From Candidatus Iainarchaeum sp. (lineage in GTDB: Archaea; Iainarchaeota; Iainarchaeia; Iainarchaeales; UBA10219): a stretch of DNA of 64,000 nt. The stretch lies in contig JAGVWE010000002.1 of assembly GCA_018304425.1 (NCBI GenBank), positions 186,001-250,000 on the forward strand, read 5' to 3'. Positions 1 through 64,000 of the stretch are shown piece after piece. Position numbers and translations under genes: made by a program. The notes under the pieces were generated by a model, which worked only from the letters and a program-made list of their open reading frames with translations, was not told where the DNA came from and ran no database searches. Within the stretch, counting starts at the first letter, position 1, and the number at the start of each line of letters is the position of its first letter.

Positions 1-700
1 TCACGGTCTGGCCGGGCTTCATGATGACGGGCTTGGAGTGGACGACGCTTTTCTCGATGCGGGCCTTGAACTCCGCTGGGTCGGCCTGGATCATGTCAAA
101 GGTGTTGTAGTGCATGGGAATCGCGTACTTGGGTTTGATGGTCTTCGTGGCCTTGACCGCGTCAATCAAGTCCATGGTGAGGTTGCCGCCGATGGGCAGC
201 AAGGCGACATCGGCTTTGACCTCGTTGTAAGTGTCCAAGAGCGAGGTGTCGCCGGCGTGGAACACCGAGGAACCGTTGCTGCGGATTAAATAGGCGAGCG
301 GGTAAAAGGACTGGGGGTAATGGGCTTCCTTGGCCTCGATTTCGAAGCCCTTCAAGCGGAGTTTCTGGTTCATGGCAATCGGCCGGTGCAAAGCGTCATT
401 GCAGTGGAGTTCGTTCAACACCGAGTCATGCCCGACCACCAGGCAGTTGTCGCGGTTGGCAAAGAATTCAACCGCCTTCTTGTCGAAGTGGTCAAAGCCT
501 TCCTGGGTCACGAGCAACAAGTCGACCTTTTTCAGGTCCTCTTTCTTGACGGGCGCATTAATGATGCGCTTGAAGGCCGGGTCATCGGTTTGGTTGTGGA
601 AGTAGGGGTCAATCAAGACATTGCCCACCCCGTTGAAGGCGTTGCCCGCCCCGTTGAAGGACAACAGGAAACTCGAATGGCCTAGGAACTGGACTTTCAA
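1..700 (-). CDS. UPF0173-like metal-dependent hydrolase (metallo-beta-lactamase fold), 3' end outside window
   Basis: The reverse strand reads as a UPF0173-type protein from a TTG at 700 (LKVQFLGHSSFLL). The reading frame stays open to base 1, so only the last few residues are missing. FLGHSSFLL, FHAGDTSLLD and PMHYNTF match the family's N-terminal His, the Asp of the GDT motif and the late His. However, the central HxHxDH metal motif reads QEGFDH, so two of its histidines are replaced by Gln and Gly and hydrolytic activity is doubtful. A short in-frame duplication (FNGAGNAFNGVGN) lies near residues 15-27. GAGGGG sits six bases before the TTG, and no in-frame ATG was found nearby. The fold assignment is fairly certain. 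The substrate is unknown. Confidence 0.8.
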   Translation of the reverse strand, partial: MKVQFLGHSSFLLSFNGAGNAFNGVGNVLIDPYFHNQTDDPAFKRIINAPVKKEDLKKVDLLLVTQEGFDHFDKKAVEFFANRDNCLVVGHDSVLNELHCNDALHRPIAMNQKLRLKGFEIEAKEAHYPQSFYPLAYLIRSNGSSVFHAGDTSLLDTYNEVKADVALLPIGGNLTMDLIDAVKATKTIKPKYAIPMHYNTFDMIQADPAEFKARIEKSVVHSKPVIMKPGQTV

Positions 701-732
701 CGCAAACCCCTCGACTCCACCCGACAGCGGCC

Positions 733-771
733 GCATGCTGCGTGCTGCGGGCTGCGTGCTGCGTGCTGCGG
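733..771. repeat. GCGTGCT-rich direct repeat
   Basis: Two 18-base copies (733-750 and 754-771) differ at one base and are built from GCGTGCT units ending in GCGG. They lie in the 237-base divergent gap before the membrane protein gene at 938. The rest of the gap is A+T-rich with TATA-like stretches (807-830). No function is evident. Confidence 0.6.
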
Positions 772-937
772 CACGGGCAACGAAAAGGCGACACCCGCTT
801 AACCCAATAAAATATAACCCGGGAATCATTTATAACCCAATCGCTTGCCGGACCCGGAAGAAACAAGCCCCGGCCAGTGGTTACTCGTTTACTTGAAACA
901 ATTAACTATTTATTCTTGTAGCGCCTAATAGTTCCAC

Positions 938-1720
938 ATGCACCCGAGGCTGCTGGCACTGGCTTTAACCCTGTGGTTCGCGGTAACCACCCTGGCGTTG
1001 TCGCCGACCAGCATGACCATCGCAATGGACATCGACAAGGATGGCGCGGCCCATGTCGTGGAAACCTATAAGATCCGGTTCGAGAACCGCGAGGAAATCG
1101 AGTTATTCAAGCAGGAAGCCAAGGAAAACGGTTCCAGCCTTATTTCGTGGAAGATCGATGAGCCCTGGTTTTTCCCCCACTTCGGGGATGAACGCAGCAT
1201 TTCGAGGTCCTTCGTGTTCTTCGACGAGGGCTTGAACCAGATTTCCCTGGACTACTTCATTACCGGTCAGTTCGCCACGCTTGTCGAGGACGCGTCCAGG
1301 GAAACCAAGTGGAAGATATCCGACCGCCAGCTGAAGTTCTTCTCCAAGGGCGGCCTACTGGTCGTGCCCGAAAACGTGACCATCCAAATCAACCTCCCGA
1401 CCGGGGCCCTCATTGCCCAGGAACAGTTGTCCTCGAAGGTCAAGCTCGAGGGAACCACGGCCCTCATCAGCGGCATCTCGACGAACTACGTCAACCTCCA
1501 GTACAGCATCCCCAAGCCCATCGCGCCGTTGAACATTTTCAGGGTCTTCGGGGAACTCCTGGGCGCGCACCTCTTCCTGGTGGCTGCCCTGCTCCTGCTC
1601 GGCATCGTCGTGGTCGTCTACAAGCGCGAAAAAATCGTGCAAAGAATCGAGAACTACATCATCGAGCACTCCGAAATAGAGTCCAAGGCAGAAGAAGACG
1701 AGCTCGAACTGGAAGGCTGA
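938..1720 (+). CDS. Predicted exported, C-terminally membrane-anchored protein of unknown function
   Basis: 260 aa. Residues 1-22 form a hydrophobic signal peptide (MHPRLLALALTLWFAV). The middle is a beta-rich, charged ectodomain, and one transmembrane helix (about 212-231, HLFLVAALLLLGIVVVVY) is followed by a basic then acidic cytoplasmic tail rich in Glu. This topology suggests an extracytoplasmic domain held by a C-terminal anchor. An A+T-rich TATA-like box (905-913) is about 27 bases upstream of the ATG, consistent with a leaderless transcript. The gene converges on the ABC ATPase gene, which ends at 1729. I do not recognise the family. The arrangement recalls archaeal DUF2207/DUF4897-like surface proteins, but this is only a resemblance. 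Confidence 0.75.
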   Translation: MHPRLLALALTLWFAVTTLALSPTSMTIAMDIDKDGAAHVVETYKIRFENREEIELFKQEAKENGSSLISWKIDEPWFFPHFGDERSISRSFVFFDEGLNQISLDYFITGQFATLVEDASRETKWKISDRQLKFFSKGGLLVVPENVTIQINLPTGALIAQEQLSSKVKLEGTTALISGISTNYVNLQYSIPKPIAPLNIFRVFGELLGAHLFLVAALLLLGIVVVVYKREKIVQRIENYIIEHSEIESKAEEDELELEG

Positions 1721-1728
1721 TGGGTGGA

Positions 1729-2475
1729 TTACTGGCCACCCAGTGCCCGCTTCATGCCGGCAGCAATTTTCGCAACCAACGCGAGGAACGCTGGGTCGGC
1801 ACGGTTTCTTGGCCTAGGCAGTGAAACGTCATGGGTTTGAACGATGGAAGCGGGTTTCGGCCCCATCACCAGGATGCGGTCACTCAAATACACGGCTTCT
1901 TCGACGTCATGCGTGACCATGAGGGTCGTGGTGTTTTTTTCCCCAACGAGGCCCAGCAAGTAGTCGTGGAGACGGTGGCGGGTGAGGAAGTCAAGGGAGG
2001 CAAAGGGCTCGTCTAGGAGCAGCAAATCAGGCAGGTTGACGAGGGCCCGCGCCATCGCGACGCGCTGGGCCATGCCACCAGACAGTTGTCGAGGGAACGC
2101 GTTTTCCCAGCCTTCAAGGCCCAAGAGCTGCAGGAGCTCATTGGCAATCGCGGTGGTTTTTTGCTCCGCTCCAAACAAGACGTTGTCGGCCACGGTAAGC
2201 CACGGCAGCAGGCGGTGTTCCTGGAACATGATGCCGCACGCCTGGGTCGGTGCACGCACGCTGTCTCCCTGCAACCGGACGACGCCGTCATAGGCGACGT
2301 CCAAACCCGAAATCGCGCGCAAGAGCGTCGACTTTCCGCAGCCGGTGGGCCCGAGAAGGGTAGTAAAGGAACGAGGCGGAATGGAAAACGCAACTTCCTG
2401 GAGGACCGGCCGAAACGGCTCGAATTGCTTCCTCTTGATGTGGACTTCCAAGAGCGGGGGCTTACGCGCCGGCAA
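1729..2475 (-). CDS. ABC transporter ATP-binding protein, nitrate/sulfonate/taurine type (SsuB/TauB-like)
   Basis: About 248 aa. It has Walker A (LGPTGCGKST), Q-loop (GIMFQEHRLLPW), signature (LSGGMAQRVAMARAL), Walker B (LLLLDEPFASLD) and H-loop (VTHDVEEAV). The PFASLDFLTR and RLLPW features are typical of the SsuB/TauB/NrtD group. It should power import by the adjoining permease from the cytoplasmic face. The start chosen is TTG at 2475, with GGAGGG six bases upstream; it overlaps the permease stop by 14 bases, implying translational coupling. A further TTG at 2451 is an alternative. A longer open frame reaching 2637 lies inside the permease and is unlikely to be used. Confidence 0.9.
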   Translation of the reverse strand: MPARKPPLLEVHIKRKQFEPFRPVLQEVAFSIPPRSFTTLLGPTGCGKSTLLRAISGLDVAYDGVVRLQGDSVRAPTQACGIMFQEHRLLPWLTVADNVLFGAEQKTTAIANELLQLLGLEGWENAFPRQLSGGMAQRVAMARALVNLPDLLLLDEPFASLDFLTRHRLHDYLLGLVGEKNTTTLMVTHDVEEAVYLSDRILVMGPKPASIVQTHDVSLPRPRNRADPAFLALVAKIAAGMKRALGGQ

Positions 2476-3241
2476 AACTATCCCTCCACGAAAGCAGGCG
2501 TTTTTCCAGCAGGGCCAGCAGCCGGTCGGACAAGCCTCCAAGCACGGCAATGGCAAGCATGCCGGCCAGCATGTCATCGGGCCGCGAAAAGTTCCTGGAA
2601 TCCCAGATGAGCCAGCCGAGGCCACGCGAGGACGCAATCAGTTCGGCGGCGATGAGGAGAATCCAGGACAAACCCAGGGAAACCCGCAGACCGGTCAAGA
2701 TGCCGGGCAAGGCACAGGGCAACAACACTTCCCACACCAAGGCGGGGCGACCCTTCTTGTAGGCGTGGGCCAGTTCGACCAGTTTCTGGTCGGCGGCGCG
2801 GACACCCTGGAAGGCGTGCAGGTAGACCACGACAAAGGATGCCAAGGCAATCAAGGCAATCTTGGAGCCCTCCCCTATGCCGAAGAACACGATGAGGAGT
2901 GGAATCCAGGCAATGGGAGGCACGGGGGCAAACGCTTGAAGGGTTGGCGCCAGGAAGGCTTCGGCCCGCTTGGAGACCCCGGTGAAGATGCCAAGGGCTG
3001 CGCCCAGGAGGCTTCCAAGGAAAAAACCCACCAACAAGCGGTAGAGGCTCGCTGACACGTGCACCAACAGTTGCCCGTTCGAGGCTAGGGAGAACAGGCT
3101 GCGCAGGACCTGGTCAGGGGGAGCCAGCAGACTGCTTGGAACCCAGGCAAAAGTTGTCACCATTTCCCAGCACGCGAGGAGGGCAACGGGCAGCAGCCAG
3201 GGCCTGGACCAACGAAGGAAAACGGACATGGGAGGGTTCAT
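2462..3241 (-). CDS. ABC transporter permease, SsuC/TauC-like
   Basis: 259 aa with about six hydrophobic helices. It carries the conserved EAA-type loop of binding-protein-dependent permeases (AYKKGRPALVWEVLLPCALPGILTG, roughly residues 160-184) and the group motif PVPPIAWIPLLIVFFGIGE. It would form the membrane channel of the importer encoded by its neighbours. The ATG overlaps the end of the binding-protein gene by four bases (ATGA), so the three transporter genes form one operon. The sequence shows the family clearly. The actual solute (sulfonate, taurine, nitrate or a thiamine precursor) cannot be read from it. Confidence 0.92.
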   Translation of the reverse strand: MNPPMSVFLRWSRPWLLPVALLACWEMVTTFAWVPSSLLAPPDQVLRSLFSLASNGQLLVHVSASLYRLLVGFFLGSLLGAALGIFTGVSKRAEAFLAPTLQAFAPVPPIAWIPLLIVFFGIGEGSKIALIALASFVVVYLHAFQGVRAADQKLVELAHAYKKGRPALVWEVLLPCALPGILTGLRVSLGLSWILLIAAELIASSRGLGWLIWDSRNFSRPDDMLAGMLAIAVLGGLSDRLLALLEKRLLSWRDSFAGA

Positions 3242-4203
3242 TGTAAATCGACGTCGATGAGGTCGGCAACCTGCACCCGATTCTTTATGAGGCCGGCATC
3301 AAAGAGGAAGTCAGCCTTGGCCTGGATGTCGTCGAGTTCTCTTTGGCCCAGGGCGGGCTGAAAGTCGTGCTTCGGCCAGGCTTCCCTGACGACCTCCAAG
3401 GGAAGGCCGAGTTCACCTGCGATGATTGACTGCGCTTGTTCCGGGTTATCGGCAATCCAGGACTGGGCGCGCCTGACTACCCCCAGCAAGTCGCGTGCAA
3501 GGCCCGGGTTTTCTTGGACGAAAGCGCCGCGCATGGCGACAATGCTTTGGATGAAGACGTCGCCGCCGGAAAGCGTGACGCCACGGCCTTCCACCACTTC
3601 CTGTTCAATCCAGGGTGGCCAGACCGCCCAGGCGTCAATCTGACCGGATTCAAAGGCTGCCTTGGCGTTGGGCGGGTTCATGTCCAGGAGCTCCACATCG
3701 GCCAGTGACAAGCCGCTTTGCTCAATCATCTTGACCACCCCATAATGGGAACTGGAACCGGAGAGGACCGCGACTTTCTTGCCGTGGAGGTCAGAGACCG
3801 AGCGGATGCCGCTTTCCTTTGGCACCACGACTTCCTGGACCAGGCTGACACCAACACCCTTAATGCGCACGTCAACGCCGGCCGCATAACCGATGATGGC
3901 AGGCGGTTCGGCTTCAAAGACTACGTCCAGGTTTTTGGTGGCAAGCGCTTCATTGATGGCGGGCAGCGATTGAAATTCCGTGTATTCAACGGTTTTGCCG
4001 TATTTGGAGGAAACTTCTTCAAACCAGCCCTGGTTCTTGGCCACGATGTAGGGAGCGTAATCGATGGCGCGGGAAAAAGTGCCGATGGACACGGTATCCC
4101 GACGCTGGGTTTCCGGTCCGGTCGGGCCGACGCAGCCGAAGAGCAACAACAAGAGGCCCAAGGCCAACAAAGTTTGTGCACACAGGCGAGGATTTCGCGA
4201 CAT
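3238..4203 (-). CDS. ABC transporter substrate-binding lipoprotein, SsuA/NMT1-like
   Basis: 321 aa. The N-terminus is a lipoprotein signal with lipobox LLFGC (Cys about 24), so the mature protein should be anchored on the outer face of the membrane. The body is a periplasmic-binding fold of the aliphatic sulfonate/NMT1 group: early IDYAPYIVAKNQGWFEE, then DVVFEAEPPAIIGYAAGVDVR, then GKKVAVLSGSSSHYGVVKM and DAWAVWPPWIEQEV. It is the solute receptor of the ABC operon. It starts one base after the stop of the small membrane gene upstream, so it is probably co-transcribed with it from the promoter next to the 18-bp palindrome. Confidence 0.9.
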   Translation of the reverse strand: MSRNPRLCAQTLLALGLLLLLFGCVGPTGPETQRRDTVSIGTFSRAIDYAPYIVAKNQGWFEEVSSKYGKTVEYTEFQSLPAINEALATKNLDVVFEAEPPAIIGYAAGVDVRIKGVGVSLVQEVVVPKESGIRSVSDLHGKKVAVLSGSSSHYGVVKMIEQSGLSLADVELLDMNPPNAKAAFESGQIDAWAVWPPWIEQEVVEGRGVTLSGGDVFIQSIVAMRGAFVQENPGLARDLLGVVRRAQSWIADNPEQAQSIIAGELGLPLEVVREAWPKHDFQPALGQRELDDIQAKADFLFDAGLIKNRVQVADLIDVDLQ

Positions 4204-4560
4204 TCAGGACACCAGCCAACTCCCGATGAGAAACGCGCCGACCAATATCGGGACGTGGTACTTCTCGAAGCGCGTGTTCTTGTCCAACACCAACAAGCCC
4301 AAATTGAACAGGCCGAATTCAAGGAAGGGCGCGCTTTTCCAGCCCATGAGCGACAGCATCCCCAGCAGCCCCCACAACAGGAGCATGAACGGAACAAACC
4401 GGGACAAGAGCTGCTTGTCGCCAGACAGCATGCCGAACAACACCAGCAGCAGGAACGCCAACGCCAGGTTTCCCATGACCAGGTTGATGAAAAACCCCAG
4501 GTTCAAGGTCAAGGCGTTTGCCAATGCTTCAAACAAGATGAAACCCATGATATCACCCAT
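4204..4560 (-). CDS. Small four-helix membrane protein, first gene of the ABC operon (paralogue A)
   Basis: 118 aa with four hydrophobic segments and almost no soluble domain. It shares its ending (FLIGSWLVS) and the MGWK motif with the two proteins at 5486-5845 and 5972-6328, so the three are paralogues. It lies directly before the binding-protein gene with no gap, suggesting a link to the importer. Two starts are possible: ATG at 4560, or ATG at 4548, which has GGTGAT four bases upstream. A TATA-like TTATTAGA (about 4591-4598) supports transcription starting near 4567. The function is unknown. Confidence 0.75.
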   Translation of the reverse strand: MGDIMGFILFEALANALTLNLGFFINLVMGNLALAFLLLVLFGMLSGDKQLLSRFVPFMLLLWGLLGMLSLMGWKSAPFLEFGLFNLGLLVLDKNTRFEKYHVPILVGAFLIGSWLVS

Positions 4561-4601
4561 TCACTATACAGGATGGTGCCTTGGAAGCTTATCTAATAAT
4601 G

Positions 4602-4619
4602 TGGTGTTGTACAACACCA
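4602..4619. promoter_or_regulatory. Perfect 18-bp palindrome, probable TrmB-type operator
   Basis: TGGTGTTGTACAACACCA is a perfect palindrome. It lies in the 93-base gap between the divergent ABC operon and the TrmB-like regulator gene, next to the TATA-like boxes of both (about 4591-4598 and 4623-4632). Its position suggests that the adjoining regulator binds here to control both directions. Confidence 0.65.
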
Positions 4620-4653
4620 TAACTTAATAAGAAGCTTGGGGGCATGAACGTGC

Positions 4654-5409
4654 ATGGACCTGACAGGCCTCAAGGAACTGGGCTGGAGCGAGGGCGAAGT
4701 CCGGGTGTACGCCGCGGTCCTCGAGTCCGGTATCGGTTCCCTGAACAAAATCCAGGAAAAGACGGGCATCGAGCGGAGAAACATCTATGACATATTGAAC
4801 AAGCTGATTGAGAAGGGGTTCGTGAGCTACACGCTGGAAAAGGGGAAAAAAACCTACCAATGCATCCACCCGGGAAAAATCCGGGAAGAAATCAGGCGGC
4901 GGACGACCGCGCTCCGGAAGCTGGAGGAAAAAATCCCCGAAGTCGAAGACCTGTTTGCCGCGCATAAGCCCAGCATCCGGGCCGAAGTCTACCGGGGTAA
5001 CGAAGGAATAAAGGCCTTGCTCGAAGAAGTCCTGGAATACGGGGAGTCCTACTGGATGGGCGGGAACAGTTTCGAGGATTACCAGGCCGTGCCAAAAGGG
5101 CTGCAAATCTGGTGGGAGAACTGGATGAAGCGCAGAGCCCAAGCCAAGCACCTCATGCACGACCTGGTCAGCTACGGCACCCACTTGAAGGGGCTGAAGC
5201 CCGGCGACGTCGAGGAACAAAAAAAGCAGTGCTACAAGTACTGCGCGCTGCCGAAGGGCCTCTACACCCCGATGGTCCTCATCGTTTTCGGCGACCGGGT
5301 GGCGCAGGTGCTTTGGAGCGCGCAGTCCTTCGCGTTTGTCCTCGAATCGGAGAAGATGCGGGACAGCTACCTGAAATACTTCAAGTACTTCTGGAAGGCG
5401 CCCTGGTAG
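4654..5409 (+). CDS. TrmB-family transcriptional regulator
   Basis: 251 aa. Residues about 1-75 form a TrmB winged helix (LGWSEGEVRVYAAVLE, then IERRNIYDILNKLIEKGFV and YTLEKGKKTYQ). A coiled segment (PGKIREEIRRRTTALRKLEEKIPEVE) and a C-terminal effector-like domain with VYRGNEGIKALLEEVLEYGE follow. It is probably a DNA-binding repressor or activator responding to the solute of the divergent ABC importer. The ATG lies about 26 bases past CTTAATAAG (4623-4632), suiting a leaderless message. An upstream ATG at 4644 is out of frame. The 18-bp palindrome just upstream is the likely binding site. The family is certain. The ligand is inferred only from the neighbour. Confidence 0.88.
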   Translation: MDLTGLKELGWSEGEVRVYAAVLESGIGSLNKIQEKTGIERRNIYDILNKLIEKGFVSYTLEKGKKTYQCIHPGKIREEIRRRTTALRKLEEKIPEVEDLFAAHKPSIRAEVYRGNEGIKALLEEVLEYGESYWMGGNSFEDYQAVPKGLQIWWENWMKRRAQAKHLMHDLVSYGTHLKGLKPGDVEEQKKQCYKYCALPKGLYTPMVLIVFGDRVAQVLWSAQSFAFVLESEKMRDSYLKYFKYFWKAPW

Positions 5410-5436
5410 CTGGTGCTTTCCCCGCCTGCCCGCTTG

Positions 5437-5493
5437 CCCCCGCCAGGGGGTCAGAGCGCCTGCCCCGCTAGGGGGCCCGCCCCGGTTAAGGGG
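5437..5493. terminator. Three consecutive C4-5/G4-5 hairpins between convergent genes
   Basis: Between the convergent regulator and small membrane gene lie CCCCC-GCCA-GGGGG (5437-5450), CCCC-GCTA-GGGG (5463-5474) and CCCC-GGTTAA-GGGG (5480-5493). The last overlaps the stop codon of the minus-strand gene. They could slow or end transcription from both sides. There is no T-run, so this is tentative. Confidence 0.4.
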
Positions 5494-5845
5494 TAATCAG
5501 CCAGCTCAGCGTAAAGTAGATGATGGCCACCAGCGGGAACTGGTATTTCTTCAGGCGCGTGCCCGCAATCAGGATGACGGTGCCGAACAGGGCCACATTC
5601 CACAAGAAGAATTGCTCTTGGTGGAACAACTTCCAGCCGGCCACTGCGGCGACGTCGAGCACCGCGTAGAGGACGAACGCGTACCAGATGAACTTGGGGA
5701 TGCTCTCCCGATAGCTCTTGTAATCAAACCAGACCCAGGCAAACAAGAAAAACATCACAACCAGGGGGAGGAACTCGAGGAGTAGGTCATCCGCCACCCA
5801 GGAAAAGTCCAGGCCCACCACGTGGCTGAGCAGGCGCATCAGCAT
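5486..5845 (-). CDS. Small membrane protein (paralogue B)
   Basis: 119 aa with about four hydrophobic helices. It resembles the protein at 5972-6328 closely along its whole length: MLMRLLSHVVGLDFSWVADD against MLLRFLSHLVGLDLPWVAND, then AVLDV...GWK and AGTRLKK. It is more distant from the protein at 4204-4560. The ATG at 5845 was chosen because GGAGGCGG precedes it by a suitable distance and because it matches paralogue C. An upstream in-frame ATG (5917) would add 24 unmatched residues over the repeat region. The function is unknown. Confidence 0.75.
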   Translation of the reverse strand: MLMRLLSHVVGLDFSWVADDLLLEFLPLVVMFFLFAWVWFDYKSYRESIPKFIWYAFVLYAVLDVAAVAGWKLFHQEQFFLWNVALFGTVILIAGTRLKKYQFPLVAIIYFTLSWLITP

Positions 5846-5872
5846 GCGGGAACCGCCTCCCAAGTAGCGCCA

Positions 5873-5967
5873 TTCGCAAACCTTTCGTAAAAAGAGCGAG
5901 GCCGAAAGGCCGAGCAAGGCCTATGCGCAGCATAGGCCGTTTTCGCAAACCTTTTGTAAAAAGGTTT
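5873..5967. repeat. 22-bp direct repeat flanking two hairpins
   Basis: Copies at 5873-5894 and 5942-5963 differ at one base. Between them are GGCC-GAAA-GGCC (5900-5911) and a 9-bp stem GGCCTATGC/GCATAGGCC with a 3-base loop (5918-5938). The second copy is part of another 9-bp inverted repeat AAACCTTTT/AAAAGGTTT (5947-5967) just past the stop of paralogue C, where it could act as a terminator. The unit may be a relic of the duplication of paralogues B and C. Confidence 0.6.
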
Positions 5968-5971
5968 CATG

Positions 5972-6328
5972 TCAGGTCACCAGCCAGCTCCCGATGAAGA
6001 AAACCATCAAGATTATCACGGTGGTGTGCTTGTGAAGGCGCGTGCCCGCAAGCAGGGTTCCGATGCCGAGCTGGAACACGAAGAACTCCAGGGTAAACGA
6101 GTGCGTGAGAGGCTTCCAGCCCATGAGCTGCAAAACGTCCAGCACGGCCCACAAGAAGAGGAAGACCATCGTGAAACGGTAGAGGCCGCTCCGGAATCCC
6201 TTGTAGTCGTCGAAGATCCAGAAAAAGAAGAACGAAAACGCCGCCATGGCAAGGAAGTCAAGCAGCAAATCATTGGCTACCCAGGGAAGGTCGAGGCCGA
6301 CGAGGTGGCTGAGGAAACGCAGGAGCAT
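5972..6328 (-). CDS. Small membrane protein (paralogue C)
   Basis: 118 aa with four hydrophobic helices, a paralogue of B (5486-5845) and, more distantly, of A (4204-4560). It shares LLLDFL, AVLDVLQLMGWK, AGTRLHK and the ending FFIGSWLVT. The ATG at 6328 aligns with the start of B. CTTTATATACTG on the minus strand (about 6360-6370) is placed to give a short leader. B and C lie head to tail and are probably a recent tandem duplication. No catalytic motif is visible. The presence of copy A beside the ABC importer is the only hint to function. Confidence 0.78.
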   Translation of the reverse strand: MLLRFLSHLVGLDLPWVANDLLLDFLAMAAFSFFFFWIFDDYKGFRSGLYRFTMVFLFLWAVLDVLQLMGWKPLTHSFTLEFFVFQLGIGTLLAGTRLHKHTTVIILMVFFIGSWLVT

Positions 6329-6390
6329 GCGGAAACGCCTATATATAATGCACCCAAAGCAGTATATAAAGGTTATTCACTTTTTAACTT

Positions 6391-6828
6391 CTATAAGTTA
6401 ACGTTATTTGTCGGGTTTGGGGGGCTGAATGCCTTTTGGCGCCGGATTTTGCCGCGCAAAACCCCTTCAAATGGCAGTTTAAGGGACTTTAACGTGTTTT
6501 GGAGGGAAAAGTCGTCGGATAGGGTGGTGAAGGGCTTGCCTTCACCAGCCAGGTCCAGGGCCACGGCCACAACATCCAGGTCGGCTGCCGAAAGGCGCGT
6601 GCCCAAAGCCCTTGCCCGGGCTTTGGCGCTTTCAAGCGAGGCCTGGGAAGGGGAGTGGAGGCGAAGCAAGCCGGATTGGAGGGCACTCTGCACGAGCTCC
6701 CGTGAACGCAGGTCCAGGCACTCGTCCGCGGCCTTGGGCGGCATCAGGTACTCGTTGCCGGGCTGGAACGAGAAATCAAAGCAGTTGAGGATGGCACTGG
6801 AATCAAGGAGGTAGCGCGTGGAAAGCAC
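6391..6828 (-). CDS. Nob1-like PIN-domain endoribonuclease without zinc ribbon
   Basis: 145 aa. PIN-domain acidic motifs are in the Nob1 arrangement: YLLDSSAILN at the start, PPKAADEC near residue 31, LSAADLDVVAVALDLA near 80 and TTLSDDFSLQNTLKSL near 100. Nob1 matures the 3' end of small-subunit rRNA. The usual Cys-rich zinc ribbon after the PIN domain is absent, and the protein ends with a short basic tail (RGKIRRQKAF). The start is GTG at 6828, supported by a TATA-like box (6853-6863) 26 bases upstream. The gene diverges from pheS. It could instead be another PIN nuclease, but the motif order favours Nob1. Confidence 0.7.
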   Translation of the reverse strand: MLSTRYLLDSSAILNCFDFSFQPGNEYLMPPKAADECLDLRSRELVQSALQSGLLRLHSPSQASLESAKARARALGTRLSAADLDVVAVALDLAGEGKPFTTLSDDFSLQNTLKSLKLPFEGVLRGKIRRQKAFSPPNPTNNVNL

Positions 6829-6871
6829 CTTTATAATTAATTAGGGGATTGGGTATATTAAAGTTGGTTGC
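6829..6871. promoter_or_regulatory. Crossed divergent promoters of the Nob1-like gene and pheS
   Basis: Two A+T boxes overlap in a 43-base gap. TTATAATTAA (about 6830-6840) is placed to drive pheS, with a start near 6862. TATATTAAA (6853-6863, read on the minus strand) is placed to drive the Nob1-like gene, with a start near 6832. Each TATA box lies nearer the opposite gene, so the two polymerase complexes should exclude each other. Confidence 0.5.
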
Positions 6872-8344
6872 ATGCCGGAATTGAAGGAAATCGTGCGGGG
6901 CTTGAGCGACATCGAACGGAAGAGCCTGGCCTCCCTCCACGATGAGAGCGCGATTGGCGCCGAAGAACTCGCGGAAAAAGCCAACCTCCAGGTGGACAGT
7001 GTGAGGCGCGCCCTGCAGTGGCTGCACGAAAAGGGTCTCGCCGAAATCAGGGAGACGCGCAAGGAATGCTGGATGCTGACCCGGAAAGGCGCGGAAGCCC
7101 TGGAAAAAGGGCTGCCCGAAAAGCGCTTGGCCGAAAAATGCTCGCAACTCGCCCGGCACGGCAAGGAAATCACGCTCGACGACCTCAAAAAAGAGTTCGG
7201 CGAAGAAATGAGCCCCGCGCTCGGCACCGCCAAGAAACTCAACTGGCTGTCGCTGGGAAAAACCATCCAGTTCAACGACGAAATCTTCCACGCCAGCCGG
7301 AAACTGCTGGAAGACAAGCAAGCCTACCTGAAGACGGTCTCACTGTGCTGCCAGGTCGCGGAACCCGTGCCGGCCGGCGGCGAAACCTTCGAAGAATTCA
7401 GGCGGCGCGGCCTGATAGAACGCAAGGAAAACGTTACGCGCGTGGCCACCATCACCGAGCGGGGAAGGAAGGCCCTCGCTTTGCCGGAATTCGCGAGCGG
7501 GCAACGCAAGTTCGTCATCGACGCGCCCGTGCCACGCATTTACCCCGGCAAGCGGCAGCCCTATGTTCAGTTCATCAACCAGGTCAAGCGATGGCTGACC
7601 GCGAATGGCTTCAAGGAAGTGCCTTCTCCGTTGATCACCCAGGAGTTCTACAACTTCGACGTGCTGTTCCAGCCCCAGAACCACCCCGCGAGGACGTGGT
7701 CGGACACCTACCAGTTGAAGCGGCCCACGCACGGAAGGCTGCCTGACAAGAAAATCGTGGAAGCCGTCCGCGTGGCGCATGAACGCGGGGGGAAATCCGG
7801 TTCCAAGGGCTGGGGCCATGCCTGGAGCGAGGAAATCGCGCGGAAAGTCATGCCGGCCTCGCACTGCACGGCGCACGATGCCCGGCAATGGGTGAAAGAC
7901 ATCAAGCCAGGCAAGTATTTCTCGTTGAACCGCGTCTACCGCCCGGACGTGCTGGACGCCAAGCACCTCATCGAATTCAACCAACTGGATGGGTTCATCC
8001 TCGGGGAAGGCATCAACTTCCGCCACCAGCTCGGCATCTTCCGCGACTTCGCCAGGGAAATAGCGGGCGCCACCGAAATCAAGTTCACGCCGGATTACTT
8101 TCCCTTCACGGAGCCCAGCGTGCAGCTCAGCTGCAAGCACCCCGAACTCGGCTGGATGGAGTTCGCCGGCGGCGGGTTCTCCAGGCCCGAGATACCGGCA
8201 AGCCTCGGCATCCAGGAGCCCTTGATCCTGTGGGGCATGGGCGTGGATAGGCTGGCCATGCTCAAGATGGGCGTCAACGACATTAGGCACTTGTTCAGCG
8301 ACGACTTGGAGTGGCTGCGGAACGCGCCCCCGGTGAAGGAGTAA
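6872..8344 (+). CDS. pheS: Phenylalanyl-tRNA synthetase alpha subunit
   Basis: 490 aa, the archaeal/eukaryotic length. The N-terminus has the winged-helix modules typical of this type (LHDESAIGAEELAEKANLQVDSVRRALQWLHEKGLA). The C-terminal half is the class II catalytic core: motif 2 region (SLNRVYRPDVLDAKHLIEFNQLDGFI), then FTPDYFPFTEPSVQL, and motif 3 (EPLILWGMGVDRLAML). It pairs with PheT to charge tRNA-Phe in the cytoplasm. The pheT start lies 4 bases after the stop, so the two genes are an operon. The ATG is supported by a TATA box about 36 bases upstream. Confidence 0.98.
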   Translation: MPELKEIVRGLSDIERKSLASLHDESAIGAEELAEKANLQVDSVRRALQWLHEKGLAEIRETRKECWMLTRKGAEALEKGLPEKRLAEKCSQLARHGKEITLDDLKKEFGEEMSPALGTAKKLNWLSLGKTIQFNDEIFHASRKLLEDKQAYLKTVSLCCQVAEPVPAGGETFEEFRRRGLIERKENVTRVATITERGRKALALPEFASGQRKFVIDAPVPRIYPGKRQPYVQFINQVKRWLTANGFKEVPSPLITQEFYNFDVLFQPQNHPARTWSDTYQLKRPTHGRLPDKKIVEAVRVAHERGGKSGSKGWGHAWSEEIARKVMPASHCTAHDARQWVKDIKPGKYFSLNRVYRPDVLDAKHLIEFNQLDGFILGEGINFRHQLGIFRDFAREIAGATEIKFTPDYFPFTEPSVQLSCKHPELGWMEFAGGGFSRPEIPASLGIQEPLILWGMGVDRLAMLKMGVNDIRHLFSDDLEWLRNAPPVKE

Positions 8345-8348
8345 AAGC

Positions 8349-9995
8349 ATGCCCATCATTGACGCAAGCCTGAAGGACCTGAACCAGTTGCTGGGAAAAA
8401 AGCTCTCCGCCAAGGAACTCGAGCAAAGGCTGCACTTCGCCAAATGCGAGCTGGAGGCCAGCGACGGCGACCAGATAAAGATTGAAGTCAAGGACAGCAA
8501 CCGCCCGGATTTGTGGAGCGCGGAAGGCGTTGCACGGGAACTAAGGGGCAAGCTCGGCCTCCGAAAGGGGATGCCCCAAGCCCGGTTCAAGGACTCGAAA
8601 CACGAAGTCATCGCCCACGACAACGTGCTCGTTTACCGGCCCGGCATCGCCTGCGCGGTGGTCAAGGGACTGAAGGTTTCGGAGCCCCTGTTGCTGCAAT
8701 TGATCCAGTTGCAGGAGAAAATCACGCACACGTTCGGCCGCAAAAGGGAAATGGTTTCCATCGGCTTGTACGAGTTCGAAAAGCTGAAGCCCCCCATCCA
8801 CTACAAGGGCGTGGCCCCCGAAAGCGTGAAGTTCGTGCCCCTGGACTTCAAGCGGGAAATGAACCTGCGCGAGATCCTCGCCGAACACCCCAAGGGAAAA
8901 GAGTTCGGGAACCTCATCGCCGGGCACAAGGTGTGGCCCATCCTCTGCGATGACGCGGGAAAGATTTGCTCCCTGGTGCCCATCATCAACTCGGAACTCA
9001 CGGGCCGCGTCAAGGAAGGCACGGGGACCCTGTTGCTGGAGATGACGGGAACCGATGAACGCTTCGTGAACACCGCGATGAACGTGTTCTGCATGGCCTT
9101 GCAGGACCGAGGCGCGGCCATTGAACGCATGGCGGTCGTGAAAAACAAGAAAAAGACGTGGTTACCCGACTATGCGCCGGGAAAAATGTCGGTGGCGCTG
9201 GCGTACGTGAACCAGGTGGCCGGCATGGCCTTCACCGCCAAGGAAGTGGCGGGGCTACTGGAAAAAGCCCAGTACAACGCGAAAGCCAGGGAAAAAACCA
9301 TTGAAGTCGAATACCCGGCCTACCGCCAGGACCTACTCCACCCCATCGACGTGGTCGAGGACGCGCTGATTGCCTACGGCTACGACAAACTCCTGCCTGA
9401 ATCGGTCACGCTAGCAACCAACGGGGAATTGACGCAGGAAACAAGGCAATGGGAGGCCATCCGCGAAGCCTGCATCGGCCTGGGCCTGCAAGAGATTCTC
9501 ACGTTCACCATGACATCCAAGGAAAAGCAGGCCGCGAAGATGGGCTATGCCGACGACGACTTCGTCGAGATAGCCAACTACGTTTCCACCAACTGGCAGG
9601 TGTTCCGCAAGCGGTTGCGGCCTGAACTGCTGGAGTTCCTGTCCAAGAACAAGGACGCCGAGTACCCGCAAAGGCTGTTCGAAGTCGGCCGCGTGCTGCG
9701 CCTGGACGAGAAAAGCGAGACGGGAGTGCGGGAGCCCACGCGGCTGTGCGTGGCCCTGGCGGACGCCAAAGCCAATTACACGCATATCAAGTCCGCGTTG
9801 GACGCGCTGGCCCACCAACTCGGTTTCTCCTACGAAGTCAGGGAAGAAAGGGACGCGGCCTTCGCCGAGGGAAGGCACGCCTGCATCCGGGTCAACGGCC
9901 AATGCAAGGGCGTACTCGGCGAGGTCAGCGACGAGGTGCTCGCCAAGTTCGGCTTGGAGACCAAGGTCGCGCTCCTGGAATTAGAGCTGGAGTAA
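8349..9995 (+). CDS. pheT: Phenylalanyl-tRNA synthetase beta subunit
   Basis: 548 aa, the short archaeal/eukaryotic form lacking the bacterial N-terminal tRNA-binding and C-terminal anticodon-binding domains. Recognisable parts are the B1/B3-B4 region (IEVKDSNRPDLWSAEGVARELRG, then VSIGLYEFEKLKPPIHY), the B5 domain (YPAYRQDLLHPIDVVEDALIAYGYDKL) and a catalytic-core-like end (LFEVGRVLRLDE, GVLGEVSDEVLAKFGLE). It forms the editing and structural half of the PheRS heterotetramer. It is co-transcribed with pheS. Stop TAA is followed one base later by a hypothetical gene. Confidence 0.98.
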   Translation: MPIIDASLKDLNQLLGKKLSAKELEQRLHFAKCELEASDGDQIKIEVKDSNRPDLWSAEGVARELRGKLGLRKGMPQARFKDSKHEVIAHDNVLVYRPGIACAVVKGLKVSEPLLLQLIQLQEKITHTFGRKREMVSIGLYEFEKLKPPIHYKGVAPESVKFVPLDFKREMNLREILAEHPKGKEFGNLIAGHKVWPILCDDAGKICSLVPIINSELTGRVKEGTGTLLLEMTGTDERFVNTAMNVFCMALQDRGAAIERMAVVKNKKKTWLPDYAPGKMSVALAYVNQVAGMAFTAKEVAGLLEKAQYNAKAREKTIEVEYPAYRQDLLHPIDVVEDALIAYGYDKLLPESVTLATNGELTQETRQWEAIREACIGLGLQEILTFTMTSKEKQAAKMGYADDDFVEIANYVSTNWQVFRKRLRPELLEFLSKNKDAEYPQRLFEVGRVLRLDEKSETGVREPTRLCVALADAKANYTHIKSALDALAHQLGFSYEVREERDAAFAEGRHACIRVNGQCKGVLGEVSDEVLAKFGLETKVALLELELE

Positions 9996-9996
9996 C

Positions 9997-10515
9997 GTGA
10001 GGCCGATGAGAATACGCATCCAAGAACGGCTCTTATCCCGAAAAAGAAGAAGACCACCTGCCCAGGCCCATGAGAAACGACGGCCCTCGTTTTCCGTGTA
10101 CGCCACTCAACTCAGGGGAGAGGACAAGAAAGCGGTCGACGCCTGCGTCCGGCTCCTCAAGCAACAGCTCAATGGCGGCGTTTTCGCGGTCACGGGCACG
10201 GTCTTAGCTCCCGCTTTTCCAAAAGTAGCTCAATGGATTACGGAAAAGATGAACCTGCCTGAAAGCGACTCCCGCATGGCGATTGCCGCGCCCCTGATTG
10301 TCGCAGGCTTCGGTGCCTACCAGTACATCAGGGCCAGCCGGCAACTCGCCCAAGCCTTCAGGAAGGCCGTGTTCAAAATCCAGACCTCGAATGACCCAAG
10401 GTTGTCAGAGTTGGCTGCCAAATCAAAGTATCTGACCATTACGCCGACCGGGCTAATCCTGGGCACCTCCTGGAAGCCATGGTTTCTTGCAGGGAAAACG
10501 AGGAAACTGGAATAA
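9997..10515 (+). CDS. Hypothetical protein with basic N-terminus and a hydrophobic middle
   Basis: 172 aa from GTG at 9997, or 169 aa from ATG at 10006. The first 30 residues are strongly basic (ERLLSRKRRRPP). A middle segment (GGVFAVTGTVLAPAF) and another (MAIAAPLIVAGFGAYQYI) are hydrophobic enough to sit in or on a membrane. The C-terminus is polar. It follows pheT by one base and may be read through from it. No family is recognised. Confidence 0.55.
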   Translation: MRPMRIRIQERLLSRKRRRPPAQAHEKRRPSFSVYATQLRGEDKKAVDACVRLLKQQLNGGVFAVTGTVLAPAFPKVAQWITEKMNLPESDSRMAIAAPLIVAGFGAYQYIRASRQLAQAFRKAVFKIQTSNDPRLSELAAKSKYLTITPTGLILGTSWKPWFLAGKTRKLE

Positions 10516-10568
10516 CTCAGCCGAACAACCGACCTGCCCCTTGGCGCTACACACCCAACACCTTTAAA

Positions 10569-10584
10569 TATGTGTCCACACATA
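10569..10584. promoter_or_regulatory. Inverted repeat over the toxin-antitoxin promoter
   Basis: TATGTGT-CC-ACACATA is a perfect 7-bp inverted repeat overlapping the TATA-like TTTAAATA (10563-10570) upstream of the antitoxin gene. It is a good candidate for the autoregulatory operator of the RelBE-like pair. Confidence 0.55.
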
Positions 10585-10613
10585 ATACAAATAGGTGGTT
10601 TGTTTTGCCTAAT

Positions 10614-10826
10614 ATGACCCTCAGCATCCCGAAGCCCTTGCACGAAGAGATGAAAAAATACCCCGAATATAAGTGGAGCGAAGTCGCTCGAAAAGCCATC
10701 CAAGAGAAAATCGAGGCGGCACGGCTGGCCGATGACTTGAAGGCCATTGCTCAAGCGAAAAAGGAACTCCGGGAAGGGAAAACCGTTCCCCTCGAAAAGC
10801 TCGCCGAAGAACTGGGGTTGAAATGA
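10614..10826 (+). CDS. RelB-like antitoxin
   Basis: 70 aa from ATG at 10614. The N-terminus resembles a ribbon-helix-helix-like DNA-binding start (MTLSIPKPLHEEMKKYPEYKWSEVARKAIQEKIE). A charged helix that could wrap the toxin follows (DLKAIAQAKKELREGKTVPLEKLAEELGLK). It overlaps the toxin gene by four bases (ATGA). A longer open frame reaching 10479 overlaps the promoter and is unlikely. An inverted repeat at the TATA box suggests autorepression. Confidence 0.8.
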   Translation: MTLSIPKPLHEEMKKYPEYKWSEVARKAIQEKIEAARLADDLKAIAQAKKELREGKTVPLEKLAEELGLK

Positions 10827-11071
10827 CGTTCGTCGTCGAACTGTCCACAAAGGCTGCAGACCAGTTCCGGAAACTCGACAAACCAGTCCAAGAACAAATC
10901 CTGAAAAGACTGCGGCGATTGGCCGAAGACCCGGAACTCGCCAAGCCCTTGTCCCATGGACTCAAGAACAACCGCAGCGAACGAATCGGAAAACACCGTG
11001 TAGTATTCGCCATCGTTGGAAACAAATTAGCCGTCGCCAAAATCGAGCACCGTGACACGGTGTACGGCTAG
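10823..11071 (+). CDS. RelE/ParE-family toxin
   Basis: 82 aa with the compact RelE/ParE fold. It has an N-terminal helix pair (LSTKAADQFRKLDKPVQEQILKRLRRLAEDPE) and the beta-sheet core with basic residues (SERIGKHRVVFAIVGNKLAVAKIEHRDTVYG). Such toxins usually cleave mRNA on the ribosome. The ending is like RelE rather than ParE. Its start overlaps the antitoxin stop. Its own stop codon shares the CTAG sequence with the stop of the convergent rfcL gene. Confidence 0.85.
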   Translation: MTFVVELSTKAADQFRKLDKPVQEQILKRLRRLAEDPELAKPLSHGLKNNRSERIGKHRVVFAIVGNKLAVAKIEHRDTVYG

Positions 11072-12534
11072 CCGAACAGCCTGGTCTGCCTGCTCTCATC
11101 GGAGGACGGGTGGCTTTCGTCGTCCGAAGGAGCGGTGGGAACCTTTTCCTCAGGGGTTTCTTCGCCGCCCACGTAATCTGCCAAGGAGCCGCGCGAGCCC
11201 CGGGGTGCGGGTGCGTCCGCCGCAGTCATGCCTTCGAGGGGCTTCAGCGAACGCGGTTTGGCGTGCGCGGCACGCAGCTCTTCGGCCTTGGCCAAGGCGT
11301 CCTTGACTTTCTTGGTATCGGCCTTGGTGTCCATCAAGAACGCGAGTTCCTCGGCCTCGAAGTCGAACTGCGCGCAGAGCTCTGCTGCCTTTTCCTTGTC
11401 CTCGCAGAGCACCTTCAAGTAGGGCAGGTCGTGGGCCATGACTTCCCTGGCCGAGGAATGGGTTTTTTCCCCGATTTTCCGGCAGAGCCCGGTTTTAAGC
11501 CCCCGCAAGGCCTTGGACCTGGAGAGCATGGAGAGCAGGCCGGGGAACCGGAACTGCAGCCAGCCATGGTAGTCCTGGGAACGCGAAAGCGCAACGCCTG
11601 CAGTCATCAAGTCGCCGGAATAGCGGAGGAACTCCCAGGCCTGCCTGCGCAGGATGCGCGCGGAATAAATGTCGGCCTTGCTCAACCGCTCGAAGGCCGC
11701 CGCAGTATCCGGGCGCGCGGTGTAGATGCGGGGAATGTTTTCCTCGACCCACCGCAAGAGCATGTCGTTGCTCAAGTCCGTGGAAAAACGCGCGCGCCGG
11801 ATTTCCTCCACGGTTTTTCCCTTGAAAATCTGTTCCAATACCTTGAAGATTTTTTCCTCGCGCTCGCGGAAGCCCATGCCCTGCACGTCGGCCAGGGAAA
11901 CGCTTTCCCCCAGCGCCAGAGTCTGCGCGTCCAGCAACGCGGAACGCATGTCCCCGGACGCGTTGCGCGCGAGCTCCTTGACGGCTTCCTCGTCGAATTT
12001 CGCGCCTTCGACCGACAAAACCTCTTTGAGGCGCTTGGCCATGGAAAGGTAATTGATTTTCTTGAATTCCAGGGCCTCGCACGCGTAAACAAAGGACTTC
12101 ATCTTCTGGTCGCCGTAGACGTCGTTCGCGGTCAGGATGACCGGGTTTTGCGCGGTCTTCACGATTTCCCCGATGGCCGCCGCGCCCCCCCGGTCGCGGG
12201 CCTGCAAGCCATCCGCCTCGTCGATGAGCACCAGGCGAAGCCGGCCGGAAAAACTGGCGTTGAGCGCCGCGCCGCCCGCGTACTTTTCGATGTTTTCCTT
12301 GGAGCGCAAGTCCGAGGCGTTTAACTCGAAGACCTGCCAGCCATGCAGGCGCGCGAGCAGGTAAGCCAGGCAGGTCTTTCCCGCACCCGACTGGCCCCAA
12401 AAGAGCAGGGGCTTCTGGCGCTGGCCGGCCTGCCAAGCCTTCGCCCAGGCAAGGCCACGTTCGACGAGGTCCGAGTTGCCAATAAATTCCTCCACGGACT
12501 TGGGAGCGAACTGGTCAGTCCAGAGCTGGGCCAT
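11068..12534 (-). CDS. rfcL: Replication factor C large subunit
   Basis: 488 aa. It is an AAA+ clamp loader subunit with Walker A (LFWGQSGAGKTCLAYLLA), Walker B (LVLIDEADGL) and an N-terminus typical of RfcL (LWTDQFAPKSVEEFIGN). The acidic, Pro/Ser-rich tail ends in RQTRLFG, which resembles a PCNA-interacting peptide. It should load PCNA together with the small subunit encoded at 42851-43813. ATG 12534 was chosen because a TATA box at 12558-12565 is 26 bases upstream; the frame opens 12 codons earlier. The gene is divergent from the YchF-type GTPase and converges on the toxin gene with a 4-base overlap. Confidence 0.95.
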   Translation of the reverse strand: MAQLWTDQFAPKSVEEFIGNSDLVERGLAWAKAWQAGQRQKPLLFWGQSGAGKTCLAYLLARLHGWQVFELNASDLRSKENIEKYAGGAALNASFSGRLRLVLIDEADGLQARDRGGAAAIGEIVKTAQNPVILTANDVYGDQKMKSFVYACEALEFKKINYLSMAKRLKEVLSVEGAKFDEEAVKELARNASGDMRSALLDAQTLALGESVSLADVQGMGFREREEKIFKVLEQIFKGKTVEEIRRARFSTDLSNDMLLRWVEENIPRIYTARPDTAAAFERLSKADIYSARILRRQAWEFLRYSGDLMTAGVALSRSQDYHGWLQFRFPGLLSMLSRSKALRGLKTGLCRKIGEKTHSSAREVMAHDLPYLKVLCEDKEKAAELCAQFDFEAEELAFLMDTKADTKKVKDALAKAEELRAAHAKPRSLKPLEGMTAADAPAPRGSRGSLADYVGGEETPEEKVPTAPSDDESHPSSDESRQTRLFG

Positions 12535-12609
12535 GCAAGGAATGGGCTGGAAAAGGGTTTTAAAGGCCACTAACAGGGCTTTAAAACCTGTCGGAAGCAG
12601 GGAATTAAA
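12535..12609. promoter_or_regulatory. Divergent leaderless promoters of rfcL and the YchF-type GTPase
   Basis: Within 75 bases there are two TTTAAA boxes. One (12558-12565) is centred 26-27 bases before the rfcL ATG on the minus strand. The other (12580-12586) is centred 26-27 bases before the GTPase ATG on the plus strand. Both messages should lack a leader. Confidence 0.6.
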
Positions 12610-13803
12610 ATGCAGGTCGGCCTCGTGGGAAAGCCTTCGTCAGGGAAGTCAACCCTGTTCAACGCCTTGACGCTGCTTGACGCGGCCATGGCCAGCTATC
12701 CGTTTACCACCATCGAGCCCAACAAGGGCATCGGCTTTGTCCGCGTGGACTGCGTGGACAAGGAGTTCGGCAAGCAATGCAAGCCCCGCACCGGCTACTG
12801 CGAGAACGGGACAAGGTATGTTCCAGCCGAAGTCATTGACGTGGCCGGGTTGGTGCCGGGAGCCAGCGAGGGCCGCGGGAAAGGCAACGAGTTCTTGTCC
12901 GATTTGTCGCACGCCGACGTCTTGATTCACGTCGTGGACGCCTCGGGTTCAACCAACGAGGAAGGCCAACTGGTGCCCATGGGCAGCCACGACCCGGTCA
13001 AGGACGTGCGCTTTCTGGAAGACGAAATAGACTTGTGGTTCGCGGGCGTCATCGCCAAGAACTTCAAGAAGTTCGGGAAGACGCCCTTCGAGGGAAAGGG
13101 CGCGCTGTTGAAGGCCATGGCGGCCTGCCTGTCCGGGATTGGCGGCACGGAACGCGACTGCGATTTGGCGCTGGACAAAGCCGGGCTCTTGAACAAGAAA
13201 CTGCAGACCTGGGACGAGAACGACATCAAGGCGTTTGCCACGGCTTTGAGGAAGGTCAGCAAACCCATGGTCATCGCAGCCAACAAGATTGATTTGCCGG
13301 GCGCGGAAAAGAACGTGGAACGCATCCGAAAGGAGTTCCCGCATTTGACGGTCATTGGCTGCAGCGCCATCGCGGAGTTGACGCTCAAGCGCGCGAACAA
13401 GGACGGCACCCTCAAGTACCTGCCGGGCAGCAAGGACTTCACGGTGCTCAAAGACCTGAACGAGGCCCAGCAAAAGGGCCTCGAATACATCCGCAAGAAC
13501 GTGCTCGAAAAGTTCGGGTCAACGGGCGTACAAGAACTGCTCGACAAGACCGTGTTCGACGCCTTGGGCTACATCGCGGTCTTCCCAGGGGGAACCAAGA
13601 AGCTCGAGGACTCCCAGGGAAGGACCCTACCGGACTGCTTCCTGATGCCGCCCAAGTCAACGGCATTGGACTTCGCGTTCAAGCTGCACACGGACTTCGG
13701 CAACCACTTCATCCGCGCCGTCAACGTCAAGAACCACTTAATGATCGGCAAAGACCACGAACTACAGCACCGCGACGTGGTCGAAATCATCCACGGGGCG
13801 TAA
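12610..13803 (+). CDS. ychF: YchF/OLA1-type translation-associated GTPase/ATPase, archaeal form
   Basis: 397 aa. The G domain has G1 (GLVGKPSSGKSTLFNALT), a G2 region (SYPFTTIEPNKGIGFVRV), G3 (EVIDVAGLVPGASEGRGKGNEFL) and a G4-like motif (MVIAANKIDLPGAEK). The C-terminal TGS-type domain is about residues 310-397 (TVFDALGYIAVFPGGTK, then DFAFKLHTDFGNHFIRAVN). The family binds ribosomes and hydrolyses ATP or GTP. The ATG is 26 bases past a TATA box. G1 ends in GKST, as in the Obg-like family. The assignment is firm. The cellular role is known only in general. Confidence 0.93.
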   Translation: MQVGLVGKPSSGKSTLFNALTLLDAAMASYPFTTIEPNKGIGFVRVDCVDKEFGKQCKPRTGYCENGTRYVPAEVIDVAGLVPGASEGRGKGNEFLSDLSHADVLIHVVDASGSTNEEGQLVPMGSHDPVKDVRFLEDEIDLWFAGVIAKNFKKFGKTPFEGKGALLKAMAACLSGIGGTERDCDLALDKAGLLNKKLQTWDENDIKAFATALRKVSKPMVIAANKIDLPGAEKNVERIRKEFPHLTVIGCSAIAELTLKRANKDGTLKYLPGSKDFTVLKDLNEAQQKGLEYIRKNVLEKFGSTGVQELLDKTVFDALGYIAVFPGGTKKLEDSQGRTLPDCFLMPPKSTALDFAFKLHTDFGNHFIRAVNVKNHLMIGKDHELQHRDVVEIIHGA

Positions 13804-13826
13804 AGAAAAAGAGGAAAAGAAGCCCG

Positions 13827-14111
13827 CTAATGAATGACGGGCTTGGCGTCGACTTGGGGGAGGACTTCCGCCCTGGACTCGTGCGACAACTGCCGTTCCT
13901 CGGCGGAGACCAGGTGCATGATTTCGCCGAGCTCCTTGTCCTTGTTGCGGAGCCGGCCCAAGGCATAGAGGTAGGCGTTGATGATGCTGTCCAGGTCAAG
14001 GGTGCGCTTGAAGCCCTGCCTAGCCACTTCCTCGAAGTACAAGTGAACCAACTTGAACGCGGTCTCCTCGTCGGAGGCGCGGGAAACCATTGACCGCTGC
14101 ATTGCCTTCAT
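13827..14111 (-). CDS. Conserved-looking small helical protein of unknown function
   Basis: 94 aa, mostly charged and helical (SDEETAFKLVHLYFEEVARQGFKRTLDLDSIINAYLYALGRLRNKDKELG), with no membrane segment. ATG 14111 is preferred over ATG 14117 because GAGGTGG lies seven bases upstream of it. CTTAAATAC (about 14145-14155) is a good TATA box on the minus strand. It is transcribed alone, between the GTPase gene (convergent) and the methyltransferase. I do not recognise it. Confidence 0.7.
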   Translation of the reverse strand: MKAMQRSMVSRASDEETAFKLVHLYFEEVARQGFKRTLDLDSIINAYLYALGRLRNKDKELGEIMHLVSAEERQLSHESRAEVLPQVDAKPVIH

Positions 14112-14155
14112 GACCATACCACCTCAAAGAATACGGGGTAAGGAGTATTTAAGGG

Positions 14156-14884
14156 TTACGCCGGCTTGAACAACAGGAAAGCGATTTCGCCTTGGCCGCC
14201 CAAGAAGTTGCTGGCCGTCACGGCAGAGGACTCCAGGGCCTTGAAACCGAGGCGCTCGCATTCGACGAGAAAGGCCTTGAACGAGAAGCCGGTGGGGGGA
14301 AACTCGTTGCAGAACACGGCCAGCCGCGCCAAGGCATCCCCTCGGAGGACGCGGTGGAACTCGCGCAACGCGGCCTCCCAGTCCGGCATGTACTCCAGGG
14401 AGTGCAGGCAAAGGATTTTGTCCACGGAATGGTCGGGTAACCCCGTGCGGGAAGCGGGCCGCTCCAGGAACTCCATTTTGTAGGCGACGCCCTCCCTTTG
14501 GGCGAGCGCCAGGGCCTGTTCCAGGAAGGGCCTGGAAAAGTCCAGGCAAAGGGTTTTCCCCCTTGGGTTCAGGTGCTTGGCGAGGAACACCTCATAGAAA
14601 CCGGAACCACAGCCGATGCTGAGAAGGTCTTCGTTGCCGTGAAAGGCCAGCGAGAGGAACAGTTTTTCAAACACGTGAAGCCGCTGGTCCAGGGTCGGGA
14701 CGGCGTCATAGGAAGCGGACAGCTTGTTCCAAGCGCCTTTCATGGAGTCGAGGCTTGGCCGCCCAGACTCCAAGTCGATTTCCGTCTGGAAGTCCAGGAG
14801 CCGCTGCTTTTCGAGGCGGGAAAGGGCGGGAAGCGGCTGGCGTTCGAGGAACGCCTTGAAGTCGGAGACGATGGCAGGTTGCAT
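14156..14884 (-). CDS. Class I SAM-dependent methyltransferase
   Basis: About 242 aa. Motif I (LLSIGCGSGFYEVFLAKHL, with CLDF as the acidic strand), motif post-I and a motif IV region (DKILCLHSLEYMPDWEAALREFHRVLRGDALARLAVF) fit a Methyltransf_11-like enzyme. The substrate cannot be told. The gene follows orc1/cdc6 by 4 bases if ATG 14884 is used. ATG 14899, overlapping orc1, is an alternative. The adjoining placement suggests co-transcription with the replication initiator. Confidence 0.85.
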   Translation of the reverse strand: MQPAIVSDFKAFLERQPLPALSRLEKQRLLDFQTEIDLESGRPSLDSMKGAWNKLSASYDAVPTLDQRLHVFEKLFLSLAFHGNEDLLSIGCGSGFYEVFLAKHLNPRGKTLCLDFSRPFLEQALALAQREGVAYKMEFLERPASRTGLPDHSVDKILCLHSLEYMPDWEAALREFHRVLRGDALARLAVFCNEFPPTGFSFKAFLVECERLGFKALESSAVTASNFLGGQGEIAFLLFKPA

Positions 14885-14888
14885 GGCA

Positions 14889-16022
14889 TCACGCGGCATC
14901 CAAGGCCTTCAACAAGGCCTCGCCCTGCACGGCGAGCGTGATTTCCTTGGTCTTTCCCTTGTTCCCCAAGTCAATCAACGCGGAGCGGATGAGGCGATGC
15001 GCTTCCAGGTTGGCCAGGAAGTCCCGGATCCTCCGCTCGGTCACGGGTTCCTTCACGGCGGAAGCGTATTGCTGGTAGAGTTCCCCCGAGTGGAGGGTGC
15101 CCTTGCCCGCGATTATCCGCAGCAAGGCCCTTTCGTGTTCGCTCAGGTATTTCACGGCTTTCAGGTTCTGCTCGGCGACCGCTTCAAAGGCATTCTGCAG
15201 GTGGCATAACTCCACGCGCTCCGCGTTCACGCGCTCCGCTTCCCTGCCTGCCTTCCACAGGCACTCGATGGCGATGCGGGCGTCGCCCCCGAGCTTGGCG
15301 GCGTGCGCGGCCGCGACGTTGATGACTTCGGGGTCCAGGGAGCCGGGCGCGAACGCGTACTCGGCGCGCTCGCGGAGGATGTCCTTCAACTGCTGGGGGC
15401 TATAGGGGTTGAATTCAATGGCTTGCTCGGCAAGCGAACTCCGGATGCGGGGGTCAAGCCGCACCGTCAAGGCCTTGTCGTTGGAGACCAGAATGAGTTC
15501 GAGGCCCTTCTTCTGGTACTCGATGACGCGCAACAAGTCGTACAAGAGCTTTTCGCCGTCCTCGGCGCACAACAACTGGTCCACCTCGTCCAAGACGATG
15601 ACGGGCGTGAAGGAGGCCTGCTTCAAGGCGTTCAAGAGCTTGGAGTATAGCTCGTCGGTTGCCACGCCCCGGCGGGGCACGGCCTCTCCGAGGAAGTTGG
15701 CGAGTTCGGATAGGACGGCGTGCCGGGAATTGAATTCAAAGCAGTTGAGGTAAAGGTGCTTGGCGCGGTCGGTGTGCTCTTCGAGTTGGTGGAGGACGAA
15801 CTTGATGCATGCGGTTTTTCCCACCCCGGTTCCGCCGCACACGAAGACGTTCTGGGGCTTGCCGCCCCGCGCAATCGGGTTCAGGGCATACACCAGGGAA
15901 TCGATTTCCGCGTCCCGGTGGGGCAGCCGCTCCGGGACGAACTCCGGGTAGAGGTATTTCTCGTTGCGGAACAGGTTGTGCTCGCGCCTGGCCTCCGCGA
16001 AGATGTTCTTGGGCATGACCAC
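14889..16022 (-). CDS. cdc6: Orc1/Cdc6 replication initiator
   Basis: 377 aa. The AAA+ module has Walker A (VFVCGGTGVGKTACIKFVL), Walker B (PVIVLDEVDQLL), sensor 1 (LILVSNDKALTVRLDPRIRSSL) and sensor 2 (GGDARIAIECLWKAG). A C-terminal winged helix (ALLRIIAGKGTLHSGELYQQY, VTERRIRDFLANLEAHRLI) should bind origin DNA. It would recognise the replication origin and recruit MCM. TATA-like AATAAATAAA (16041-16050) is upstream on the minus strand. Archaeal origins often lie beside this gene, and palindromes at 16051-16078 deserve attention. The family is certain. Confidence 0.95.
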   Translation of the reverse strand: MVMPKNIFAEARREHNLFRNEKYLYPEFVPERLPHRDAEIDSLVYALNPIARGGKPQNVFVCGGTGVGKTACIKFVLHQLEEHTDRAKHLYLNCFEFNSRHAVLSELANFLGEAVPRRGVATDELYSKLLNALKQASFTPVIVLDEVDQLLCAEDGEKLLYDLLRVIEYQKKGLELILVSNDKALTVRLDPRIRSSLAEQAIEFNPYSPQQLKDILRERAEYAFAPGSLDPEVINVAAAHAAKLGGDARIAIECLWKAGREAERVNAERVELCHLQNAFEAVAEQNLKAVKYLSEHERALLRIIAGKGTLHSGELYQQYASAVKEPVTERRIRDFLANLEAHRLIRSALIDLGNKGKTKEITLAVQGEALLKALDAA

Positions 16023-16050
16023 TAATTAGGGGGCTGAAAGAATAAATAAA

Positions 16051-16078
16051 GGTTTCCCCGGGGGAAAGCCGGGAAACC
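16051..16078. promoter_or_regulatory. Nested palindromes upstream of orc1/cdc6 (possible ORB-like site or terminator)
   Basis: TTTCCCC-G-GGGGAAA (16053-16067) is a near-perfect palindrome nested inside GGTTTCCC/GGGAAACC (16051-16058 and 16071-16078). It lies between the aminotransferase stop (16080) and the orc1 TATA box. It may be a terminator hairpin for the aminotransferase operon, or an initiator-binding site, since archaeal origin recognition boxes also pair TTCC with GGAA. Only one such element was seen, so it is not called an origin. Confidence 0.4.
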
Positions 16079-16079
16079 G

Positions 16080-17312
16080 CTATTTCTTTCGCTCCTTGAG
16101 CCACTGACTGGCAAGCGCCTGGTCTTCCAGGGCGGCCTTCAAGCGCTTCAAGCCCTCTTGGATGTCCTTGGTTCCCGTGGCATACGACAAGCGGATGTAC
16201 TCGTCGTTTTCGCCCGCGTTCTTGCGGCCAAACCGCATGCGGGACAAAACAGCCACACCGGCCTTTTCGAGGGCATAGTCTTCGACGTCCAGGGAGTCCT
16301 TGAAGCCCAGGTTCTTGCAGGCCCCGGTGACGTTGGCGAAGACATAAAAGGCGCCGAACGGGAGGTGGCAGCGAACCCCTTTGATTTCGTTCAAGAGCCC
16401 GACAATCAGGTCGCGCCTGGCCTTGTACTCGGCCACCATCTTGCGGGAGGGCTCCTGGCTGCCTTCCAAGGCGGTCTTGCCGGCCAACTGGGTGAAAGTG
16501 GCAGCGCAGGCCACGTAATTGTTGTTGAGCCTCGCGATGCCGGGCACGAGTTCCCTGGGCATGGCCCCGTAGCCGAGGCGCCAACCGCACATGGCGTAAA
16601 TCTTTGAGAAGCCATGGAGGAGGATGGTTCTTTCCTTCACGCCTGGAAACTTGAGGATGCTGTGGAATTCCTTGTCATAGGTGATGTCGGAATAGATTTC
16701 ATCGGTTAAAATCCAGAAATCGTGTTTCTTTGCCAGTTCCGCGAGCCGCTTCAGGTCATCGGCCGCGATTACGCCGCCGGTGGGGTTGGCCGGGCTGTTG
16801 ATGACCACCATCTTGGTCTTGGGGGTGATGAGCCGCTCGAGTTCGTTGATGTCAAAACTGAACCCCCTGGACTCCCAGTACGGCAAAGGCACCCGCTTTC
16901 CGCCCACGAAGTCGATGGCGGACTCGTAGATCGGGTAGCCGGGGTTCGGGTAGATGACCTCATCGCCTTCATTGACCAGCGCCTGGATGGCGAACAGGAT
17001 GATGGACTTGCCGCCCGCAGTCACGACGATTTCGTCCATGGAATAGGGCACGCCATAGCGCTTCGTGAGGTGCGCGGCAATGGCTTCCCGTAGTTCGGGC
17101 AGCCCAGCCGGCGGGCCATAGTGGGTGCGCCCCTTTTGGATGGCCTGGATGCCGGCCTCGCGGATGTGCTCCGGCGTGTCAAAGTCGGGTTCGCCGATGC
17201 AGAAGCTCACGATGTCGCGGCCCTTCCTTCGCAAGTCGACGACCTTGGCAAGGACCTCGAATGCGGTCTCGGTTCCCAGCCTGGACATTCTTTCAGCGAG
17301 TTTCACTTTCAT
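16080..17312 (-). CDS. PLP-dependent aminotransferase, class I/II (aspartate/alanine aminotransferase-like)
   Basis: 410 aa with fold-type I features: PDFDTPEHI near residue 42, YGPPAGLPELREAIA, GGKSIILFAIQAL, NPGYPIYESA, NSPANPTGGV (cofactor-ring contact), DEIYSDITYD, the Schiff-base lysine in HGFSKIYAMCGWRLGYGAM, and the Arg motif YIRLSYA. It transfers amino groups between amino acids and 2-oxoacids. It starts one base after the 2-hydroxyacid dehydrogenase stop, so the two are one operon, perhaps acting on glyoxylate/glycine or hydroxypyruvate/serine. The exact amino donor is not determined. Confidence 0.9.
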   Translation of the reverse strand: MKVKLAERMSRLGTETAFEVLAKVVDLRRKGRDIVSFCIGEPDFDTPEHIREAGIQAIQKGRTHYGPPAGLPELREAIAAHLTKRYGVPYSMDEIVVTAGGKSIILFAIQALVNEGDEVIYPNPGYPIYESAIDFVGGKRVPLPYWESRGFSFDINELERLITPKTKMVVINSPANPTGGVIAADDLKRLAELAKKHDFWILTDEIYSDITYDKEFHSILKFPGVKERTILLHGFSKIYAMCGWRLGYGAMPRELVPGIARLNNNYVACAATFTQLAGKTALEGSQEPSRKMVAEYKARRDLIVGLLNEIKGVRCHLPFGAFYVFANVTGACKNLGFKDSLDVEDYALEKAGVAVLSRMRFGRKNAGENDEYIRLSYATGTKDIQEGLKRLKAALEDQALASQWLKERKK

Positions 17313-17313
17313 T

Positions 17314-18309
17314 TCAGGTCACCTTCATCCGGCTCTTGGCGAGCACTTTCCGATTAACCAGGCAATCCGGCGCGATGCCGTTGAAGGCCGAGACAAGGTT
17401 GTTCACGGCCAATAAACCCATGTCCGTACGGCTTTTAACGGTTGCGGAAGCGATGTGGGGGGCGAGGACGACGTTCTCGAGCTTGAGCAGGGCCTTCTCG
17501 ATGACGGGTTCGCGCTCGTAGACGTCCAGGCCCGCGGCAAAAATGCGTTTTTCCTGGAGCGCCTGGGCCAGCGCCTTCTCGTCAACCACCGGGCCGCGTG
17601 AAGTGTTGACGAGCACCGCGGTCGGCTTCATGAGCTTGAACTCCTTCTCGCCAATCAAGTGATGCGTGTTGGGGTTGAGGGGAACGTGCAGGGAAACGAA
17701 GTCGGACTCGCGCAACAGGGTTTCCTTGTCCACGAATTTCGCGCCGAACTCTTTCTCGAAGTCTGGGACGCGCTGGACGTCGTGGTAAAGGATTTTCATT
17801 TCAAAGCCCTGGGCCGCGCGCCTGGCGACCTCGCGACCGATGCGGCCCAAGCCGAAGATGCCGAGGGTCGCGTCCTCGGTGCTCTGGCCCAGGAAGTGCA
17901 GCGGGCCCCAGCCCTTGAACTTGCCCTTGCGCACGAAGCGCTCGGCCTCGCCCACGCGGCGCGCGGCGGCCAGCAAAAGCGTGAACGCGAAATCCGCGGT
18001 GGCGTCGGTGAGCACTCCCGGGGTGTTCGTGACCAGGATGCCGTGGTGCGTGGCCGCCTTGACGTCCACGTTGTTGAAGCCCACCGCATAATTGGAGACC
18101 ATCTTGAGGTTGGGCTCCGCGTCCAAGACTTCGGCGTCAATGGAGTCCGTCAAGAGGCAGAGCAAGGCGTCCTTGCCCTTCACGCCTTTCACGATTTCTT
18201 TTTTGGTGAGGACGCGGTCTTCCTTGTTGAATTCGACGTCGAAGTGGAGGAACAGCAGGTCCATGGCAGGCTTTGGAATCTGCCGAGTAACGAAGATTTT
18301 CGGTTTCAT
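17314..18309 (-). CDS. D-2-hydroxyacid dehydrogenase (glyoxylate/hydroxypyruvate reductase-like)
   Basis: 331 aa. It has the family N-terminus (MKPKIFVTRQIPKPAMDLL), the Rossmann motif (LGIFGLGRIGREVARRA), the catalytic Arg (VNTSRGPVVDEKAL), the Glu (AAGLDVYEREPVIE) and the His (VLAPHIASAT). It reduces 2-oxoacids with NAD(P)H. The order of motifs is closest to archaeal glyoxylate reductase (GyaR). ATG 18309 matches that start, while the open frame extends 22 codons further upstream into the promoter. TTTAAATT (18344-18352) serves as its TATA box. It is the first gene of the operon with the aminotransferase. Confidence 0.9.
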   Translation of the reverse strand: MKPKIFVTRQIPKPAMDLLFLHFDVEFNKEDRVLTKKEIVKGVKGKDALLCLLTDSIDAEVLDAEPNLKMVSNYAVGFNNVDVKAATHHGILVTNTPGVLTDATADFAFTLLLAAARRVGEAERFVRKGKFKGWGPLHFLGQSTEDATLGIFGLGRIGREVARRAAQGFEMKILYHDVQRVPDFEKEFGAKFVDKETLLRESDFVSLHVPLNPNTHHLIGEKEFKLMKPTAVLVNTSRGPVVDEKALAQALQEKRIFAAGLDVYEREPVIEKALLKLENVVLAPHIASATVKSRTDMGLLAVNNLVSAFNGIAPDCLVNRKVLAKSRMKVT

Positions 18310-18528
18310 GGGGCCCACTGGGACAGGAAACTTACCCATGAAAAGGAATTTAAAGCGAGAGCCTGTTTTCCGCAAACGCTTTTTTTCCGCAAGAAAAAAA
18401 GGGTTTAAAGACTGGCTTGAAAGCGTAAAAGACGGCGGAAAGCGAAACCAAGGGGTTCTGGCACCGGAAAAGACGGGTTCAAGGGTCGTTTAAAAAGGCC
18501 TTGAACAAGAGGATAGAGGTGATAAACC

Positions 18529-18606
18529 ATGAACATTTACGCCAGATGGGTCTTGCAGGAAAAACAGGACTACGAGATTACCCGGCCCAGGCAAAACCCC
18601 CAATAG
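18529..18606 (+). CDS. Possible 25-aa peptide with strong ribosome-binding site
   Basis: MNIYARWVLQEKQDYEITRP and five more residues, then TAG. GAGGTGAT lies six bases before the ATG, one of the best Shine-Dalgarno matches in the window, and TTTAAAAA (18489-18496) could be its TATA box. It sits in the roughly 460-base gap between the divergent dehydrogenase and endonuclease IV genes. It may be a real small protein or a leader. No family is known. Confidence 0.4.
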   Translation: MNIYARWVLQEKQDYEITRPRQNPQ

Positions 18607-18773
18607 CCTCCTTAGCGCCCAACCTAACAGGCCGCTATTTATGTCCCGTCGAGCCCCCAAGGCGAAGACGGGACGACGTATAGCGCACAGCCGAAGCCAG
18701 CAGGCGGAGGTGCCCATCAGGGCACGCCGCTATCGTGCGGCTATTTATGGATTACGTGGCCTGAATCTGGGGT
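18607..18773 (+). other. Gene-free stretch with several strong inverted repeats; possible structured RNA
   Basis: It contains GTCCCGTC/GACGGGAC (18643-18650 and 18667-18674), GTGCCC-ATCA-GGGCAC (18709-18724) and GCCGC/GCGGC (about 18727-18742). CTATTTATG occurs twice (about 18634-18642 and 18738-18746). The second copy is placed as the TATA box of endonuclease IV. The first could start an RNA near 18664. No tRNA T-arm signature was found. Confidence 0.35.
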
Positions 18774-19604
18774 ATGCCCGGGATACTGTTCGGCTCTTCC
18801 GGCATCCCCCACTCGGCCGAGGGCGGCGACACCGTGAAAGGCATCCAAACCATGCGGGAGCTCGGGCTGGACGCCATGGAACTGAGTTTCACCCACGGAG
18901 TGCACCTGGGCCCGGCCAGCGCGCGGGACGTGCGAAGGACAAGCGAGGAAACCGGCATCAAGCTCAGCATCCACGGCCCCTACTACATCAACTTGTTCGC
19001 GAAGGAACCCGAGAAGGTGGAGGCAAGCAAGCAACGCATCTGGAAGAGCCTCGAAGTCGGGGAAATCGCGGGCTGCGACTACGTCTGCTTTCACCCCGCC
19101 TACTACATGAAAGCCGAACCGAAAACCGTGCACGCGCAGGTGCGCGACATCCTGGCGGAGTTGCAGGGCAAACTCCACGACCAGAAGATGCGCATCCGGT
19201 TGGCGCCGGAGACCACGGGAAGGGTCACGCAGTTCGGCTCGCTGGCGGAGACCCTGGAACTGGCCTACGAGCTGAAGGAACTCCTGCCCGTCTTCGACTT
19301 CTGCCACTTGCACGCCCGCGAGAACGGGAAGTTCAAGCGCAAGGAAGACGTGGAACGGGTCTTCGACGAGGTCGAGGCGACCACGCCTTGGCTGCTCAAG
19401 GACTTCCGCATGCAGGTTTCGGGCGTCAGCTACACCGTGAAAGGCGAGCGGGCGCACACCGCGTTGGCGGACTCCGACTTTCCCTGGAAGTGGTTGATGG
19501 AGTGCCTCAAAGAGTTCGGGGTGAACGGCGTGGCCATCTGCGAGAGCCCCCAACTCGAATTCGACGCGATGAAGATGCGGGACTACTACAAGGGGCTGCC
19601 GTAG
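18774..19604 (+). CDS. nfo: Endonuclease IV (AP endonuclease)
   Basis: 276 aa TIM-barrel enzyme. The zinc-binding series is visible in order: KLSIHGPYYINL, VCFHPAYYM, IRLAPETTGR, FDFCHLHAREN, late Asp/His residues around ERAHTALADSD, and the final Glu in AICESPQLE. It cuts DNA 5' to abasic sites in base excision repair. The ATG is about 28 bases past the CTATTTATG box, suiting a leaderless message. It is of archaeal length and appears complete. Confidence 0.92.
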   Translation: MPGILFGSSGIPHSAEGGDTVKGIQTMRELGLDAMELSFTHGVHLGPASARDVRRTSEETGIKLSIHGPYYINLFAKEPEKVEASKQRIWKSLEVGEIAGCDYVCFHPAYYMKAEPKTVHAQVRDILAELQGKLHDQKMRIRLAPETTGRVTQFGSLAETLELAYELKELLPVFDFCHLHARENGKFKRKEDVERVFDEVEATTPWLLKDFRMQVSGVSYTVKGERAHTALADSDFPWKWLMECLKEFGVNGVAICESPQLEFDAMKMRDYYKGLP

Positions 19605-19649
19605 GACGTCGCAAGCAACGTTATATAGGAGTTTGAGCGCTTTATTTGC

Positions 19650-20621
19650 ATGGGAAAACGTTGGAAGAGCGGGGCCCGCAAGCGGCGGAACCCCAAGCCG
19701 CGCAAACGGGGGCCGACGCCCCGAGGCCGGCGCCTGCTTGGAATCGGCGGGGAAAGACGCCCGCCCACGGTCTTTGAGGCGGCTTTAGCGCGGCTTGCCC
19801 GGGCGCAACGCATCCAGGAAAGGAATAGGCGCGCCGTGGAAGAGGGCAGGTTCGGAAGAGTCAGGCGGTACACCAAGCCAGAGGACCGCAGACGCCCCTC
19901 CAAAAATGACTTTCTCAACACGCTGGGACTGATTGGACGGCATGCCGTGGAACGCGAACTCGAGAAACACCGGTCCATCAAAGCAGAAGCCCTTATCAAA
20001 GCGCTTGGCAATAGAAATCCCCGTGACCTCCCGCCGGAAGAGTTGCGGTCACTGCTTGCGCAGGCAGCGGAAACGCAAGCGAGGGCCATTTCGCCGACGG
20101 CGGCAGAACTAAGGGCAGCAAGGGACGAAGCCCGCCGCGAGGCGGTGATGCGGTTGCGGAAAAGTTATGCGCAACCCAATGACCTGCTGCGCCTGCAAGT
20201 GCAGTTGGTCCACGCGCTCGGCCCAAAGACCATGGACGTCATTGCAAGAAGCGTTGGGAAACGCCCGCCGACTGACTTCGTTTTTTTCCTGGCCCAGCAA
20301 GTCAAGGCAAACAAGCACGTGCATCTTGGCGGGGACCGGTTGTACATCGATTATGCTGAACTACTAGAAGAACTCGCCAAACAACAAAATGCACTCGCCA
20401 AAACGGTGGCTGCGGGAGACCAAAAACAGGAACAAGTGCAACGAGACTTCACGCGCAAGGCCGCACGGGCACCCGATGCCTCAGCCCACGACGTGATGGC
20501 CGCACTGGGAAACATTATTGGGTTTGTAGAGGAAATTGGAACCAAGGCAGCGGCCAGAAAACAGGCGTTTAACGCCGACATGATTCGGGTGCTGGGCGCT
20601 TTGCAGGCGGCCGGCTACTGA
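19650..20621 (+). CDS. Hypothetical helical protein with strongly basic N-terminus
   Basis: 323 aa. About half of residues 1-30 are Lys or Arg (MGKRWKSGARKRRNPKPRKR). The rest is predicted mainly helical and charged, with Ala/Glu/Arg-rich stretches (ELRAARDEARREAVMRLRKS). There is no signal peptide or membrane segment. TTATATAG (19621-19628) gives a TATA box about 26 bases before the ATG. The basic head suggests nucleic-acid or ribosome contact. Other orphan genes in the window share this kind of tail. No family is recognised. Confidence 0.6.
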   Translation: MGKRWKSGARKRRNPKPRKRGPTPRGRRLLGIGGERRPPTVFEAALARLARAQRIQERNRRAVEEGRFGRVRRYTKPEDRRRPSKNDFLNTLGLIGRHAVERELEKHRSIKAEALIKALGNRNPRDLPPEELRSLLAQAAETQARAISPTAAELRAARDEARREAVMRLRKSYAQPNDLLRLQVQLVHALGPKTMDVIARSVGKRPPTDFVFFLAQQVKANKHVHLGGDRLYIDYAELLEELAKQQNALAKTVAAGDQKQEQVQRDFTRKAARAPDASAHDVMAALGNIIGFVEEIGTKAAARKQAFNADMIRVLGALQAAGY

Positions 20622-20629
20622 TTCCCCGC

Positions 20630-20794
20630 CTAGTCCTCCATTAACGCGAAGATGAGTATCCACATGATGAGGAAGCCGACCACCGAGAGGAGGGGGTTCT
20701 CGAAGGCGCCGAGGAAGAACGTGGTCAACGAGAAAAAGAAGAACAAGCCGAGGGACACGAGCAGCGAGCGGAGCAGGGATTTCAGGACCGGCAT
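20630..20794 (-). CDS. Small two-helix membrane protein
   Basis: 54 aa from ATG 20794, with two hydrophobic segments (SLLVSLGLFFFFSLTTFFLG and LLSVVGFLIMWILIFALM). CTTAAATACG (20815-20824) is 26 bases upstream, supporting a leaderless start. The open frame runs 35 codons further into the neighbouring PIN gene but is not credible there. It converges on the basic-headed protein gene. The function is unknown. Confidence 0.65.
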   Translation of the reverse strand: MPVLKSLLRSLLVSLGLFFFFSLTTFFLGAFENPLLSVVGFLIMWILIFALMED

Positions 20795-20819
20795 ACCAGT
20801 GTTGTAAGCGAAGGCGTAT

Positions 20820-21389
20820 TTAAGGGTTGCGCGGGGCTTTAAGCAAGGCCATGGCTTCGGCTGGGTTAAGGACGCGGATGCTGGGCAGGATGCCAACAAG
20901 TTTCTTTTTGAAACCGCTAATCAGGCGCTTGTCCCGCGTCACAAAGTACTTGCAGTCATCTATGCGGTGCGCTTGCATGAGTAGAAGGGCATCGAAAGTC
21001 GAAAACCCCAACGCACAAATGCGGTGCAACGAGGCCAAGTCGATTTCCTTGGTGGCAACAACCGAGAAAGAACACAGTTCTTTGACTATGGCTTGAACCT
21101 TGGCCAACTCCTCTTCAGTCAACGGGAGTTCTTTTCGTCCTTCACTGAATTCAGAAACGTTGTAACCGTAGTCTATCAGTTTCTTTTCTTCCGTGAGTTT
21201 TTCGACGACGTCCCTGAATTCCAACAAGTTCCAGTCGCTTGCATGACTGGTGAACGCTTTTTTCACGTACTTGTCTTTTAGTGCTTTGCTTCGCCTGAGA
21301 GAATCGGTAAGTCGTTGGCCCTTGTCTTCCTTGGCTTGAATCGACAGGAAATCGAGAAGCAAGTTGGTGTCAAGCATGAAACCAGGCAA
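20820..21389 (-). CDS. PIN-domain protein, possible toxin-type ribonuclease
   Basis: 189 aa. A PIN start (FMLDTNLLLDFL), a middle acidic site (SHASDWNLLEFRDVVEKL) and late motifs (FSTFDALLLMQAHRIDDCKYFVTRDKRLISGF) give the Asp/Asp/Asp set of a metal-dependent RNase. TTG 21389 is chosen because GGTGATGGG lies just upstream; ATG 21377 is the alternative. It directly follows a 25-aa basic ORF and may form a two-gene unit with it. That partner does not resemble a known VapB antitoxin. Confidence 0.78.
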   Translation of the reverse strand: MPGFMLDTNLLLDFLSIQAKEDKGQRLTDSLRRSKALKDKYVKKAFTSHASDWNLLEFRDVVEKLTEEKKLIDYGYNVSEFSEGRKELPLTEEELAKVQAIVKELCSFSVVATKEIDLASLHRICALGFSTFDALLLMQAHRIDDCKYFVTRDKRLISGFKKKLVGILPSIRVLNPAEAMALLKAPRNP

Positions 21390-21393
21390 CCCA

Positions 21394-21471
21394 TCACCCG
21401 AACAGCCATTTTACGAGGCTTCGTCTGACAACGCGTTTGCGTTTCTTCCGCTTCTTCGCCTTTGAAGCCAT
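21394..21471 (-). CDS. 25-aa highly basic small protein upstream of the PIN gene
   Basis: MASKAKKRRKRKRVVRRSLV followed by KWLFG and TGA. Over half the residues are Lys or Arg. Its stop is a few bases before the PIN gene's start, and the TTTATATC box (about 21508-21516) is placed to transcribe both. It is short like ribosomal protein L41e but not clearly the same sequence. It could be a nucleic-acid-binding peptide or an unusual partner of the PIN protein. Confidence 0.5.
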   Translation of the reverse strand: MASKAKKRKKRKRVVRRSLVKWLFG

Positions 21472-21547
21472 TCCCGGGGTCACCCACTTATGATGGGTAG
21501 TTTCCCGATATAAATCCTTTCGCTGCAGGGAGGACTCCTGCACGGGT

Positions 21548-24172
21548 TCAGTTCCTGCCAAAGCCGCCACCCCCAGGAGTAGAACGCCGCGACAACACGC
21601 GACTCATTGCCAGGGGCTCCACCAAAACCGTTCGCCCGCCCCTGCGCCGCAGCCAGTAGGCGAGCGCGCCGCCAAGCAAGGCCGAGGCCAGCAGGCCGAG
21701 GGCCAGCAAGGCAAACGCGGAGTTCGAGGAAGCCAGGGAGGCCAGCAAGGCCCTGGCCGGACTCTCGGTTGAAGGAGCCAGGGACGTGGAAAGCTTTTTG
21801 ACTTTGAAGACGCCGGCCAGGTTGGCCCCGCTGAACTGGATGACGCCTCGCTCCCCCTCGTCCTCGAAGCGAAGGGAGAAGGCACGAGGCAGGAGGGCGC
21901 AGACGCGGGGAGGCAGGCGGAACGCGGAAGCGGAAACCAGTTCCAGGGTCGCCGGAAACAATTCGTTGCCACTTGAGTCAAGGACGTCCACGGAAAGCGA
22001 GGGGCCTCCGCCGGCAAAGGCCTGGCCTGACTCGAAAAGACAACTGGCTTCATGCAAGGGCAACGATTGCAACTCTCTTTGGGGGGGTCCGGGGTCCTCG
22101 CTGGCCTGGGCCTGGACGGCCGGTGACTCAAGCACGGGCCTGGCGTCCCGCGCAATGGGCAACAACAGGACCTCGCCTTCCCCATAACGCCTTGGCCGGC
22201 GGTTCAAGAGCCTGGAACCGGGTTCGGGGACCGGGTCACTGGAGAGGACGAGGGCCACGGTTTTCTCCGAAAAGTTTCCGGCGTTGTCGTAGGCACGCAC
22301 CGAGTAGGCGTGGAAGCCCGGCGACTGCCCCGAAAACAAGTGACTGGTTTGGAGGCCGACGTCAACGAAGGGAGCGTCATCGGCTTTCACGGCAAAGGAT
22401 TGGATGCCTGCTTGGTCCACGGCGTCAAAGGAAAGGGAAACCGTGGAAGAAGCGAGCGTGGCGCCGTCGGCCGGCGAGGAAATGGCCAGCCTGGGCGCGT
22501 CACGGTCCAAGTAAATCGTGTCCGCAATCAAGTCCGTGGTGGCGTGGCCAAGCGAGTCCGTGAAACGGGCGAAGACGAGCTTGTTGCCGTCCGCGTCACT
22601 GCAGCCGGGCGCGTCCCGTGCGAGGTTGAAGCCGGTGAGCAGGGGCGTGAAGTCCAGGGGCGCGGAGAACGCCTGGTTGTCACAGGAAAAGGCGACCTGC
22701 ATGGGGCTCACGTCGTCGGCTTCGAGGGCGAGGTCGATGAGCGGGCTTGAGACAAAGCAGGTGTCGCCGGTCTTCTGTATTTTGAGGCGCGCATTCTGGG
22801 GCGGCAGGCCGTCAACGGTAAACGGGTTGTCCGAAGAGTCCAGGGCCTCGGCGCCGGCGTCGTCGCGCACCACGACGTCGAGGTAGACCGCTTTTTTTTG
22901 GATGGCGGGAACGCTCCAGGCAAGGGAACAGGTTTGGCCGAGGCCATCAGGCCGAGGGCCAGCAGGCCGAGGGCCACCCGGCCCGGGGCCTTCGGGCATG
23001 CAATGGGTTGCGTCCAGGGAAACCCCCAGGACCAGGGGTTCGCCTTTTTGGCCGGGGGCCTCCGAGAGGAAGACGTCTGCCGTGTGCCTTTGGTTGAAGT
23101 CGGGGTCGGAAAAGCGGAAGGCCAGCAGGGCTTGGCCTGTTGTGTCGGAGAGCACTTCTGCTCCGTTTGGCTGGCTGACTTGCACGACCGGGCTGGAATT
23201 GGGTTTGAGTTCGAGGAGGGGCGGGTACTCGGAGGAATGGCTGCCTAAGAGGACGAAACGGCTGTTGCCGTCAAAGTCTTCGACCGAGTTCTTCAACAGG
23301 AAGGAAACGGAGGGCTTGCCGGCGTCAAGGGCGTCGAAGACGGCCCGGGTTACGTCGATGGATTGGTAGCCGGTGCTGACGGCCCCGGCTTCGCCGCCAA
23401 GGGCGCCGAGAAAGTCGGCGGTGACTTCGCTGAGTGGTTGAACATCAAAGTCTTTTTCGTCGAGTGCCTCGAAATCGTCGATGGCGTAAACGCCGATGAC
23501 GCCATCCGCTGAACCGAAATCGGTTTTGGCGCCTGCCACAAAGAGGTTGAGTTGAGCCGAAAAAAACCTTTCCCGTATCCTGCTTAAATCGAATTTGATG
23601 AAGGCGCGGTTGGCGGTTCCAACGTATTCGACGAGACCGGTTTTGGCGCGGAACTCCATGTTCATCGTGGCGCGGGTCGTGCCTTCGGTGTTCATGTTTC
23701 CCCTGCCTATGCCCTTGAGCTGGTGCAGGGGGGTTGGAATGGATTCCATGGAATAACTGCCGTTGCAGGAGCGCGCGCCTGGCAACGTGATGTAACCAGA
23801 GGAGCGGTTGACGACGCCGGTGCAGGTAGCCCAGCCCTGGACTTTGACGACCATGTACGTGGCGCCCAGGTCCCGGGAATTGGGGAGCTCGCACTCGCCT
23901 CCCAGGTTGCCGGTGCCGCTGCGGCTGAGCAGGCAGTAGCCGTGGTCGAAGTCGGTGAAGCCCTCCCCGATATGGCCGTCGCTGCCCCCGCGTTCGCCGG
24001 CAACCAGGGGATTGGATTGGAGCACGGCAATACCATAACGGTACTTCAGGAGGGAACCGGAGTCATCGGCTGAAAGCGTGAGGGCCGAGCCAAGGTCGGC
24101 AAAGAGGGCCAAACCGAGGAGGACTGGGAAAATCAGGGGCAGGAAATGCTTGGAGGGTTGCAGGGTCATCAC
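21548..24172 (-). CDS. Large secreted surface protein with DNRLRE-like and Ig-like regions, C-terminal membrane anchor
   Basis: 874 aa. A signal peptide is at about 10-30 (FLPLIFPVLLGLALFADLG). Residues about 180-330 look like a DNRLRE domain (RAFIKFDLSRIRERFFSAQLNLFVAG, STGYQSIDVTRAVFDAL, SVSFLLKNS, PPLLEL). Ig-like segments with SPADGATLASSTVSLSFDAVD and HAYSVRAYDNAGN follow. One transmembrane helix near 830-850 is followed by a basic Gly-rich tail. A Pro/Gly-rich linker (PGPGGPRPAGPRPDG) is near 400. It is likely displayed on the cell surface. The operator-like motif at 24202-24221 precedes its TATA box. The start may be ATG 24172 or 24169. Confidence 0.82.
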   Translation of the reverse strand: MMTLQPSKHFLPLIFPVLLGLALFADLGSALTLSADDSGSLLKYRYGIAVLQSNPLVAGERGGSDGHIGEGFTDFDHGYCLLSRSGTGNLGGECELPNSRDLGATYMVVKVQGWATCTGVVNRSSGYITLPGARSCNGSYSMESIPTPLHQLKGIGRGNMNTEGTTRATMNMEFRAKTGLVEYVGTANRAFIKFDLSRIRERFFSAQLNLFVAGAKTDFGSADGVIGVYAIDDFEALDEKDFDVQPLSEVTADFLGALGGEAGAVSTGYQSIDVTRAVFDALDAGKPSVSFLLKNSVEDFDGNSRFVLLGSHSSEYPPLLELKPNSSPVVQVSQPNGAEVLSDTTGQALLAFRFSDPDFNQRHTADVFLSEAPGQKGEPLVLGVSLDATHCMPEGPGPGGPRPAGPRPDGLGQTCSLAWSVPAIQKKAVYLDVVVRDDAGAEALDSSDNPFTVDGLPPQNARLKIQKTGDTCFVSSPLIDLALEADDVSPMQVAFSCDNQAFSAPLDFTPLLTGFNLARDAPGCSDADGNKLVFARFTDSLGHATTDLIADTIYLDRDAPRLAISSPADGATLASSTVSLSFDAVDQAGIQSFAVKADDAPFVDVGLQTSHLFSGQSPGFHAYSVRAYDNAGNFSEKTVALVLSSDPVPEPGSRLLNRRPRRYGEGEVLLLPIARDARPVLESPAVQAQASEDPGPPQRELQSLPLHEASCLFESGQAFAGGGPSLSVDVLDSSGNELFPATLELVSASAFRLPPRVCALLPRAFSLRFEDEGERGVIQFSGANLAGVFKVKKLSTSLAPSTESPARALLASLASSNSAFALLALGLLASALLGGALAYWLRRRGGRTVLVEPLAMSRVLSRRSTPGGGGFGRN

Positions 24173-24201
24173 CTGGATATAACGCCAAAAAATGTTTAAA
24201 T

Positions 24202-24221
24202 ATTTCGTTGATTGACGAAAT
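24202..24221 (-). promoter_or_regulatory. Operator-like inverted repeat ATTTCGT-N6-ACGAAAT next to the TATA box (site 1)
   Basis: This perfect 7-bp inverted repeat touches the ATATTTAAACA box (24193-24203) of the surface protein gene. Three similar elements, in the same relation to a TATTTAA box, occur at 27024-27039, 29427-29442 and 61513-61528. Read toward the gene, the shared form is TTCGTCAATCAACGAAATAT followed by TTAA. Confidence 0.65.
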
Positions 24222-24223
24222 TA

Positions 24224-24563
24224 TGGTCTATTCCTGTCGCTGGAGGGCGATTAGGCGGTAATGCCTGCCCTAGGCTGGGCTGGGCCATTAAAGGCCATTT
24301 GGGCTTGGCTAGAGAGCCAGCTACAAACACTTACCGTGTCTGGCTGGGCCTCAAAGAGCCAAAGCCTCAAAGCCAGTTGAACAACCCTTGTATGGCGGTC
24401 ACTGTTTGCAGGTCGCTTTTCTAAAGCCGGTTAATGGTTTGCTCAACTGTTGATGGACTGATGAGGGAAAGCGTTTTAATAGTTGTGGGTTTGAAAAAAC
24501 AACCCGCCTGATTCCGGCGGAAAACAGCTACCATTATAAAGTTTAGGCGAACAATAGTATTTC
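24224..24563 (+). other. 340-base gene-poor stretch with several hairpins; possible non-coding RNA
   Basis: No convincing coding frame was found. Short stems are AGGC/GCCT (24253-24266), GGCC-ATTAAA-GGCC (24283-24296) and TGGCT-AGAG-AGCCA (24306-24319), and GGCT/AGCC words recur to about 24390. The symmetrical TTTAAATA at 24195-24203 could also start a rightward RNA. ATTATAAAG (24532-24541) is the likely TATA box of the next gene. The region does not match SRP or RNase P RNA motifs I could look for. Confidence 0.35.
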
Positions 24564-24938
24564 ATGGCGGATGCACACGGCGGGCACGGAGACGCCCATG
24601 GAGGAGCGGGTGCGCACGGCGGCGGACACGGGGATGCCCACGGCGGCGGCTCTTCCCAGGGCGGCGGATGGGGCGGCATGTGGACCACCAAGCACACCGA
24701 CAACTGGTATGACTGGGTGGCAACCGTTGTCTCGGAGCAGGTAAGCACGTTCGTGGCATTCATCTTCTTCATCATCACGGTTGGAGCCGTTTACGGGGCG
24801 CTGGTTGCGGCACGGAACCCGACGATGGAACCTTTCCTCCTCATCGTGCCCGCGGTGCTTGGCCTGATCGCGTTCTACAACCGGGACATCGCGACCCTTT
24901 TCTTCCTCCTCTTCACCGTTGGATTTATCCTAGTGTAA
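24564..24938 (+). CDS. Membrane protein with His/Gly-rich N-terminal tail
   Basis: 124 aa. The first 30 residues are almost only Gly, Ala, His and Asp, with six histidines among residues 5-26 (DAHGGHGDAHGGAGAHGGGH). After a Trp-rich stretch there are about three transmembrane helices (FVAFIFFIITVGAVYGALV, FLLIVPAVLGLIAFY, IATLFFLLFTVGFILV). The tail could bind Ni, Zn, Co or Cu. ATTATAAAG is about 27 bases upstream, so the message should be leaderless. The next gene, a membrane-anchored winged-helix protein, starts 4 bases later. Confidence 0.75.
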   Translation: MADAHGGHGDAHGGAGAHGGGHGDAHGGGSSQGGGWGGMWTTKHTDNWYDWVATVVSEQVSTFVAFIFFIITVGAVYGALVAARNPTMEPFLLIVPAVLGLIAFYNRDIATLFFLLFTVGFILV

Positions 24939-24942
24939 TCGA

Positions 24943-25620
24943 ATGGAATGCGGGCTCGGCATGGCAGACGTGACGCTTTCAAGCAGCGAATTCAAGGCCC
25001 TATCCTCCGACACGCGGACGCAGATAATCAAGTATTTGGGCGAGCGGAACTACACCTTATCAGAACTCGCGAAGAAGCTTGGGATGTCCTCGCCCGCGGC
25101 AAAGGAACACCTGGACATCCTGGCAAGAACGGGCCTCGTGCAATTGAATGACGAGGGAAGGAAATGGAAGTACTATGCCTTGACGCGGAAGGGCCGGCAG
25201 CTGCTGGGCGGCGAGGAAAACAGGACCACGTTCCTCATCATCTTATCGGCTTCTGCGATCGCCTTGTTCGGGGTTTTGCTGCTTTTCGCGAATTCATTGA
25301 ATGGAGCCTCCCTGGCTGAGGGGTTTTCGGGGGGCATGACCGGGGAAACGGCTTCCCCCCTGCTGGCCAAGAACGCGGCGGAAGAGGCGTCCACGGCCAT
25401 GACCGTTCAGGCTCCGACGGCGGCTCCCCGGCCTGCCACAGGAACAGCCGAGCAGCCCGCCGACAGCACCCCAGGCCTGAACCAGACCCCGTACCCGGCC
25501 CAAGACCAAGAGGCGTTGGATCGGGCCACGAACGAAACCTACGCTTATCTGGCCCTCGCCCTCGGGCTCTCGGCTTTCATCGGATTCCAGGCGGGCAGGC
25601 TCCGAAGGGACGCCATTTAA
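24943..25620 (+). CDS. ArsR-like winged-helix protein with C-terminal membrane helices
   Basis: 225 aa from ATG 24943 (219 aa from ATG 24961). Residues about 10-85 are a winged helix (SSSEFKALSSDTRTQIIKYLGERNYTLSELAKKLGMSSPAAKEHLDILARTGLV). Then come a transmembrane helix (TTFLIILSASAIALFGVLLLFA), a Pro/Ala/Thr-rich linker, and a second helix (TYAYLALALGLSAFIGFQAG). This is the layout of a membrane-bound transcription factor with an external linker. It is probably co-transcribed with the His-rich protein, so a metal or envelope signal is conceivable, but no metal ligands stand out. Confidence 0.82.
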   Translation: MECGLGMADVTLSSSEFKALSSDTRTQIIKYLGERNYTLSELAKKLGMSSPAAKEHLDILARTGLVQLNDEGRKWKYYALTRKGRQLLGGEENRTTFLIILSASAIALFGVLLLFANSLNGASLAEGFSGGMTGETASPLLAKNAAEEASTAMTVQAPTAAPRPATGTAEQPADSTPGLNQTPYPAQDQEALDRATNETYAYLALALGLSAFIGFQAGRLRRDAI

Positions 25621-25656
25621 CCGGCCTGATTAATCGGGGCCCCTCCGCTCAAGGCG

Positions 25657-26628
25657 CTAATCCGGCAAGCCATTGAGCTCATAGAAGTAGGTGACGGGAC
25701 TCGGCCTCCCCCGCAGGATCACGCACGATTTTATTTTGGTGATGAGGCGGTTGAACTCCGGCTGCTTGAAAAAGGTGGACGAGAACTCGAAGTACGCGTC
25801 GAGGTCCGCGACCTTCACGGTCATCATGAGGTCATGGGGGGCGGAAATCATGTTCACCTCGTGCACCTGCTCGAATTGGACGAGCTGCCTGGCGAGTTCC
25901 TCGGTCCTGCCTGGCACGGCGTCAAGGAACACAATGGCCTGGAAGTTCACGCCCGCCGGGCCATAGTAGTCCGGGCTGATGATGGCCGTCTTCTTCACGA
26001 CCACTTTTTCCCCGAGCAACCGGCCCCACCGCGTGCTCACCGTGTTCCGGTGCACGCCCAGGTTTGCCGCGACCGCGTTCAGGGAAAGCTCTGGGTCGGC
26101 GAGCTTCAACCGCAAAACATCCCTGTCAAGTTTGGAGAGCCTGAACGAGGAATCGAACTCCCCAACCGGCTTGCCATGCTGCTTGAACGACTTGTTCACG
26201 AAAAAAATCGAGGAACCGTTAATCCAGTGATGGAACTCTTTCTCGATGCCGAGCATGAATTCGATTATTTCCTCGGTGCTCCGCGCGTGCATCTTGAAAG
26301 CCAGGTCATAGTCTCCCGTGACGATGAAAACGATGCGCACCCGGGGGTGCTTGAACAGCCGCGAGATGAATTCATCGATGTCAAAGCGGTTCAGTTTCAG
26401 GGAAACGAACACCCAGACCAGTTGCGGGAGGTTGACCAGCCGCGAGTCCAGGCGGTACTTGTAGCGCTGGATGATGCGCTCGCGCTCGAATTTCCGGACA
26501 ATGTAGTTGACCGTGGAATGGTTGAGCCGCAAGGCCTCCGCGACCTGCCGCTCGGATTCCAGGAGGCCACGCCGGGCGACGTACTGCAAAACCCTGGATT
26601 CGACGGGGGAAAGCACTCTATTCGCCAT
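25657..26628 (-). CDS. Tandem Lrp/AsnC-like regulator (two HTH plus RAM-like modules)
   Basis: 323 aa with an internally repeated plan. The first winged helix (LSPVESRVLQYVARRGLLESERQVAEALRLNHSTVNYIVRKFERE) is followed by a RAM-like domain (VFIVTGDYDLAFKMHARSTEEIIEFM). The second helix-turn-helix (FRLSKLDRDVLRLKLADPELSLNAVAANLGVHRNTVSTRWGRLL) is followed by a second such domain (VNMISAPHDLMMTVKVADLDAYFEF). Ordinary Lrp proteins have one of each and dimerise, so this fusion may act as a built-in dimer. AATTATATATA (26652-26663) is its TATA box. It lies next to the pilus genes. Confidence 0.85.
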   Translation of the reverse strand: MANRVLSPVESRVLQYVARRGLLESERQVAEALRLNHSTVNYIVRKFERERIIQRYKYRLDSRLVNLPQLVWVFVSLKLNRFDIDEFISRLFKHPRVRIVFIVTGDYDLAFKMHARSTEEIIEFMLGIEKEFHHWINGSSIFFVNKSFKQHGKPVGEFDSSFRLSKLDRDVLRLKLADPELSLNAVAANLGVHRNTVSTRWGRLLGEKVVVKKTAIISPDYYGPAGVNFQAIVFLDAVPGRTEELARQLVQFEQVHEVNMISAPHDLMMTVKVADLDAYFEFSSTFFKQPEFNRLITKIKSCVILRGRPSPVTYFYELNGLPD

Positions 26629-26762
26629 GGTGTATACTGTAATTGTTTAGAAATATATATAATTTATGCGCAAATGCATGGCAAAAAAGGAGCTATTTTG
26701 TGCAAAAACCCATTCAAAAATATATACTTGGAGGACACCATATATAACGAGGGGGTGGGCGC
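26629..26762. promoter_or_regulatory. A+T-rich divergent promoter region of the tandem Lrp gene
   Basis: It holds TATA boxes for both sides (26652-26663 leftward; 26716-26729 or 26738-26747 rightward). Between them are two similar half-palindromic words, TTTATGCGCAAA (about 26664-26675) and TTTTGTGCAAAA (about 26697-26708). These could be sites for the tandem Lrp regulator acting on its own gene and its neighbour. Confidence 0.45.
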
Positions 26763-27020
26763 ATGGCAAAGTCAGAATTCTTTAAAGCGCTTGGCATACT
26801 CGCTTCCCTAGTCACGGTGTACCGCGGCATTACCATGGACGTGCCCATGGTGGACACCATCATCATTGTCCTGGTCTCCATCCTGTTCTTCGCCCTCGCA
26901 GCCGAGTTAAAGGTACACGGAAGCCACTGGGAAAGCCCCAATACCGGTGTAGAGCCAGGGCCCTTGCCGGATTTCCTGAAAACGAGCTGCCCCTGCACGG
27001 ACGACGAAGGAGGCGAATGA
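26763..27020 (+). CDS. Small membrane protein with acidic Cys-containing tail
   Basis: 85 aa. Two hydrophobic segments (GILASLVTVYRGI and MVDTIIIVLVSILFFALAAEL) are followed by a soluble tail ending in TSCPCTDDEGGE. It diverges from the tandem Lrp gene, so control by that regulator is possible. CATATATAAC (26738-26747) lies about 20 bases before the ATG, and GGGGGTG is close upstream. No family is recognised. Confidence 0.65.
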   Translation: MAKSEFFKALGILASLVTVYRGITMDVPMVDTIIIVLVSILFFALAAELKVHGSHWESPNTGVEPGPLPDFLKTSCPCTDDEGGE

Positions 27021-27023
27021 AAC

Positions 27024-27039
27024 ATCGACGATTGACGAA
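27024..27039 (+). promoter_or_regulatory. Operator-like motif ATCGA-N6-ACGAA next to the TATA box (site 2)
   Basis: The right half ACGAA and the following ATATTTAA (27040-27047) match sites 1 and 3 exactly, while the left half keeps only TCG. It stands before the pilin-like gene at 27075 and is part of the four-site set. Confidence 0.5.
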
Positions 27040-27074
27040 ATATTTAAATATTGTTCGCCTCCTTAATTCCCTCC

Positions 27075-27251
27075 ATGCGACTCGATTCAAGAGCCCAGAT
27101 CTCCATTGAGTTAATCATTGTCCTGGCCGCCGTGGTGGCCATCGTGCTCCTCCTGGTCACGCAATTACAGGAAACCAGCACCGAGGGCAGGGACAAGATT
27201 AAGTCAACGGCCAAGTCGATTTTCGACAAAATCGAGAACGACATCAAATAA
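27075..27251 (+). CDS. Pilin-like protein with class III signal peptide
   Basis: 58 aa from ATG 27075. The start MRLDSRAQISIELIIVLAAV has the class III form: a short charged leader, the RAQ cleavage zone, the SxE motif and a long hydrophobic helix. The remainder is a charged helix (STEGRDKIKSTAKSIFDKIEND). Such proteins are cut by the prepilin peptidase and packed into type IV-like pili. The ATG is about 30 bases past ATATTTAA of the operator-like promoter. The open frame extends 8 codons upstream but lacks a fitting leader. Confidence 0.8.
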   Translation: MRLDSRAQISIELIIVLAAVVAIVLLLVTQLQETSTEGRDKIKSTAKSIFDKIENDIK

Positions 27252-27276
27252 GGGCTTCAAGGAATTCGGGATTTCC

Positions 27277-27697
27277 ATGAACCCCGCCAACCCCCGGGAA
27301 AAAGGCAAGGGCCAGCTGAGCCTGGAATTCATGCTCCTCCTGGCCGCCTTTCTCTCCTTCCTCTTCCTGCTCCTGCCAGCCATCGAAGAAGTGCTGCGCA
27401 TGGGCTCCTACGGCGTGGACGCGAAGGCCGCGGAACTCTTCTTGAACCGGGCCAGGCAATCGTCGGAACGGCTGCGCGCCGGAAGAAATCGAGGCCTTCG
27501 CCCTCCACGAGTGGAGGCTCTCCGCGGGAGGCGGGGAATTCGACGTGGAAATCGGCGACGGGGAATACCGCAAAAAACTGGGGCTGAAAGCAAGCCCACA
27601 ACTGGCGATTCCGCCTTTCACCTTCACGGGAAAATTCGCGTTGCGGTTGACGAAAGAAGGCGGTTTCGTTTCCGGCTCAATCGTAGAGGGTAATTGA
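27277..27697 (+). pseudogene. Pilin-like gene with class III signal peptide, interrupted by a +1 frameshift near 27475
   Basis: ATG 27277 opens MNPANPREKGKGQLSLEF, whose GKGQLSLE and long hydrophobic helix are a class III signal. The frame is sensible to about 27475 (ARQSSERLR). It then turns into an Arg-rich unlikely stretch, while the next frame reads a normal protein (EEIEAFALHEWRLSAGGGEF ... GSIVEGN) and stops at 27697. Joined, the product is about 139 aa. The cause may be a real mutation, a sequencing error in GCGCGCC, or programmed shifting. The end overlaps the convergent pilus gene by about 20 bases. Confidence 0.7.
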
Positions 27698-28042
27698 AAG
27701 CCGGCCGAGGGCGCCGGAAGGCGCCGCATAATAAATGGACTCCGTGAACGCGTTCGAAGCGGGTTCGCCGACGGCAACGAACTCGTCGTTGAAACCGATT
27801 CGCCCGCTAAACCCCGGGAACACGCGCCGGAAGTCGGACTCCATTTCAGGCAGGGATGGAATTCCCTGGCCGACCCAGACGACGAGGAGGTCGTGTTGTT
27901 TTTGGAGAAGATAGAGGGGCTTCAGGTCCGGTGCCTCCGCTGGCTTGGTGGATAGGAGCACGAGCACCAGCACCGCGAAGCCCAGCAAGGCTTCCAGGGA
28001 AAAGTAGAGCCCGCGTTCATCCATGCGCTTACGTTCATCCAT
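27677..28042 (-). CDS. Pilin-like protein with class III-like N-terminus
   Basis: 121 aa (115 from the second Met at 28024). The start DERGLYFSLEALLGFAVLVL shows the charged leader, Gly, SxE and hydrophobic helix of class III signals. The soluble part has no recognised domain. It overlaps the preceding gene by 8 bases and is the last of a four-gene group read from the operator-like promoter at 29427-29442. It is probably a minor pilin or pseudopilin. Confidence 0.75.
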   Translation of the reverse strand: MDERKRMDERGLYFSLEALLGFAVLVLVLLSTKPAEAPDLKPLYLLQKQHDLLVVWVGQGIPSLPEMESDFRRVFPGFSGRIGFNDEFVAVGEPASNAFTESIYYAAPSGALGRLSITLYD

Positions 28043-28505
28043 CGCAGAACACCCCGATGAGGAGGGCCTTTTCCTTGCCGACGAGGACCAGGCGCTCGAA
28101 CGAATAACAGGTAGTACTGGCCTGGTTGGCTGGACCGGTTAGGGGCTTGTCTGCCCACTGGGTTTCAGGGCCATTGAAGGGAACGAGGCGCAGGGACTGG
28201 AGGAGGGGAAAACCCTGGAGTTCCGGTGCGGTGGGTGCGGGGGACAGAAAGTTCGGGGTCACCCGGTGCAGGCCGGAATCGAATGCAGCCAACCCCGGAA
28301 AAGACTGGGAGGCATCGTTTTTGACGAGGGCATCCAGGAAGAAGAGGCCCTGCCGCTGCAGGCGGTAGGCTGGCAGGGCGGAGGCGGAGTGCAGGGCGAG
28401 GCTGGAAAGGAAGGCGAGGCCAGCCAGGGAAGTAAGCAGGAGGATGACCACGGCCAGCAGCAAGTCCGTGGAAAAGAGCAGGCCCCGTTCACTTGTAGTG
28501 TTCAA
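28035..28505 (-). CDS. Pilin-like membrane-tethered protein with degenerate class III signal
   Basis: 156 aa. The start TTSERGLLFSTDLLLAVVIL keeps the charged leader, Gly and hydrophobic helix but has STD in place of SxE. The Glu that usually contacts the next subunit is thus Asp. The soluble part contains two Cys (TTCYSF and VFCDG) that could pair. It overlaps both neighbours (17 and 8 bases), so the group is translated as a unit. It is probably a minor pilin. Confidence 0.7.
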   Translation of the reverse strand: MNTTSERGLLFSTDLLLAVVILLLTSLAGLAFLSSLALHSASALPAYRLQRQGLFFLDALVKNDASQSFPGLAAFDSGLHRVTPNFLSPAPTAPELQGFPLLQSLRLVPFNGPETQWADKPLTGPANQASTTCYSFERLVLVGKEKALLIGVFCDG

Positions 28506-28860
28506 GGACGTTCACCCGGAGTTTTTGCCCGTCGAATTCGGCGTGGGCTGAAAGAATGGAAGCGGAATGGATGGCTTGACCGGAGGAGGCGCTGGCCGCG
28601 TGGTCGGAGAACCCGCAGGGCAAGGCTGTTGAGAGTTCGCCTCCGGCGTTCGAGTAAAGGGAGTCGGCCAGCGTCGCGCAGGACTCCGCTTCGAGGAACG
28701 AGTGGAGGGCATGCCCTGCATCCATGGCCTGGAAGGAAATGTCCTGCCAGGTTCCCACCATCAGGGAGAGGACGGCAAGCAGGGCCGCAAGGGCTGCCAT
28801 GGCTTCCAGGCTGAGCGCGCCTTGCTGCTTGCCCACGCGAACCGGGTTCAAGGAGTGCAC
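28489..28860 (-). CDS. Pilin-like protein with class III signal peptide
   Basis: 123 aa. VGKQQGALSLEAMAALAALL is a clear class III signal (QG, SLE, then hydrophobic helix). Two cysteines (AESCATL and ALPCGF) may form a disulphide in the soluble domain. The start overlaps the gene before it by 13 bases. It is a minor pilin candidate of the locus. Confidence 0.78.
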   Translation of the reverse strand: MHSLNPVRVGKQQGALSLEAMAALAALLAVLSLMVGTWQDISFQAMDAGHALHSFLEAESCATLADSLYSNAGGELSTALPCGFSDHAASASSGQAIHSASILSAHAEFDGQKLRVNVLEHYK

Positions 28861-29387
28861 GCTCCCACCTTCAACGCGGTGACCGTGTAATTGGGCGGCA
28901 AGGAAAAGGATTGCATGTAGTCGTCGAAGCGGATGCGGGCCTGGATGGTGTCGTCCGCGTCGCGGGCCGCGTTATGGAATTCCGCGAAAACGATGCCGTT
29001 GACTTCGTGGAGGAGAACCTTGAAGCGGCTGCGGAGGAACGCATAGTCGATGGCGCCCGCGTTTGAATGGAATTCCACGGCGGGAAAACCTGGGTGAACG
29101 GCCTGTGACTGCTGGACAAAGGCCAGGAAGTTTGCCGCCAACCGGTCTTCGATGGCATTGGTTTCCCTCGCACCCTGGTCGAGTTGTTCTTGGAGGGTGC
29201 CGCGGAGGACGCGGTCCGCGTTGAGCTCGAGTTCCGATCGAACGAAGTTGGTTTTCTCGGCCTGCACGGCAAGCGTGGTGGCCTGGCCCAGGGAAGACGC
29301 AGCCAGGGAGGAAAAGCCGAGGACCAGGAAGAGCGTGAACAGGATGGCCAGGACCAGGGCAGTCGAAAAAAAGGCACGGGAAGTCAT
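28848..29387 (-). CDS. Membrane-anchored protein at the head of the minor pilin group
   Basis: 179 aa from ATG 29387 (GTG 29396 is the alternative). The N-terminal helix (AFFSTALVLAILFTLFLVLGF) follows a very short leader (MTSRA) that only loosely recalls class III signals. The rest is a soluble domain with helical and beta parts. The ATATTTAAC box (29410-29424) with the operator-like motif lies about 28 bases upstream, so it leads a four-gene sub-operon inside the larger pilus locus. The domain family is unknown. Confidence 0.72.
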   Translation of the reverse strand: MTSRAFFSTALVLAILFTLFLVLGFSSLAASSLGQATTLAVQAEKTNFVRSELELNADRVLRGTLQEQLDQGARETNAIEDRLAANFLAFVQQSQAVHPGFPAVEFHSNAGAIDYAFLRSRFKVLLHEVNGIVFAEFHNAARDADDTIQARIRFDDYMQSFSLPPNYTVTALKVGACTP

Positions 29388-29426
29388 GGATACCACACTT
29401 AATACGAGGAAAAAATAGTTAAATAT

Positions 29427-29442
29427 TTCGTTGATTGACGAA
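29427..29442 (-). promoter_or_regulatory. Operator-like inverted repeat TTCGT-N6-ACGAA next to the TATA box (site 3)
   Basis: Toward the gene it reads TTCGTCAATCAACGAAATAT then TTAA, identical over this stretch to site 1 upstream of the surface protein gene 5 kb away. It lies directly beyond the stop codon of the upstream pilus gene, creating an internal promoter for the minor pilin group. Confidence 0.65.
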
Positions 29443-30018
29443 TTATTGGATTATGACTTTTTCGGGGGTGGTGAGGAAGAGAAACGGCTTGACGCCCACT
29501 TTTACCTGGGCGCCGCGCTTGCACGGGGTCTGGCACGAAACCACGTAATTGCCGGCGCTGACCCCTGCCAGGAGGTCGAACTCCACGTGGACGGCCGCAA
29601 GCTGCCCATCGCAGACGATGACCGTTGCATCTACCACGCGCTTGGAGAAAAACAAGCGGAACCAGGCAAAGAAGGCAATGAGGCCGGCCAGCAGCCACAC
29701 CGAGTAATTGAACTGCGCCAGCAAGACCTGGGACTGGAAGAACCAGGCGGCCTGGGCGAACAGCCAGACCCCGGCAAAAAACAGGAAATAGGCCTTGAAC
29801 TCCCGGCCGGTGACGCGCCGGAATTCAACGACCAACAGGAAAAAGTAAACCAGGGAAAGCACGGCCTGCGCCGACAAGAACATGGAATCGGAAAGCGTGT
29901 TGCGGGCGAAACCCAGCAACAACAGGCCGATGACCATCACCTGCAGGGACGCCGCAAGCAAAGTCTTGCGGCTCACGCCCTTGAACCATTTCCCAAGAAG
30001 AGTCCTGGATGCACGCAT
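29443..30018 (-). CDS. Polytopic membrane protein in the pilus locus
   Basis: 191 aa with about four or five hydrophobic helices (LLAASLQVMVIGLLLLGFA, SLVYFFLLVVEF, FKAYFLFFAGVWLFA, VWLLAGLIAFFAWFRLFF). A beta-rich C-terminal domain follows (VIVCDGQLAAVHVEFDLLAG ... VKPFLFLTTPEKV). It follows the pilin gene at 30023 with 4 bases between and so belongs to the upstream operon. It may be a platform or assembly protein special to this pilus. No family is recognised. Confidence 0.68.
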   Translation of the reverse strand: MRASRTLLGKWFKGVSRKTLLAASLQVMVIGLLLLGFARNTLSDSMFLSAQAVLSLVYFFLLVVEFRRVTGREFKAYFLFFAGVWLFAQAAWFFQSQVLLAQFNYSVWLLAGLIAFFAWFRLFFSKRVVDATVIVCDGQLAAVHVEFDLLAGVSAGNYVVSCQTPCKRGAQVKVGVKPFLFLTTPEKVIIQ

Positions 30019-30022
30019 GCCT

Positions 30023-30406
30023 TCACCCCTCTCCCTGGAGGACTTCCACGTGCACGGACTTGTACCGGGTCCGGTGCCGGATTTTTTCGGAAAGCGATTC
30101 CAGGTCCTGCTTCACGCGGGCTTCAAGCAACGGCGCAAACGGTTGGAGGTGCAAGGACAAGGCAATCGATTCAGGGCCTTCCACGAAAGCGATGCGCTCG
30201 ATGTGGTAAGCGGAAGCCGAAGCGGAGAGTTCCGCGGACGCGAGCGCCTTGAGGGAGGCCACGGCCACGGTGGAATCGCGGACTTCGAGGAAAGCCGAAA
30301 GCGATAGCACGGCCAAAAAGAGCACGGCTGCGGCCACGATGACGAGTTCCAGGCTGGCCTGGCCACGGGAACGGGTTTTCCCCCCGTCTTTCCTCCCTTC
30401 ACTCAA
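30023..30406 (-). CDS. Pilin-like protein with class III signal peptide
   Basis: 127 aa. TRSRGQASLELVIVAAAVLF is a classical class III signal with a long basic leader, RGQ, SLE and hydrophobic helix. The mature part is mostly helical without cysteines. It overlaps the gene before it by 8 bases. It is a candidate pilin of the type IV-like system. Confidence 0.82.
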   Translation of the reverse strand: MSEGRKDGGKTRSRGQASLELVIVAAAVLFLAVLSLSAFLEVRDSTVAVASLKALASAELSASASAYHIERIAFVEGPESIALSLHLQPFAPLLEARVKQDLESLSEKIRHRTRYKSVHVEVLQGEG

Positions 30407-30869
30407 CGGTTACCACCCCGCTGACTTTCTCGATGGAAACGGTTTTCCAGCCCGGGCCCTGCCAGGCACGGGTGCGGCACCCGAGCTTGAAACCCGGGCC
30501 AAAGGCCTTTGAGTGGCTGCATTGGAAGTCGTCGTTGTCCTGGTCCTGCGCGCATGCCGGAACCCGTTCCAGGGAGGGGTCCAGGGAGACCGCAAAGGAC
30601 AGGCTGGCCTGGCCGGCATCACAGGAAAGCCGGGTCTGGGCTGGCAGGAACACTTCAAGGGTGCGCCTGGATTCCCCGGTCGAGTGGCCGACCCAGGCAA
30701 TGGAGTCATGCACCGCGTCAAAGGCCAGCCGCGCCTTTCCAACGGAGCCAACGTCTTGGACGGCCTTCGAGGAAAGCTGCACCATGGGAAGGGTCGAGGT
30801 CTGAAGGTAGAGCAGCATGGCCATGACCAGCAGCATGAGTTCCAAGGAGACCTGGGCACGCGCGTTCAA
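30399..30869 (-). CDS. Pilin-like protein with class III signal peptide
   Basis: 156 aa from TTG 30869, which overlaps the prepilin peptidase stop as TTGA and has GGGTGGT seven bases upstream. LNARAQVSLELMLLVMAMLL gives the RAQ/SLE/hydrophobic signal. Four cysteines in the soluble domain (RLSCDAG, PACAQ, FQCSH, LGCRT) may form two disulphides. It is likely a minor pilin with an exposed domain. Confidence 0.8.
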   Translation of the reverse strand: MNARAQVSLELMLLVMAMLLYLQTSTLPMVQLSSKAVQDVGSVGKARLAFDAVHDSIAWVGHSTGESRRTLEVFLPAQTRLSCDAGQASLSFAVSLDPSLERVPACAQDQDNDDFQCSHSKAFGPGFKLGCRTRAWQGPGWKTVSIEKVSGVVTVE

Positions 30870-32026
30870 CGGAATACCACCCGCCACAAGACGTCTCCCA
30901 CGGATTGGAGGACCAGGTACGCGATGAGCACTGCGGGAACAAAGGGCGCACTGCGCTTCACTTTGATGGTTTCCGGGAGGAGTTTCCTGGCCGCGAGTTC
31001 CCTCAATTTCCTGGCTTCCTCGTCCGTCAAGCCCGCAGCCCGCACACTATTGGCAACGATGCCGCCTTCCGGCAAAACCATCCGGGCCTGCAAGCCCCTG
31101 AAGTCCAGGCGCCGGGCAAAGGAAAGGATTTCACTGGGGCGAAGGGGTTTGACCACCACCAGCTTGCCTGCCACGGATTCGACGATGGTCTCGGCCGGAA
31201 TCATGCCTTCCACGAGGCTCGCCGTTGGAACGCGTTGCTTCAGCACTTCCTCTTTGCTGACCAGGTAGAGTTTGAAGAACACGTAGAACAAGAGCAGGGG
31301 CGCAAAGTATTTCATGGCCTCAAAGAAGGGAATCAGGTAATAGACGTAGGAAGCATAGGCGAACGAGGCCAGGGTGAAGGCGAGCACGACGAGGCTAGGC
31401 AGGAAGGAAAGTGCCAGGAGCAGGGGCCACACCGAGGCCTCGGGCAAGCCCAGGGCATAGGTCACGGCCAGCAAGCCGACCCCGAGCAGGCTGAATTGAA
31501 GCAGTTGCCAGCCTCGCTTCACGAAGCCGGAGAGGAACTGTTGGCGGAGCAACGCGCTCTTGTAGAAGCCCATGAGGCTGAGCAGCACGCCGTACGGCAT
31601 CATGGAGAAAACGCTGAAAACGAACAAGGCCAGGGGAAAGACCGGCAGGGAAAGGGAGGCAAACAGTTCGGGTTTCCCGGGCCATAGCAGAGCATCCAGG
31701 GAAAACGCGTCCCGGATGAAGCCATAGTTGACCGGGTTCAAGGCCGCGAGGGCCGCGAACAACTTCACGTCGCCCCCGGCCCAGACCCCCACGTGCCACA
31801 AGGCATAGGCGCCCAGGAAGGAGAGAACCGTGACTGCAAGGGCCTGGACGAAGAGCATGTAATCATTGCCCGACACAGCGAGGAAGAAGTGGCCGGCCAA
31901 GCCGAACGCAATCAAGGCATAGGTGAGCTTGTCCGGGATTTCCCTGGACTTCAAATCGGTGTAAGTGGCCAGCACCAGGCCGGCCAAGGACGCGGCGAAA
32001 AAAACGGTTTCAAGCAAGGCAATCAA
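30866..32026 (-). CDS. Prepilin peptidase (FlaK/PibD-like, A24 family) with extended C-terminus
   Basis: 386 aa. The two catalytic aspartates lie in TDLKSREIPD (about residue 23) and GGDVKLFAALAALNP (about 85), typical of archaeal preflagellin/prepilin peptidases. It has about eight membrane helices and a soluble tail of about 120 residues (ASLVEGMIPAETIVESVAGK ...) not found in minimal enzymes. It removes class III leaders at the membrane, here most likely those of the pilins around it. TTG 32026 overlaps the upstream pilin stop as TTGA. Confidence 0.9.
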   Translation of the reverse strand: MIALLETVFFAASLAGLVLATYTDLKSREIPDKLTYALIAFGLAGHFFLAVSGNDYMLFVQALAVTVLSFLGAYALWHVGVWAGGDVKLFAALAALNPVNYGFIRDAFSLDALLWPGKPELFASLSLPVFPLALFVFSVFSMMPYGVLLSLMGFYKSALLRQQFLSGFVKRGWQLLQFSLLGVGLLAVTYALGLPEASVWPLLLALSFLPSLVVLAFTLASFAYASYVYYLIPFFEAMKYFAPLLLFYVFFKLYLVSKEEVLKQRVPTASLVEGMIPAETIVESVAGKLVVVKPLRPSEILSFARRLDFRGLQARMVLPEGGIVANSVRAAGLTDEEARKLRELAARKLLPETIKVKRSAPFVPAVLIAYLVLQSVGDVLWRVVFR

Positions 32027-32199
32027 CTCATCAGCTGCGCAATCATGTTTTCCCGGTACTCGAGGATTTTGGCCTTCGCCTGCTGGGACAACCCGGAGAG
32101 GTTCAAGGCCAGCACGGCGGCTGCGGCCGCCAAGATGATGGCGAACATCACGGTCAACAGGTATTCAAGGGAAACCTGCGCCCTGGTTTCACGAAACAT
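32023..32199 (-). CDS. Short pilin with class III signal peptide
   Basis: 58 aa from ATG 32199. RETRAQVSLEYLLTVMFAII is a perfect class III signal, and the remainder is a short helix (SGLSQQAKAKILEYRENMIAQL). With no globular domain it resembles a major-pilin-like filament former. It overlaps the 47-aa pilin gene by 11 bases and the peptidase gene by 4. The reading frame extends 12 codons upstream without a suitable leader. Confidence 0.82.
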   Translation of the reverse strand: MFRETRAQVSLEYLLTVMFAIILAAAAAVLALNLSGLSQQAKAKILEYRENMIAQLMS

Positions 32200-32332
32200 T
32201 GAAATCACGCAAGAACCCCGGCCGGGCCTTTGCAAGGCTCAGGACGTACAAGCCCACGATTACCGCGATGACGAGGAGCAAGGCCAGCAAGAGCAAGACC
32301 TCCATGGATGACTGGGCTTTCTGGTCGCTCAA
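32189..32332 (-). CDS. 47-aa pilin-like protein with class III signal
   Basis: TTG 32332 overlaps the stop of the TadC/FlaJ-like gene as TTGA and opens MSDQKAQSSMEVLLLLALLL. KAQ, SME and the hydrophobic helix fit a class III signal. A short tail (AKARPGFLRDFNVS) ends in TGA at 32189. It is short enough to be missed by usual gene finders. Its place at the head of the pilin series and the perfect overlap on both sides support it as real. Confidence 0.75.
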   Translation of the reverse strand: MSDQKAQSSMEVLLLLALLLVIAVIVGLYVLSLAKARPGFLRDFNVS

Positions 32333-33231
32333 ACGATTCCCCCGATCAACGCCTTGCCAAGGGCCTTGGAAAGGGCGTATACCCCGAACGCGATGAACAA
32401 TAGGATTGGCAGATATATAATGCTTTTGCCTGGCCGGCCCTCCCGCATCAGGGAAACCATGACGCTGGTGGCCAGGATCTCGATGAACAGGTATGCTTCA
32501 ATGAGGAGGGAAATGAGGGCCGTGGCCTGGACGGACTGCGCGAGCACTTCGGCTGGAACGGAGCCTGCCGCAGCCCCGGAGAGCACGCCCAGGATGGTGG
32601 ACACGAACCCGAAAATGAGGGGCGCGACGAATGCCGCGGCCGTCACCAGCAACATGGACTGCATCAGGGTGCTTGACTTGCGCTCGCGGTTGATGCGCTG
32701 CATGGCGCGCAGGTCCTCCGCGATGTCATCCAAGACCTCAGCGAGGCCAGCACCGCTGCGCACGGATTCCACGACCAGGGAAACCGTGCGCTTGACCAGG
32801 GTCGAGTCAACCGAGTCGGCAAAGGACTTCATGGCGGTTTCGAAGTTCTCGCCTTCCTCGAGTTTCCGCACGACCTGGGCGAACCCGGTCTGGAGGGGGC
32901 CATGCCCGGAAACCACTATCTCGCGGAGGCTGGACTCATACGTCGAACCCGCTTTCAGGGTGTCGCTCATCTGCTTGAGGGCATCCACCAGCGAGGCCTC
33001 GACGGACTCGATGCGCTTGACGGCCTGGAAGTAGGGGAAGCCGATGCAGAGGTCGGCGAGCACGACGAACAAGAGCACGGCGAGACGCGCATCCACCGGA
33101 AAAACGAGGAAGGCGGCGGCCGCTGAAACCAGCAAGGACAACAGAATCCAGGCCACGGCGTTGAACCGGAACCCCGAGTGCCGCAGGTACTTGGAATAGC
33201 GTTCGAGCAGGGTTTGGGGAGAGGAGGGCAT
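32329..33231 (-). CDS. Type IV pilus inner-membrane platform protein (TadC/FlaJ-like)
   Basis: 300 aa. A T2SS-F type cytoplasmic domain (SLVDALKQMSDTLKAGSTYESSLREI ... GENFETAMKSFADSVDS ... RSGAGLAEVLDDIAEDLRAMQRINRERKSST) lies between two N-terminal and about three C-terminal membrane helices. It should form the membrane platform on which the ATPase acts to assemble pilins. It follows another protein of the same kind by 3 bases. Paired TadB/TadC-like genes are common in archaeal pilus loci. Confidence 0.88.
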   Translation of the reverse strand: MPSSPQTLLERYSKYLRHSGFRFNAVAWILLSLLVSAAAAFLVFPVDARLAVLLFVVLADLCIGFPYFQAVKRIESVEASLVDALKQMSDTLKAGSTYESSLREIVVSGHGPLQTGFAQVVRKLEEGENFETAMKSFADSVDSTLVKRTVSLVVESVRSGAGLAEVLDDIAEDLRAMQRINRERKSSTLMQSMLLVTAAAFVAPLIFGFVSTILGVLSGAAAGSVPAEVLAQSVQATALISLLIEAYLFIEILATSVMVSLMREGRPGKSIIYLPILLFIAFGVYALSKALGKALIGGIV

Positions 33232-33234
33232 GCA

Positions 33235-34389
33235 TTACACCTTGGGCTGGGAGTAAACAAGGTAAGCGATTAGGTATAACAACAGCACGGGCAACGCGAC
33301 GAGGAACGCGAAGGCCATGGCCTCTGGGGAAAGCACGGCCGCCCCGACCCCGATGGGGGCGTTGGTGATGCCGGCAATGATGGCGATGAACACCGGCAAG
33401 ACCACGGCGGTGACGATGAAGATGACGCCGAAGAAATTCATTTTCTCGGAAAAGTCGCGGGTGCGCATCCGCAACTCAAAGGAAACGTCTTCCGCTATCT
33501 GGCTCATGGCCTCCGAGAGGTTGCCGCCCATGCGCAGCGCGCGGTTGACGTGGAGGAGAGCGCGACGCAATGCCGTGGACTGGGTGCGGCGCGCGAACCG
33601 CTCGATGGCGTCCTTCGTCTCGGCGCCTTCCTCGATTTCGTTGACGGTCCGGGAAAATTCCTCGCTCAGCACGCCATAGTCCGCCGCCGCAATGTCCTGG
33701 AAGGACTTGTACAAGCCAACGCCCGTGTGCAACTGGGTGGCCATCTGGCGCAAGGCAAAGGGGAGTTCCCCGCTCGCCTGTTCCCCGCGTTTGATTGCCA
33801 GGGCCTTCGGCAGGGACAGGAAGGTCAGGGCCGCGGCCAGGAAGACGACGAGCGTGGAAAGGATGACGGCCAAGGCCTTGGCCTGGAATTCGGCCTGCCA
33901 GGGGACGGCGAAATACGCGGAGACCAGCAGGGCTAGCAGCCCGGCCAAGAACGAGGCCGCAGAAACCAGCACCATGAACTGTTTTTGGGTGAGCGGGAGG
34001 CCCGCGCTCGACAAGAAGTAACCCGTGTCCCGGGCCTGGGGCAGGCTGGACAAAACGAAGTCAATGGAAGCCGTTACGGGCCGGCATAAGAGGTAGAACC
34101 GCGCCAGGAAGCGGTCAAAGAAGTGCCTGGATTCCAGGAGCCAGGGAATGGCCTGGAATTCGAGTGCCTGGGTTCCGGCAATGCCTTCCCGGAGCACGCC
34201 GAGTTTTCCTTCCACGGCGGCTTCCTCGCCGAAAGCCATGCCCTGGGCGGCATACTTTTTCTTGATGTTCTCCACCAACCGGTCCACGGCAGGCAAAACG
34301 GTTTCAGGTTCGTCCCTGGCCGGTGCGGTGCCCTGCCTGGGCGCGCGCTGTTCCACGATTTTCTTCTTCAACTCGCTCAAGTCGGCCAT
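33235..34389 (-). CDS. Type IV pilus inner-membrane platform protein (TadB/FlaJ-like)
   Basis: 384 aa. A charged N-terminal cytoplasmic region (1-110) is followed by membrane helices near 145-195. The T2SS-F domain comes next (ELPFALRQMATQLHTGVGLYKSFQDIAAADYGVLSEEF ... ALRRALLHVNRALRMGGNLSEAMSQIAEDVSFELRMRTRDFSEKM). Three C-terminal helices end the protein. With the TadC-like neighbour it would form the assembly platform. It starts 6 bases after the ATPase stop. Confidence 0.88.
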   Translation of the reverse strand: MADLSELKKKIVEQRAPRQGTAPARDEPETVLPAVDRLVENIKKKYAAQGMAFGEEAAVEGKLGVLREGIAGTQALEFQAIPWLLESRHFFDRFLARFYLLCRPVTASIDFVLSSLPQARDTGYFLSSAGLPLTQKQFMVLVSAASFLAGLLALLVSAYFAVPWQAEFQAKALAVILSTLVVFLAAALTFLSLPKALAIKRGEQASGELPFALRQMATQLHTGVGLYKSFQDIAAADYGVLSEEFSRTVNEIEEGAETKDAIERFARRTQSTALRRALLHVNRALRMGGNLSEAMSQIAEDVSFELRMRTRDFSEKMNFFGVIFIVTAVVLPVFIAIIAGITNAPIGVGAAVLSPEAMAFAFLVALPVLLLYLIAYLVYSQPKV

Positions 34390-34395
34390 TCAAAC

Positions 34396-36033
34396 CTACT
34401 CTCTTTGCCTTCGCGTCAACAGGAAGTCCTGGCACCGCTTGGAGACCTCTGCAATGCCGCGCACGCCCTGCCGGGCGAGGCTCGCAAGGAAGGTGGCACG
34501 GTCCGCCAACTCGGCATCCAATTGCTTGCGGTTGAAGGCGCTGAACTTCTCGAGTTCTCGCAGGAAGCTGATGGGCGTGGGCGTGCGCCTGAAAGAATCG
34601 CTCGCGGCATCCCACTCGAAAACGGTTTGCGTGGTGGTTCGGCCTTCGAGGACGCCCAGGACTTCCGCGACTTCCGTGACGCGGCGGATGGTTCCCTTCT
34701 TCTTGTCGTGGATGCGGTGCTCGATTACCACGAAGTCAAGGCCGGAAAGCATGACCTCGGGGACGCTCATGGGCGGGCTCGTGATGCGGACGATGGCTTC
34801 CTTGGGCGAGTTCGCGTGAACCGTTCCCATCGAGCCCCGGTGCCCGGTGTTCATGGCCGTGAACAGGGAAAAGGCTTCCTCGTGCCTCACTTCCCCAACG
34901 ATGATGCGGTCGGGGCGCATGCGCAACGCGTTCTTGGTGAGGATGTCCAAGGCCAGCTCCCCCGTGCCCTCCAAGCCAGGGGGCCTGGCTTCCAAGCGCA
35001 CCCAGTGCATCAGCGGCAGGGCGAGTTCCGCCGTGTCCTCAATCGAGACAATGCGTTCCCGGGCCGGGATGAACGAGGCCAAGACGTTCAAGGTCGTGGT
35101 CTTCCCCGAACCCGTGCCCCCTGCAATCAGGATGTTGGCCGGCTTCACGCCCAGGCCCTCGACGCACAACCAGAAAAAGGCCGCGAGCCCCGCATCCACC
35201 GTGCCCAAGCGAATCAAGTCCACAATAGAGTACGGGTCTTCCCGGAACTTCCGGATGGTCAACGTGGAACCGTCCACGCTGGCCGGGGGAATGGTGGCGT
35301 TGACCCGGCTCCCGTCCGGGAGGCGCGCGTCCAGCAACGGGCTCGAAATGTCCACTCTTCGCCCGACCTGCCGCGCGATTTTGCTGATCAGGTCCTGGAC
35401 TTCGTTGTCATTGTAGAACTCGATGTTGGTCAACATCATCTCGTGGTCGCGGTGGTAGACGTAGACCGGTTTCTGGGGCCCGATGACCATGATTTCTTCG
35501 AGGCGGTCGTCGCGGACCAAGGAATCGATGATGCCGTAGCCCACCATTTCCCGGACAACCGCTTCGGCGTAGAAGCCATAGCGGTGCTCCGGAATCTTCA
35601 GCTCGGGCGAAGCCCGCAGGATTTCCATGACCTTCTGGTAGTAGACGTTGCGGCGTTCTTCCGCGTCCCGGATGCGGTACGGGGAAACGCTGATGAGCCT
35701 CGTCGCGGCCTCCTTGATGGTGTTGATGACGGCTTTCTCGGCTGCGGTGGGACGCGGGACCGGGACCTGGTAGTAAAGCATGGGCTCGCCGGCCACCCGG
35801 TAAACCGTTACCTCGCCATATTTTTCGACCACGGTTTTCTTGGCCTGCTCGAAGGCAGCGGTTGCCACGGGCCTGGCCCTGGCGGCGGCCTCGGCAGTGG
35901 TCCCGACCACAACCGGTTCAGGGCCTGACTCCAAGGGGATGTCGGCTTCCGCCGTCTTCCCCGCCGGTGCCGGCGCATCCCGGGCCCGCTTTTCCTTGGC
36001 CCGCTCAATCATTTCATTCAAGTAGTCAGCCAC
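34396..36033 (-). CDS. Type IV pilus / secretion ATPase (TadA/FlaI/GspE-like)
   Basis: 545 aa from GTG 36033. The N-terminal domain contains YGIIDSLVRDDRLEEIMVIGPQKPV. The catalytic part has Walker A GGTGSGKTT (about 305-313), the Asp box (SIEDTAELALP), Walker B-like RIIVGEVRHEEA (about 376-387) and the His box MNTGHRGSMGTVHANS. It hydrolyses ATP at the membrane to drive pilin assembly. ATTTAA at 36058-36063 is 26 bases before GTG, so the longer frame to 36186 is rejected. It is the first gene of the pilus operon. Confidence 0.93.
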   Translation of the reverse strand: MADYLNEMIERAKEKRARDAPAPAGKTAEADIPLESGPEPVVVGTTAEAAARARPVATAAFEQAKKTVVEKYGEVTVYRVAGEPMLYYQVPVPRPTAAEKAVINTIKEAATRLISVSPYRIRDAEERRNVYYQKVMEILRASPELKIPEHRYGFYAEAVVREMVGYGIIDSLVRDDRLEEIMVIGPQKPVYVYHRDHEMMLTNIEFYNDNEVQDLISKIARQVGRRVDISSPLLDARLPDGSRVNATIPPASVDGSTLTIRKFREDPYSIVDLIRLGTVDAGLAAFFWLCVEGLGVKPANILIAGGTGSGKTTTLNVLASFIPARERIVSIEDTAELALPLMHWVRLEARPPGLEGTGELALDILTKNALRMRPDRIIVGEVRHEEAFSLFTAMNTGHRGSMGTVHANSPKEAIVRITSPPMSVPEVMLSGLDFVVIEHRIHDKKKGTIRRVTEVAEVLGVLEGRTTTQTVFEWDAASDSFRRTPTPISFLRELEKFSAFNRKQLDAELADRATFLASLARQGVRGIAEVSKRCQDFLLTRRQRE

Positions 36034-36133
36034 GCCCAAAACCCCGTGAAATAAGGGATTTAAGTAATTTAAACCCATTGGCGGGAAGGAAAAAAGCGAT
36101 AATCCTATTAAGGGGGAGAAAAGAGATACTACC
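36034..36133. promoter_or_regulatory. Divergent leaderless promoters of the pilus operon and the mTERF-like gene
   Basis: ATTTAA at 36058-36063 lies 26 bases before the GTG of the pilus ATPase (minus). CCTATTAAG (about 36104-36112) lies 26 bases before the ATG at 36134 (plus). No palindrome like those of sites 1 to 4 was seen here, so the pilus machinery and the minor pilins may be controlled differently. Confidence 0.5.
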
Positions 36134-37126
36134 ATGGCCACGGCCTCCGAATTGGTGGCGGCTGGCTTCAGCCCCGAAGCCGCCAAACGGATTCTGGAAA
36201 GACGTCATGCCAGTTTCAAGAGCTTGTCTGCCACGGAACTCGACCACTGGCTGAACCAGGCGGCAAAAACCTATGGCGTGGCGCGTGCCGCCATTGTCCA
36301 TGCATGCGTAGCCTACCCGGAGTTCACCGGCCTCAATCATGAGCGCGTGCTCCGAGACATTGAACAAGCATACGGAGCAGACCGGGAACGAGCGGCAAAG
36401 CTCGTGATGCAAGTGCCGCGGTTCGCCAGCGTGAACCATGCAAAGGCCCGGCAAAAGGTGGAAGAAGGCCTGAAACTTACCCCGGAAAACGCCGCCAAGC
36501 TCGTGCTAAGCTGCCCGGCACTGGCGGGCTTTGATGTAAAAGGAAGGTTAGCCTCCCTAAGACGGGCGCTCGGCGTTACTTTGGAGCAGGCGCTGAAAAT
36601 GGTGCTGACACAGCCGTCCTTGCTGGGACGCAACCCGGAACGGTTGAAGCATCGCATCACCCGATTCGCTGACCTGCTCCAGGTTGACTTCGAAAGCCTC
36701 GTGAAACTTCTTGAGAAAGCCCCCCGGTTGGCGTCCCTTTCCAGCCGACGTCACGTCGCTGCCTGGGAAGCCGCGCGGAACGCCGTGCAGCGCTTGAACG
36801 ATGTGCGTCAAGCGAGAGGCGAAGTGCCCTATGTACCAAGCACCGGCGAGTTACTGGAAATTTACGCCAAATACTACCCGCTGACCCCCTACCCGATTAG
36901 GGGGCTGCGACGAGGAGAGGACTGGATAAAACGCCGCATCGTCCAGGCAGGCCAGGAAAAACGCAGCACCCGCGCACGACGCGCTCGCACGGCTGCATTC
37001 AGGAAAGCGATGCCCAGCAACCGCACGGCACGCATGCTGCGGTTCTTGCACAAGAAGCCAAGCCCTTTCGGGCGCCGCGTCGAAGGAACCCTGAAACGAA
37101 AACTGCGCCTGGCTAGAGCCGCGTAA
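36134..37126 (+). CDS. Protein with five mTERF-like 33-residue helical repeats and a basic tail
   Basis: 330 aa. Residues about 48-205 are five helical repeats with a conserved Pro at 62, 95, 128, 161 and 197 (spacing 33, 33, 33, 36). Each has the form AAKLVLSCPALAG followed by a Leu-rich helix and LGVT. This is the layout of mTERF proteins, which grip nucleic acid in eukaryotic organelles. A four-helix-like N-terminus precedes the repeats. The C-terminal 90 residues are rich in Arg/Lys (STRARRARTAAFRKAMPSNR). Together these imply DNA or RNA binding. The target is unknown. The gene converges on the Nudix gene, overlapping by 14 bases. Confidence 0.7.
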   Translation: MATASELVAAGFSPEAAKRILERRHASFKSLSATELDHWLNQAAKTYGVARAAIVHACVAYPEFTGLNHERVLRDIEQAYGADRERAAKLVMQVPRFASVNHAKARQKVEEGLKLTPENAAKLVLSCPALAGFDVKGRLASLRRALGVTLEQALKMVLTQPSLLGRNPERLKHRITRFADLLQVDFESLVKLLEKAPRLASLSSRRHVAAWEAARNAVQRLNDVRQARGEVPYVPSTGELLEIYAKYYPLTPYPIRGLRRGEDWIKRRIVQAGQEKRSTRARRARTAAFRKAMPSNRTARMLRFLHKKPSPFGRRVEGTLKRKLRLARAA

Positions 37127-37523
37127 GCGCGGCCTGCACGATTTCCCGGTGGTCGAAGCCCATCTTGGCGGGCAGCTTCTTGAGCGGGAACCACTTTATC
37201 TCGGAGGCCTCCTCCTTGCAGAGGGTCAGCTTGCCCCCAACGGGGGCGCAGAGGAACGCCACGGCCACGGTTCCCCGCGGGTCGCGTTTCGGGCTCGAGA
37301 AGACGCCGATGAACGACTTGATTTTCACGCGCAGGCCGGTCTCCTCCCGCGACTCCCGGACAACCGCTTGCTCGACGGTTTCACGCTTTTCCACGCGGCC
37401 GCCGGGCACCACCCAGCAGCCGTTCCACGGATAGCGGTTACGGCGCATGAGCAGGACTTTGCCTTGCTTGACAACGACGGCATCGACCGCCACGGTGCGG
37501 TAACGCTCGTTCATTCGCGGCAT
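37113..37523 (-). CDS. Nudix hydrolase
   Basis: 136 aa. The Nudix box is complete (GGRVEKRETVEQAVVRESREETGL, Gx5Ex7REUxEExGU). The protein starts VAVDAVVVKQGKVLLMRRNRYPWNGCWVVP, as in MutT/ADP-ribose pyrophosphatase-like enzymes. It cleaves a nucleoside diphosphate linked to another group, and the substrate is open. ATG 37514 is an alternative start. It lies 5 bases after thrS and is probably co-transcribed with it. Confidence 0.9.
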   Translation of the reverse strand: MPRMNERYRTVAVDAVVVKQGKVLLMRRNRYPWNGCWVVPGGRVEKRETVEQAVVRESREETGLRVKIKSFIGVFSSPKRDPRGTVAVAFLCAPVGGKLTLCKEEASEIKWFPLKKLPAKMGFDHREIVQAALTRL

Positions 37524-37528
37524 GGGAA

Positions 37529-39439
37529 TCAGCTTAGTTTCCGTTCGCGGATTTCGGCCAGAAGCCGATCCAGGAAATGCTGGACTTTCAGGGTCTCCAG
37601 CTTGCCGGCGCGGTCGCGGACCGTGACCGTGCCTTCCTTGGCCTCCTTTTCGCCGACGACGAGGATGTAGGGGATTTTTTCGAGTTGAGCAGCGCGGACC
37701 TTGTAGGGAACCGTTTCATGCTTTCGGTCGACGTCGCATCGGACCATGTTCTGGCGGAACAACTTCATGAGCTTGTCCGCGTCCTTGAAGTAGTCCTGTC
37801 CCACGGGAACAATGCGCACCTGGATGGGCGACAACCAGACCGGGAAGGCTCCCGCAAAGTGCTCGGTGAGCACGCCCAAAAAGCGTTCCACGCTGCCCAA
37901 AATCGTGCGGTGGTTGATGACCGGCCTATGCTCTTTGTCGTCCGAGCCGATGTAGGAGAGGTCAAAGCGTTCCGGCATCTGGAAGTCCAACTGGATGGTG
38001 CCACACTGCCAGGTTCGGCCAATGGCGTCCTTCAAGTGGAGGTCGATTTTGGGGCCGTAGAAGGCGCCATCGCCTGGATTGATTTTGTACGAAACCTTGT
38101 TGTCCTCCAAGGCCTTCTTCAGGGTGGCCTCGGCTTTCTCCCAGAGCTTGGGGTCTCCCATGGACTTCTCGGGCCGCGTGGAGAGCTCCACGTGGTAACT
38201 GAAACCGAAGGTCTTGTACACGCGGTCACACAATTGCAGCAACTCCTGGATGATGTCCTCCATCTGGTCCTCGGTGTGGTAGATGTGGGCGTCGTCTTGC
38301 ACGAACTTCCGCACCCGGAAGAGCCCGTTCAGCACCCCGGAGAGCTCGTGGCGGTGGACGAGGCCGAACTCCGCCAGCTTGAGGGGCAGGTCACGGTAGC
38401 TGCGCCGCTTGGTGCGGTAAATGATGGTGCTGGGCGGGCAGTTCATGGGCTTCAACGCGAAGTCCTCTTCGTCGATTTCCAGGCAATACATGTTCTGCTT
38501 GTAATGCTCCCAGTGCCCGGAGGTCTTCCACAAGGTGTTGCGCAAGACGATGGGCGTGTTCACGAAATCGTAGTTGAGCTGGAACAACTGCTCGGACATG
38601 AACTTGATGAGCTCGTTGTACATGGCCATGCCCTTGCCGTGCATGAACACGCTGCCCGGGCTCTCCGCGTGCATGCTCCACAAGTCGAGTTCCTTGCCGA
38701 GCTTCATGTGGTTGCGTTTCTCGGCTTCCACGCGTACGTGCAGCCACTGCTCGAGTTCCTTTTTCTCGAAGAAACTGATGCCGTAAATGCGTTGGAGGGA
38801 AGCGTTCTTCTGGTCGGCGCGCCAATAGGAACTGGAAGCCTTCAACACCTTGAAGGCGCCGATGCGGCCCGTGCTGGGAAGGTGCGGCCCGCGGCACAAG
38901 TCCACGAAGTGCTCGCCCTGGCTGTAAAACGAAATCTTTTCCCCGGTGGGAAGCTCGTTGATCAACTCGGTCTTGTACTTGTTGCCCTTCTCGCGCTTGA
39001 GGGCCTCGGCCTTGCTGACCTCGACCCGCTTGAAGGGCTGGTCGGCTTTCACGATTTCGGCCATCTTGGCCTCGATTTTCTGGAAGTCCTCGGGCGTGAA
39101 CGGCCGGGGCATGTCGAAGTCATAGTAAAAGCCTTCCTCGATGGTGGGGCCAATGGTTATCTTGACTTCAGGGAACAACGTTTTCACGGCCTCGGCCATG
39201 ACGTGCGCGGTGGAATGCCACAAAAATTCCTTGTAGTCCTTGGACTTGGGAGTGATGACTTCAAAGGCGCCGGAAACCGAAAGCGGCCGGTGCAGGTCGA
39301 GGAGTTCCTGGTCGAGCTTGACGCCGACCGCGGCCTTGGCCAGGCCCTCGCCAATGGACTTGGCTACTTCGAAGCCGGTCGTGCCAGGCTTGAACTTGTG
39401 CTTGGAGGCATCCGGGAAGGTTAACTCAATGCCAGGCAT
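37529..39439 (-). CDS. thrS: Threonyl-tRNA synthetase, bacterial-type with TGS and N2 editing domains
   Basis: 636 aa. A TGS domain (1-62) is followed by the SAD-type editing domain with H75xxxH79 (LWHSTAHVMAEAV) and the later Cys/His pair (HFVDLCRGPHLP). The class II core has motif 2 (FRVRKFVQDDAHIY), the zinc Cys (ALKPMNCPPS) and motif 3 (HRTILGSVERFLGVL). A C-terminal anticodon-binding domain ends the protein. Most archaeal ThrRS proteins have a D-aminoacyl-tRNA-deacylase-like N-terminus instead, so this bacterial domain set suggests gene transfer. GGAGGA lies before the ATG. Confidence 0.96.
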   Translation of the reverse strand: MPGIELTFPDASKHKFKPGTTGFEVAKSIGEGLAKAAVGVKLDQELLDLHRPLSVSGAFEVITPKSKDYKEFLWHSTAHVMAEAVKTLFPEVKITIGPTIEEGFYYDFDMPRPFTPEDFQKIEAKMAEIVKADQPFKRVEVSKAEALKREKGNKYKTELINELPTGEKISFYSQGEHFVDLCRGPHLPSTGRIGAFKVLKASSSYWRADQKNASLQRIYGISFFEKKELEQWLHVRVEAEKRNHMKLGKELDLWSMHAESPGSVFMHGKGMAMYNELIKFMSEQLFQLNYDFVNTPIVLRNTLWKTSGHWEHYKQNMYCLEIDEEDFALKPMNCPPSTIIYRTKRRSYRDLPLKLAEFGLVHRHELSGVLNGLFRVRKFVQDDAHIYHTEDQMEDIIQELLQLCDRVYKTFGFSYHVELSTRPEKSMGDPKLWEKAEATLKKALEDNKVSYKINPGDGAFYGPKIDLHLKDAIGRTWQCGTIQLDFQMPERFDLSYIGSDDKEHRPVINHRTILGSVERFLGVLTEHFAGAFPVWLSPIQVRIVPVGQDYFKDADKLMKLFRQNMVRCDVDRKHETVPYKVRAAQLEKIPYILVVGEKEAKEGTVTVRDRAGKLETLKVQHFLDRLLAEIRERKLS

Positions 39440-39667
39440 ACGCTATTCCTCCAGTACGAGAGAAGTTAAAAACCGTTGGTAGGGGAAAGGCAACCGGCGG
39501 GCTAAAAAGAACGAGGAAAACGATTTCACCGACGAGTTTCTGAATCCCTTCTATGCATGGAACATATATTGGCGCTGACCTTGCTTAAATTCGTTTCGGG
39601 GCAGCGGATTTGGCACCGGAAACCCGGCCCCCGCAGGCATTTAAACCCTCACCCCCCCTATTCTCGT
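39440..39667. promoter_or_regulatory. Divergent promoter region between thrS and the Nre-like gene
   Basis: GGAGGA lies at the thrS start, with a GTTTTTAAC box about 25-35 bases upstream of it on the minus strand. On the plus strand ATTTAAA (39639-39645) is 26 bases before the Nre-like ATG at 39668. The open frame upstream of that ATG (from 39557) crosses this promoter and is not regarded as coding. ATATAT (about 39564) and CTTAAATT are further A+T words without a clear job. Confidence 0.5.
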
Positions 39668-40903
39668 ATGATATCGCCCCAGCTCTGCGTGCGGTGCAAG
39701 GGAAGGCTCTGGTGCGGGCCCAAGTGCTTCATCCTCGAAAAGTTCGAGGCCCACCGGAAAGTCACGCGGAAGCTCGTGGGGAAGTTCTTCCAGGGCAGCA
39801 GCCCGCCCTCGGTGTTCGTGGGCTGGCACGGCTATCCAAAGGTAACCATTGCCCCGGTTTCGCCCCCGGAAATCCTGGACAACGCGGGGTTCATGGACGA
39901 GCCAGACCGGTGGTTTGGGTTGTCCACCGAGAAAATCGTGCAAATGCGTGAGACGCTCATCCAGAGCAAGAAACCCATCGACATCCACCAGGCCGCGAAC
40001 CCGGACTACAAGCTCATGGAAATCCAGGAAGTCGCGATGAGCGCCGAACCCCTCGACATCGAAGTCGAACTCGAGAAGGCACCCGAAGCCCGGCTGTCCT
40101 TCCAGGAAAGCGCGGCCCCCATCGGCATGAGCGCGCCCCTCAAGAAGTTCAAGTTGACCGACAACCCGAAAGTCCTCCCCAAGGTGGAGTACCTGGTGTC
40201 GGACAGCGAGGCCAAGTCGGGCACGGCTTTGCTGGAGTTGTACCGCGCCGGGGTCTCCGTGCACTCGCTGACCAAGCTGTTGTCCGCGGGCCTGCTCGGC
40301 GTGCAAAAGCGGCGTAAATTTGTTCCCACGCGGTGGAGCATAACGGCGGTCGACAGCAACGTCAGCAAGCAATTGGTGGACGAGAAAGTAAAGTTCTATC
40401 CCACCATCGACGAGTACCAATTGTTCCAGTCGCATTACCTGGACAACCACTTCTACGTCCTGCTCTTGCCGGAGAAGTGGTGCTTCGAGCAGTTGGAGAC
40501 CTGGGAGCCGGGCGGGGCCTGGGCGGTTAACGCCTCGGAACCCATCATCATGGCGGACTGGGAGGGCTATCGCGGGAGGAAGGACTATGCGGATGACGTG
40601 GCCGGAGCCTATTACTCGGCGCGTTTGGCGGTTGCCGAGCACCTGGTGAAGGAAAAGCGGCAAGCCGGCTGCATCGTGTTTCGCGAAATCGGGGAGGGGT
40701 ACAGTTTGCCTCTCGGGACCTGGCAGATACGCGAGAACGTCCGCAACGCCTTGAAGTATCCGCCCATGCGGTTCGGCGACTTCGCGTTGGTGCAGGCGTT
40801 CCTGGAAAAGAAGCTCAAGACGTCCTTCAAGGCCTACAAGGCCAAGTCCAAGTTGCTCGACAAGCTCACGAACCAAAGAAAACTCACGGCATGGTTGCAA
40901 TGA
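39668..40903 (+). CDS. Nre-family archaeal DNA repair protein with PCNA-interacting C-terminus
   Basis: 411 aa from ATG 39668. The N-terminus holds a zinc-binding motif CxxCx5CxxxC (CVRCKGRLWCGPKC). The body fits the two Nre domains (DUF650 then DUF651): SSPPSVFVGWHGYPKVTIAPVSPPE, then LLGVQKRRKFVPTRWSITAVDSN and EGYRGRKDYADDVAGAYYSARLAV. The end NQRKLTAWLQ is a PIP-box (Q..L..WL) for binding PCNA. The family acts in repair of DNA damage in archaea. The CoA-binding protein gene overlaps its stop by 4 bases. Confidence 0.88.
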   Translation: MISPQLCVRCKGRLWCGPKCFILEKFEAHRKVTRKLVGKFFQGSSPPSVFVGWHGYPKVTIAPVSPPEILDNAGFMDEPDRWFGLSTEKIVQMRETLIQSKKPIDIHQAANPDYKLMEIQEVAMSAEPLDIEVELEKAPEARLSFQESAAPIGMSAPLKKFKLTDNPKVLPKVEYLVSDSEAKSGTALLELYRAGVSVHSLTKLLSAGLLGVQKRRKFVPTRWSITAVDSNVSKQLVDEKVKFYPTIDEYQLFQSHYLDNHFYVLLLPEKWCFEQLETWEPGGAWAVNASEPIIMADWEGYRGRKDYADDVAGAYYSARLAVAEHLVKEKRQAGCIVFREIGEGYSLPLGTWQIRENVRNALKYPPMRFGDFALVQAFLEKKLKTSFKAYKAKSKLLDKLTNQRKLTAWLQ

Positions 40904-41313
40904 ACGACGAACAAATCAAGAAGATTCTTGCTGAGAGCAAGGTCATCGCCGTGGTCGGCTGCTCGCGCGACCCCGCGAAGCCCGCGCATTACGTGCCCGC
41001 CTACCTGCAGGCACACGGGTACCGGATTATTCCCGTGAACCCGGGGGCGGACGAAATCCTCGGCGAGAAGGCCGTGAAGTCGTTGGCTGACATCCACGAG
41101 GCCGTTGACCTGGTGGACGTCTTCCGCCCCTCCCCTAACTGCCTGGCCGTGGCGCAGGACGCGTTGAAGATGCCGCACAAGCCGAAAGTCTTTTGGATGC
41201 AGCTCGGCATCCGCAACGAAGCAGCGCGGAAGCTGCTGGAAGCGAACGGGGTCACAGTGGTGGAAGACCGGTGCACGATGGCCGAGCACGCGCGGCTGGT
41301 GCGGCAAGGCTAA
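40900..41313 (+). CDS. CoA-binding domain protein (YccU-like)
   Basis: 137 aa from ATG 40900, which overlaps the upstream stop as ATGA; ATG 40891 is possible. The Rossmann-like CoA-binding fold is seen in KVIAVVGCSRDPAKPAHYVPAYLQAHGYRIIPVNPG, then VDLVDVFRPSPNCLAVAQDAL, VFWMQLGIRNEAARKLLEANG and VVEDRCTMAEH. Such stand-alone domains bind CoA or its derivatives, and no reaction is known for most. Confidence 0.88.
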   Translation: MNDEQIKKILAESKVIAVVGCSRDPAKPAHYVPAYLQAHGYRIIPVNPGADEILGEKAVKSLADIHEAVDLVDVFRPSPNCLAVAQDALKMPHKPKVFWMQLGIRNEAARKLLEANGVTVVEDRCTMAEHARLVRQG

Positions 41314-41341
41314 TAAACCCGGAAGCCAGTAATGGATAGAT

Positions 41342-42046
41342 ATGAGGGAACCCGTTAGTAGGCTGTTAACCGCGAAAGCGACTGGGTTAAGCCCAAAAAG
41401 CTTGCGAAGGGCCGAGAAACGCTTGGAAGAATTTAGGCCAAGGAGAATCGGCCCATATGAGGGGGTTGGAGGCTATCCACTCGATGTCCGCTCTTATCGC
41501 GAGATTTTGGCTGTGCTGCAAAAGCAATTGCATGGCCTTCGCGGCAGGCACATCCTGGAAATCGGGCCCGGCAGCCTCATGTCCCTTTTTGCGCTCAAGC
41601 GCGAGGGCGCGGAAGTGGCGGGGCTCGAAAAATTCATGGATTCCGACCGTGTTCGGGTGGCAGCGCGTGGAAAAATTCCCGTCGAAACCCGTGACCTCGA
41701 AGAGTTGCCGCACGCGTTTGCCGGAAGGCAATTCGATGCCGTTATTTCCCGGCTTATATTCGAGCCAGGCGGAAAAGTCAAACTCTTTGACGACTACAAT
41801 CGGCTTTCAGACCCGCAATGGCAGCAAGCAGCAACCCGCCTTTCAAACTTCGCGAAAGCATTGAACCAAAAAATCAAACCCCGTGGGCTCCTGGTCATGC
41901 AAACCATTAATTCCACGGACATCGTTCCACATCTTGTACCAACCGCTGGATTTGAATTCGTGTACTCGGGATGGCATCCATCCAGGCACCGGGGCCAGGA
42001 AAAGGAAATGCAGTTAATCGTGCTCCGCAAAGTCCGCGACGTCTGA
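41342..42046 (+). CDS. SAM-dependent methyltransferase-like protein
   Basis: 234 aa. Motif I (HILEIGPGSLMSLFALKREGAEVAGLEKF) and the next acidic residue in RVAARGKIPVETRDLEELP fit a Rossmann methyltransferase. The later part (FDAVISRLIFEPGG, KPRGLLVMQTINSTDIVP) fits motifs IV and V loosely. The sequence is somewhat less G+C-rich than its neighbours. The substrate is unknown. Confidence 0.72.
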   Translation: MREPVSRLLTAKATGLSPKSLRRAEKRLEEFRPRRIGPYEGVGGYPLDVRSYREILAVLQKQLHGLRGRHILEIGPGSLMSLFALKREGAEVAGLEKFMDSDRVRVAARGKIPVETRDLEELPHAFAGRQFDAVISRLIFEPGGKVKLFDDYNRLSDPQWQQAATRLSNFAKALNQKIKPRGLLVMQTINSTDIVPHLVPTAGFEFVYSGWHPSRHRGQEKEMQLIVLRKVRDV

Positions 42047-42101
42047 GGGGTGAGCGCCCCTCCCCAGCGCGGTTGAATGCGAAGGGGAGGGGCCGAAAGC
42101 T

Positions 42102-42653
42102 TCAAACCGAGAAGCACTCGCAGACCCCGGTCCAGGTGCAAGTCGAGGTGCTCTTGCCCGTGGCCTTGCCGTCCTTGCCATGGTCGTTGGTGCAACCCCA
42201 GGTGCCCGCTGCGTCTCGTTTGAGGGCAGCATAGGGGCATTGGGGGTTCTTGGCGCACAACGCGTCGCAGGCCTTCTGGACGTTGGACTTGGCCGCGGCG
42301 CAGACCGCCTGGAAGGAACCGGCCTTGTCGCAAGTGCTTGCATTGGCCTGGGATGCCCCAGCCGTGACCCGGAACTCCTGCGCGCACTTGGGCACGGCCG
42401 GCGCGACGGGCGGATCCGGGAAATTGACTTGCACGAGGCCGTTGGCCGTGACGACGTAATCGCCGGGTTCGGCGTGCGGCTCCCCGAAGCTCCCCGACTT
42501 GGAGAAGTCGGGTTTTGGCTTCTCCGATTCGGGCGCGGGTTGCACGGGTTCGGGGGCAGCGGGTTGGGGCGGGGGCGGCTGCTTGCCTTCCTGCGCCAGC
42601 GCAAGCCCCACGATTAGGAGCAGCCCGACGGCTAAGATAAGATATCGGTTCAT
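42102..42653 (-). CDS. Secreted Cys-rich protein with Pro-rich linker
   Basis: 183 aa. A signal peptide (MNRYLILAVGLLLIVGLALA) is followed by a Pro/Gln/Glu linker (QPPPPQPAAPEPVQPAPESE), a short beta region, and a C-terminal Cys-rich domain with ten cysteines (KCAQEF, TCDKAG, VCAAAK, ACDALCAK, QCPYA, WGCTND, STCTWTGVCECF). The spacing suggests several disulphides. GGTGA precedes the ATG and TATTTAAG (42720-42728) is the TATA box. It is probably exported. The family is unknown. Confidence 0.75.
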   Translation of the reverse strand: MNRYLILAVGLLLIVGLALAQEGKQPPPPQPAAPEPVQPAPESEKPKPDFSKSGSFGEPHAEPGDYVVTANGLVQVNFPDPPVAPAVPKCAQEFRVTAGASQANASTCDKAGSFQAVCAAAKSNVQKACDALCAKNPQCPYAALKRDAAGTWGCTNDHGKDGKATGKSTSTCTWTGVCECFSV

Positions 42654-42850
42654 TCTCGTTCACCTCACGTTGGAATGCTATTTCAAGGAAATTTTCTTTC
42701 CCAGCTACAACACGCGAAGAGGTATTTAAGAGTTGCCAGGAAAACAGGCGGCGGCAGAAAGAAAAAATTCCACCCGGAAAAAATTCGGTTCACGAAACAG
42801 GCAGACGGGAAAACGGGTGGGCGGTTCGGGTTCCGAAAAAAGAAGGCCGG

Positions 42851-43813
42851 CTATTTTTTGTATTTCATGAACTGGGCGAGCAGGGCCTCGAGTTGGATGC
42901 GCTCGCTGGCGCCCTCGACGAGGCGAAAGTTGTATTCGCCGATGACGTCCACCAACGCGATTTTTGTCTTGGAGTCGAGTTCGGCTTCGGGGAAGTCAAT
43001 GAGCTCCCGGTATAACTGGGTGATGACGTCTTCGCCGGCCATACCGTACTCGTATAAGAGGGTGTCCAGCTTCTCGCGGGCTGGCAGGAACTGGCCGGAA
43101 AGCGCGAGCCGGATGAGGTCCTTGATTTCCTCGGGCCGCGCGCGGCTCGAAACCTCGTACACGGTTTTCTCGTCAATCGCTTTTCCCATGGCAGCGGAGG
43201 CCTGCAAGACGTTGATGCTTTTCCGCATGTCGCCTTGCGCGACGTAGATGATGGCCTTCAAGGCCTTGTCATCGACTTCGACTTTCTCTTTTTTGGCGAC
43301 GTCCACCAACCGGGCCTCGATTTCCTTGGCGGCAAGCGGGCGGAAGCGGAAGACCACGCAACGAGACTGGATGGGCTCGATGATGCGGCTGGAATAATTG
43401 CAGGAGAGGATGAACCGCACGGTGCGCGTGTACTTCTCCATGGTGCGGCGCAGCGCCTGCTGGGCGTCGTCCGTGAGGGCATCGCTTTCGTCGAGGAAAA
43501 TTATCTTGAACTGCGCGTTGAAGGCCAGCGTCCTTGCGAAGTCCTTGATGGTCGAGCGCACGACGTCAATCCCGCGCTGGTCACTCGCGTTTAATTCCAA
43601 AAAGTTCTGCTCGAAGCCGGGGCCGAAGAGTTCCCGGGCCATGGCCACCGAGGCAGACGTCTTGCCCACTCCCGCGGGACCGGAAAACATCATGTTGGGC
43701 AGGTTCCGGGTCCTGACATAGGACTCCAAGCGCTTGGTGATGTCGGCCTGGCCAACGACTTCCTTGAGGGCCATCGGCCGGTATTTTTCCACCCACGGCA
43801 AACCCAGTTCCAA
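42851..43813 (-). CDS. rfcS: Replication factor C small subunit
   Basis: 320 aa from TTG 43813. Walker A (MMFSGPAGVGKTSASVAMA), Walker B (IIFLDESDALTDDAQQALRRTMEKY), the SRC motif (IEPIQSRCVVFRF) and the C-terminal collar (EGASERIQLEALLAQFM) are intact. It forms the clamp loader with RfcL (11068-12534). TTG is chosen because AGGGG lies seven bases upstream and LPWVEKYRP follows; the frame itself opens at 43870. The promoter box is near 43850. No PIP motif is present. Confidence 0.95.
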   Translation of the reverse strand: MELGLPWVEKYRPMALKEVVGQADITKRLESYVRTRNLPNMMFSGPAGVGKTSASVAMARELFGPGFEQNFLELNASDQRGIDVVRSTIKDFARTLAFNAQFKIIFLDESDALTDDAQQALRRTMEKYTRTVRFILSCNYSSRIIEPIQSRCVVFRFRPLAAKEIEARLVDVAKKEKVEVDDKALKAIIYVAQGDMRKSINVLQASAAMGKAIDEKTVYEVSSRARPEEIKDLIRLALSGQFLPAREKLDTLLYEYGMAGEDVITQLYRELIDFPEAELDSKTKIALVDVIGEYNFRLVEGASERIQLEALLAQFMKYKK

Positions 43814-43878
43814 GCAAGACCCCTCGCAATAACCCTGGGAGGCAAGGAATTTAAAGCCAATGGAGCCCAATCCATGCC

Positions 43879-44313
43879 ATGAAGGGCCTCACCAACCAGC
43901 GGCTCAAAGTATGGTTCGTGTTCGCGGTGACCTATGCCGCGCTCTACGCGTTGGCGGTGGCCACCCCCCTCCGGGACTGGGAATTCAATGGCAGCCTCTT
44001 CCAAATGGATTGGCTCGCGTTCTTCCTGCCGCTGCCGGCCTTCGGCCTCATGTACCTCTTGACGGGCTGGCTCAACCAGTACTTCGGCGAAAAAACCGGT
44101 CACTCGTACTGGGTGCCCTTGCTCCTGCTCGTGCTCGGCATGCTGGCCTGGTACGTCGTGCTGTTCTGGTACTACAAGAACGTCGCCGACCTCCGGCAAG
44201 TCAAGGAAATCCAATTCGATTTCGCGGCCAAACTCCTGGACTCGCATTACCCGGAATTCCTCGTGGCGGCCTTCGGCGGATGGCTTGCACACGTGATGGT
44301 GGACCGGGAATAA
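43879..44313 (+). CDS. Hypothetical membrane protein
   Basis: 144 aa with three or four hydrophobic helices (VWFVFAVTYAALYALAVAT, LAFFLPLPAFGLMYLLTG, YWVPLLLLVLGMLAWYVVLFWYY and a C-terminal one near FLVAAFGGWLAHVMV). It is divergent from rfcS and 33 bases before the MTTase gene. An upstream ATG at 43874 meets a stop after two codons. No family is recognised. Confidence 0.68.
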   Translation: MKGLTNQRLKVWFVFAVTYAALYALAVATPLRDWEFNGSLFQMDWLAFFLPLPAFGLMYLLTGWLNQYFGEKTGHSYWVPLLLLVLGMLAWYVVLFWYYKNVADLRQVKEIQFDFAAKLLDSHYPEFLVAAFGGWLAHVMVDRE

Positions 44314-44346
44314 GCCCTTAAATTCCTTTCCACGGGTTAATTAACT

Positions 44347-45618
44347 ATGAAAGCCTACGTCGCCACCTACGGGTGCAGCCTCAACAAGGCGGACGGCGAG
44401 CAACTGAAGGGGTTCCTGGCCGGCAAGGGCGCGAGCTTCTGCAAGCCTGGGGACGCCGACTTGCTGGTCATCAACACCTGCGCCGTCAAGCAAGTCACCG
44501 AGCAACGCATGCTCAGCCGCATCGAGCGGTTGTCCAAGTTGATGGAGAAGACGGGCAAGAAGCTGGTGGTCACGGGCTGCCTGCCCAAGGTCAGCCCCCA
44601 CAGGATAGCGGAAGCGGCGCCGGACGCCCTGCAGGTCGGACCCAGCCTCGCCGAGTTCTCCGAGAAAATGGGTTGGCCGCGCACGGAGGGCGGGCCGTTG
44701 AACCCGAAGCTCCGCGACAACCAATTCACGTCCATCATTGCACTCAACAAGGGCTGCGCCAGCCACTGCAGTTTTTGCGCGACCAAGCTTGCGCGGGGGA
44801 CTGTGGGGAGTTACGACGCCGAAGAACTGGTGCAACAGTTCCGCCACGCCGTGGCCGAGACCCCCGAAGTCTGGCTGACGAGCCCGGACACGGGAGCCTA
44901 TGGAATGGAAAAGGGGACGAACCTGCCGAAGCTCGTGCAGCGGCTGCTGGAGACGCCGGGAAAGTACCGGGTGCGCGTGGGCATGATGAACCCCCAACAC
45001 CTGCTGCGGTGGGTGGACGACTACCTGGACTTGTTCGAGGACGAGCGCCTCTACCGGTTCTTCCACGTGCCCGTGCAGGCGGGAAGCCCGCGCATGCTCG
45101 ACCTGATGCGACGCGGGTATAAAGTGGAGGACTTCCTGGAAGCGTGCGGGGCCATCCGGAAGCGGTACCCGGACGCCATGATTTCCACGGATGCCATCGT
45201 GGGTTTCCCCACCGAAACCGAGGACGAGTTCCGGGAAACCATGGACGTGGTTGAACGGGTGCAGCCGGAGATGGTGAACGTGTCCAGGTACGGGAAAAGG
45301 CCGGGCACCGTTGCGGCAAAGATGCCGGGGCAACTGACCGAGGAAGCGAAGAAAGCGCGGAGCCGGGAACTGGCCGCCGCGTGCCACCGAATCGTGGCGA
45401 AAAGGAACGCGGGACTGGTGAACCGGGAATTCGAGGTGCTGGTCACCGAGCACGGCCTGAAGGGCCGGTTCCTGGGCAGGAACCAGGACTATAAGCCGGT
45501 CATCCTCGAAGACGACTGGAGGGGAACGTTCGTGTGGGCGCGCGTGAAGCAAGCGGAAGGAGCGTACCTGGTCGGGGAAACCATGGAAAGCCTTTTATTC
45601 AACGCAAACGCGAGGTAA
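44347..45618 (+). CDS. tRNA-t6A37 methylthiotransferase (CDKAL1/e-MtaB type, radical SAM)
   Basis: 423 aa. The UPF0004 domain supplies three Cys for the auxiliary cluster (YVATYGCSLNKAD, INTCAVK, VVTGCLPK). The radical SAM motif is CASHCSFC (CxxxCxxC) near residue 139. The C-terminal TRAM domain spans VNREFEVLVTEHGLKGRFLGRNQDYKPVIL. The enzyme converts t6A to ms2t6A at position 37 of tRNAs. TTAATTAAC just upstream could be its TATA box. It is of the archaeal/eukaryotic type and complete. Confidence 0.93.
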   Translation: MKAYVATYGCSLNKADGEQLKGFLAGKGASFCKPGDADLLVINTCAVKQVTEQRMLSRIERLSKLMEKTGKKLVVTGCLPKVSPHRIAEAAPDALQVGPSLAEFSEKMGWPRTEGGPLNPKLRDNQFTSIIALNKGCASHCSFCATKLARGTVGSYDAEELVQQFRHAVAETPEVWLTSPDTGAYGMEKGTNLPKLVQRLLETPGKYRVRVGMMNPQHLLRWVDDYLDLFEDERLYRFFHVPVQAGSPRMLDLMRRGYKVEDFLEACGAIRKRYPDAMISTDAIVGFPTETEDEFRETMDVVERVQPEMVNVSRYGKRPGTVAAKMPGQLTEEAKKARSRELAAACHRIVAKRNAGLVNREFEVLVTEHGLKGRFLGRNQDYKPVILEDDWRGTFVWARVKQAEGAYLVGETMESLLFNANAR

Positions 45619-45621
45619 GCC

Positions 45622-46293
45622 ATGGGCAAAAAAACGAGGGCAACCAAAAAAAACCGGGACACGCGGAAGAAGGGACGCACGGCAAAAAAACGCGCGGCCC
45701 CAGCCCAACGCATTTACCCACCAGGGTGGCCAGTCAAAGGAAAAGTCCTTTCGCGTGCCCACGGCGTCACCCAATGGCGCTGGCACTTGGGCAAACGCGA
45801 GCTCATGGAGAAAATTACGATGAACCCTGAGAGCGCCATGCCCGTGAGAATACTGGTAAGCGAACACCAAACAAAGCTGGCCAATGCCAGGCTCGAACGC
45901 CGGCAAGGGCCCTCGCTGCAGTCGGTTCCCCAACCGGTGCGCAGAATCATTGGCAACCGGGACTGCCTGGAAGCCAGCTGGTACCTGGACGCGGGTAAAC
46001 GGCGCAGGGATGCGCGGCTGGCGGCCCATGGCGCGCTCCCCGCCCTCGCCCAGGTCACGGGCAGGGGAATCGCGGGGCGAATCCTGGGCCCTGCAATCAC
46101 GGAAAACCTGCAGGCGCTGGTCAACCAGGGGAAGAAAAGCGTGGTCGTAATGGCGGCCATCCAGCGGGGCAATGTCCCAAGCGAGCGGATTGCCAAGAGA
46201 CAGGGGTTTGCGCTCAGGCACGTGACGCGGGAAGAAGCCGAGAACCAAACAATATACATGGGCTATTGGCTCAAAACCGTGCGCCCTCACTAA
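45622..46293 (+). CDS. GNAT-like protein with basic N-terminus (tandem copy 1)
   Basis: 223 aa. Residues 1-28 are Lys/Arg-rich (MGKKTRATKKNRDTRKKGRT). The C-terminal half resembles a GNAT acetyltransferase: GRGIAGRILGPAITENLQALVNQG (acetyl-CoA loop-like), VVVMAAIQRGNVPSERIAKRQGF (motif B-like), ending in YMGYWLKTVRPH. It is clearly paralogous to the next gene. It starts 3 bases after the MTTase stop. Acetyl-CoA binding is inferred from pattern only. Confidence 0.65.
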   Translation: MGKKTRATKKNRDTRKKGRTAKKRAAPAQRIYPPGWPVKGKVLSRAHGVTQWRWHLGKRELMEKITMNPESAMPVRILVSEHQTKLANARLERRQGPSLQSVPQPVRRIIGNRDCLEASWYLDAGKRRRDARLAAHGALPALAQVTGRGIAGRILGPAITENLQALVNQGKKSVVVMAAIQRGNVPSERIAKRQGFALRHVTREEAENQTIYMGYWLKTVRPH

Positions 46294-46327
46294 GCCTTTT
46301 ATTCCCGTGAAACCATAAGATATTCCT

Positions 46328-47068
46328 ATGGGACGGCCCCGACAACGCATATTCCGGTTCAAGCCCCAACCAGGAGAGAAAGCACCCCGCATGGAGCGGC
46401 CCACGGAAAAAAAGCGCGCACGCGCAAATGGAACGCGTGGCGGGCATGCCAGCGGGCATGCAACGCCAAGGGAAACCCAGCGCCAGTTCGGCTTCTTGTG
46501 GCCGGTGAAGGGCAGGCTGCTCGGCACCCGCAATGGAACGCGGCAGCGGCTGTGGCACCTGGGCGAGCGCGATTTGGTTGAACATGCGACGCTGAACTTC
46601 CACCCTGAAGCGCACGTGCAAGTGAAAATCGAAGTGAAACCACGGGATTCCTCTTTCGCCAACGCCCATGGCAGCCTGCAGCGGCGATGGGGACGCGGCA
46701 TCGAAGAGTTGCCGCCGGAAGTGCGGCGAATCGTGCGCGGCCAGGAGGTCGTGGAAGCGGCCTGGCACGTTGAACCCGAAATGCGGGAAGAGGATGAAGA
46801 ACGCCGGAGGCGGGGAAAACAAACCCTTGTGCTGGGGCGTGGCATCGCCGGCGGCATCGTGGCACCATCCCTAATGGAGACCGCGCAGGAACTCGCCAAC
46901 CACCGCAAAAAACCCGTCTGGGTGCTGGCCTCCATTTGGCAGGGCAACGAGTACAGCGAAGCAATCGCCAAGCGGCAAGGCTTCAAGTGCCGGCACCACG
47001 AATTGAAAGAATACGACCAGGATTCCCGTTACATTGGTTATTGGCTGAAGAAAGTGAGCCCCCACTAA
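46328..47068 (+). CDS. GNAT-like protein with basic N-terminus (tandem copy 2)
   Basis: 246 aa. It matches copy 1 in WPVKGRLLGTRNGTRQRLWHLGERDLVEH, GRGIAGGIVAPSLMETAQEL, LASIWQGNEYSEAIAKRQGF and the ending IGYWLKKVSPH. The N-terminus is basic (TEKKRARANGTRGGHASGHA). CTTTTATTC (46296-46304) is about 27 bases upstream. The conserved GRGIAG and N..S..IAKRQGF positions fit GNAT folds, but the first beta strands are not clear. The substrate is unknown. Confidence 0.65.
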   Translation: MGRPRQRIFRFKPQPGEKAPRMERPTEKKRARANGTRGGHASGHATPRETQRQFGFLWPVKGRLLGTRNGTRQRLWHLGERDLVEHATLNFHPEAHVQVKIEVKPRDSSFANAHGSLQRRWGRGIEELPPEVRRIVRGQEVVEAAWHVEPEMREEDEERRRRGKQTLVLGRGIAGGIVAPSLMETAQELANHRKKPVWVLASIWQGNEYSEAIAKRQGFKCRHHELKEYDQDSRYIGYWLKKVSPH

Positions 47069-47126
47069 GCCCAGCCAAACAGTGAAGCTTAACTAGGGGG
47101 TCGCCGGTTGTTATTAGGGGGGTCAC

Positions 47127-47267
47127 GTGGAGCTTGCAAGAAATTTCCGGCCTTCAGGTAAATGGGTGGTGGTTGCCGTCATCCTAGTTATTGACGTGGT
47201 GGCAATAGGGACAAACTTGGGAGCCACGGGAGAGGCCATACGAAAGGCCCTTGGCCTAACGGCTTAG
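47127..47267 (+). CDS. 46-aa single-helix membrane protein
   Basis: GTG 47127 opens VELARNFRPSGKWVVVAVIL, then VIDVVAIGTNLGATGEAIRKA and LGLTA before TAG. One hydrophobic helix (about 13-28) is flanked by charged ends. GGGGGG lies six bases before GTG, and a GCTTAACTA box (47085-47094) is upstream. It fills most of the 300-base gap between the GNAT-like gene and the next membrane gene. Confidence 0.55.
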   Translation: MELARNFRPSGKWVVVAVILVIDVVAIGTNLGATGEAIRKALGLTA

Positions 47268-47372
47268 GGAACTAAGAATTCCAGGCTTTTGGTGCCGAGG
47301 CAACGGAACCGTCGCACCAGGACGTGGGGAAAAGCAAAAGGGTTTTATTCCCTTTAGACACCAATATAGGCC

Positions 47373-48134
47373 ATGCAGGACGTCCTGGCAGAGGCGTGGA
47401 GAGAGTACCGGCACAACTTCAAGACCGGGCTCGCCTTCCTGTTGCTGCTGGTGTTCGTGCTGCCCTTCCTCTACCTGCACGGGTTCTACTTCTCGAGCGG
47501 CTCGGTCTTCGCGGACTACGACTTCGCGAAACTCGGCGTCGCGGAGCTGGTGGTTTCCCTGCTGGCCCTGCTCGCGTTCCTGTTCGCGTACTCTGTTTTT
47601 TTGACGCTCACCGTGTTCGCCGTGCGGAAGCGGTACAGCGCCGTGAAAGTGCATTATTTCTTGAGCGAGCAAATCCACAAGTTCGCGTTCAAGGTGTTCG
47701 CCTACCTAGTCATCGTGCTGGCGGCCGCGTGGCTGCTGGGCTGGGTGTGGCTGAGCCTCGGCCTCCCCATGGCGTGGCTGAGCGTGCTCTGGTTGCTGGT
47801 GGCGGTTGCGTTGATGTTCGTGCCGCAAGCCATTGTCATCGACGAACAAGACCTGCCCACGAGCATCGAGCGGGGCATTGAATTCGAGGCCAAGCACAAG
47901 AAGGACCTGGCAACGGTGCTGGCAACCGGGTTCGGGTTGACGATGGCGTTGGTGGGCGTGGAGTTTGTGGTGGACTACTATTTCTTCGTGGGCCGGTATG
48001 CGGCCCTCGTGCTCTCCCTGTTGTTCGTCATGCCCTTCTTCGAGGTGCTGAAGTCCATCCTCTACCTGCGCAAGTTCGAGTTGGTGCGAAGAGCCTACCA
48101 CGCGCACAAGCCCAGACACCATAAAAGCCGTTAA
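47373..48134 (+). CDS. Polytopic membrane protein of unknown function
   Basis: 253 aa with about six transmembrane helices (GLAFLLLLVFVLPFLYL, LVVSLLALLAFLFAYSVFLTL, VFAYLVIVLAAAWLLGWVWLSL, LWLLVAVALMFVPQAIVI, TGFGLTMALVGVEFVVDYY, YAALVLSLLFVMPFF). It has a basic C-terminal tail (RRAYHAHKPRHHKSR). The loop VIDEQDLPTSIERGIEFE recalls archaeal DUF-type membrane proteins that resemble glycerophosphodiesterase membrane domains. It overlaps the convergent NrdD-like gene by 4 bases. Confidence 0.68.
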   Translation: MQDVLAEAWREYRHNFKTGLAFLLLLVFVLPFLYLHGFYFSSGSVFADYDFAKLGVAELVVSLLALLAFLFAYSVFLTLTVFAVRKRYSAVKVHYFLSEQIHKFAFKVFAYLVIVLAAAWLLGWVWLSLGLPMAWLSVLWLLVAVALMFVPQAIVIDEQDLPTSIERGIEFEAKHKKDLATVLATGFGLTMALVGVEFVVDYYFFVGRYAALVLSLLFVMPFFEVLKSILYLRKFELVRRAYHAHKPRHHKSR

Positions 48135-49849
48135 TTCCCTGTCTTAGGGGCTTCGGCAGGGGTTGGCGCTGACACGGGTTGCTTCATGAAGGTGATGAGC
48201 CGCGTGTTCTCGCCGAGGAACTCCTCGAGTTCCGAGCGCGTGGAAGCCATGTTCCGGAACACGAGCCGCTTCTTCGAGGTCGCGTTGAAGCGCTGGAACT
48301 CCTGTTGGACTTTCCTGGGCTCGGCGACGAAGCCGAGTTTCTCGGAGAGGTGCGCGGCAAACCGGTTGGTCGAGGCGTCATTGCGTTGCGCGGAAAACGA
48401 CCAGGACTCATCGAGGGCCCCGCACAGCTCGGCGAGGATGGACTGGGCTTCCTCCGCGTACTCTTTCTCAGAGAGGCCCTCCCGGAACGCGCGCGGTGCG
48501 TCAAACAAGCCGAACAAGTCCAGGGAATTGCCCGCCGAGGAAATGCCTGGCTCCAGGTGTTGGAGGTACACCCGGGACTTCAGGGTCTCGGCCTTGAGTT
48601 GGGCGAGCGAGGCCAGCGAGGAACAGAGTTCGTTGAGGCGGGCGTCGAACTGCTTCCGGCTGTCCTTGAATGACAGGGCCTGGAGGAGGAGGTTCAGCGA
48701 GGCATCGAAGGCAAGGAACGAGCTTGCATGCGAGCGCAGGCCGTTGAAGGGCCGGAAGGCCGAGGCACGGCAGTTCAGGAGATTCATTTTGCAGTCCGAG
48801 AACAAGCGGTTGTCCAAGAGCTTCAACTGGTACTTGCTTTCAACGCAGGTCACGAGGTCGAACCGCATGCCCTCGATGCCCTCGCAATAGACTCGAATGA
48901 ATTCGTTGGCGAAGTCAAAGGCCTGGTTGGACTGCTTGGAAAAGCCTTCCAGGTGCTCGCGAACGAACAAGTCCAGGCCCACCGAAGGCCGGGCAAAGGC
49001 CTGGGACGAAACCGGGTATAAAGCGTTTAAAACCCGGCATAAGAGGGTTGCGGCCGCTTTCAGGTTCTTCTTCCCCCGGGGCAACTGCCTGGACACCAGG
49101 ACGTTCAAGGCGTTGAGGTTCAGGGGAAGCGAGTGAAGGGGCTGCAACCTCGAAAAGTGTTCGACGAGGTCGGCCACGGCCGAACCCATGGAATCGCCGG
49201 AAAAAACGGGTTCCACGGAACAAGCCAGGGGCCTCGTGGAAAAGTCTTCCACGTGGGAAACGGAATAGTCGCAGGAAAAATGGAACTGCCGTTCCCTGGC
49301 AGGGATTACCTGCAACCAGTTGAATTCGAGGAGGACTTCCCTGTTGGCGAACGGCTCGTTCTCGATTTTTTTCCTCACCTCATAGACCGGCAGGCCCACG
49401 CGTGTGTACTGATTATGAATGGCTTCGTGGCCGTACTCGAGGAGCTTGACGTCCGCCATCTCCCGGATGAGCGGCGTGTTCAGGTAATTGATGTCCAGGT
49501 CCTTCACCTTGTCCTCGACCTCCGAGCCGATTTTTTCCGCGACCCCCCGCGTGATGTCGGTTTCCCGCAGAAGCGACTTGATGATGTTGCCCCGGTCAAA
49601 GGCCTCCATGCGTTCCGCGGACGTGTAGACGTGCAGCTTGTTGAAGGAGGCGTAGACCTGCGCGGCCCGCGGGTTCACGGTTTCCAGGAGCTGCAGGGTC
49701 TTGCGGCGCAAGCCGTCCAGGTTCATGTCCTGTTCCTCGCCGAGGGCCTTGATGATTTTGAGGACGTCCCACTTGCTGCAACCGGCTTCCTCGACTTCCT
49801 TGGCGATGAGTTGCACCGCGGTCCTGACGGGCTGCCCGGATTGCTCCAT
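48131..49849 (-). CDS. ATP-cone protein related to anaerobic ribonucleotide reductase (NrdD-like), no glycyl radical site
   Basis: 572 aa from ATG 49849, which is 26 bases past CTTTAAAT. Residues about 1-95 look like an ATP-cone (VYTSAERMEAFDRGNIIKSLLRETDITRGVAEKIGSEVEDKV). The next part (INYLNTPLIREMADVKLLEYGHEAIHNQYTRVG) is seen in NrdD-related proteins. The middle (LNLNALNVLVSRQLPRGKKN) could be catalytic-domain-like. The C-terminus ends without the RVCGY/GY glycyl radical loop, and no CxxC pair is seen. It may be a regulatory or divergent member rather than a working reductase. Confidence 0.55.
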   Translation of the reverse strand: MEQSGQPVRTAVQLIAKEVEEAGCSKWDVLKIIKALGEEQDMNLDGLRRKTLQLLETVNPRAAQVYASFNKLHVYTSAERMEAFDRGNIIKSLLRETDITRGVAEKIGSEVEDKVKDLDINYLNTPLIREMADVKLLEYGHEAIHNQYTRVGLPVYEVRKKIENEPFANREVLLEFNWLQVIPARERQFHFSCDYSVSHVEDFSTRPLACSVEPVFSGDSMGSAVADLVEHFSRLQPLHSLPLNLNALNVLVSRQLPRGKKNLKAAATLLCRVLNALYPVSSQAFARPSVGLDLFVREHLEGFSKQSNQAFDFANEFIRVYCEGIEGMRFDLVTCVESKYQLKLLDNRLFSDCKMNLLNCRASAFRPFNGLRSHASSFLAFDASLNLLLQALSFKDSRKQFDARLNELCSSLASLAQLKAETLKSRVYLQHLEPGISSAGNSLDLFGLFDAPRAFREGLSEKEYAEEAQSILAELCGALDESWSFSAQRNDASTNRFAAHLSEKLGFVAEPRKVQQEFQRFNATSKKRLVFRNMASTRSELEEFLGENTRLITFMKQPVSAPTPAEAPKTGN

Positions 49850-49941
49850 GAAGGGGTTTGGGCGCAAAAAATGCTTTAAATGGTGGGATGGGCCTTCGAA
49901 AAGCAAACTTTTTATACTGTAGCATGTTTGAATTGTAAAAG
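49850..49941. promoter_or_regulatory. Divergent promoters of the NrdD-like gene and an Lrp-like regulator
   Basis: CTTTAAAT (49874-49881, minus) and TTTATA (49911-49916, plus) are each about 26-28 bases before their start codons. The regulator gene lies next to the NrdD-like gene and could control it, but no palindrome was found here. Confidence 0.5.
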
Positions 49942-50424
49942 GTGCGTGGCTTGACGGTTTCACTTGACAAGATTGACCACATGATCATCCAGCGGCTCCT
50001 GGAAGACGGCCGGGTCTCGTTTTCCGCGGTCGCCAAGGAAGTCAGCCTCACGGACGTCGCGATCAAGAAGCGGGTGGACCGGCTCAAGCGGAAGGGCGTC
50101 ATCAACGCGATTACGGCTGACTTGAACCTGAAAGTGCTGGGCTACGAGAACCCCATCTACATCCAGATGCGCACCGAGCTCAGCAAGAACAAGGACGTCA
50201 TCAAGAAGCTCAAGGAATTCGACTTCATCTCGGAACTGTACCAGGTGCTGGGGGAATACAACCTGCTGGGCAAGCTCGTGGTGCCGGATTTGGACGCGGC
50301 CGAGAAATTCATCGGAAAGCTCGGCTTATTGGACGGCATCCTGGACATCAAGACCCAGGTCATCATCTCGGAGTTGAAGAAAACCAATTCCCTGCCGAGC
50401 CAGACCCTGCAGAAGACGCTTTGA
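49942..50424 (+). CDS. Lrp/AsnC-like transcriptional regulator
   Basis: 160 aa from GTG 49942 (TTG 49951 is possible). The helix-turn-helix is typical (LDKIDHMIIQRLLEDGRVSFSAVAKEVSLTDVAIKKRVDRLKRKGVI). The C-terminal RAM-like domain follows (NPIYIQMRTEL ... LYQVLGEYNLLGKLVVPDLDAAEKFIGK). It binds DNA, probably as a dimer, with an unknown small-molecule ligand. It lies between the NrdD-like gene and topA. Confidence 0.88.
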   Translation: MRGLTVSLDKIDHMIIQRLLEDGRVSFSAVAKEVSLTDVAIKKRVDRLKRKGVINAITADLNLKVLGYENPIYIQMRTELSKNKDVIKKLKEFDFISELYQVLGEYNLLGKLVVPDLDAAEKFIGKLGLLDGILDIKTQVIISELKKTNSLPSQTLQKTL

Positions 50425-50498
50425 ACGCGGCCGCGTTCCCGCATCCCGCATTCCCTTTTATAACTCCTACCGGTGGAATGAATTAGATTGGTGTCTGG

Positions 50499-53400
50499 TT
50501 GAAGGTCATCGTAAGCGAGAAAGCCATTGCGGGGCGGAGGATTGCCTCGATTCTCGCGGGCAGGGAAGTGCCGCAGTCCACGGAGGGAAAGGCGCCGGTC
50601 TTCTTGTTTGACAAGGACGGCGAAGAGTTCGTGGTCGTGCCCCTGCGCGGGCACATCGTGGACGTGGACTTCCCCAAGCGGTACAGTTACTGGCTTGGAA
50701 CCGACTTGAAGCAGTTGAACAACGCGGAAATCGAGTACGTGGCCACCGAGAAAGAGATTGCCGCTGCCCTCAAAAAGGTGGGCAAAAACGCGGAAGAAGC
50801 CATCATTGCCACGGACGCCGACCGCGAAGGCGAAGCCATTGGCGTCGAGGCCCTGCGGTTCATCCAGGAAGCCAACCCCAAGATACGCGTCAAAAGGGCC
50901 CTTTTCTCGGCGATTACCCCCAAGGACATCCAGGACGCGTTCGCCCAACCCGTCGAGGTGGACCACCACCTGGCGGACTCCGCGGACTCGCGCCGGGAAA
51001 TCGACTTGATTTGGGGCGCGGTCTTGACGCGGTTCATCTCCCTGGTGTCGGGGAGGCTGGGCAAGGAATTCCTCTCCGCGGGGAGGGTGCAGACGCCATC
51101 GGTTGATTATGCGGACGATTTGGTGGTCAAGTCCAGCGAAGGAAACGTCTCCATAGTGAAAATCGGTGCGTTTTGTGAGCGCTTCCTGGATAAACAGAAA
51201 CAGGAAATCGCCGGCTGCGAAGTGTACGACGTAAAATCCGAGGGCTTTGAAGCGTTTTCCTTCAATCCATTGACGTTAACGCTGGAGTTCAAGCCGTTGA
51301 CTGCCGTGGTGAGGCATCGACACGAGGAAGACTTGGTGAAAGTTGGTCTGGAGACGGGCCGTTGGACGCGAATAACCGGCACCCATTCCATTTTCGTGTT
51401 ACGGGACTCCAAGATAGAAATAGTGGTTGGCGGGGAACTACGAGAAGGAGACTTGGTACTGGCCCCGAAATGTATGCCGAGCCAGCCCGCTATTACCGAA
51501 ATAGACCTGCCGCACGCATTCAAGGCGCTCCCCCAAGAAGTGCAGGAAAAGGTCTTTATCACGGAGGCATTCATCCGAAAACGCGTGAGCCTCACGGACG
51601 CAGGCAGGAAATTCCTCAAAATGGCAAGAAAGGGGGCGGTAAGCGCTTATGGCTGCCTAAGCTCAACCATTTCCCAATGGGAAACGGGGAAAAAGAAAAG
51701 CGTGTCCTACCCGTTGCTCGCGAGGTATTTGCAAGCGCTAGGGCATGGTATGGAGTGGTTCTTGGCCAGCGAACTGGGCATGCTCGAGACACCGGTGAGG
51801 CAAGTGCTTTCGGTAGCCGAGTGGCATGCGAACGAAAGGTGCGCACACCTGGGCGAAAAGGCCAAGCTGTGCAGATACGATTATCGGTGGGCTTCTCCCC
51901 TGCATTTGCCGGTCACGAAGGAACTCATGCGCCTCATAGGGTACTACTTGGCGGAAGGGTCGCACGCGGGGCGCAACCTGAGCTTGGATTTCGGCCCGTC
52001 GGAAAATGCCTTGGCCGCGGATGCCGTGAATTGCATTGCCGCAGTATTCGGCAGAACACCAAAAATACATCGGAAACCAACTTCACTGCACATCAATTTT
52101 GGCGGGCATTTCGGGAAAACACTCTTCATGGACGTCTTAAAACTTGGGGAAAACGCGAGGCGCAAGGCACTTCCGAGCCTGGCATTCAACGTGGCAGACG
52201 AAATGAAAAAAGAACTCTTACATGGCTACTTTGAGGGAGACGGCAATTATTCCACCTCCGGGCAACTCCTGTGCCAGACGGCGTCGGAAGGCCTGGCATC
52301 CGGGCTCCTGTACTTGCTACTGCAACTGGGCATCCTTGCCACTTGCTCGCCCACCACAAACACGAGCCCCTTGCCCAACCAACCACCCGGAGGCATCAAA
52401 CCCAGGCACGGATTCAAAGTACGCGTGTCAGGAAAGCACAATCTCGAAAGGGCGCTGGAAATCGTTCCAGCACGCCACAAAGAACGAGTGCTCGCGTACC
52501 TTCAAGGTCAGACCACGCGATGCGGGTTTGACGGCATCCCCATTCACGAAACCGGACTCTCCCGGGTGTGGCCAAAGCTTTCATCAAACCACGCGCAACG
52601 GATAGGCAGCCAAGCGCTCCAAACACTTGTGGAAACAAAGGGGAACCGGCTTGCCTCCATTCAAATCCAACGATTGCAATGCCTTGCCAAAAGCGATTTG
52701 GCGTTTCTCCGGGTCAACCGCGTGGAACGCGTGAAGCCAACCACGCCATTCGTGTTCGATGTCAGCGTGGAAGACAACGAAAACTTTGTCGGCGGCCATG
52801 GAGGTGTTATACTGCACAACACCCTCGCGCTCATCGTCGACCGGGAGAAGGAACGCAAGGCGTTTAACAAGCAAAAGTTCTGGGTGTTGAACGCGGTCTT
52901 CGAAAAGGACCGGAAGCCATTCGAAGCAGAGCACAAGAGCGGGAGGTTCTGGGAGAAAGCCGAGGCCGAGAAAGCGTTCGGCGTCCGGGAAGCGAAGCAT
53001 GGAAAAGTAACCAAGGTGAGCAGCCAGAAGCGCAGCATCGCGAAACCCATTCCCTTCAACACCACGGGTTTCCTGCGCTCGGCCTCCGCCATCGGTTTCA
53101 CGGCCGGGGAGGCCATGAACTGCGCGGAAACCCTTTACCAGATGGGTTTGACTTCCTATCCCCGCACGGACAACACGGTGTACTCCAAGAACCTGGACTT
53201 GAAAGCGGTTTTGCAGGAACTCGGGAAGTGCGTGGAGCTCTCGGCCGAGGTGCAGAAAATCCTGGCCCTGGGACGGATTGACCCCTCGGCTGGCAAGGAG
53301 TCCAAGGACCATCCCCCCATCCACCCGGTGAGCGCCGCACAGAAGGGCAAGCTGGCGGAAAGGCAGTGGAAAATCTATGAACTGATTGTCAGAAGGTTCC

Positions 53401-54338
53401 TGGCCACGCTGTCCGAGGACGCGGAAACCATGAACCAGGCGGTCGACATCGACCTAGAGGGCGAGGCGTTCGTGGCCAGGGGCCAGCTCATCCTCAAGAA
53501 GGGGTGGAAGGAGTTTTACCCCTACTCGCAGTTGAACGAAGTGATTCTGCCGGAGCTGAGGGAACGAGACGTGGTGGACTTGAAGAAGCTGGACCTGCTG
53601 GAAAAGGAGACTGAACCGCCCGCGCGCTATTCGCAGGGCTCGCTCATCAAGCTCATGGAGGACAATGGCTTGGGCACGAAGGCAACCCGGCACGAAATCA
53701 TCCGGAAGCTGTACGCGCGGGCCTACATCCATGGCTTGAAGGCCCTGGAACCCAATGAGATCGCGTTCTCCGTGACGGAGGTCCTGGAAAAGTATGCGGC
53801 TGGCCTCGCCAAGCCCAAGATGACGGCCGAGCTCGAAAACGAAATGGACTTGATTGCCGCGGGCAAGAAGACGAAAAAGGAAGTGGTCGAGGATTCGCGG
53901 CGGCTGTTGCTGGCCAGCCTCGAAGAGCTCTTGAAGAACAAGGCCGACATCGGCCTGGAGTTGCGGAAGGCCCTGCAAGCAGATTCGTTGTTCGGGAAAT
54001 GCGACCGGTGCGGGCAACTCCTCCGCAAAATCAAGTCCCGCAACAACAAGTGGTTCCTGGGCTGCACGGGTTACCCCAAGTGCACGAACACCTACCCCCT
54101 GCCGCAAAACGGGAAGATCACGCCGTTGAGCGTTCCATGCCCTGACTGCGGCAAGCCGACTTTCAGGGTGCAGGGGCAGCGGTACAGGTACGAGATGTGC
54201 GTGGACCCAGCGTGCCCGTCCAAGAAGGACTGGAAGACGAAGGCCAAGAAAATGGCGGCCGATGGGGGCGGGGAAAAACCGGAAGAAGAGGTCGTGACGG
54301 AAAGCGAGAAACAGGAACTCGAAGAAGACCTCTCGTGA
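50499..54338 (+). CDS. topA: DNA topoisomerase I (type IA), interrupted by an intein
   Basis: 1279 aa from TTG 50499; 705 aa after removal of residues 201-774. The Toprim domain is intact (MKVIVSEKAIAGRRIAS ... AIIATDADREGEAIG). SAGRVQTP lies just before the intein and TLALIVDREKE just after it. The active Tyr is in LTSYPRTDN (about 885). Two zinc-finger-like C-terminal motifs (CDRCGQLL ... CTGYPKC; CPDCGKPTF ... CVDPACP) follow. It relaxes negative supercoils. A hairpin and T-run at 54451-54484 may end transcription. Confidence 0.95.
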   Translation: MKVIVSEKAIAGRRIASILAGREVPQSTEGKAPVFLFDKDGEEFVVVPLRGHIVDVDFPKRYSYWLGTDLKQLNNAEIEYVATEKEIAAALKKVGKNAEEAIIATDADREGEAIGVEALRFIQEANPKIRVKRALFSAITPKDIQDAFAQPVEVDHHLADSADSRREIDLIWGAVLTRFISLVSGRLGKEFLSAGRVQTPSVDYADDLVVKSSEGNVSIVKIGAFCERFLDKQKQEIAGCEVYDVKSEGFEAFSFNPLTLTLEFKPLTAVVRHRHEEDLVKVGLETGRWTRITGTHSIFVLRDSKIEIVVGGELREGDLVLAPKCMPSQPAITEIDLPHAFKALPQEVQEKVFITEAFIRKRVSLTDAGRKFLKMARKGAVSAYGCLSSTISQWETGKKKSVSYPLLARYLQALGHGMEWFLASELGMLETPVRQVLSVAEWHANERCAHLGEKAKLCRYDYRWASPLHLPVTKELMRLIGYYLAEGSHAGRNLSLDFGPSENALAADAVNCIAAVFGRTPKIHRKPTSLHINFGGHFGKTLFMDVLKLGENARRKALPSLAFNVADEMKKELLHGYFEGDGNYSTSGQLLCQTASEGLASGLLYLLLQLGILATCSPTTNTSPLPNQPPGGIKPRHGFKVRVSGKHNLERALEIVPARHKERVLAYLQGQTTRCGFDGIPIHETGLSRVWPKLSSNHAQRIGSQALQTLVETKGNRLASIQIQRLQCLAKSDLAFLRVNRVERVKPTTPFVFDVSVEDNENFVGGHGGVILHNTLALIVDREKERKAFNKQKFWVLNAVFEKDRKPFEAEHKSGRFWEKAEAEKAFGVREAKHGKVTKVSSQKRSIAKPIPFNTTGFLRSASAIGFTAGEAMNCAETLYQMGLTSYPRTDNTVYSKNLDLKAVLQELGKCVELSAEVQKILALGRIDPSAGKESKDHPPIHPVSAAQKGKLAERQWKIYELIVRRFLATLSEDAETMNQAVDIDLEGEAFVARGQLILKKGWKEFYPYSQLNEVILPELRERDVVDLKKLDLLEKETEPPARYSQGSLIKLMEDNGLGTKATRHEIIRKLYARAYIHGLKALEPNEIAFSVTEVLEKYAAGLAKPKMTAELENEMDLIAAGKKTKKEVVEDSRRLLLASLEELLKNKADIGLELRKALQADSLFGKCDRCGQLLRKIKSRNNKWFLGCTGYPKCTNTYPLPQNGKITPLSVPCPDCGKPTFRVQGQRYRYEMCVDPACPSKKDWKTKAKKMAADGGGEKPEEEVVTESEKQELEEDLS
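51099..52820 (+). other. Intein in topA (Ser1, Thr+1) with LAGLIDADG endonuclease and an XRE-like helix-turn-helix
   Basis: 574 residues (201-774). It starts with Ser instead of the usual Cys (SVDYADDLVVKSSEG), has block B as GTHSIFV, and ends VILHN before Thr+1. The two LAGLIDADG motifs are LMRLIGYYLAEG (about 477) and LLHGYFEGDGN (about 571). Between block B and the first motif lies a region like an XRE helix-turn-helix (SAYGCLSSTISQWETGKKKS, about 381-400). The insertion point is inside the strongly conserved GRVQTP-TLALIVDRE segment. Base composition looks less G+C-rich than the host. Confidence 0.9.
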
Positions 54339-54450
54339 GGGAACTGGTTTTGAAAGTCGGGAAGGAACGGATTTTGAAAAAAAATGGCTGGGGGGTTAAG
54401 TGGAAGAACTGAGTGTCTTGGTGAGCCTAACCCCCGCACCACCTTTTTTT

Positions 54451-54484
54451 GCTCCGGCATTGCTTTCCTGCCGGAGCGTTTTCT
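54451..54484 (+). terminator. Hairpin and T-run after topA
   Basis: A 9-bp perfect stem GCTCCGGCA/TGCCGGAGC (54451-54459 and 54469-54477) with a 9-base loop is followed by GTTTTCT and preceded by seven T (54444-54450). It looks like an intrinsic terminator placed 113 bases past the topA stop. Nothing else is seen in the 286-base gap except the TATA box of the next gene (about 54590-54600). Confidence 0.55.
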
Positions 54485-54624
54485 AGGATTGGATCCCCCT
54501 GAAATTTTTACTACACATATATGGGCCTGTCCAGGGATTTAAAAATTTACCGACTTTGGGTGTACTAAATGAGGCATATTGGTTTAAATTAGTATATAGA
54601 TAAGACATTAATAGAGGTAAACGA

Positions 54625-55167
54625 ATGGCGCTGGTCATGCGGGTGGATGACGAAATCCGGCTCAAGATACTGGATGCTTTGCTGAAGAAGCGGTCCGTAA
54701 TCCCGAACATCCGCCAGATCCAGAAGTACACGGGCTTCCACAAGGCCACCATCAAGTCCTCGCTGGACTTCCTCCTGCGCGAGGGCCTGCTGCAGGGGTT
54801 CGGCCCGAAACTCGACTTCAAGAAGCTGGGCTACAAACTCGAGGTGCGGTCGTTTTTCCAGATGGACATGTCGGACAAGAAGCTGTTCGACGAGATGATG
54901 AAGGCCATGGCCGAGGATCCCAACCTCTACCGCGCGACGGCGGTCATCGGCTCGGGCAACTGGAACATGATGGTGAGCCACATCTACCGGGACGTGGAAT
55001 CGTATCACAAGGGAATCATGGAAAAGTATTACCAGAAGATTCCCGGCATCTACAAGGCCATCAAGGACCGGCAGATATTCTATGTCACGGACCCCTCCTA
55101 CAAGAACGAGTCAAGGACCGATTCAGTCATTGAAATCATCAAAACCGAAAAGGGCTTCCAGTTCTAG
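54625..55167 (+). CDS. Lrp/AsnC-like transcriptional regulator
   Basis: 180 aa. The winged helix (VDDEIRLKILDALLKKRSVIPNIRQIQKYTGFHKATIKSSLDFLLREGLL) is followed by a regulatory domain with alternating strands and helices (LEVRSFFQMDMSDKKLFDEMMKAM ... YRATAVIGSGNWNMMVSHIYRDVESYHKGIMEKYY). It is more diverged than the regulator at 49942. TAGTATATAGAT is about 27 bases upstream of the ATG. It sits 8 bases before the NFACT-R gene. The effector is unknown. Confidence 0.75.
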   Translation: MALVMRVDDEIRLKILDALLKKRSVIPNIRQIQKYTGFHKATIKSSLDFLLREGLLQGFGPKLDFKKLGYKLEVRSFFQMDMSDKKLFDEMMKAMAEDPNLYRATAVIGSGNWNMMVSHIYRDVESYHKGIMEKYYQKIPGIYKAIKDRQIFYVTDPSYKNESRTDSVIEIIKTEKGFQF

Positions 55168-55175
55168 GCGGGGGA

Positions 55176-56003
55176 ATGGCGTTGCGCATCCAGTTGAACC
55201 TTGACAAGAGCCTCCAGGAGAATGCGTCCGCCTATTATGCGCTGGGCAAGAAGGCGAAAAAAAAGCTCGAAGGCGTGAAAAAGGCGCTGGAGGCCACGAA
55301 GCAGCGCATGCAGAGGGCCATGGCGGAAAAAGAGGCCGGGGAGCGCCGGCCGAAGATGGCACGGAAGCGGAAAAAGCAGTGGTTTGAGAAATTCCACTGG
55401 TTTTTATCCTCGGACGGGCTGCTGGTCATCGCGGGAAGGGATGCCAGGCAAAACGAGGCCGTGGTCAAGAAGCACATGGAGGACCACGATCTGTACTTTC
55501 ACGCCGAAATCGTGGGCGCGCCGCACACCGTGGTGAAGACCGAGAAAAAGCAGGCCGGTGAGGCCACGAAGCGGGAGGCCGCCCAGTTTGCCGCCGTGTT
55601 CTCAAAGGCATGGGCCTTGAAGCAGGGCCACGTCGACGTGTACGCGGTCAAGCCGGAGCAGGTCAGCAAAAAGGCCCCGACCGGGGAAGCCATGGGCACG
55701 GGGGCGTTCATGATTTACGGGAAACGCGAGTGGTTTCGGAAGACGAGGCTGGAGTTCGCGGTCGGCGTGAAACGGGAAGGCGAGTGCCTGGCCGTGCTAT
55801 CGGGCCCTGAAACCGCGGTGAAAGCGCAGAGCCTGGCGTGGGCGAAGCTCGTGCTCGGCGAGGACCGGAAAAGCGAGGCCGCCAAGAAGCTGAAGAAGCA
55901 GTTCGAGGAAAAACTGGCCAAGCAGGGCGTGGAAGGCGAGGTCAGCCTCGATGAGTTGGTGGCCATGCTGCCGTCAGACAACATACGAATTGAGTGGCCT
56001 TGA
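55176..56003 (+). CDS. Standalone coiled-coil plus NFACT-R protein (C-terminal half of RqcH/NEMF)
   Basis: 275 aa. A coiled coil (NASAYYALGKKAKKKLEGVKKALEATKQRMQ) precedes the NFACT-R domain (FHWFLSSDGLLVIAGRDARQNEAVVKKHMEDHDLYFHAEIVGAPHTVVK ... AAQFAAVFSKAWALKQGHVDVYAVKPEQVSK). In RqcH/NEMF this part follows NFACT-N and binds the 60S/50S subunit and tRNA in ribosome rescue. Here NFACT-N and the HhH part are absent, and the 172-base gap upstream to 54625 is filled by a regulator gene, so this is a real short form or a split gene. It could act with a separately encoded NFACT-N. Confidence 0.85.
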   Translation: MALRIQLNLDKSLQENASAYYALGKKAKKKLEGVKKALEATKQRMQRAMAEKEAGERRPKMARKRKKQWFEKFHWFLSSDGLLVIAGRDARQNEAVVKKHMEDHDLYFHAEIVGAPHTVVKTEKKQAGEATKREAAQFAAVFSKAWALKQGHVDVYAVKPEQVSKKAPTGEAMGTGAFMIYGKREWFRKTRLEFAVGVKREGECLAVLSGPETAVKAQSLAWAKLVLGEDRKSEAAKKLKKQFEEKLAKQGVEGEVSLDELVAMLPSDNIRIEWP

Positions 56004-56054
56004 ACGGTGCCCTGAACGCAAGCCTTTTATTGAGTGAAAGCGTTACCTCTACGC

Positions 56055-57161
56055 ATGCGGGTGAAAACGGCTGTTCTGCTGGTGTTACTGGTTGCCCTGG
56101 TAATAGCCGTTGGCTGCACGGCCTTGCCTGCCCCCTCTCGGCAGGCGGCGAAACCCGTGCAGGCAAAGCCCTTGGCGGTTTCCCCAGAGGAACCAAAGCC
56201 AGTGGTTGAGGCGACGATGCCCGCGCCTCCGACAACGGCCAGGGAGTGCAGCGTGGACGAGGACTGTGCTGACTCCATTGCCTGCACCTATGATTTCTGC
56301 GAGCAGGGTTCGGCGACCGCGGAATGCCGGCACCTAAACATAGGCGTCTGCGTTGGGAACGACGAGTGTTGCCCGGCCGGCTGCACCCATGCCGAGGACC
56401 GCGATTGCCCGGAAACGCAAACCCCGCCGGCGCCGGCTCCGCTGCCAACGACTGCAAGCGTGCCGGGCCAGCCCACGGTGGCGGGAGTGCCGGTGGCGCC
56501 TGCGGAAGGCGAGTTGTTTGCCTGCGGGCGGGACGCGGACTGCACGCTGACGGTGAATGGAGCCTGTGACGGTGCGTTGTCCGTCAACAAAGCCTGGCTA
56601 AGTTACTGGCATGAGCAGGCCGTGAAACAGTGGGTGGCAGCCGGTGCACGTGCCTGCAACGAAGCCCAGTACACGCAGGGCTTCCAGCCCTACTGCTATC
56701 AGGGCAAATGCGCGAAGCGCACGGTGCTTAAGCCAAAAAACGCCAGTACCTCCGTGAGTTCAACCAGCTCAACTCCTCCCACCCAGCAAACCCAGGCAGA
56801 CCCCTATGCGTTGACGACTGGAACCTCCCAGGAGTTCGCCATCGACGAGAAGTATGCGGTGTTCTGGGGAACCGGCCCCTATGCGGGCAAGAAACTCCAG
56901 CTATTGCTCAAGAACCTTGTGCGTGGCCCGGATGGCGGGCTTGCCTATGCCGTATTCAACGTGGTGGACGTGGCCAGTGGCAGGACCCTGAGCGTCAAAG
57001 ACCCCAACAGCGGGAGCATCGGGACCAGCTTTTTCGTTCACAACGTGAGCGGCTACTACTTCGCGCCCCTGGATGCACAGAATAGCCCCTTCATGGCAAA
57101 GGAATTCAGCCTCCTCGGCGAAGGCAGCACCTCGAACGTCGTGAGGGTTGCTTGGCGGTAG
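56055..57161 (+). CDS. Cys-rich lipoprotein with C-terminal beta domain
   Basis: 368 aa from ATG 56055, about 27 bases after TTTTAT (56025-56030). The lipobox VIAVGC puts the lipidated Cys at about residue 21. A Pro-rich linker, then a Cys-rich repeat follow (CSVDEDCADSIACTYDFC ... CVGNDECCPAGCTHAEDRDC), and another Cys group (FACGRDADCTL ... YCYQGKCAK). A Ser/Thr-rich linker and a beta-rich domain (YAVFWGTGPYAGKKLQLLL) end the protein. It is probably exposed on the cell surface. Function unknown. Confidence 0.78.
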   Translation: MRVKTAVLLVLLVALVIAVGCTALPAPSRQAAKPVQAKPLAVSPEEPKPVVEATMPAPPTTARECSVDEDCADSIACTYDFCEQGSATAECRHLNIGVCVGNDECCPAGCTHAEDRDCPETQTPPAPAPLPTTASVPGQPTVAGVPVAPAEGELFACGRDADCTLTVNGACDGALSVNKAWLSYWHEQAVKQWVAAGARACNEAQYTQGFQPYCYQGKCAKRTVLKPKNASTSVSSTSSTPPTQQTQADPYALTTGTSQEFAIDEKYAVFWGTGPYAGKKLQLLLKNLVRGPDGGLAYAVFNVVDVASGRTLSVKDPNSGSIGTSFFVHNVSGYYFAPLDAQNSPFMAKEFSLLGEGSTSNVVRVAWR

Positions 57162-57218
57162 CGGCCATCTCAACCTTCTTAAATTATTCTGTTTATAGTG
57201 GGAGTAGAGCGTGTTTGC

Positions 57219-60200
57219 ATGAGCGAGCCCACCAGGAAACAGATTCAGCTCATTGTCCAGGAGCCCGACCCCAGCCACGTGGGCCGGAACATCGTGACCC
57301 TGGACCGGAAGGCCAAGGAAGAGCTGGGCGTTACTTCCGGGGACATCGTGGAAATAGAGGGCTCCAAGAAGACGGCTGCCGTCATCTGGCCGGCGAGGCA
57401 GGAAGACGAGGGAAAGGGAGTCGTCCGCATGGACAACCTCATCAGGCACAACGCGGGCATCGGCTTGGGGGAAAAGGTGCTGGTGCGGAAAGGCGCCTAC
57501 CAGGAAGCCAAGAAGGTCGTGCTCGCGCCCACCCAGGAAATCCGGATCGTGGCTTCCGGGTATGACCGCATCCTCAAAAAGAACTTCATTGGGAGGCCGT
57601 TGACGAAGGGGGACAACGTGTGGATTTCGGTGTTCGGCTCGGGCTTCGTTTACAGCGTCGTGGACACGAACCCCAAGGGAGTCGTCAAGGTAACGGATTT
57701 CACGAAATTCATCCTCAAAGAGGAACCGGTCAAGGAAGCCCATGAAGGCGTGCCCAGGGTTGCCTATGAGGACATCGGCGGCCTCGAAGAACAGGTGCAG
57801 AAAGTGAGGGAAATGATTGAGTTGCCCATGCGGCACCCCGAACTGTTCCGGAGACTGGGCATTTCGCCGCCCAAGGGCGTGCTGTTGCACGGTCCTCCTG
57901 GAACCGGCAAGACCATGATGGCGAAAGCCGTGGCCAACGAGACCAACGCGCACTTCATCGCGATTAACGCGCCCGCGCTCATGTGTGTCGGTGCGGAGAC
58001 CAGGATTTTGACCAACCCGGAAGGCGAAAAGACGGCGGAATCCCTGTTTGAAGAGGGGTTGAGGCAGGGCACCCTCGTCAACGATGGCGCCCTTAAGATA
58101 GTCGAATTGAAGGAACCCCTGCACGTCTTCGGGCTGAACAAGGACCTGAAGATCCAAAAGGGAGGCATTACCCACATCACCAAGTTAAGGGCAAGGACAG
58201 TGCGGCTGAAGACGAATCTTGGAGATGAAGCAGTGGTTTCGTCCAACCAGCCCTTTGCAACGTTGGATGCGTTTGGAAACCTTGCATGGAAAACGGCGGG
58301 CGAGCTGAAAAAAGGCGATTTCGTGGCCGTGGCAAAGAACCTCCCGGAACCAAGCCCCTGTCAGTTTGAGGTATTCAAATTGTGCAAACCCACGCAACGA
58401 GTCAATGCCTGCACAAGCAACGATGGGAAACGAAAGCCCCGCAAAAAAGCCTTTTCCAAAGCGGTTTCCGCCGGCGACTACATCCAGTTGTCTGATTCCA
58501 TGAACAGAAGGAACCGCGCCTTCGTGAGAATCCCCCTGGAACCCTCGGATGAGCTGGCGCATTTGCTGGGTTTGATGTATTCTGAGGGCTATCTCTCGAA
58601 GGACGGGTTGGTTTTCACCAACCATGACCCAATCCTGAACCGGCAATTCAGCGAGTTGTGTGAAAAGGTGTTCGGGATCCTGGCCACCATAAAGAGGACG
58701 AAGGCCGTCTGCTATTCCACCACGGCCAGGCTGTTCCTGGAGAAGGTGCTGGGCTTTCCGGTCGGCAAGAAAGGGAACTACTCCCTGCCACATTGGTATT
58801 TCAAGCTCTCAAAGGCGCAAACGGCACGCTTCCTGCAGGGATTCTGGGAAGGCGATGGAACAGTTGGAAAAGCCAAGGGCGGCTATCCAACCGTCCGGTT
58901 CTACGCAAAAGGGAAGAGGATTCTTTCGGACCTGTCGGTTTTGAGCAAGCGCCTGGGCTGGGTGTGCCGCCTGACGCCCTGGAAGACGCCCCTGGGCCTG
59001 ATGCAGGCGTTGGTCCTGATGGGGACGCGTTCGCGGGAGCTGTTCGCGGAACAGATTGCTTCCCGCACGAAAAAGTTCGGGCGGCTGAGGAAATGGCAGG
59101 CAAGCCGCACCAAACAAGGGGACAATCTGGGTGTTCCGGACATCAGCCCCCTGCTCAAACGGCTCAAGAGGGAAGCAGGACTCGTGTACGGGAAAAACCT
59201 GCCGGAGGGGCCGACTGAGCGGTATATTTCCGGCCGCGACCCCTTGACCCAGCGGAAGCTCGAGGAAATAAACGCCTTGTTCGGCGGGCACCCCGCGCTC
59301 GAGCGCCTCATCAAGGCGGAAGTCGCATGGTCGAAGATAACCGCGCTCAAGGCGGAAGGGGAAAGAGACCTCTTCGATTTCACGGTGGAGCCGTTCAACA
59401 ATTTTTTGGCGGGCCACAGCCTGCTGGTCATGCACAACTCCAAGTTTGTCGGCGAAGCCGAGGAACGAATCCGGCAGGTGTTCAAGGAGGCGGACGAGAA
59501 CGCGCCCAGCATCGTCTTCTTCGACGAGATTGACGCGATTGCCCCCAAGCGGGATGAAGTGGTCGGGGAAGTCGAGCGAAGGGTGGTTGCTCAACTGCTC
59601 GCCGCCATGGACGGCATGGAGGCCCGAGGCAACGTCATCGTCATTGCGGCCACGAACCGCGTGAACTCGATTGACGAGGCCCTGCGCAGGCCAGGAAGGT
59701 TTGACCGCGAAATCGAGATAGGCGTTCCGACCAAGGAGGGAAGGCGAGAGATTTTCACGATTCATTCCAGGGGCATGCCGTTGTCCAAGGACGTTGAACT
59801 GGATTACTTTGCCTCCATCACGCACGGCTTTGTGGGCGCGGACCTGGCCGCGCTGGCCAAGGAAGCCGCCATGAAGGCCCTGAGAAGGTATTTGCCCAAG
59901 ATCAACCTGGAAGAGGAAACCATTCCAGCGGAAGTCCTGGAAACCCTTGAAGTGACCAAAAAGGACTTCATGAACGCCTTGAAGGACGTGCAGCCCAGCG
60001 CGTTGCGGGAGGTAACCGTGGAAATCCCGAACGTGCGCTGGACGCAGATCGGCGGCTTGGAGGAAACCAAGGAAGAAATCAAGCAAGCCATTGAGTGGCC
60101 GCTGAAGTACCCGGATGCATTCAAGAAGATGGGCATCAAGCCCCCGAAGGGAATCCTCCTGTACGGGCCGCCGGGATGCGGGAAGACGCTGCTGGCGAAA

Positions 60201-60857
60201 GCGGCTGCCACCGAATCGGAGGCCAACTTCATCCCCATCAAGGGCCCCGAGCTGTTCAGCAAGTGGGTGGGCGAGAGTTCGAAGGGCATCCGGAAGGTGT
60301 TCCAGCGCGCGCGGCAGGTTAGCCCCTGCATCATTTTCTTCGACGAGTTCGACTCGGTGGCGACCCGGCGGGGCCACGGGGATGATTCGGGCGTCAGCGA
60401 GCGCGTGGTCAACCAGTTGCTGACCGAACTCGACGGGGTAGTTGAGTTGAAGGACGTGGTGTTCGTGGCCGCGACGAACCGGCCGGACCTGATTGACCCG
60501 GGAGTCATGCGACCGGGGAGGATTGACAAGGTCATCAAGGTGCCCGCACCCGACGAGAAGTCGAGGCTGCAGGTGTTCAAGGTGCACACCAAGAACGTGC
60601 CGATGGCAAAGGACGTGGACTTGAACGCACTGGCGAAGCAAACGGTTGGCTATAGCGGGGCTGACCTGGAGGGAGTGATAAGGGAAGCCGCCTTGATCAG
60701 CTTGAAGGAAAGCGACATGAAGCCGGGCGTGGTTACCTGGAAGCACTTCGAACTCGCCTTGAAGAAGATTCCGCCCAGCCTGCCAGAGGAAATCACGAAG
60801 GCCTATGATGCTTTCAGGGTGCAGCAGGCGGACTTCAAGCCCAGCTACATCGAGTGA
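57219..60857 (+). CDS. CDC48/VAT AAA+ ATPase, interrupted by an intein
   Basis: 1212 aa from ATG 57219, or 727 aa once residues 256-740 are removed. The N-domain ([32 protein letters not shown]) and the two AAA+ modules are intact: D1 Walker A GPPGTGKT (225-232) with Walker [15 protein letters not shown], and D2 Walker A GPPGCGKT with [13 protein letters not shown] and the arginine fingers ([22 protein letters not shown]). It unfolds proteins for the proteasome or disassembles complexes. TTTATAG is about 26 bases upstream. The end (SYIE) lacks a clear HbYX proteasome motif. Confidence 0.96.
57984..59438 (+). other. Intein in cdc48 (Cys1, Ser+1) with LAGLIDADG endonuclease
   Basis: 485 residues (256-740). 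It begins [14 protein letters not shown], has [18 protein letters not shown] (about 446) and [14 protein letters not shown] (about 538) as the LAGLIDADG pair, and ends [12 protein letters not shown] before Ser+1. It splits the D1 module between ALM and [15 protein letters not shown], a site known for CDC48 inteins. All splicing residues (Cys1, the penultimate His, the terminal Asn and Ser+1) are present, so it should splice. Confidence 0.92.
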
Positions 60858-60876
60858 CGGATTTTTTTGGGTTGGC

Positions 60877-61467
60877 TTAGAAGAAGCCGAGGCCCACGGC
60901 TTTTGAGCCCAGGATGGTGCCGAAGAAGGCGAGGCCCCACACCAACGGATTCCAGGTGAAGACCTTGGAGCCGTCCAGGGGAAAAATGGGGATGAGGTTG
61001 AAGGTGGCGAGGCCGAAGTTGATGCTCGCGCCATAGGCTGTGATGAGGCCCAGTAACTCAGGGGGGTGGAAGAATAGGTAGGCGAGCGTGAACAGGCAGC
61101 CCAACACAATGTTGGTCAGGGGCCCGGCCAGGGAGATGAAGCCGTTTTGCTTGCGGGAAAGGTTGTCGGAAAAGATGTAGACCGCGCCGGGTGCCGCGAA
61201 GACGACACCGAAAACCGCGGCCATGACGACGGCGAGGACGAGGCCGGACTGCCACATGCGGTACTCGGCGTGCGCGCCGAAGCGGATGGCGACATACTTG
61301 TGCGCGAGTTCGTGGAAGATGAAGCCCGTGCCGGTGGCGACCAAGACGATGGGCATGAGCCGGAAGAAGTCGCCGAACTGGAAGATGCCGCCGCCAAAGG
61401 CCCAGGCAAAGGCCACGCTGATGGTGAGCCAGCTGATGAGGATTTCGTTGCGTTCGCGGTCTTCCAT
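60877..61467 (-). CDS. Site-2-protease-like membrane metallopeptidase (M50)
   Basis: 196 aa with about five or six membrane helices. The zinc motif HExxH is HELAHKYVA (about residue 53) and the third ligand lies in NLIPIFPLDGSK (about 157). Such proteases cut transmembrane segments of regulators or signal peptides inside the membrane. It is short, having no PDZ or CBS domain. Its CTATTTATATC box (about 61493-61505) is upstream on the minus strand. It is divergent from the OB-fold protein gene. Confidence 0.9.
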   Translation of the reverse strand: MEDRERNEILISWLTISVAFAWAFGGGIFQFGDFFRLMPIVLVATGTGFIFHELAHKYVAIRFGAHAEYRMWQSGLVLAVVMAAVFGVVFAAPGAVYIFSDNLSRKQNGFISLAGPLTNIVLGCLFTLAYLFFHPPELLGLITAYGASINFGLATFNLIPIFPLDGSKVFTWNPLVWGLAFFGTILGSKAVGLGFF

Positions 61468-61512
61468 GGTTCTCCAAGGAGTGTAAGGGGAAAAAAGATA
61501 TAAATAGATAAT

Positions 61513-61528
61513 TTCGTTAATCGACGAA
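61513..61528 (+). promoter_or_regulatory. Operator-like inverted repeat TTCGT-N6-ACGAA next to the TATA box (site 4)
   Basis: TTCGTTAATCGACGAATATT then TAAGG reads toward the OB-fold gene at 61559. Both halves match sites 1 and 3 and the TATTTAA box follows at once, here without the extra A. It also overlaps the divergent promoter of the S2P-like gene. Confidence 0.6.
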
Positions 61529-61558
61529 TATTTAAGGGGTTCGTTTCATGGGCTTATA

Positions 61559-61921
61559 ATGGAGTTAAGCGACCAGCTGATTGGGTTCGCGGCGGCAGGG
61601 TGCGCGGTGATAGGGCTGGGCCTGCTCTTCTACGGGTTGCAGGCCGCTGAACCCCTCCCCCTACGAATTGCGGAAATCGATGAAACGCTGGCCGGAAAAA
61701 AAGTGGCGCTCCAGGGAACCGTGGAGTGGACGCGGCAAGCCAAGACTGCGTTGCTCGCGGGGTTGAAGGACGGAGAGGAAATCACGGTGGTTGCCTTCAA
61801 GCCCGGTGAAGGGGAACTGCGCCTGCTCCGGAAAGGCGGCACCGTGAAAGTGATTGGCCGAATCCAGGAATACCGCGGCGAACTCGAAGTAGTCATCGAA
61901 CGCGTTGAAGCACTTGACTGA
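61559..61921 (+). CDS. Membrane-tethered OB-fold protein
   Basis: 120 aa. One N-terminal transmembrane helix (LIGFAAAGCAVIGLGLLFYGL) is followed by an OB-fold (IAEIDETLAGKKVALQGTVEWTR ... EEITVVAFKPGEGELRLLRKGGTVKVIGRIQEYRGELEVVIERVE). Such domains bind nucleic acid or peptide, and in archaea often occur as small exported proteins. It is next to the operator-like site 4 and overlaps the start of the next gene by 17 bases, so the two are co-expressed. Confidence 0.75.
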   Translation: MELSDQLIGFAAAGCAVIGLGLLFYGLQAAEPLPLRIAEIDETLAGKKVALQGTVEWTRQAKTALLAGLKDGEEITVVAFKPGEGELRLLRKGGTVKVIGRIQEYRGELEVVIERVEALD

Positions 61922-63116
61922 AGAACTGCTCTGGCTGATACTGGGCTGGCTGCTCGGAGTAGTTGCGGGACTGCTTCCCGGCATCCACGCGAACACGATT
62001 TCCTTTCTGCTGCTCGGCTTCGCCGCCAACACGGGTCAACCCGACAAATGGGCCTATGTCGTCGTGGGCATGAACATCGTGCAGGCCTTCGTGGACTTCA
62101 TCCCCAACATCTTCCTGGGACTGCCGGACAGCGAAGCCTTTGCCTCCCTCCTCCCGGGGCACCGGTTTCTCGCAAAGGGCAAGGGCTTGTACGCGGTGAG
62201 GCTGGGCATTATCGGCGCGCTGAGTGGAAGCCTCCTCGCAGCCCTGCTGTTCCCCTTGTTCGCTGGTTTCCTTGCGAAAGCCCTTGACTTCGTGGAAGCC
62301 ATCATCCCCTTGGCGCTTGGACTCGTGCTGGTATCCCTGGTGGCAGGGGAAAGGGATTGGAAGAAACGAGGACAGGCCGTGGCCGTGATTGCCTTGGCCG
62401 GCGGGTTCGGGTTACTGACACTGCCCTCCAGCGCGTTCGCGGACCCCTTGTTTCCCGCCATCACCGGGTTATTCGGGGTGGCAGGGCTCCTGAACGGCTT
62501 GCGAGGGGAAAACCGGGTGCCCGAACAACTTGACGGCATAAGCCCCCTCAAGCCCAAAAACCTCTTGGAGGGCGGCGTGCTCGGCTCCCTCGCGGCAGGC
62601 ATCGTTGCCCTGTTGCCGGCCATCGGACCCGGAGAAGCCTCCTACCTGCTCATGAAGTTGTTCAAGAAAACGAGTGCCAGCCTCTACTTGATCATCGTCG
62701 GCTGCATCAACGCCGCGAACCTCTTGTTCAGCTTCCTCTTCCTCTACTTGCTGGGGAAGACGAGGACCGGCGCCGCAGCCGCCCTGGAAAGGCTTGGCCT
62801 GCTGGACGCGCCCACCCTGGTTGCCGTCACGGGCGCAAGCCTGGTGAGCGCGGCGGCGGGTGCCTGGCTGTGCCTGTGGCTGGCCAAGGCAGCCGCCAAA
62901 AAAATAAGCCAAGTCAACTACCGGTCGCTGAACGCGGGCGTGATTTGCTTCCTGGGAGCCATTGTTTTTCTCCTGCAAGGCCTGCCCGGCCTGCTGGTGC
63001 TCGTCGTAGGCACCGCGATCGGGCTGGTCCCGCTGGCGTTCGGGGTGCGGCGCGCGCACGCCATGAGCTACTTGATGGTGCCCACGCTGGCCTACTACCT
63101 TGGCTTCCCAGGATAA
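61905..63116 (+). CDS. TctA/DUF112-like polytopic membrane protein
   Basis: 403 aa, with ten or more hydrophobic helices. LLGVVAGLLPGIHANTISFLLLG at the start, GALSGSLLAALLFPLF and GSLAAGIVALLPAIGPGEASYLL match the TctA/DUF112 pattern, where two PG(I/P) loops (LLPGIHAN and LLPAIGPGE) are repeated. Members are the large subunit of tripartite tricarboxylate transporters, but no TctB/TctC partner is nearby, as is common in archaea. TTG 61905 is used; TTG 61914 is the alternative. Confidence 0.82.
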   Translation: MKHLTEELLWLILGWLLGVVAGLLPGIHANTISFLLLGFAANTGQPDKWAYVVVGMNIVQAFVDFIPNIFLGLPDSEAFASLLPGHRFLAKGKGLYAVRLGIIGALSGSLLAALLFPLFAGFLAKALDFVEAIIPLALGLVLVSLVAGERDWKKRGQAVAVIALAGGFGLLTLPSSAFADPLFPAITGLFGVAGLLNGLRGENRVPEQLDGISPLKPKNLLEGGVLGSLAAGIVALLPAIGPGEASYLLMKLFKKTSASLYLIIVGCINAANLLFSFLFLYLLGKTRTGAAAALERLGLLDAPTLVAVTGASLVSAAAGAWLCLWLAKAAAKKISQVNYRSLNAGVICFLGAIVFLLQGLPGLLVLVVGTAIGLVPLAFGVRRAHAMSYLMVPTLAYYLGFPG

Positions 63117-63147
63117 GCATTTATGCGCGTGCGTGCAAATAGGGTGC

Positions 63148-63513
63148 ATGTGGAAGATAAAACTGGCCACCCTTGAATCCATCCTCTTGGCGGCGCGGAA
63201 CACGTACCCAAATGAATTCATGAGCCTCCTAGGCGGAAGCAGGCAAGCGAAAAACATTGACGAATTGGTCGTCGTTCCGGCGGTGTTCGGGGAAACCTTT
63301 ACCCTCGTGCAGACGCATTTGATTCCCTTCGACCAACGCATCGTGGGCTCGGTGCACTCCCATCCCTCCGGACGGGCATCGCCTTCGGCAGAGGACTTGA
63401 ACGCGTTCAGCGCCTTTGGAGACATCCACTTGATTGTCGGGGAACCCTTTGCCTTGGACTCCGTCCGGGCCTACACCGTGGCCGGAAAGGCCGTGCGCTT
63501 GCAAGTCGTTTGA
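63148..63513 (+). CDS. JAMM/MPN-domain metalloprotease-like protein
   Basis: 121 aa from ATG 63148, about 26 bases past CATTTATG (63118-63125). The JAMM set is present: Glu in NEFMSLLGG (about 22) and HSHPSGRASPSAED (HxHPx10D-like, about 65-80), with Ser before the Asp. Such proteins can remove ubiquitin-like (SAMP/Urm1) modifiers from proteins in archaea, or act in sulphur transfer. The protein is a bare MPN core. No SAMP or E1 gene is in the window. Confidence 0.85.
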   Translation: MWKIKLATLESILLAARNTYPNEFMSLLGGSRQAKNIDELVVVPAVFGETFTLVQTHLIPFDQRIVGSVHSHPSGRASPSAEDLNAFSAFGDIHLIVGEPFALDSVRAYTVAGKAVRLQVV

Positions 63514-63553
63514 GCCCTCAAGCCATTTAAAGAGATGCGGGAATAATTCTCAC

Positions 63554-64000
63554 ATGAACGCTTCCAAGGCATTGCTGGTTTCCCTGGACGGGTTGGGGGA
63601 TAGGCTCATCCCTGAATTGAAGGGAAAAACGCCGCTGGAGGCCGCCAAAAAACCGAACCTGGACCGGCTCGCGCGCGAGGGCATCACGGGCTTGATGAAC
63701 ACGGTCGCGGTCGGGGTGCGACCGGGCTCTGACACCAGCCACTTGTGCATGCTTGGCTATGACCCCAAAGAATATTACACGGGCCGCGGGCCCATCGAGG
63801 CAGCAGGGGTTGGAATTTTCACCCAGGCCGGGGACGTCGCCTTGCGCGGCAACTTCGGAACCGTCGACGAAAAGTGGATAATCAAAGACCGGCGGGCGGG
63901 ACGGATTTTGGACGTCAGTGAACTGTGCAAGGCCCTGGACGGGCTTGAAATCAACGGGGTTACGTTCAATGTCAAGGCCGGAACCGGACACCGCGCCGCG
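63554..64000 (+). CDS. apgM: 2,3-bisphosphoglycerate-independent phosphoglycerate mutase, archaeal type, 5' part
   Basis: 149 residues, open to the end of the window. The start SKALLVSLDGLGDRLIPELKGKTPLEAAKKPNLDRLA and the phosphoserine motif GVRPGSDTSHLCMLGYDP, then YYTGRGPIEAAGVG, are characteristic of ApgM, which interconverts 3- and 2-phosphoglycerate in glycolysis. CATTTAAAG (63524-63532) is the TATA box, about 26 bases before the ATG. The family is clear even though the C-terminal half is missing. Confidence 0.93.
   Translation, partial: MNASKALLVSLDGLGDRLIPELKGKTPLEAAKKPNLDRLAREGITGLMNTVAVGVRPGSDTSHLCMLGYDPKEYYTGRGPIEAAGVGIFTQAGDVALRGNFGTVDEKWIIKDRRAGRILDVSELCKALDGLEINGVTFNVKAGTGHRAA

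Follow-up and report, generated by a model that had tools for sequence, protein, structure and literature searches.

An archaeal gene for a predicted mTERF-fold solenoid protein, with relatives whose near-identical repeats vary around the motif proline

Proteins of the mTERF family have long been held to be organellar, and it was not until 2024 that relatives from bacteria were described. The human mitochondrial transcription termination factor MTERF1 (PDB 3MVA, 5CRK) follows the major groove of DNA over 22 bp with eight motifs of 33 residues; this groove is lined by the prolines of the motifs, residues R162, R202, R251, R350 and R387 read bases directly, and the tail is K-rich (PMC4705650). 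The MTERF superhelix is left-handed, as stated in the title of a 2010 paper by Jimenez-Menendez et al. (cited in PMC3981765). Besides these DNA-bound factors, MTERF4, which works with its partner NSUN4, and the mitoribosomal mTERF protein mS93 act on ribosomes. The bacterial members, named pTERF, are tandem mTERF-like DNA-binding proteins found mostly in Bacillota, among which pTERF1 binds ACTNNNAGTC with a Kd of 1.87 nM and pTERF2 a different motif, and their reprogrammability has been raised as possible (Hu et al. 2024, PMC11417379). The word archaea is absent from the text of that paper and all published members are bacterial; likewise, no variable positions are described in its text. Helical repeats of a similar length (∼33–34 residues) are also present in TALE and TALE-like proteins such as dHax3, AvrBs3 and STAR.

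The locus described here belongs to a 64,000-nucleotide stretch of archaeal DNA (the window), taken from a 502-kb contig of Candidatus Iainarchaeum sp., a member of the Diapherotrites (Iainarchaeota), and is present in a single copy in this genome. A sequence-only reading of it had proposed an archaeal protein with mTERF-like repeats, while placing the family mostly in organelles; this last view is outdated by the publication in 2024 of pTERFs, bacterial proteins with nanomolar affinity for DNA (PMC11417379). The features of the locus are as follows, the helices being those of the predicted model.

36106..36111, + strand: TATTAA, TATA-like hexamer, 28–23 bases before the ATG, read from the sequence
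36134..37126, + strand: gene for the predicted archaeal mTERF-fold protein, 330 aa (open reading frame with ATG start, Pfam PF02536, AF2 model, fold match)
36134..36229, + strand: N-terminal segment, residues 1–32, predicted helical cap (helices 4–9, 14–22, 26–29)
36230..36331, + strand: repeat 1, residues 33–66, Pro62 (helices 33–47, 51–60, 62–66)
36338..36430, + strand: repeat 2, residues 69–99, Pro95 (helices 69–80, 84–93, 95–99)
36437..36529, + strand: repeat 3, residues 102–132, Pro128 (helices 102–113, 117–126, 128–132)
36536..36628, + strand: repeat 4, residues 135–165, Pro161 (helices 135–146, 150–159, 161–165)
36635..36736, + strand: repeat 5, residues 168–201, Pro197, after a step of 36 (helices 168–181, 186–195, 197–201)
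36854..37123, + strand: Arg/Lys-rich C-terminal part, residues 241–330 (from composition and pLDDT)

The periodicity of the protein stands out from chance. Pro62, Pro95, Pro128, Pro161 and Pro197 follow each other at steps of 33, 33, 33 and 36 residues, as had been read from the sequence; four prolines at exact 33-residue steps were obtained in only 3 of 100,000 shuffles, and the lag-33 self-similarity of residues 36–206 exceeds that of all 3000 shuffles at any lag between 20 and 49. The self-similarity analysis found no period in residues 207–330. The AAKLVL-xxP-xLxG pattern attributed earlier to every repeat fits repeat 3 best and the others loosely. The Arg/Lys-rich tail of about 90 residues was borne out, with 27 Arg/Lys for 5 Asp/Glu in residues 241–330. 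This part comprises an [ST]PY motif, a basic stretch modeled with low confidence (∼275–305; pLDDT below 50 at 275–295 and 297–305) and a final, confidently predicted basic helix (311–329; pLDDT of 88–90 at the C-terminal end). The [ST]PY motif and the final basic segment are shared with two homologues (P0002 and P0004), and the N-terminal motif is conserved in the Diapherotrites relatives (alignment A1).

At the profile level, Pfam PF02536 (mTERF) matches residues 10–206 with an E-value of 3.8e-8 and 33.1 bits, well over the curated gathering cut-off of 23.1 bits, which gives the match above background on which the initial proposal depended. It is the sole Pfam-A family over its cut-off; the matches to Methyltrn_RNA_4 (E 0.03) and HTH_31 fall under theirs and were rejected. 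The closest homologue, P0002, lies narrowly below the mTERF cut-off at 22.8 bits. When a profile of seven Diapherotrites sequences was searched against the PDB sequences, MTERF1 ranked first (E 9.3e-7), unrelated proteins starting at 0.15. After removal of the most mTERF-like member, P0006, the family profile (A1) retrieved Tetrahymena mS93 as best match (E 0.0013) and MTERF3/1 at 0.03–0.05, so that the link of the family to MTERF1 by sequence is weak without this member.

The predicted fold points in the same direction. The AF2 model, built from six family sequences, has a mean pLDDT of 82.4 (84–96 across the repeats) and displays five times the helix order long, long, short, each of the five prolines opening a short helix. 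Regular three-helix repeats had been anticipated from the sequence, and they are present in the model with MTERF proteins as best solved matches: the first 15 Foldseek matches in the PDB are MTERF1, MTERF3, MTERF4 and mitoribosomal mTERF proteins, all with a probability of 1.00. With VIA-align, the model superposes on MTERF1 with a Z of 14.4 over 248 residues and an rmsd of 5.4 (5–6 Å globally), followed by MTERF3 (14.2), Tetrahymena mS93 (11.2), the Chlamydomonas large subunit (11.0) and MTERF4-NSUN4 (∼8), TALEs reaching ∼7 or less. Since repeat proteins can reach a Z of 13 through a common arrangement, the mTERF assignment is based on the fact that one family clearly ranks first and is matched independently in Pfam. 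Together, profile and model support an archaeal solenoid protein with the mTERF fold as the product of the gene. From the fold match, a left-handed superhelix would be expected, at variance with the right-handed one suggested earlier and in line with the title of the 2010 paper mentioned above.

MTERF1, the best fold match, and the window protein have in common 33-residue three-helix motifs, a proline opening the short third helix and a basic C-terminal tail. They differ in the number of motifs (eight in MTERF1; five in the archaeal protein, arranged as regular tandem repeats), and their identity is 15% over the fold alignment, the base-contact residues not being conserved as a set. The mTERF fold is also shared, at a lower score (Z of 8–11), with MTERF4 and mS93. 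Compared by published description, pTERFs and the window protein are both made of prokaryotic tandem three-helix mTERF-like repeats and are encoded in MAGs, and pTERFs, like the archaeal proteins, have relatives with nearly identical repeats. However, the conserved proline and leucines of mTERF are reportedly missing from pTERF1 (PMC11417379); the window protein has retained the proline, and its repeats are more diverged than those of pTERF. As a prokaryotic tandem-repeat protein with an mTERF motif annotation, the window protein is an archaeal variant of the prokaryotic mTERF-like proteins known so far from bacteria. No description of archaeal mTERF proteins was found in the literature searched. 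In contrast, membership in the TALE family was rejected in view of the three helices per repeat, where TALE-like repeats of 33–35 residues have two, the absence of a TALE family match in Pfam and a Z of ∼7 or less compared with 14 for MTERF. The left-handed superhelix of MTERF is a further difference from TALEs.

More can be learned from the relatives. As the repeats of the window protein are degenerate, hypervariability was measured in related proteins, several of which (genomes G230, G112, G204 and G038) are composed of near-identical repeats of 32–39 residues. In five archaeal groups, it is mainly at offsets -2, -1, +1, +4 and +5 from the proline that the repeats differ from each other; in a leave-one-group-out analysis, the top five offsets from four groups hold in the fifth for 5 of 5 groups (p 0.0001–0.007). 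In G038, a pair of neighboring units shares every codon except for a seven-codon stretch around the proline, in which five amino acids differ. A like pattern with few framework changes is seen at the DNA level in the units of G112 and G230. Most changes in the five variable codons alter the amino acid, with nonsynonymous versus synonymous differences per unit pair of 3.0 versus 0.0 (G038 and G112), 3.9 versus 0.1 (G204) and 2.2 versus 1.0 (G230); as repeat pairs are not independent, these counts describe a pattern and are not a formal test of selection. The variation of recent arrays at exactly the proline-flanking positions suggests selection for changing specificity. Since its own repeats have diverged, the window protein is probably an older member with a fixed specificity rather than a freshly diversified one.

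The variable offsets were compared with the DNA contacts of MTERF1, i.e. the five arginines mentioned above and F243, Y288 and F322, which we take, in part from the titles of the substitution structures, to contact or stack on flipped bases. Contact residues were placed relative to the motif prolines from PDB alignments and mutant chains, with a hand-derived register. R162 is found at offset -2, R202, F243 and R350 at +1, F322 at +4 and R251 at +9; R387 lies at +4 from W383 and Y288 at +9 from A279, these two residues being proline stand-ins (PMC4705650). Of the eight contact residues, six coincide with the five offsets that are hypervariable in the archaeal arrays (binomial p 0.0003, residues being treated as independent), R251 and Y288 being the two exceptions, and five of seven do so without the C-segment residue (p 0.0013). 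The variation of the archaeal arrays thus lies where MTERF1 makes contact with DNA. This mapping of offsets to MTERF1 contacts was not found in the literature searched, subscription papers and preprints lying outside that search, and its priority is not firm. In the window protein, basic residues occur at +1 (R96 and R198), +5 (R166) and -2 (K195), and at +9 (R71, K104, R170 and R206).

Arrays whose near-identical repeats vary chiefly at the base-contact positions of MTERF1 suggest a modular DNA-reading protein. The resemblance to TALEs would reside in the concentration of variation at a few positions that presumably face bases, with the difference that several positions around the proline vary in the archaeal relatives compared with one di-residue in TALE. 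We propose, tentatively and with somewhat more doubt than conviction, that the left-handed mTERF scaffold serves DPANN and other archaea as the basis of a natural, modular system of DNA recognition. This system would consist of arrays of nearly identical repeats of 32–39 residues, with specificity written at the five proline-flanking offsets and evolving by repeat duplication and codon diversification in parallel to the RVDs of TALEs, and the window protein would be an older, fixed member. If DNA is read one repeat at a time via the proline flanks, such arrays would add to TALEs a second programmable DNA-binding scaffold of different topology, whose recognition code could be tested directly through repeat swaps in the near-identical natural arrays. 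The archaeal arrays also bear on the origin of the organellar mTERF family.

Regarding the window protein itself, the model and the analogy with MTERF1 lead us to favor, as reasonably probable, a protein that binds double-stranded DNA sequence-specifically, wraps along its major groove and acts as a DNA-bound regulator. The repeats would wrap double-stranded DNA as in MTERF1. The proline S-loops would line the major groove, and bases would be contacted by side chains at offsets -2, -1, +1, +4, +5 and perhaps +9, so that repeat order would set the target sequence. Scaled from MTERF1 (8 motifs for 22 bp), five motifs would cover ∼14 bp, and the basic tail may add non-specific affinity, as proposed for the K-rich tail of MTERF1. 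The protein could then operate as a stand-alone repressor, activator or transcription roadblock.

Since ribosomes, rRNA or RNA are the targets of certain mTERFs, MTERF4 among them, the main rival is an mTERF fold that binds RNA (rRNA or a specific mRNA), the basic tail serving as an anchor to the ribosome or its precursor. The mitoribosome-bound mTERFs form the second tier of fold matches, MTERF4-NSUN4 is among them, mS93 is the best PDB match of profile A1, and the tail may resemble those of ribosomal proteins. We nevertheless regard RNA binding as unlikely, given that MTERF1/3 score clearly higher (Z of 14), that bacterial pTERFs bind DNA specifically (PMC11417379), that the patchy presence of the family is ill-suited to a core ribosome factor and that hypervariable base-contact positions in the relatives fit variable targets better than conserved rRNA. 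It is quite improbable that the protein is a solenoid scaffold for proteins or a partner enzyme, devoid of any nucleic-acid function and resembling mTERF through a shared helical-repeat architecture. Generic helical repeats can score, as illustrated by the designed alpha/alpha toroids that are the best single-sequence phmmer match (4yxx, E 1e-6). Yet, these toroids were not accepted as relatives, their fold scores being far below those of MTERF (Foldseek E of 0.017 versus 2e-4), mTERF alone passes the curated Pfam cut-off, and both the basic tail and the variation at MTERF1 base-contact offsets speak against a mere scaffold. Coming back to the favored DNA-binding regulator, its distribution and genomic setting are considered below.

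Close homologues of the window protein are located in contigs of Candidatus Diapherotrites archaeon and Candidatus Iainarchaeum, in agreement with the archaeal origin initially assigned to the repeats. Protein matches were obtained in 6 of the 53 searched genomes of the order (a count that possibly includes the window's own set), plus one more by Pfam only. The Pfam mTERF cut-off is passed in 2 of 87 genomes of the phylum and 5 of 389 archaeal genomes, namely the window's, G011 and, outside the phylum, G112, G230 and G320 (E-values from 1e-9 to 1.8e-67); weak Pfam matches in G080 and G356 were not counted as homologues. With G204, whose array was found by protein search, four archaeal genomes beyond the phylum carry mTERF arrays. 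The G204 protein (L045:7964-9400) has 479 residues and seven near-identical 36-residue repeats in the shared array layout without a Pfam mTERF match, which means that Pfam undercounts such arrays. Two G230 contigs (L047:1-723 in G230:C1 and L048:2-607 in G230:C2) end within a second mTERF array of near-identical repeats; assembly breaks therefore probably lead to underestimates of repeat and gene numbers in MAGs. For the G230 array (P0009), AF2 run on the sequence alone gave a poor model (pLDDT 53), which was left out of the analysis. In G320, a whole contig (L042:1-4143 in G320:C137) is spanned by a giant open frame of 1381 residues or more, in which about twelve mTERF repeats lie among acidic/lysine-rich linkers and further regions.

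A factor that belongs to a mobile element, derives from a phage or is directed at a host (acting in a partner cell as TALEs do), instead of a chromosomal regulator, would accommodate the patchy distribution, the lack of a conserved neighborhood, the fast-changing arrays of the relatives and the mostly host-associated life of DPANN archaea, and yet appears very improbable, as no relatives were detected in the IMG/VR scans, in phage and plasmid searches with P0011 and P0009, or by fold in BFVD, a viral origin being rejected on these grounds. The PHROGs matches of P0009 and P0011 were discarded: no single stretch passes alone and they look inflated by the repeats.

No conserved operon context was found; neighbors across genomes include a pilus operon, GAPDH/agmatinase-like genes, PCNA and an XPD-like helicase, among others, and as the neighborhood differs in every genome examined, no pathway is indicated. 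In G038, a 320-residue open frame without a Pfam match (L052:5837-6796) starts a few bases after the repeat gene on the same strand and may encode a partner. In the window, the ATG start is supported by homologues, since the relatives open with a similar M...L...GF motif at the matching place. The upstream TATTAA is compatible with the leaderless promoter suggested earlier, for which it is a plausible but weak candidate; a purine-rich AGGGGGAG also lies upstream. As initially noted, the gene stands alone beside the pilus ATPase: its divergent upstream neighbors form an archaeal type IV pilus cluster (a PF00437 ATPase, two PF00482 proteins and a type IV leader peptidase), and a NUDIX gene followed by a threonyl-tRNA synthetase gene converge on it downstream. 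This synthetase (37529–39439, - strand) has TGS and second additional domains in the layout usual in bacteria, and an archaeal Nre gene (39557–40903) adjoins this bacterial-style enzyme on the archaeal contig.
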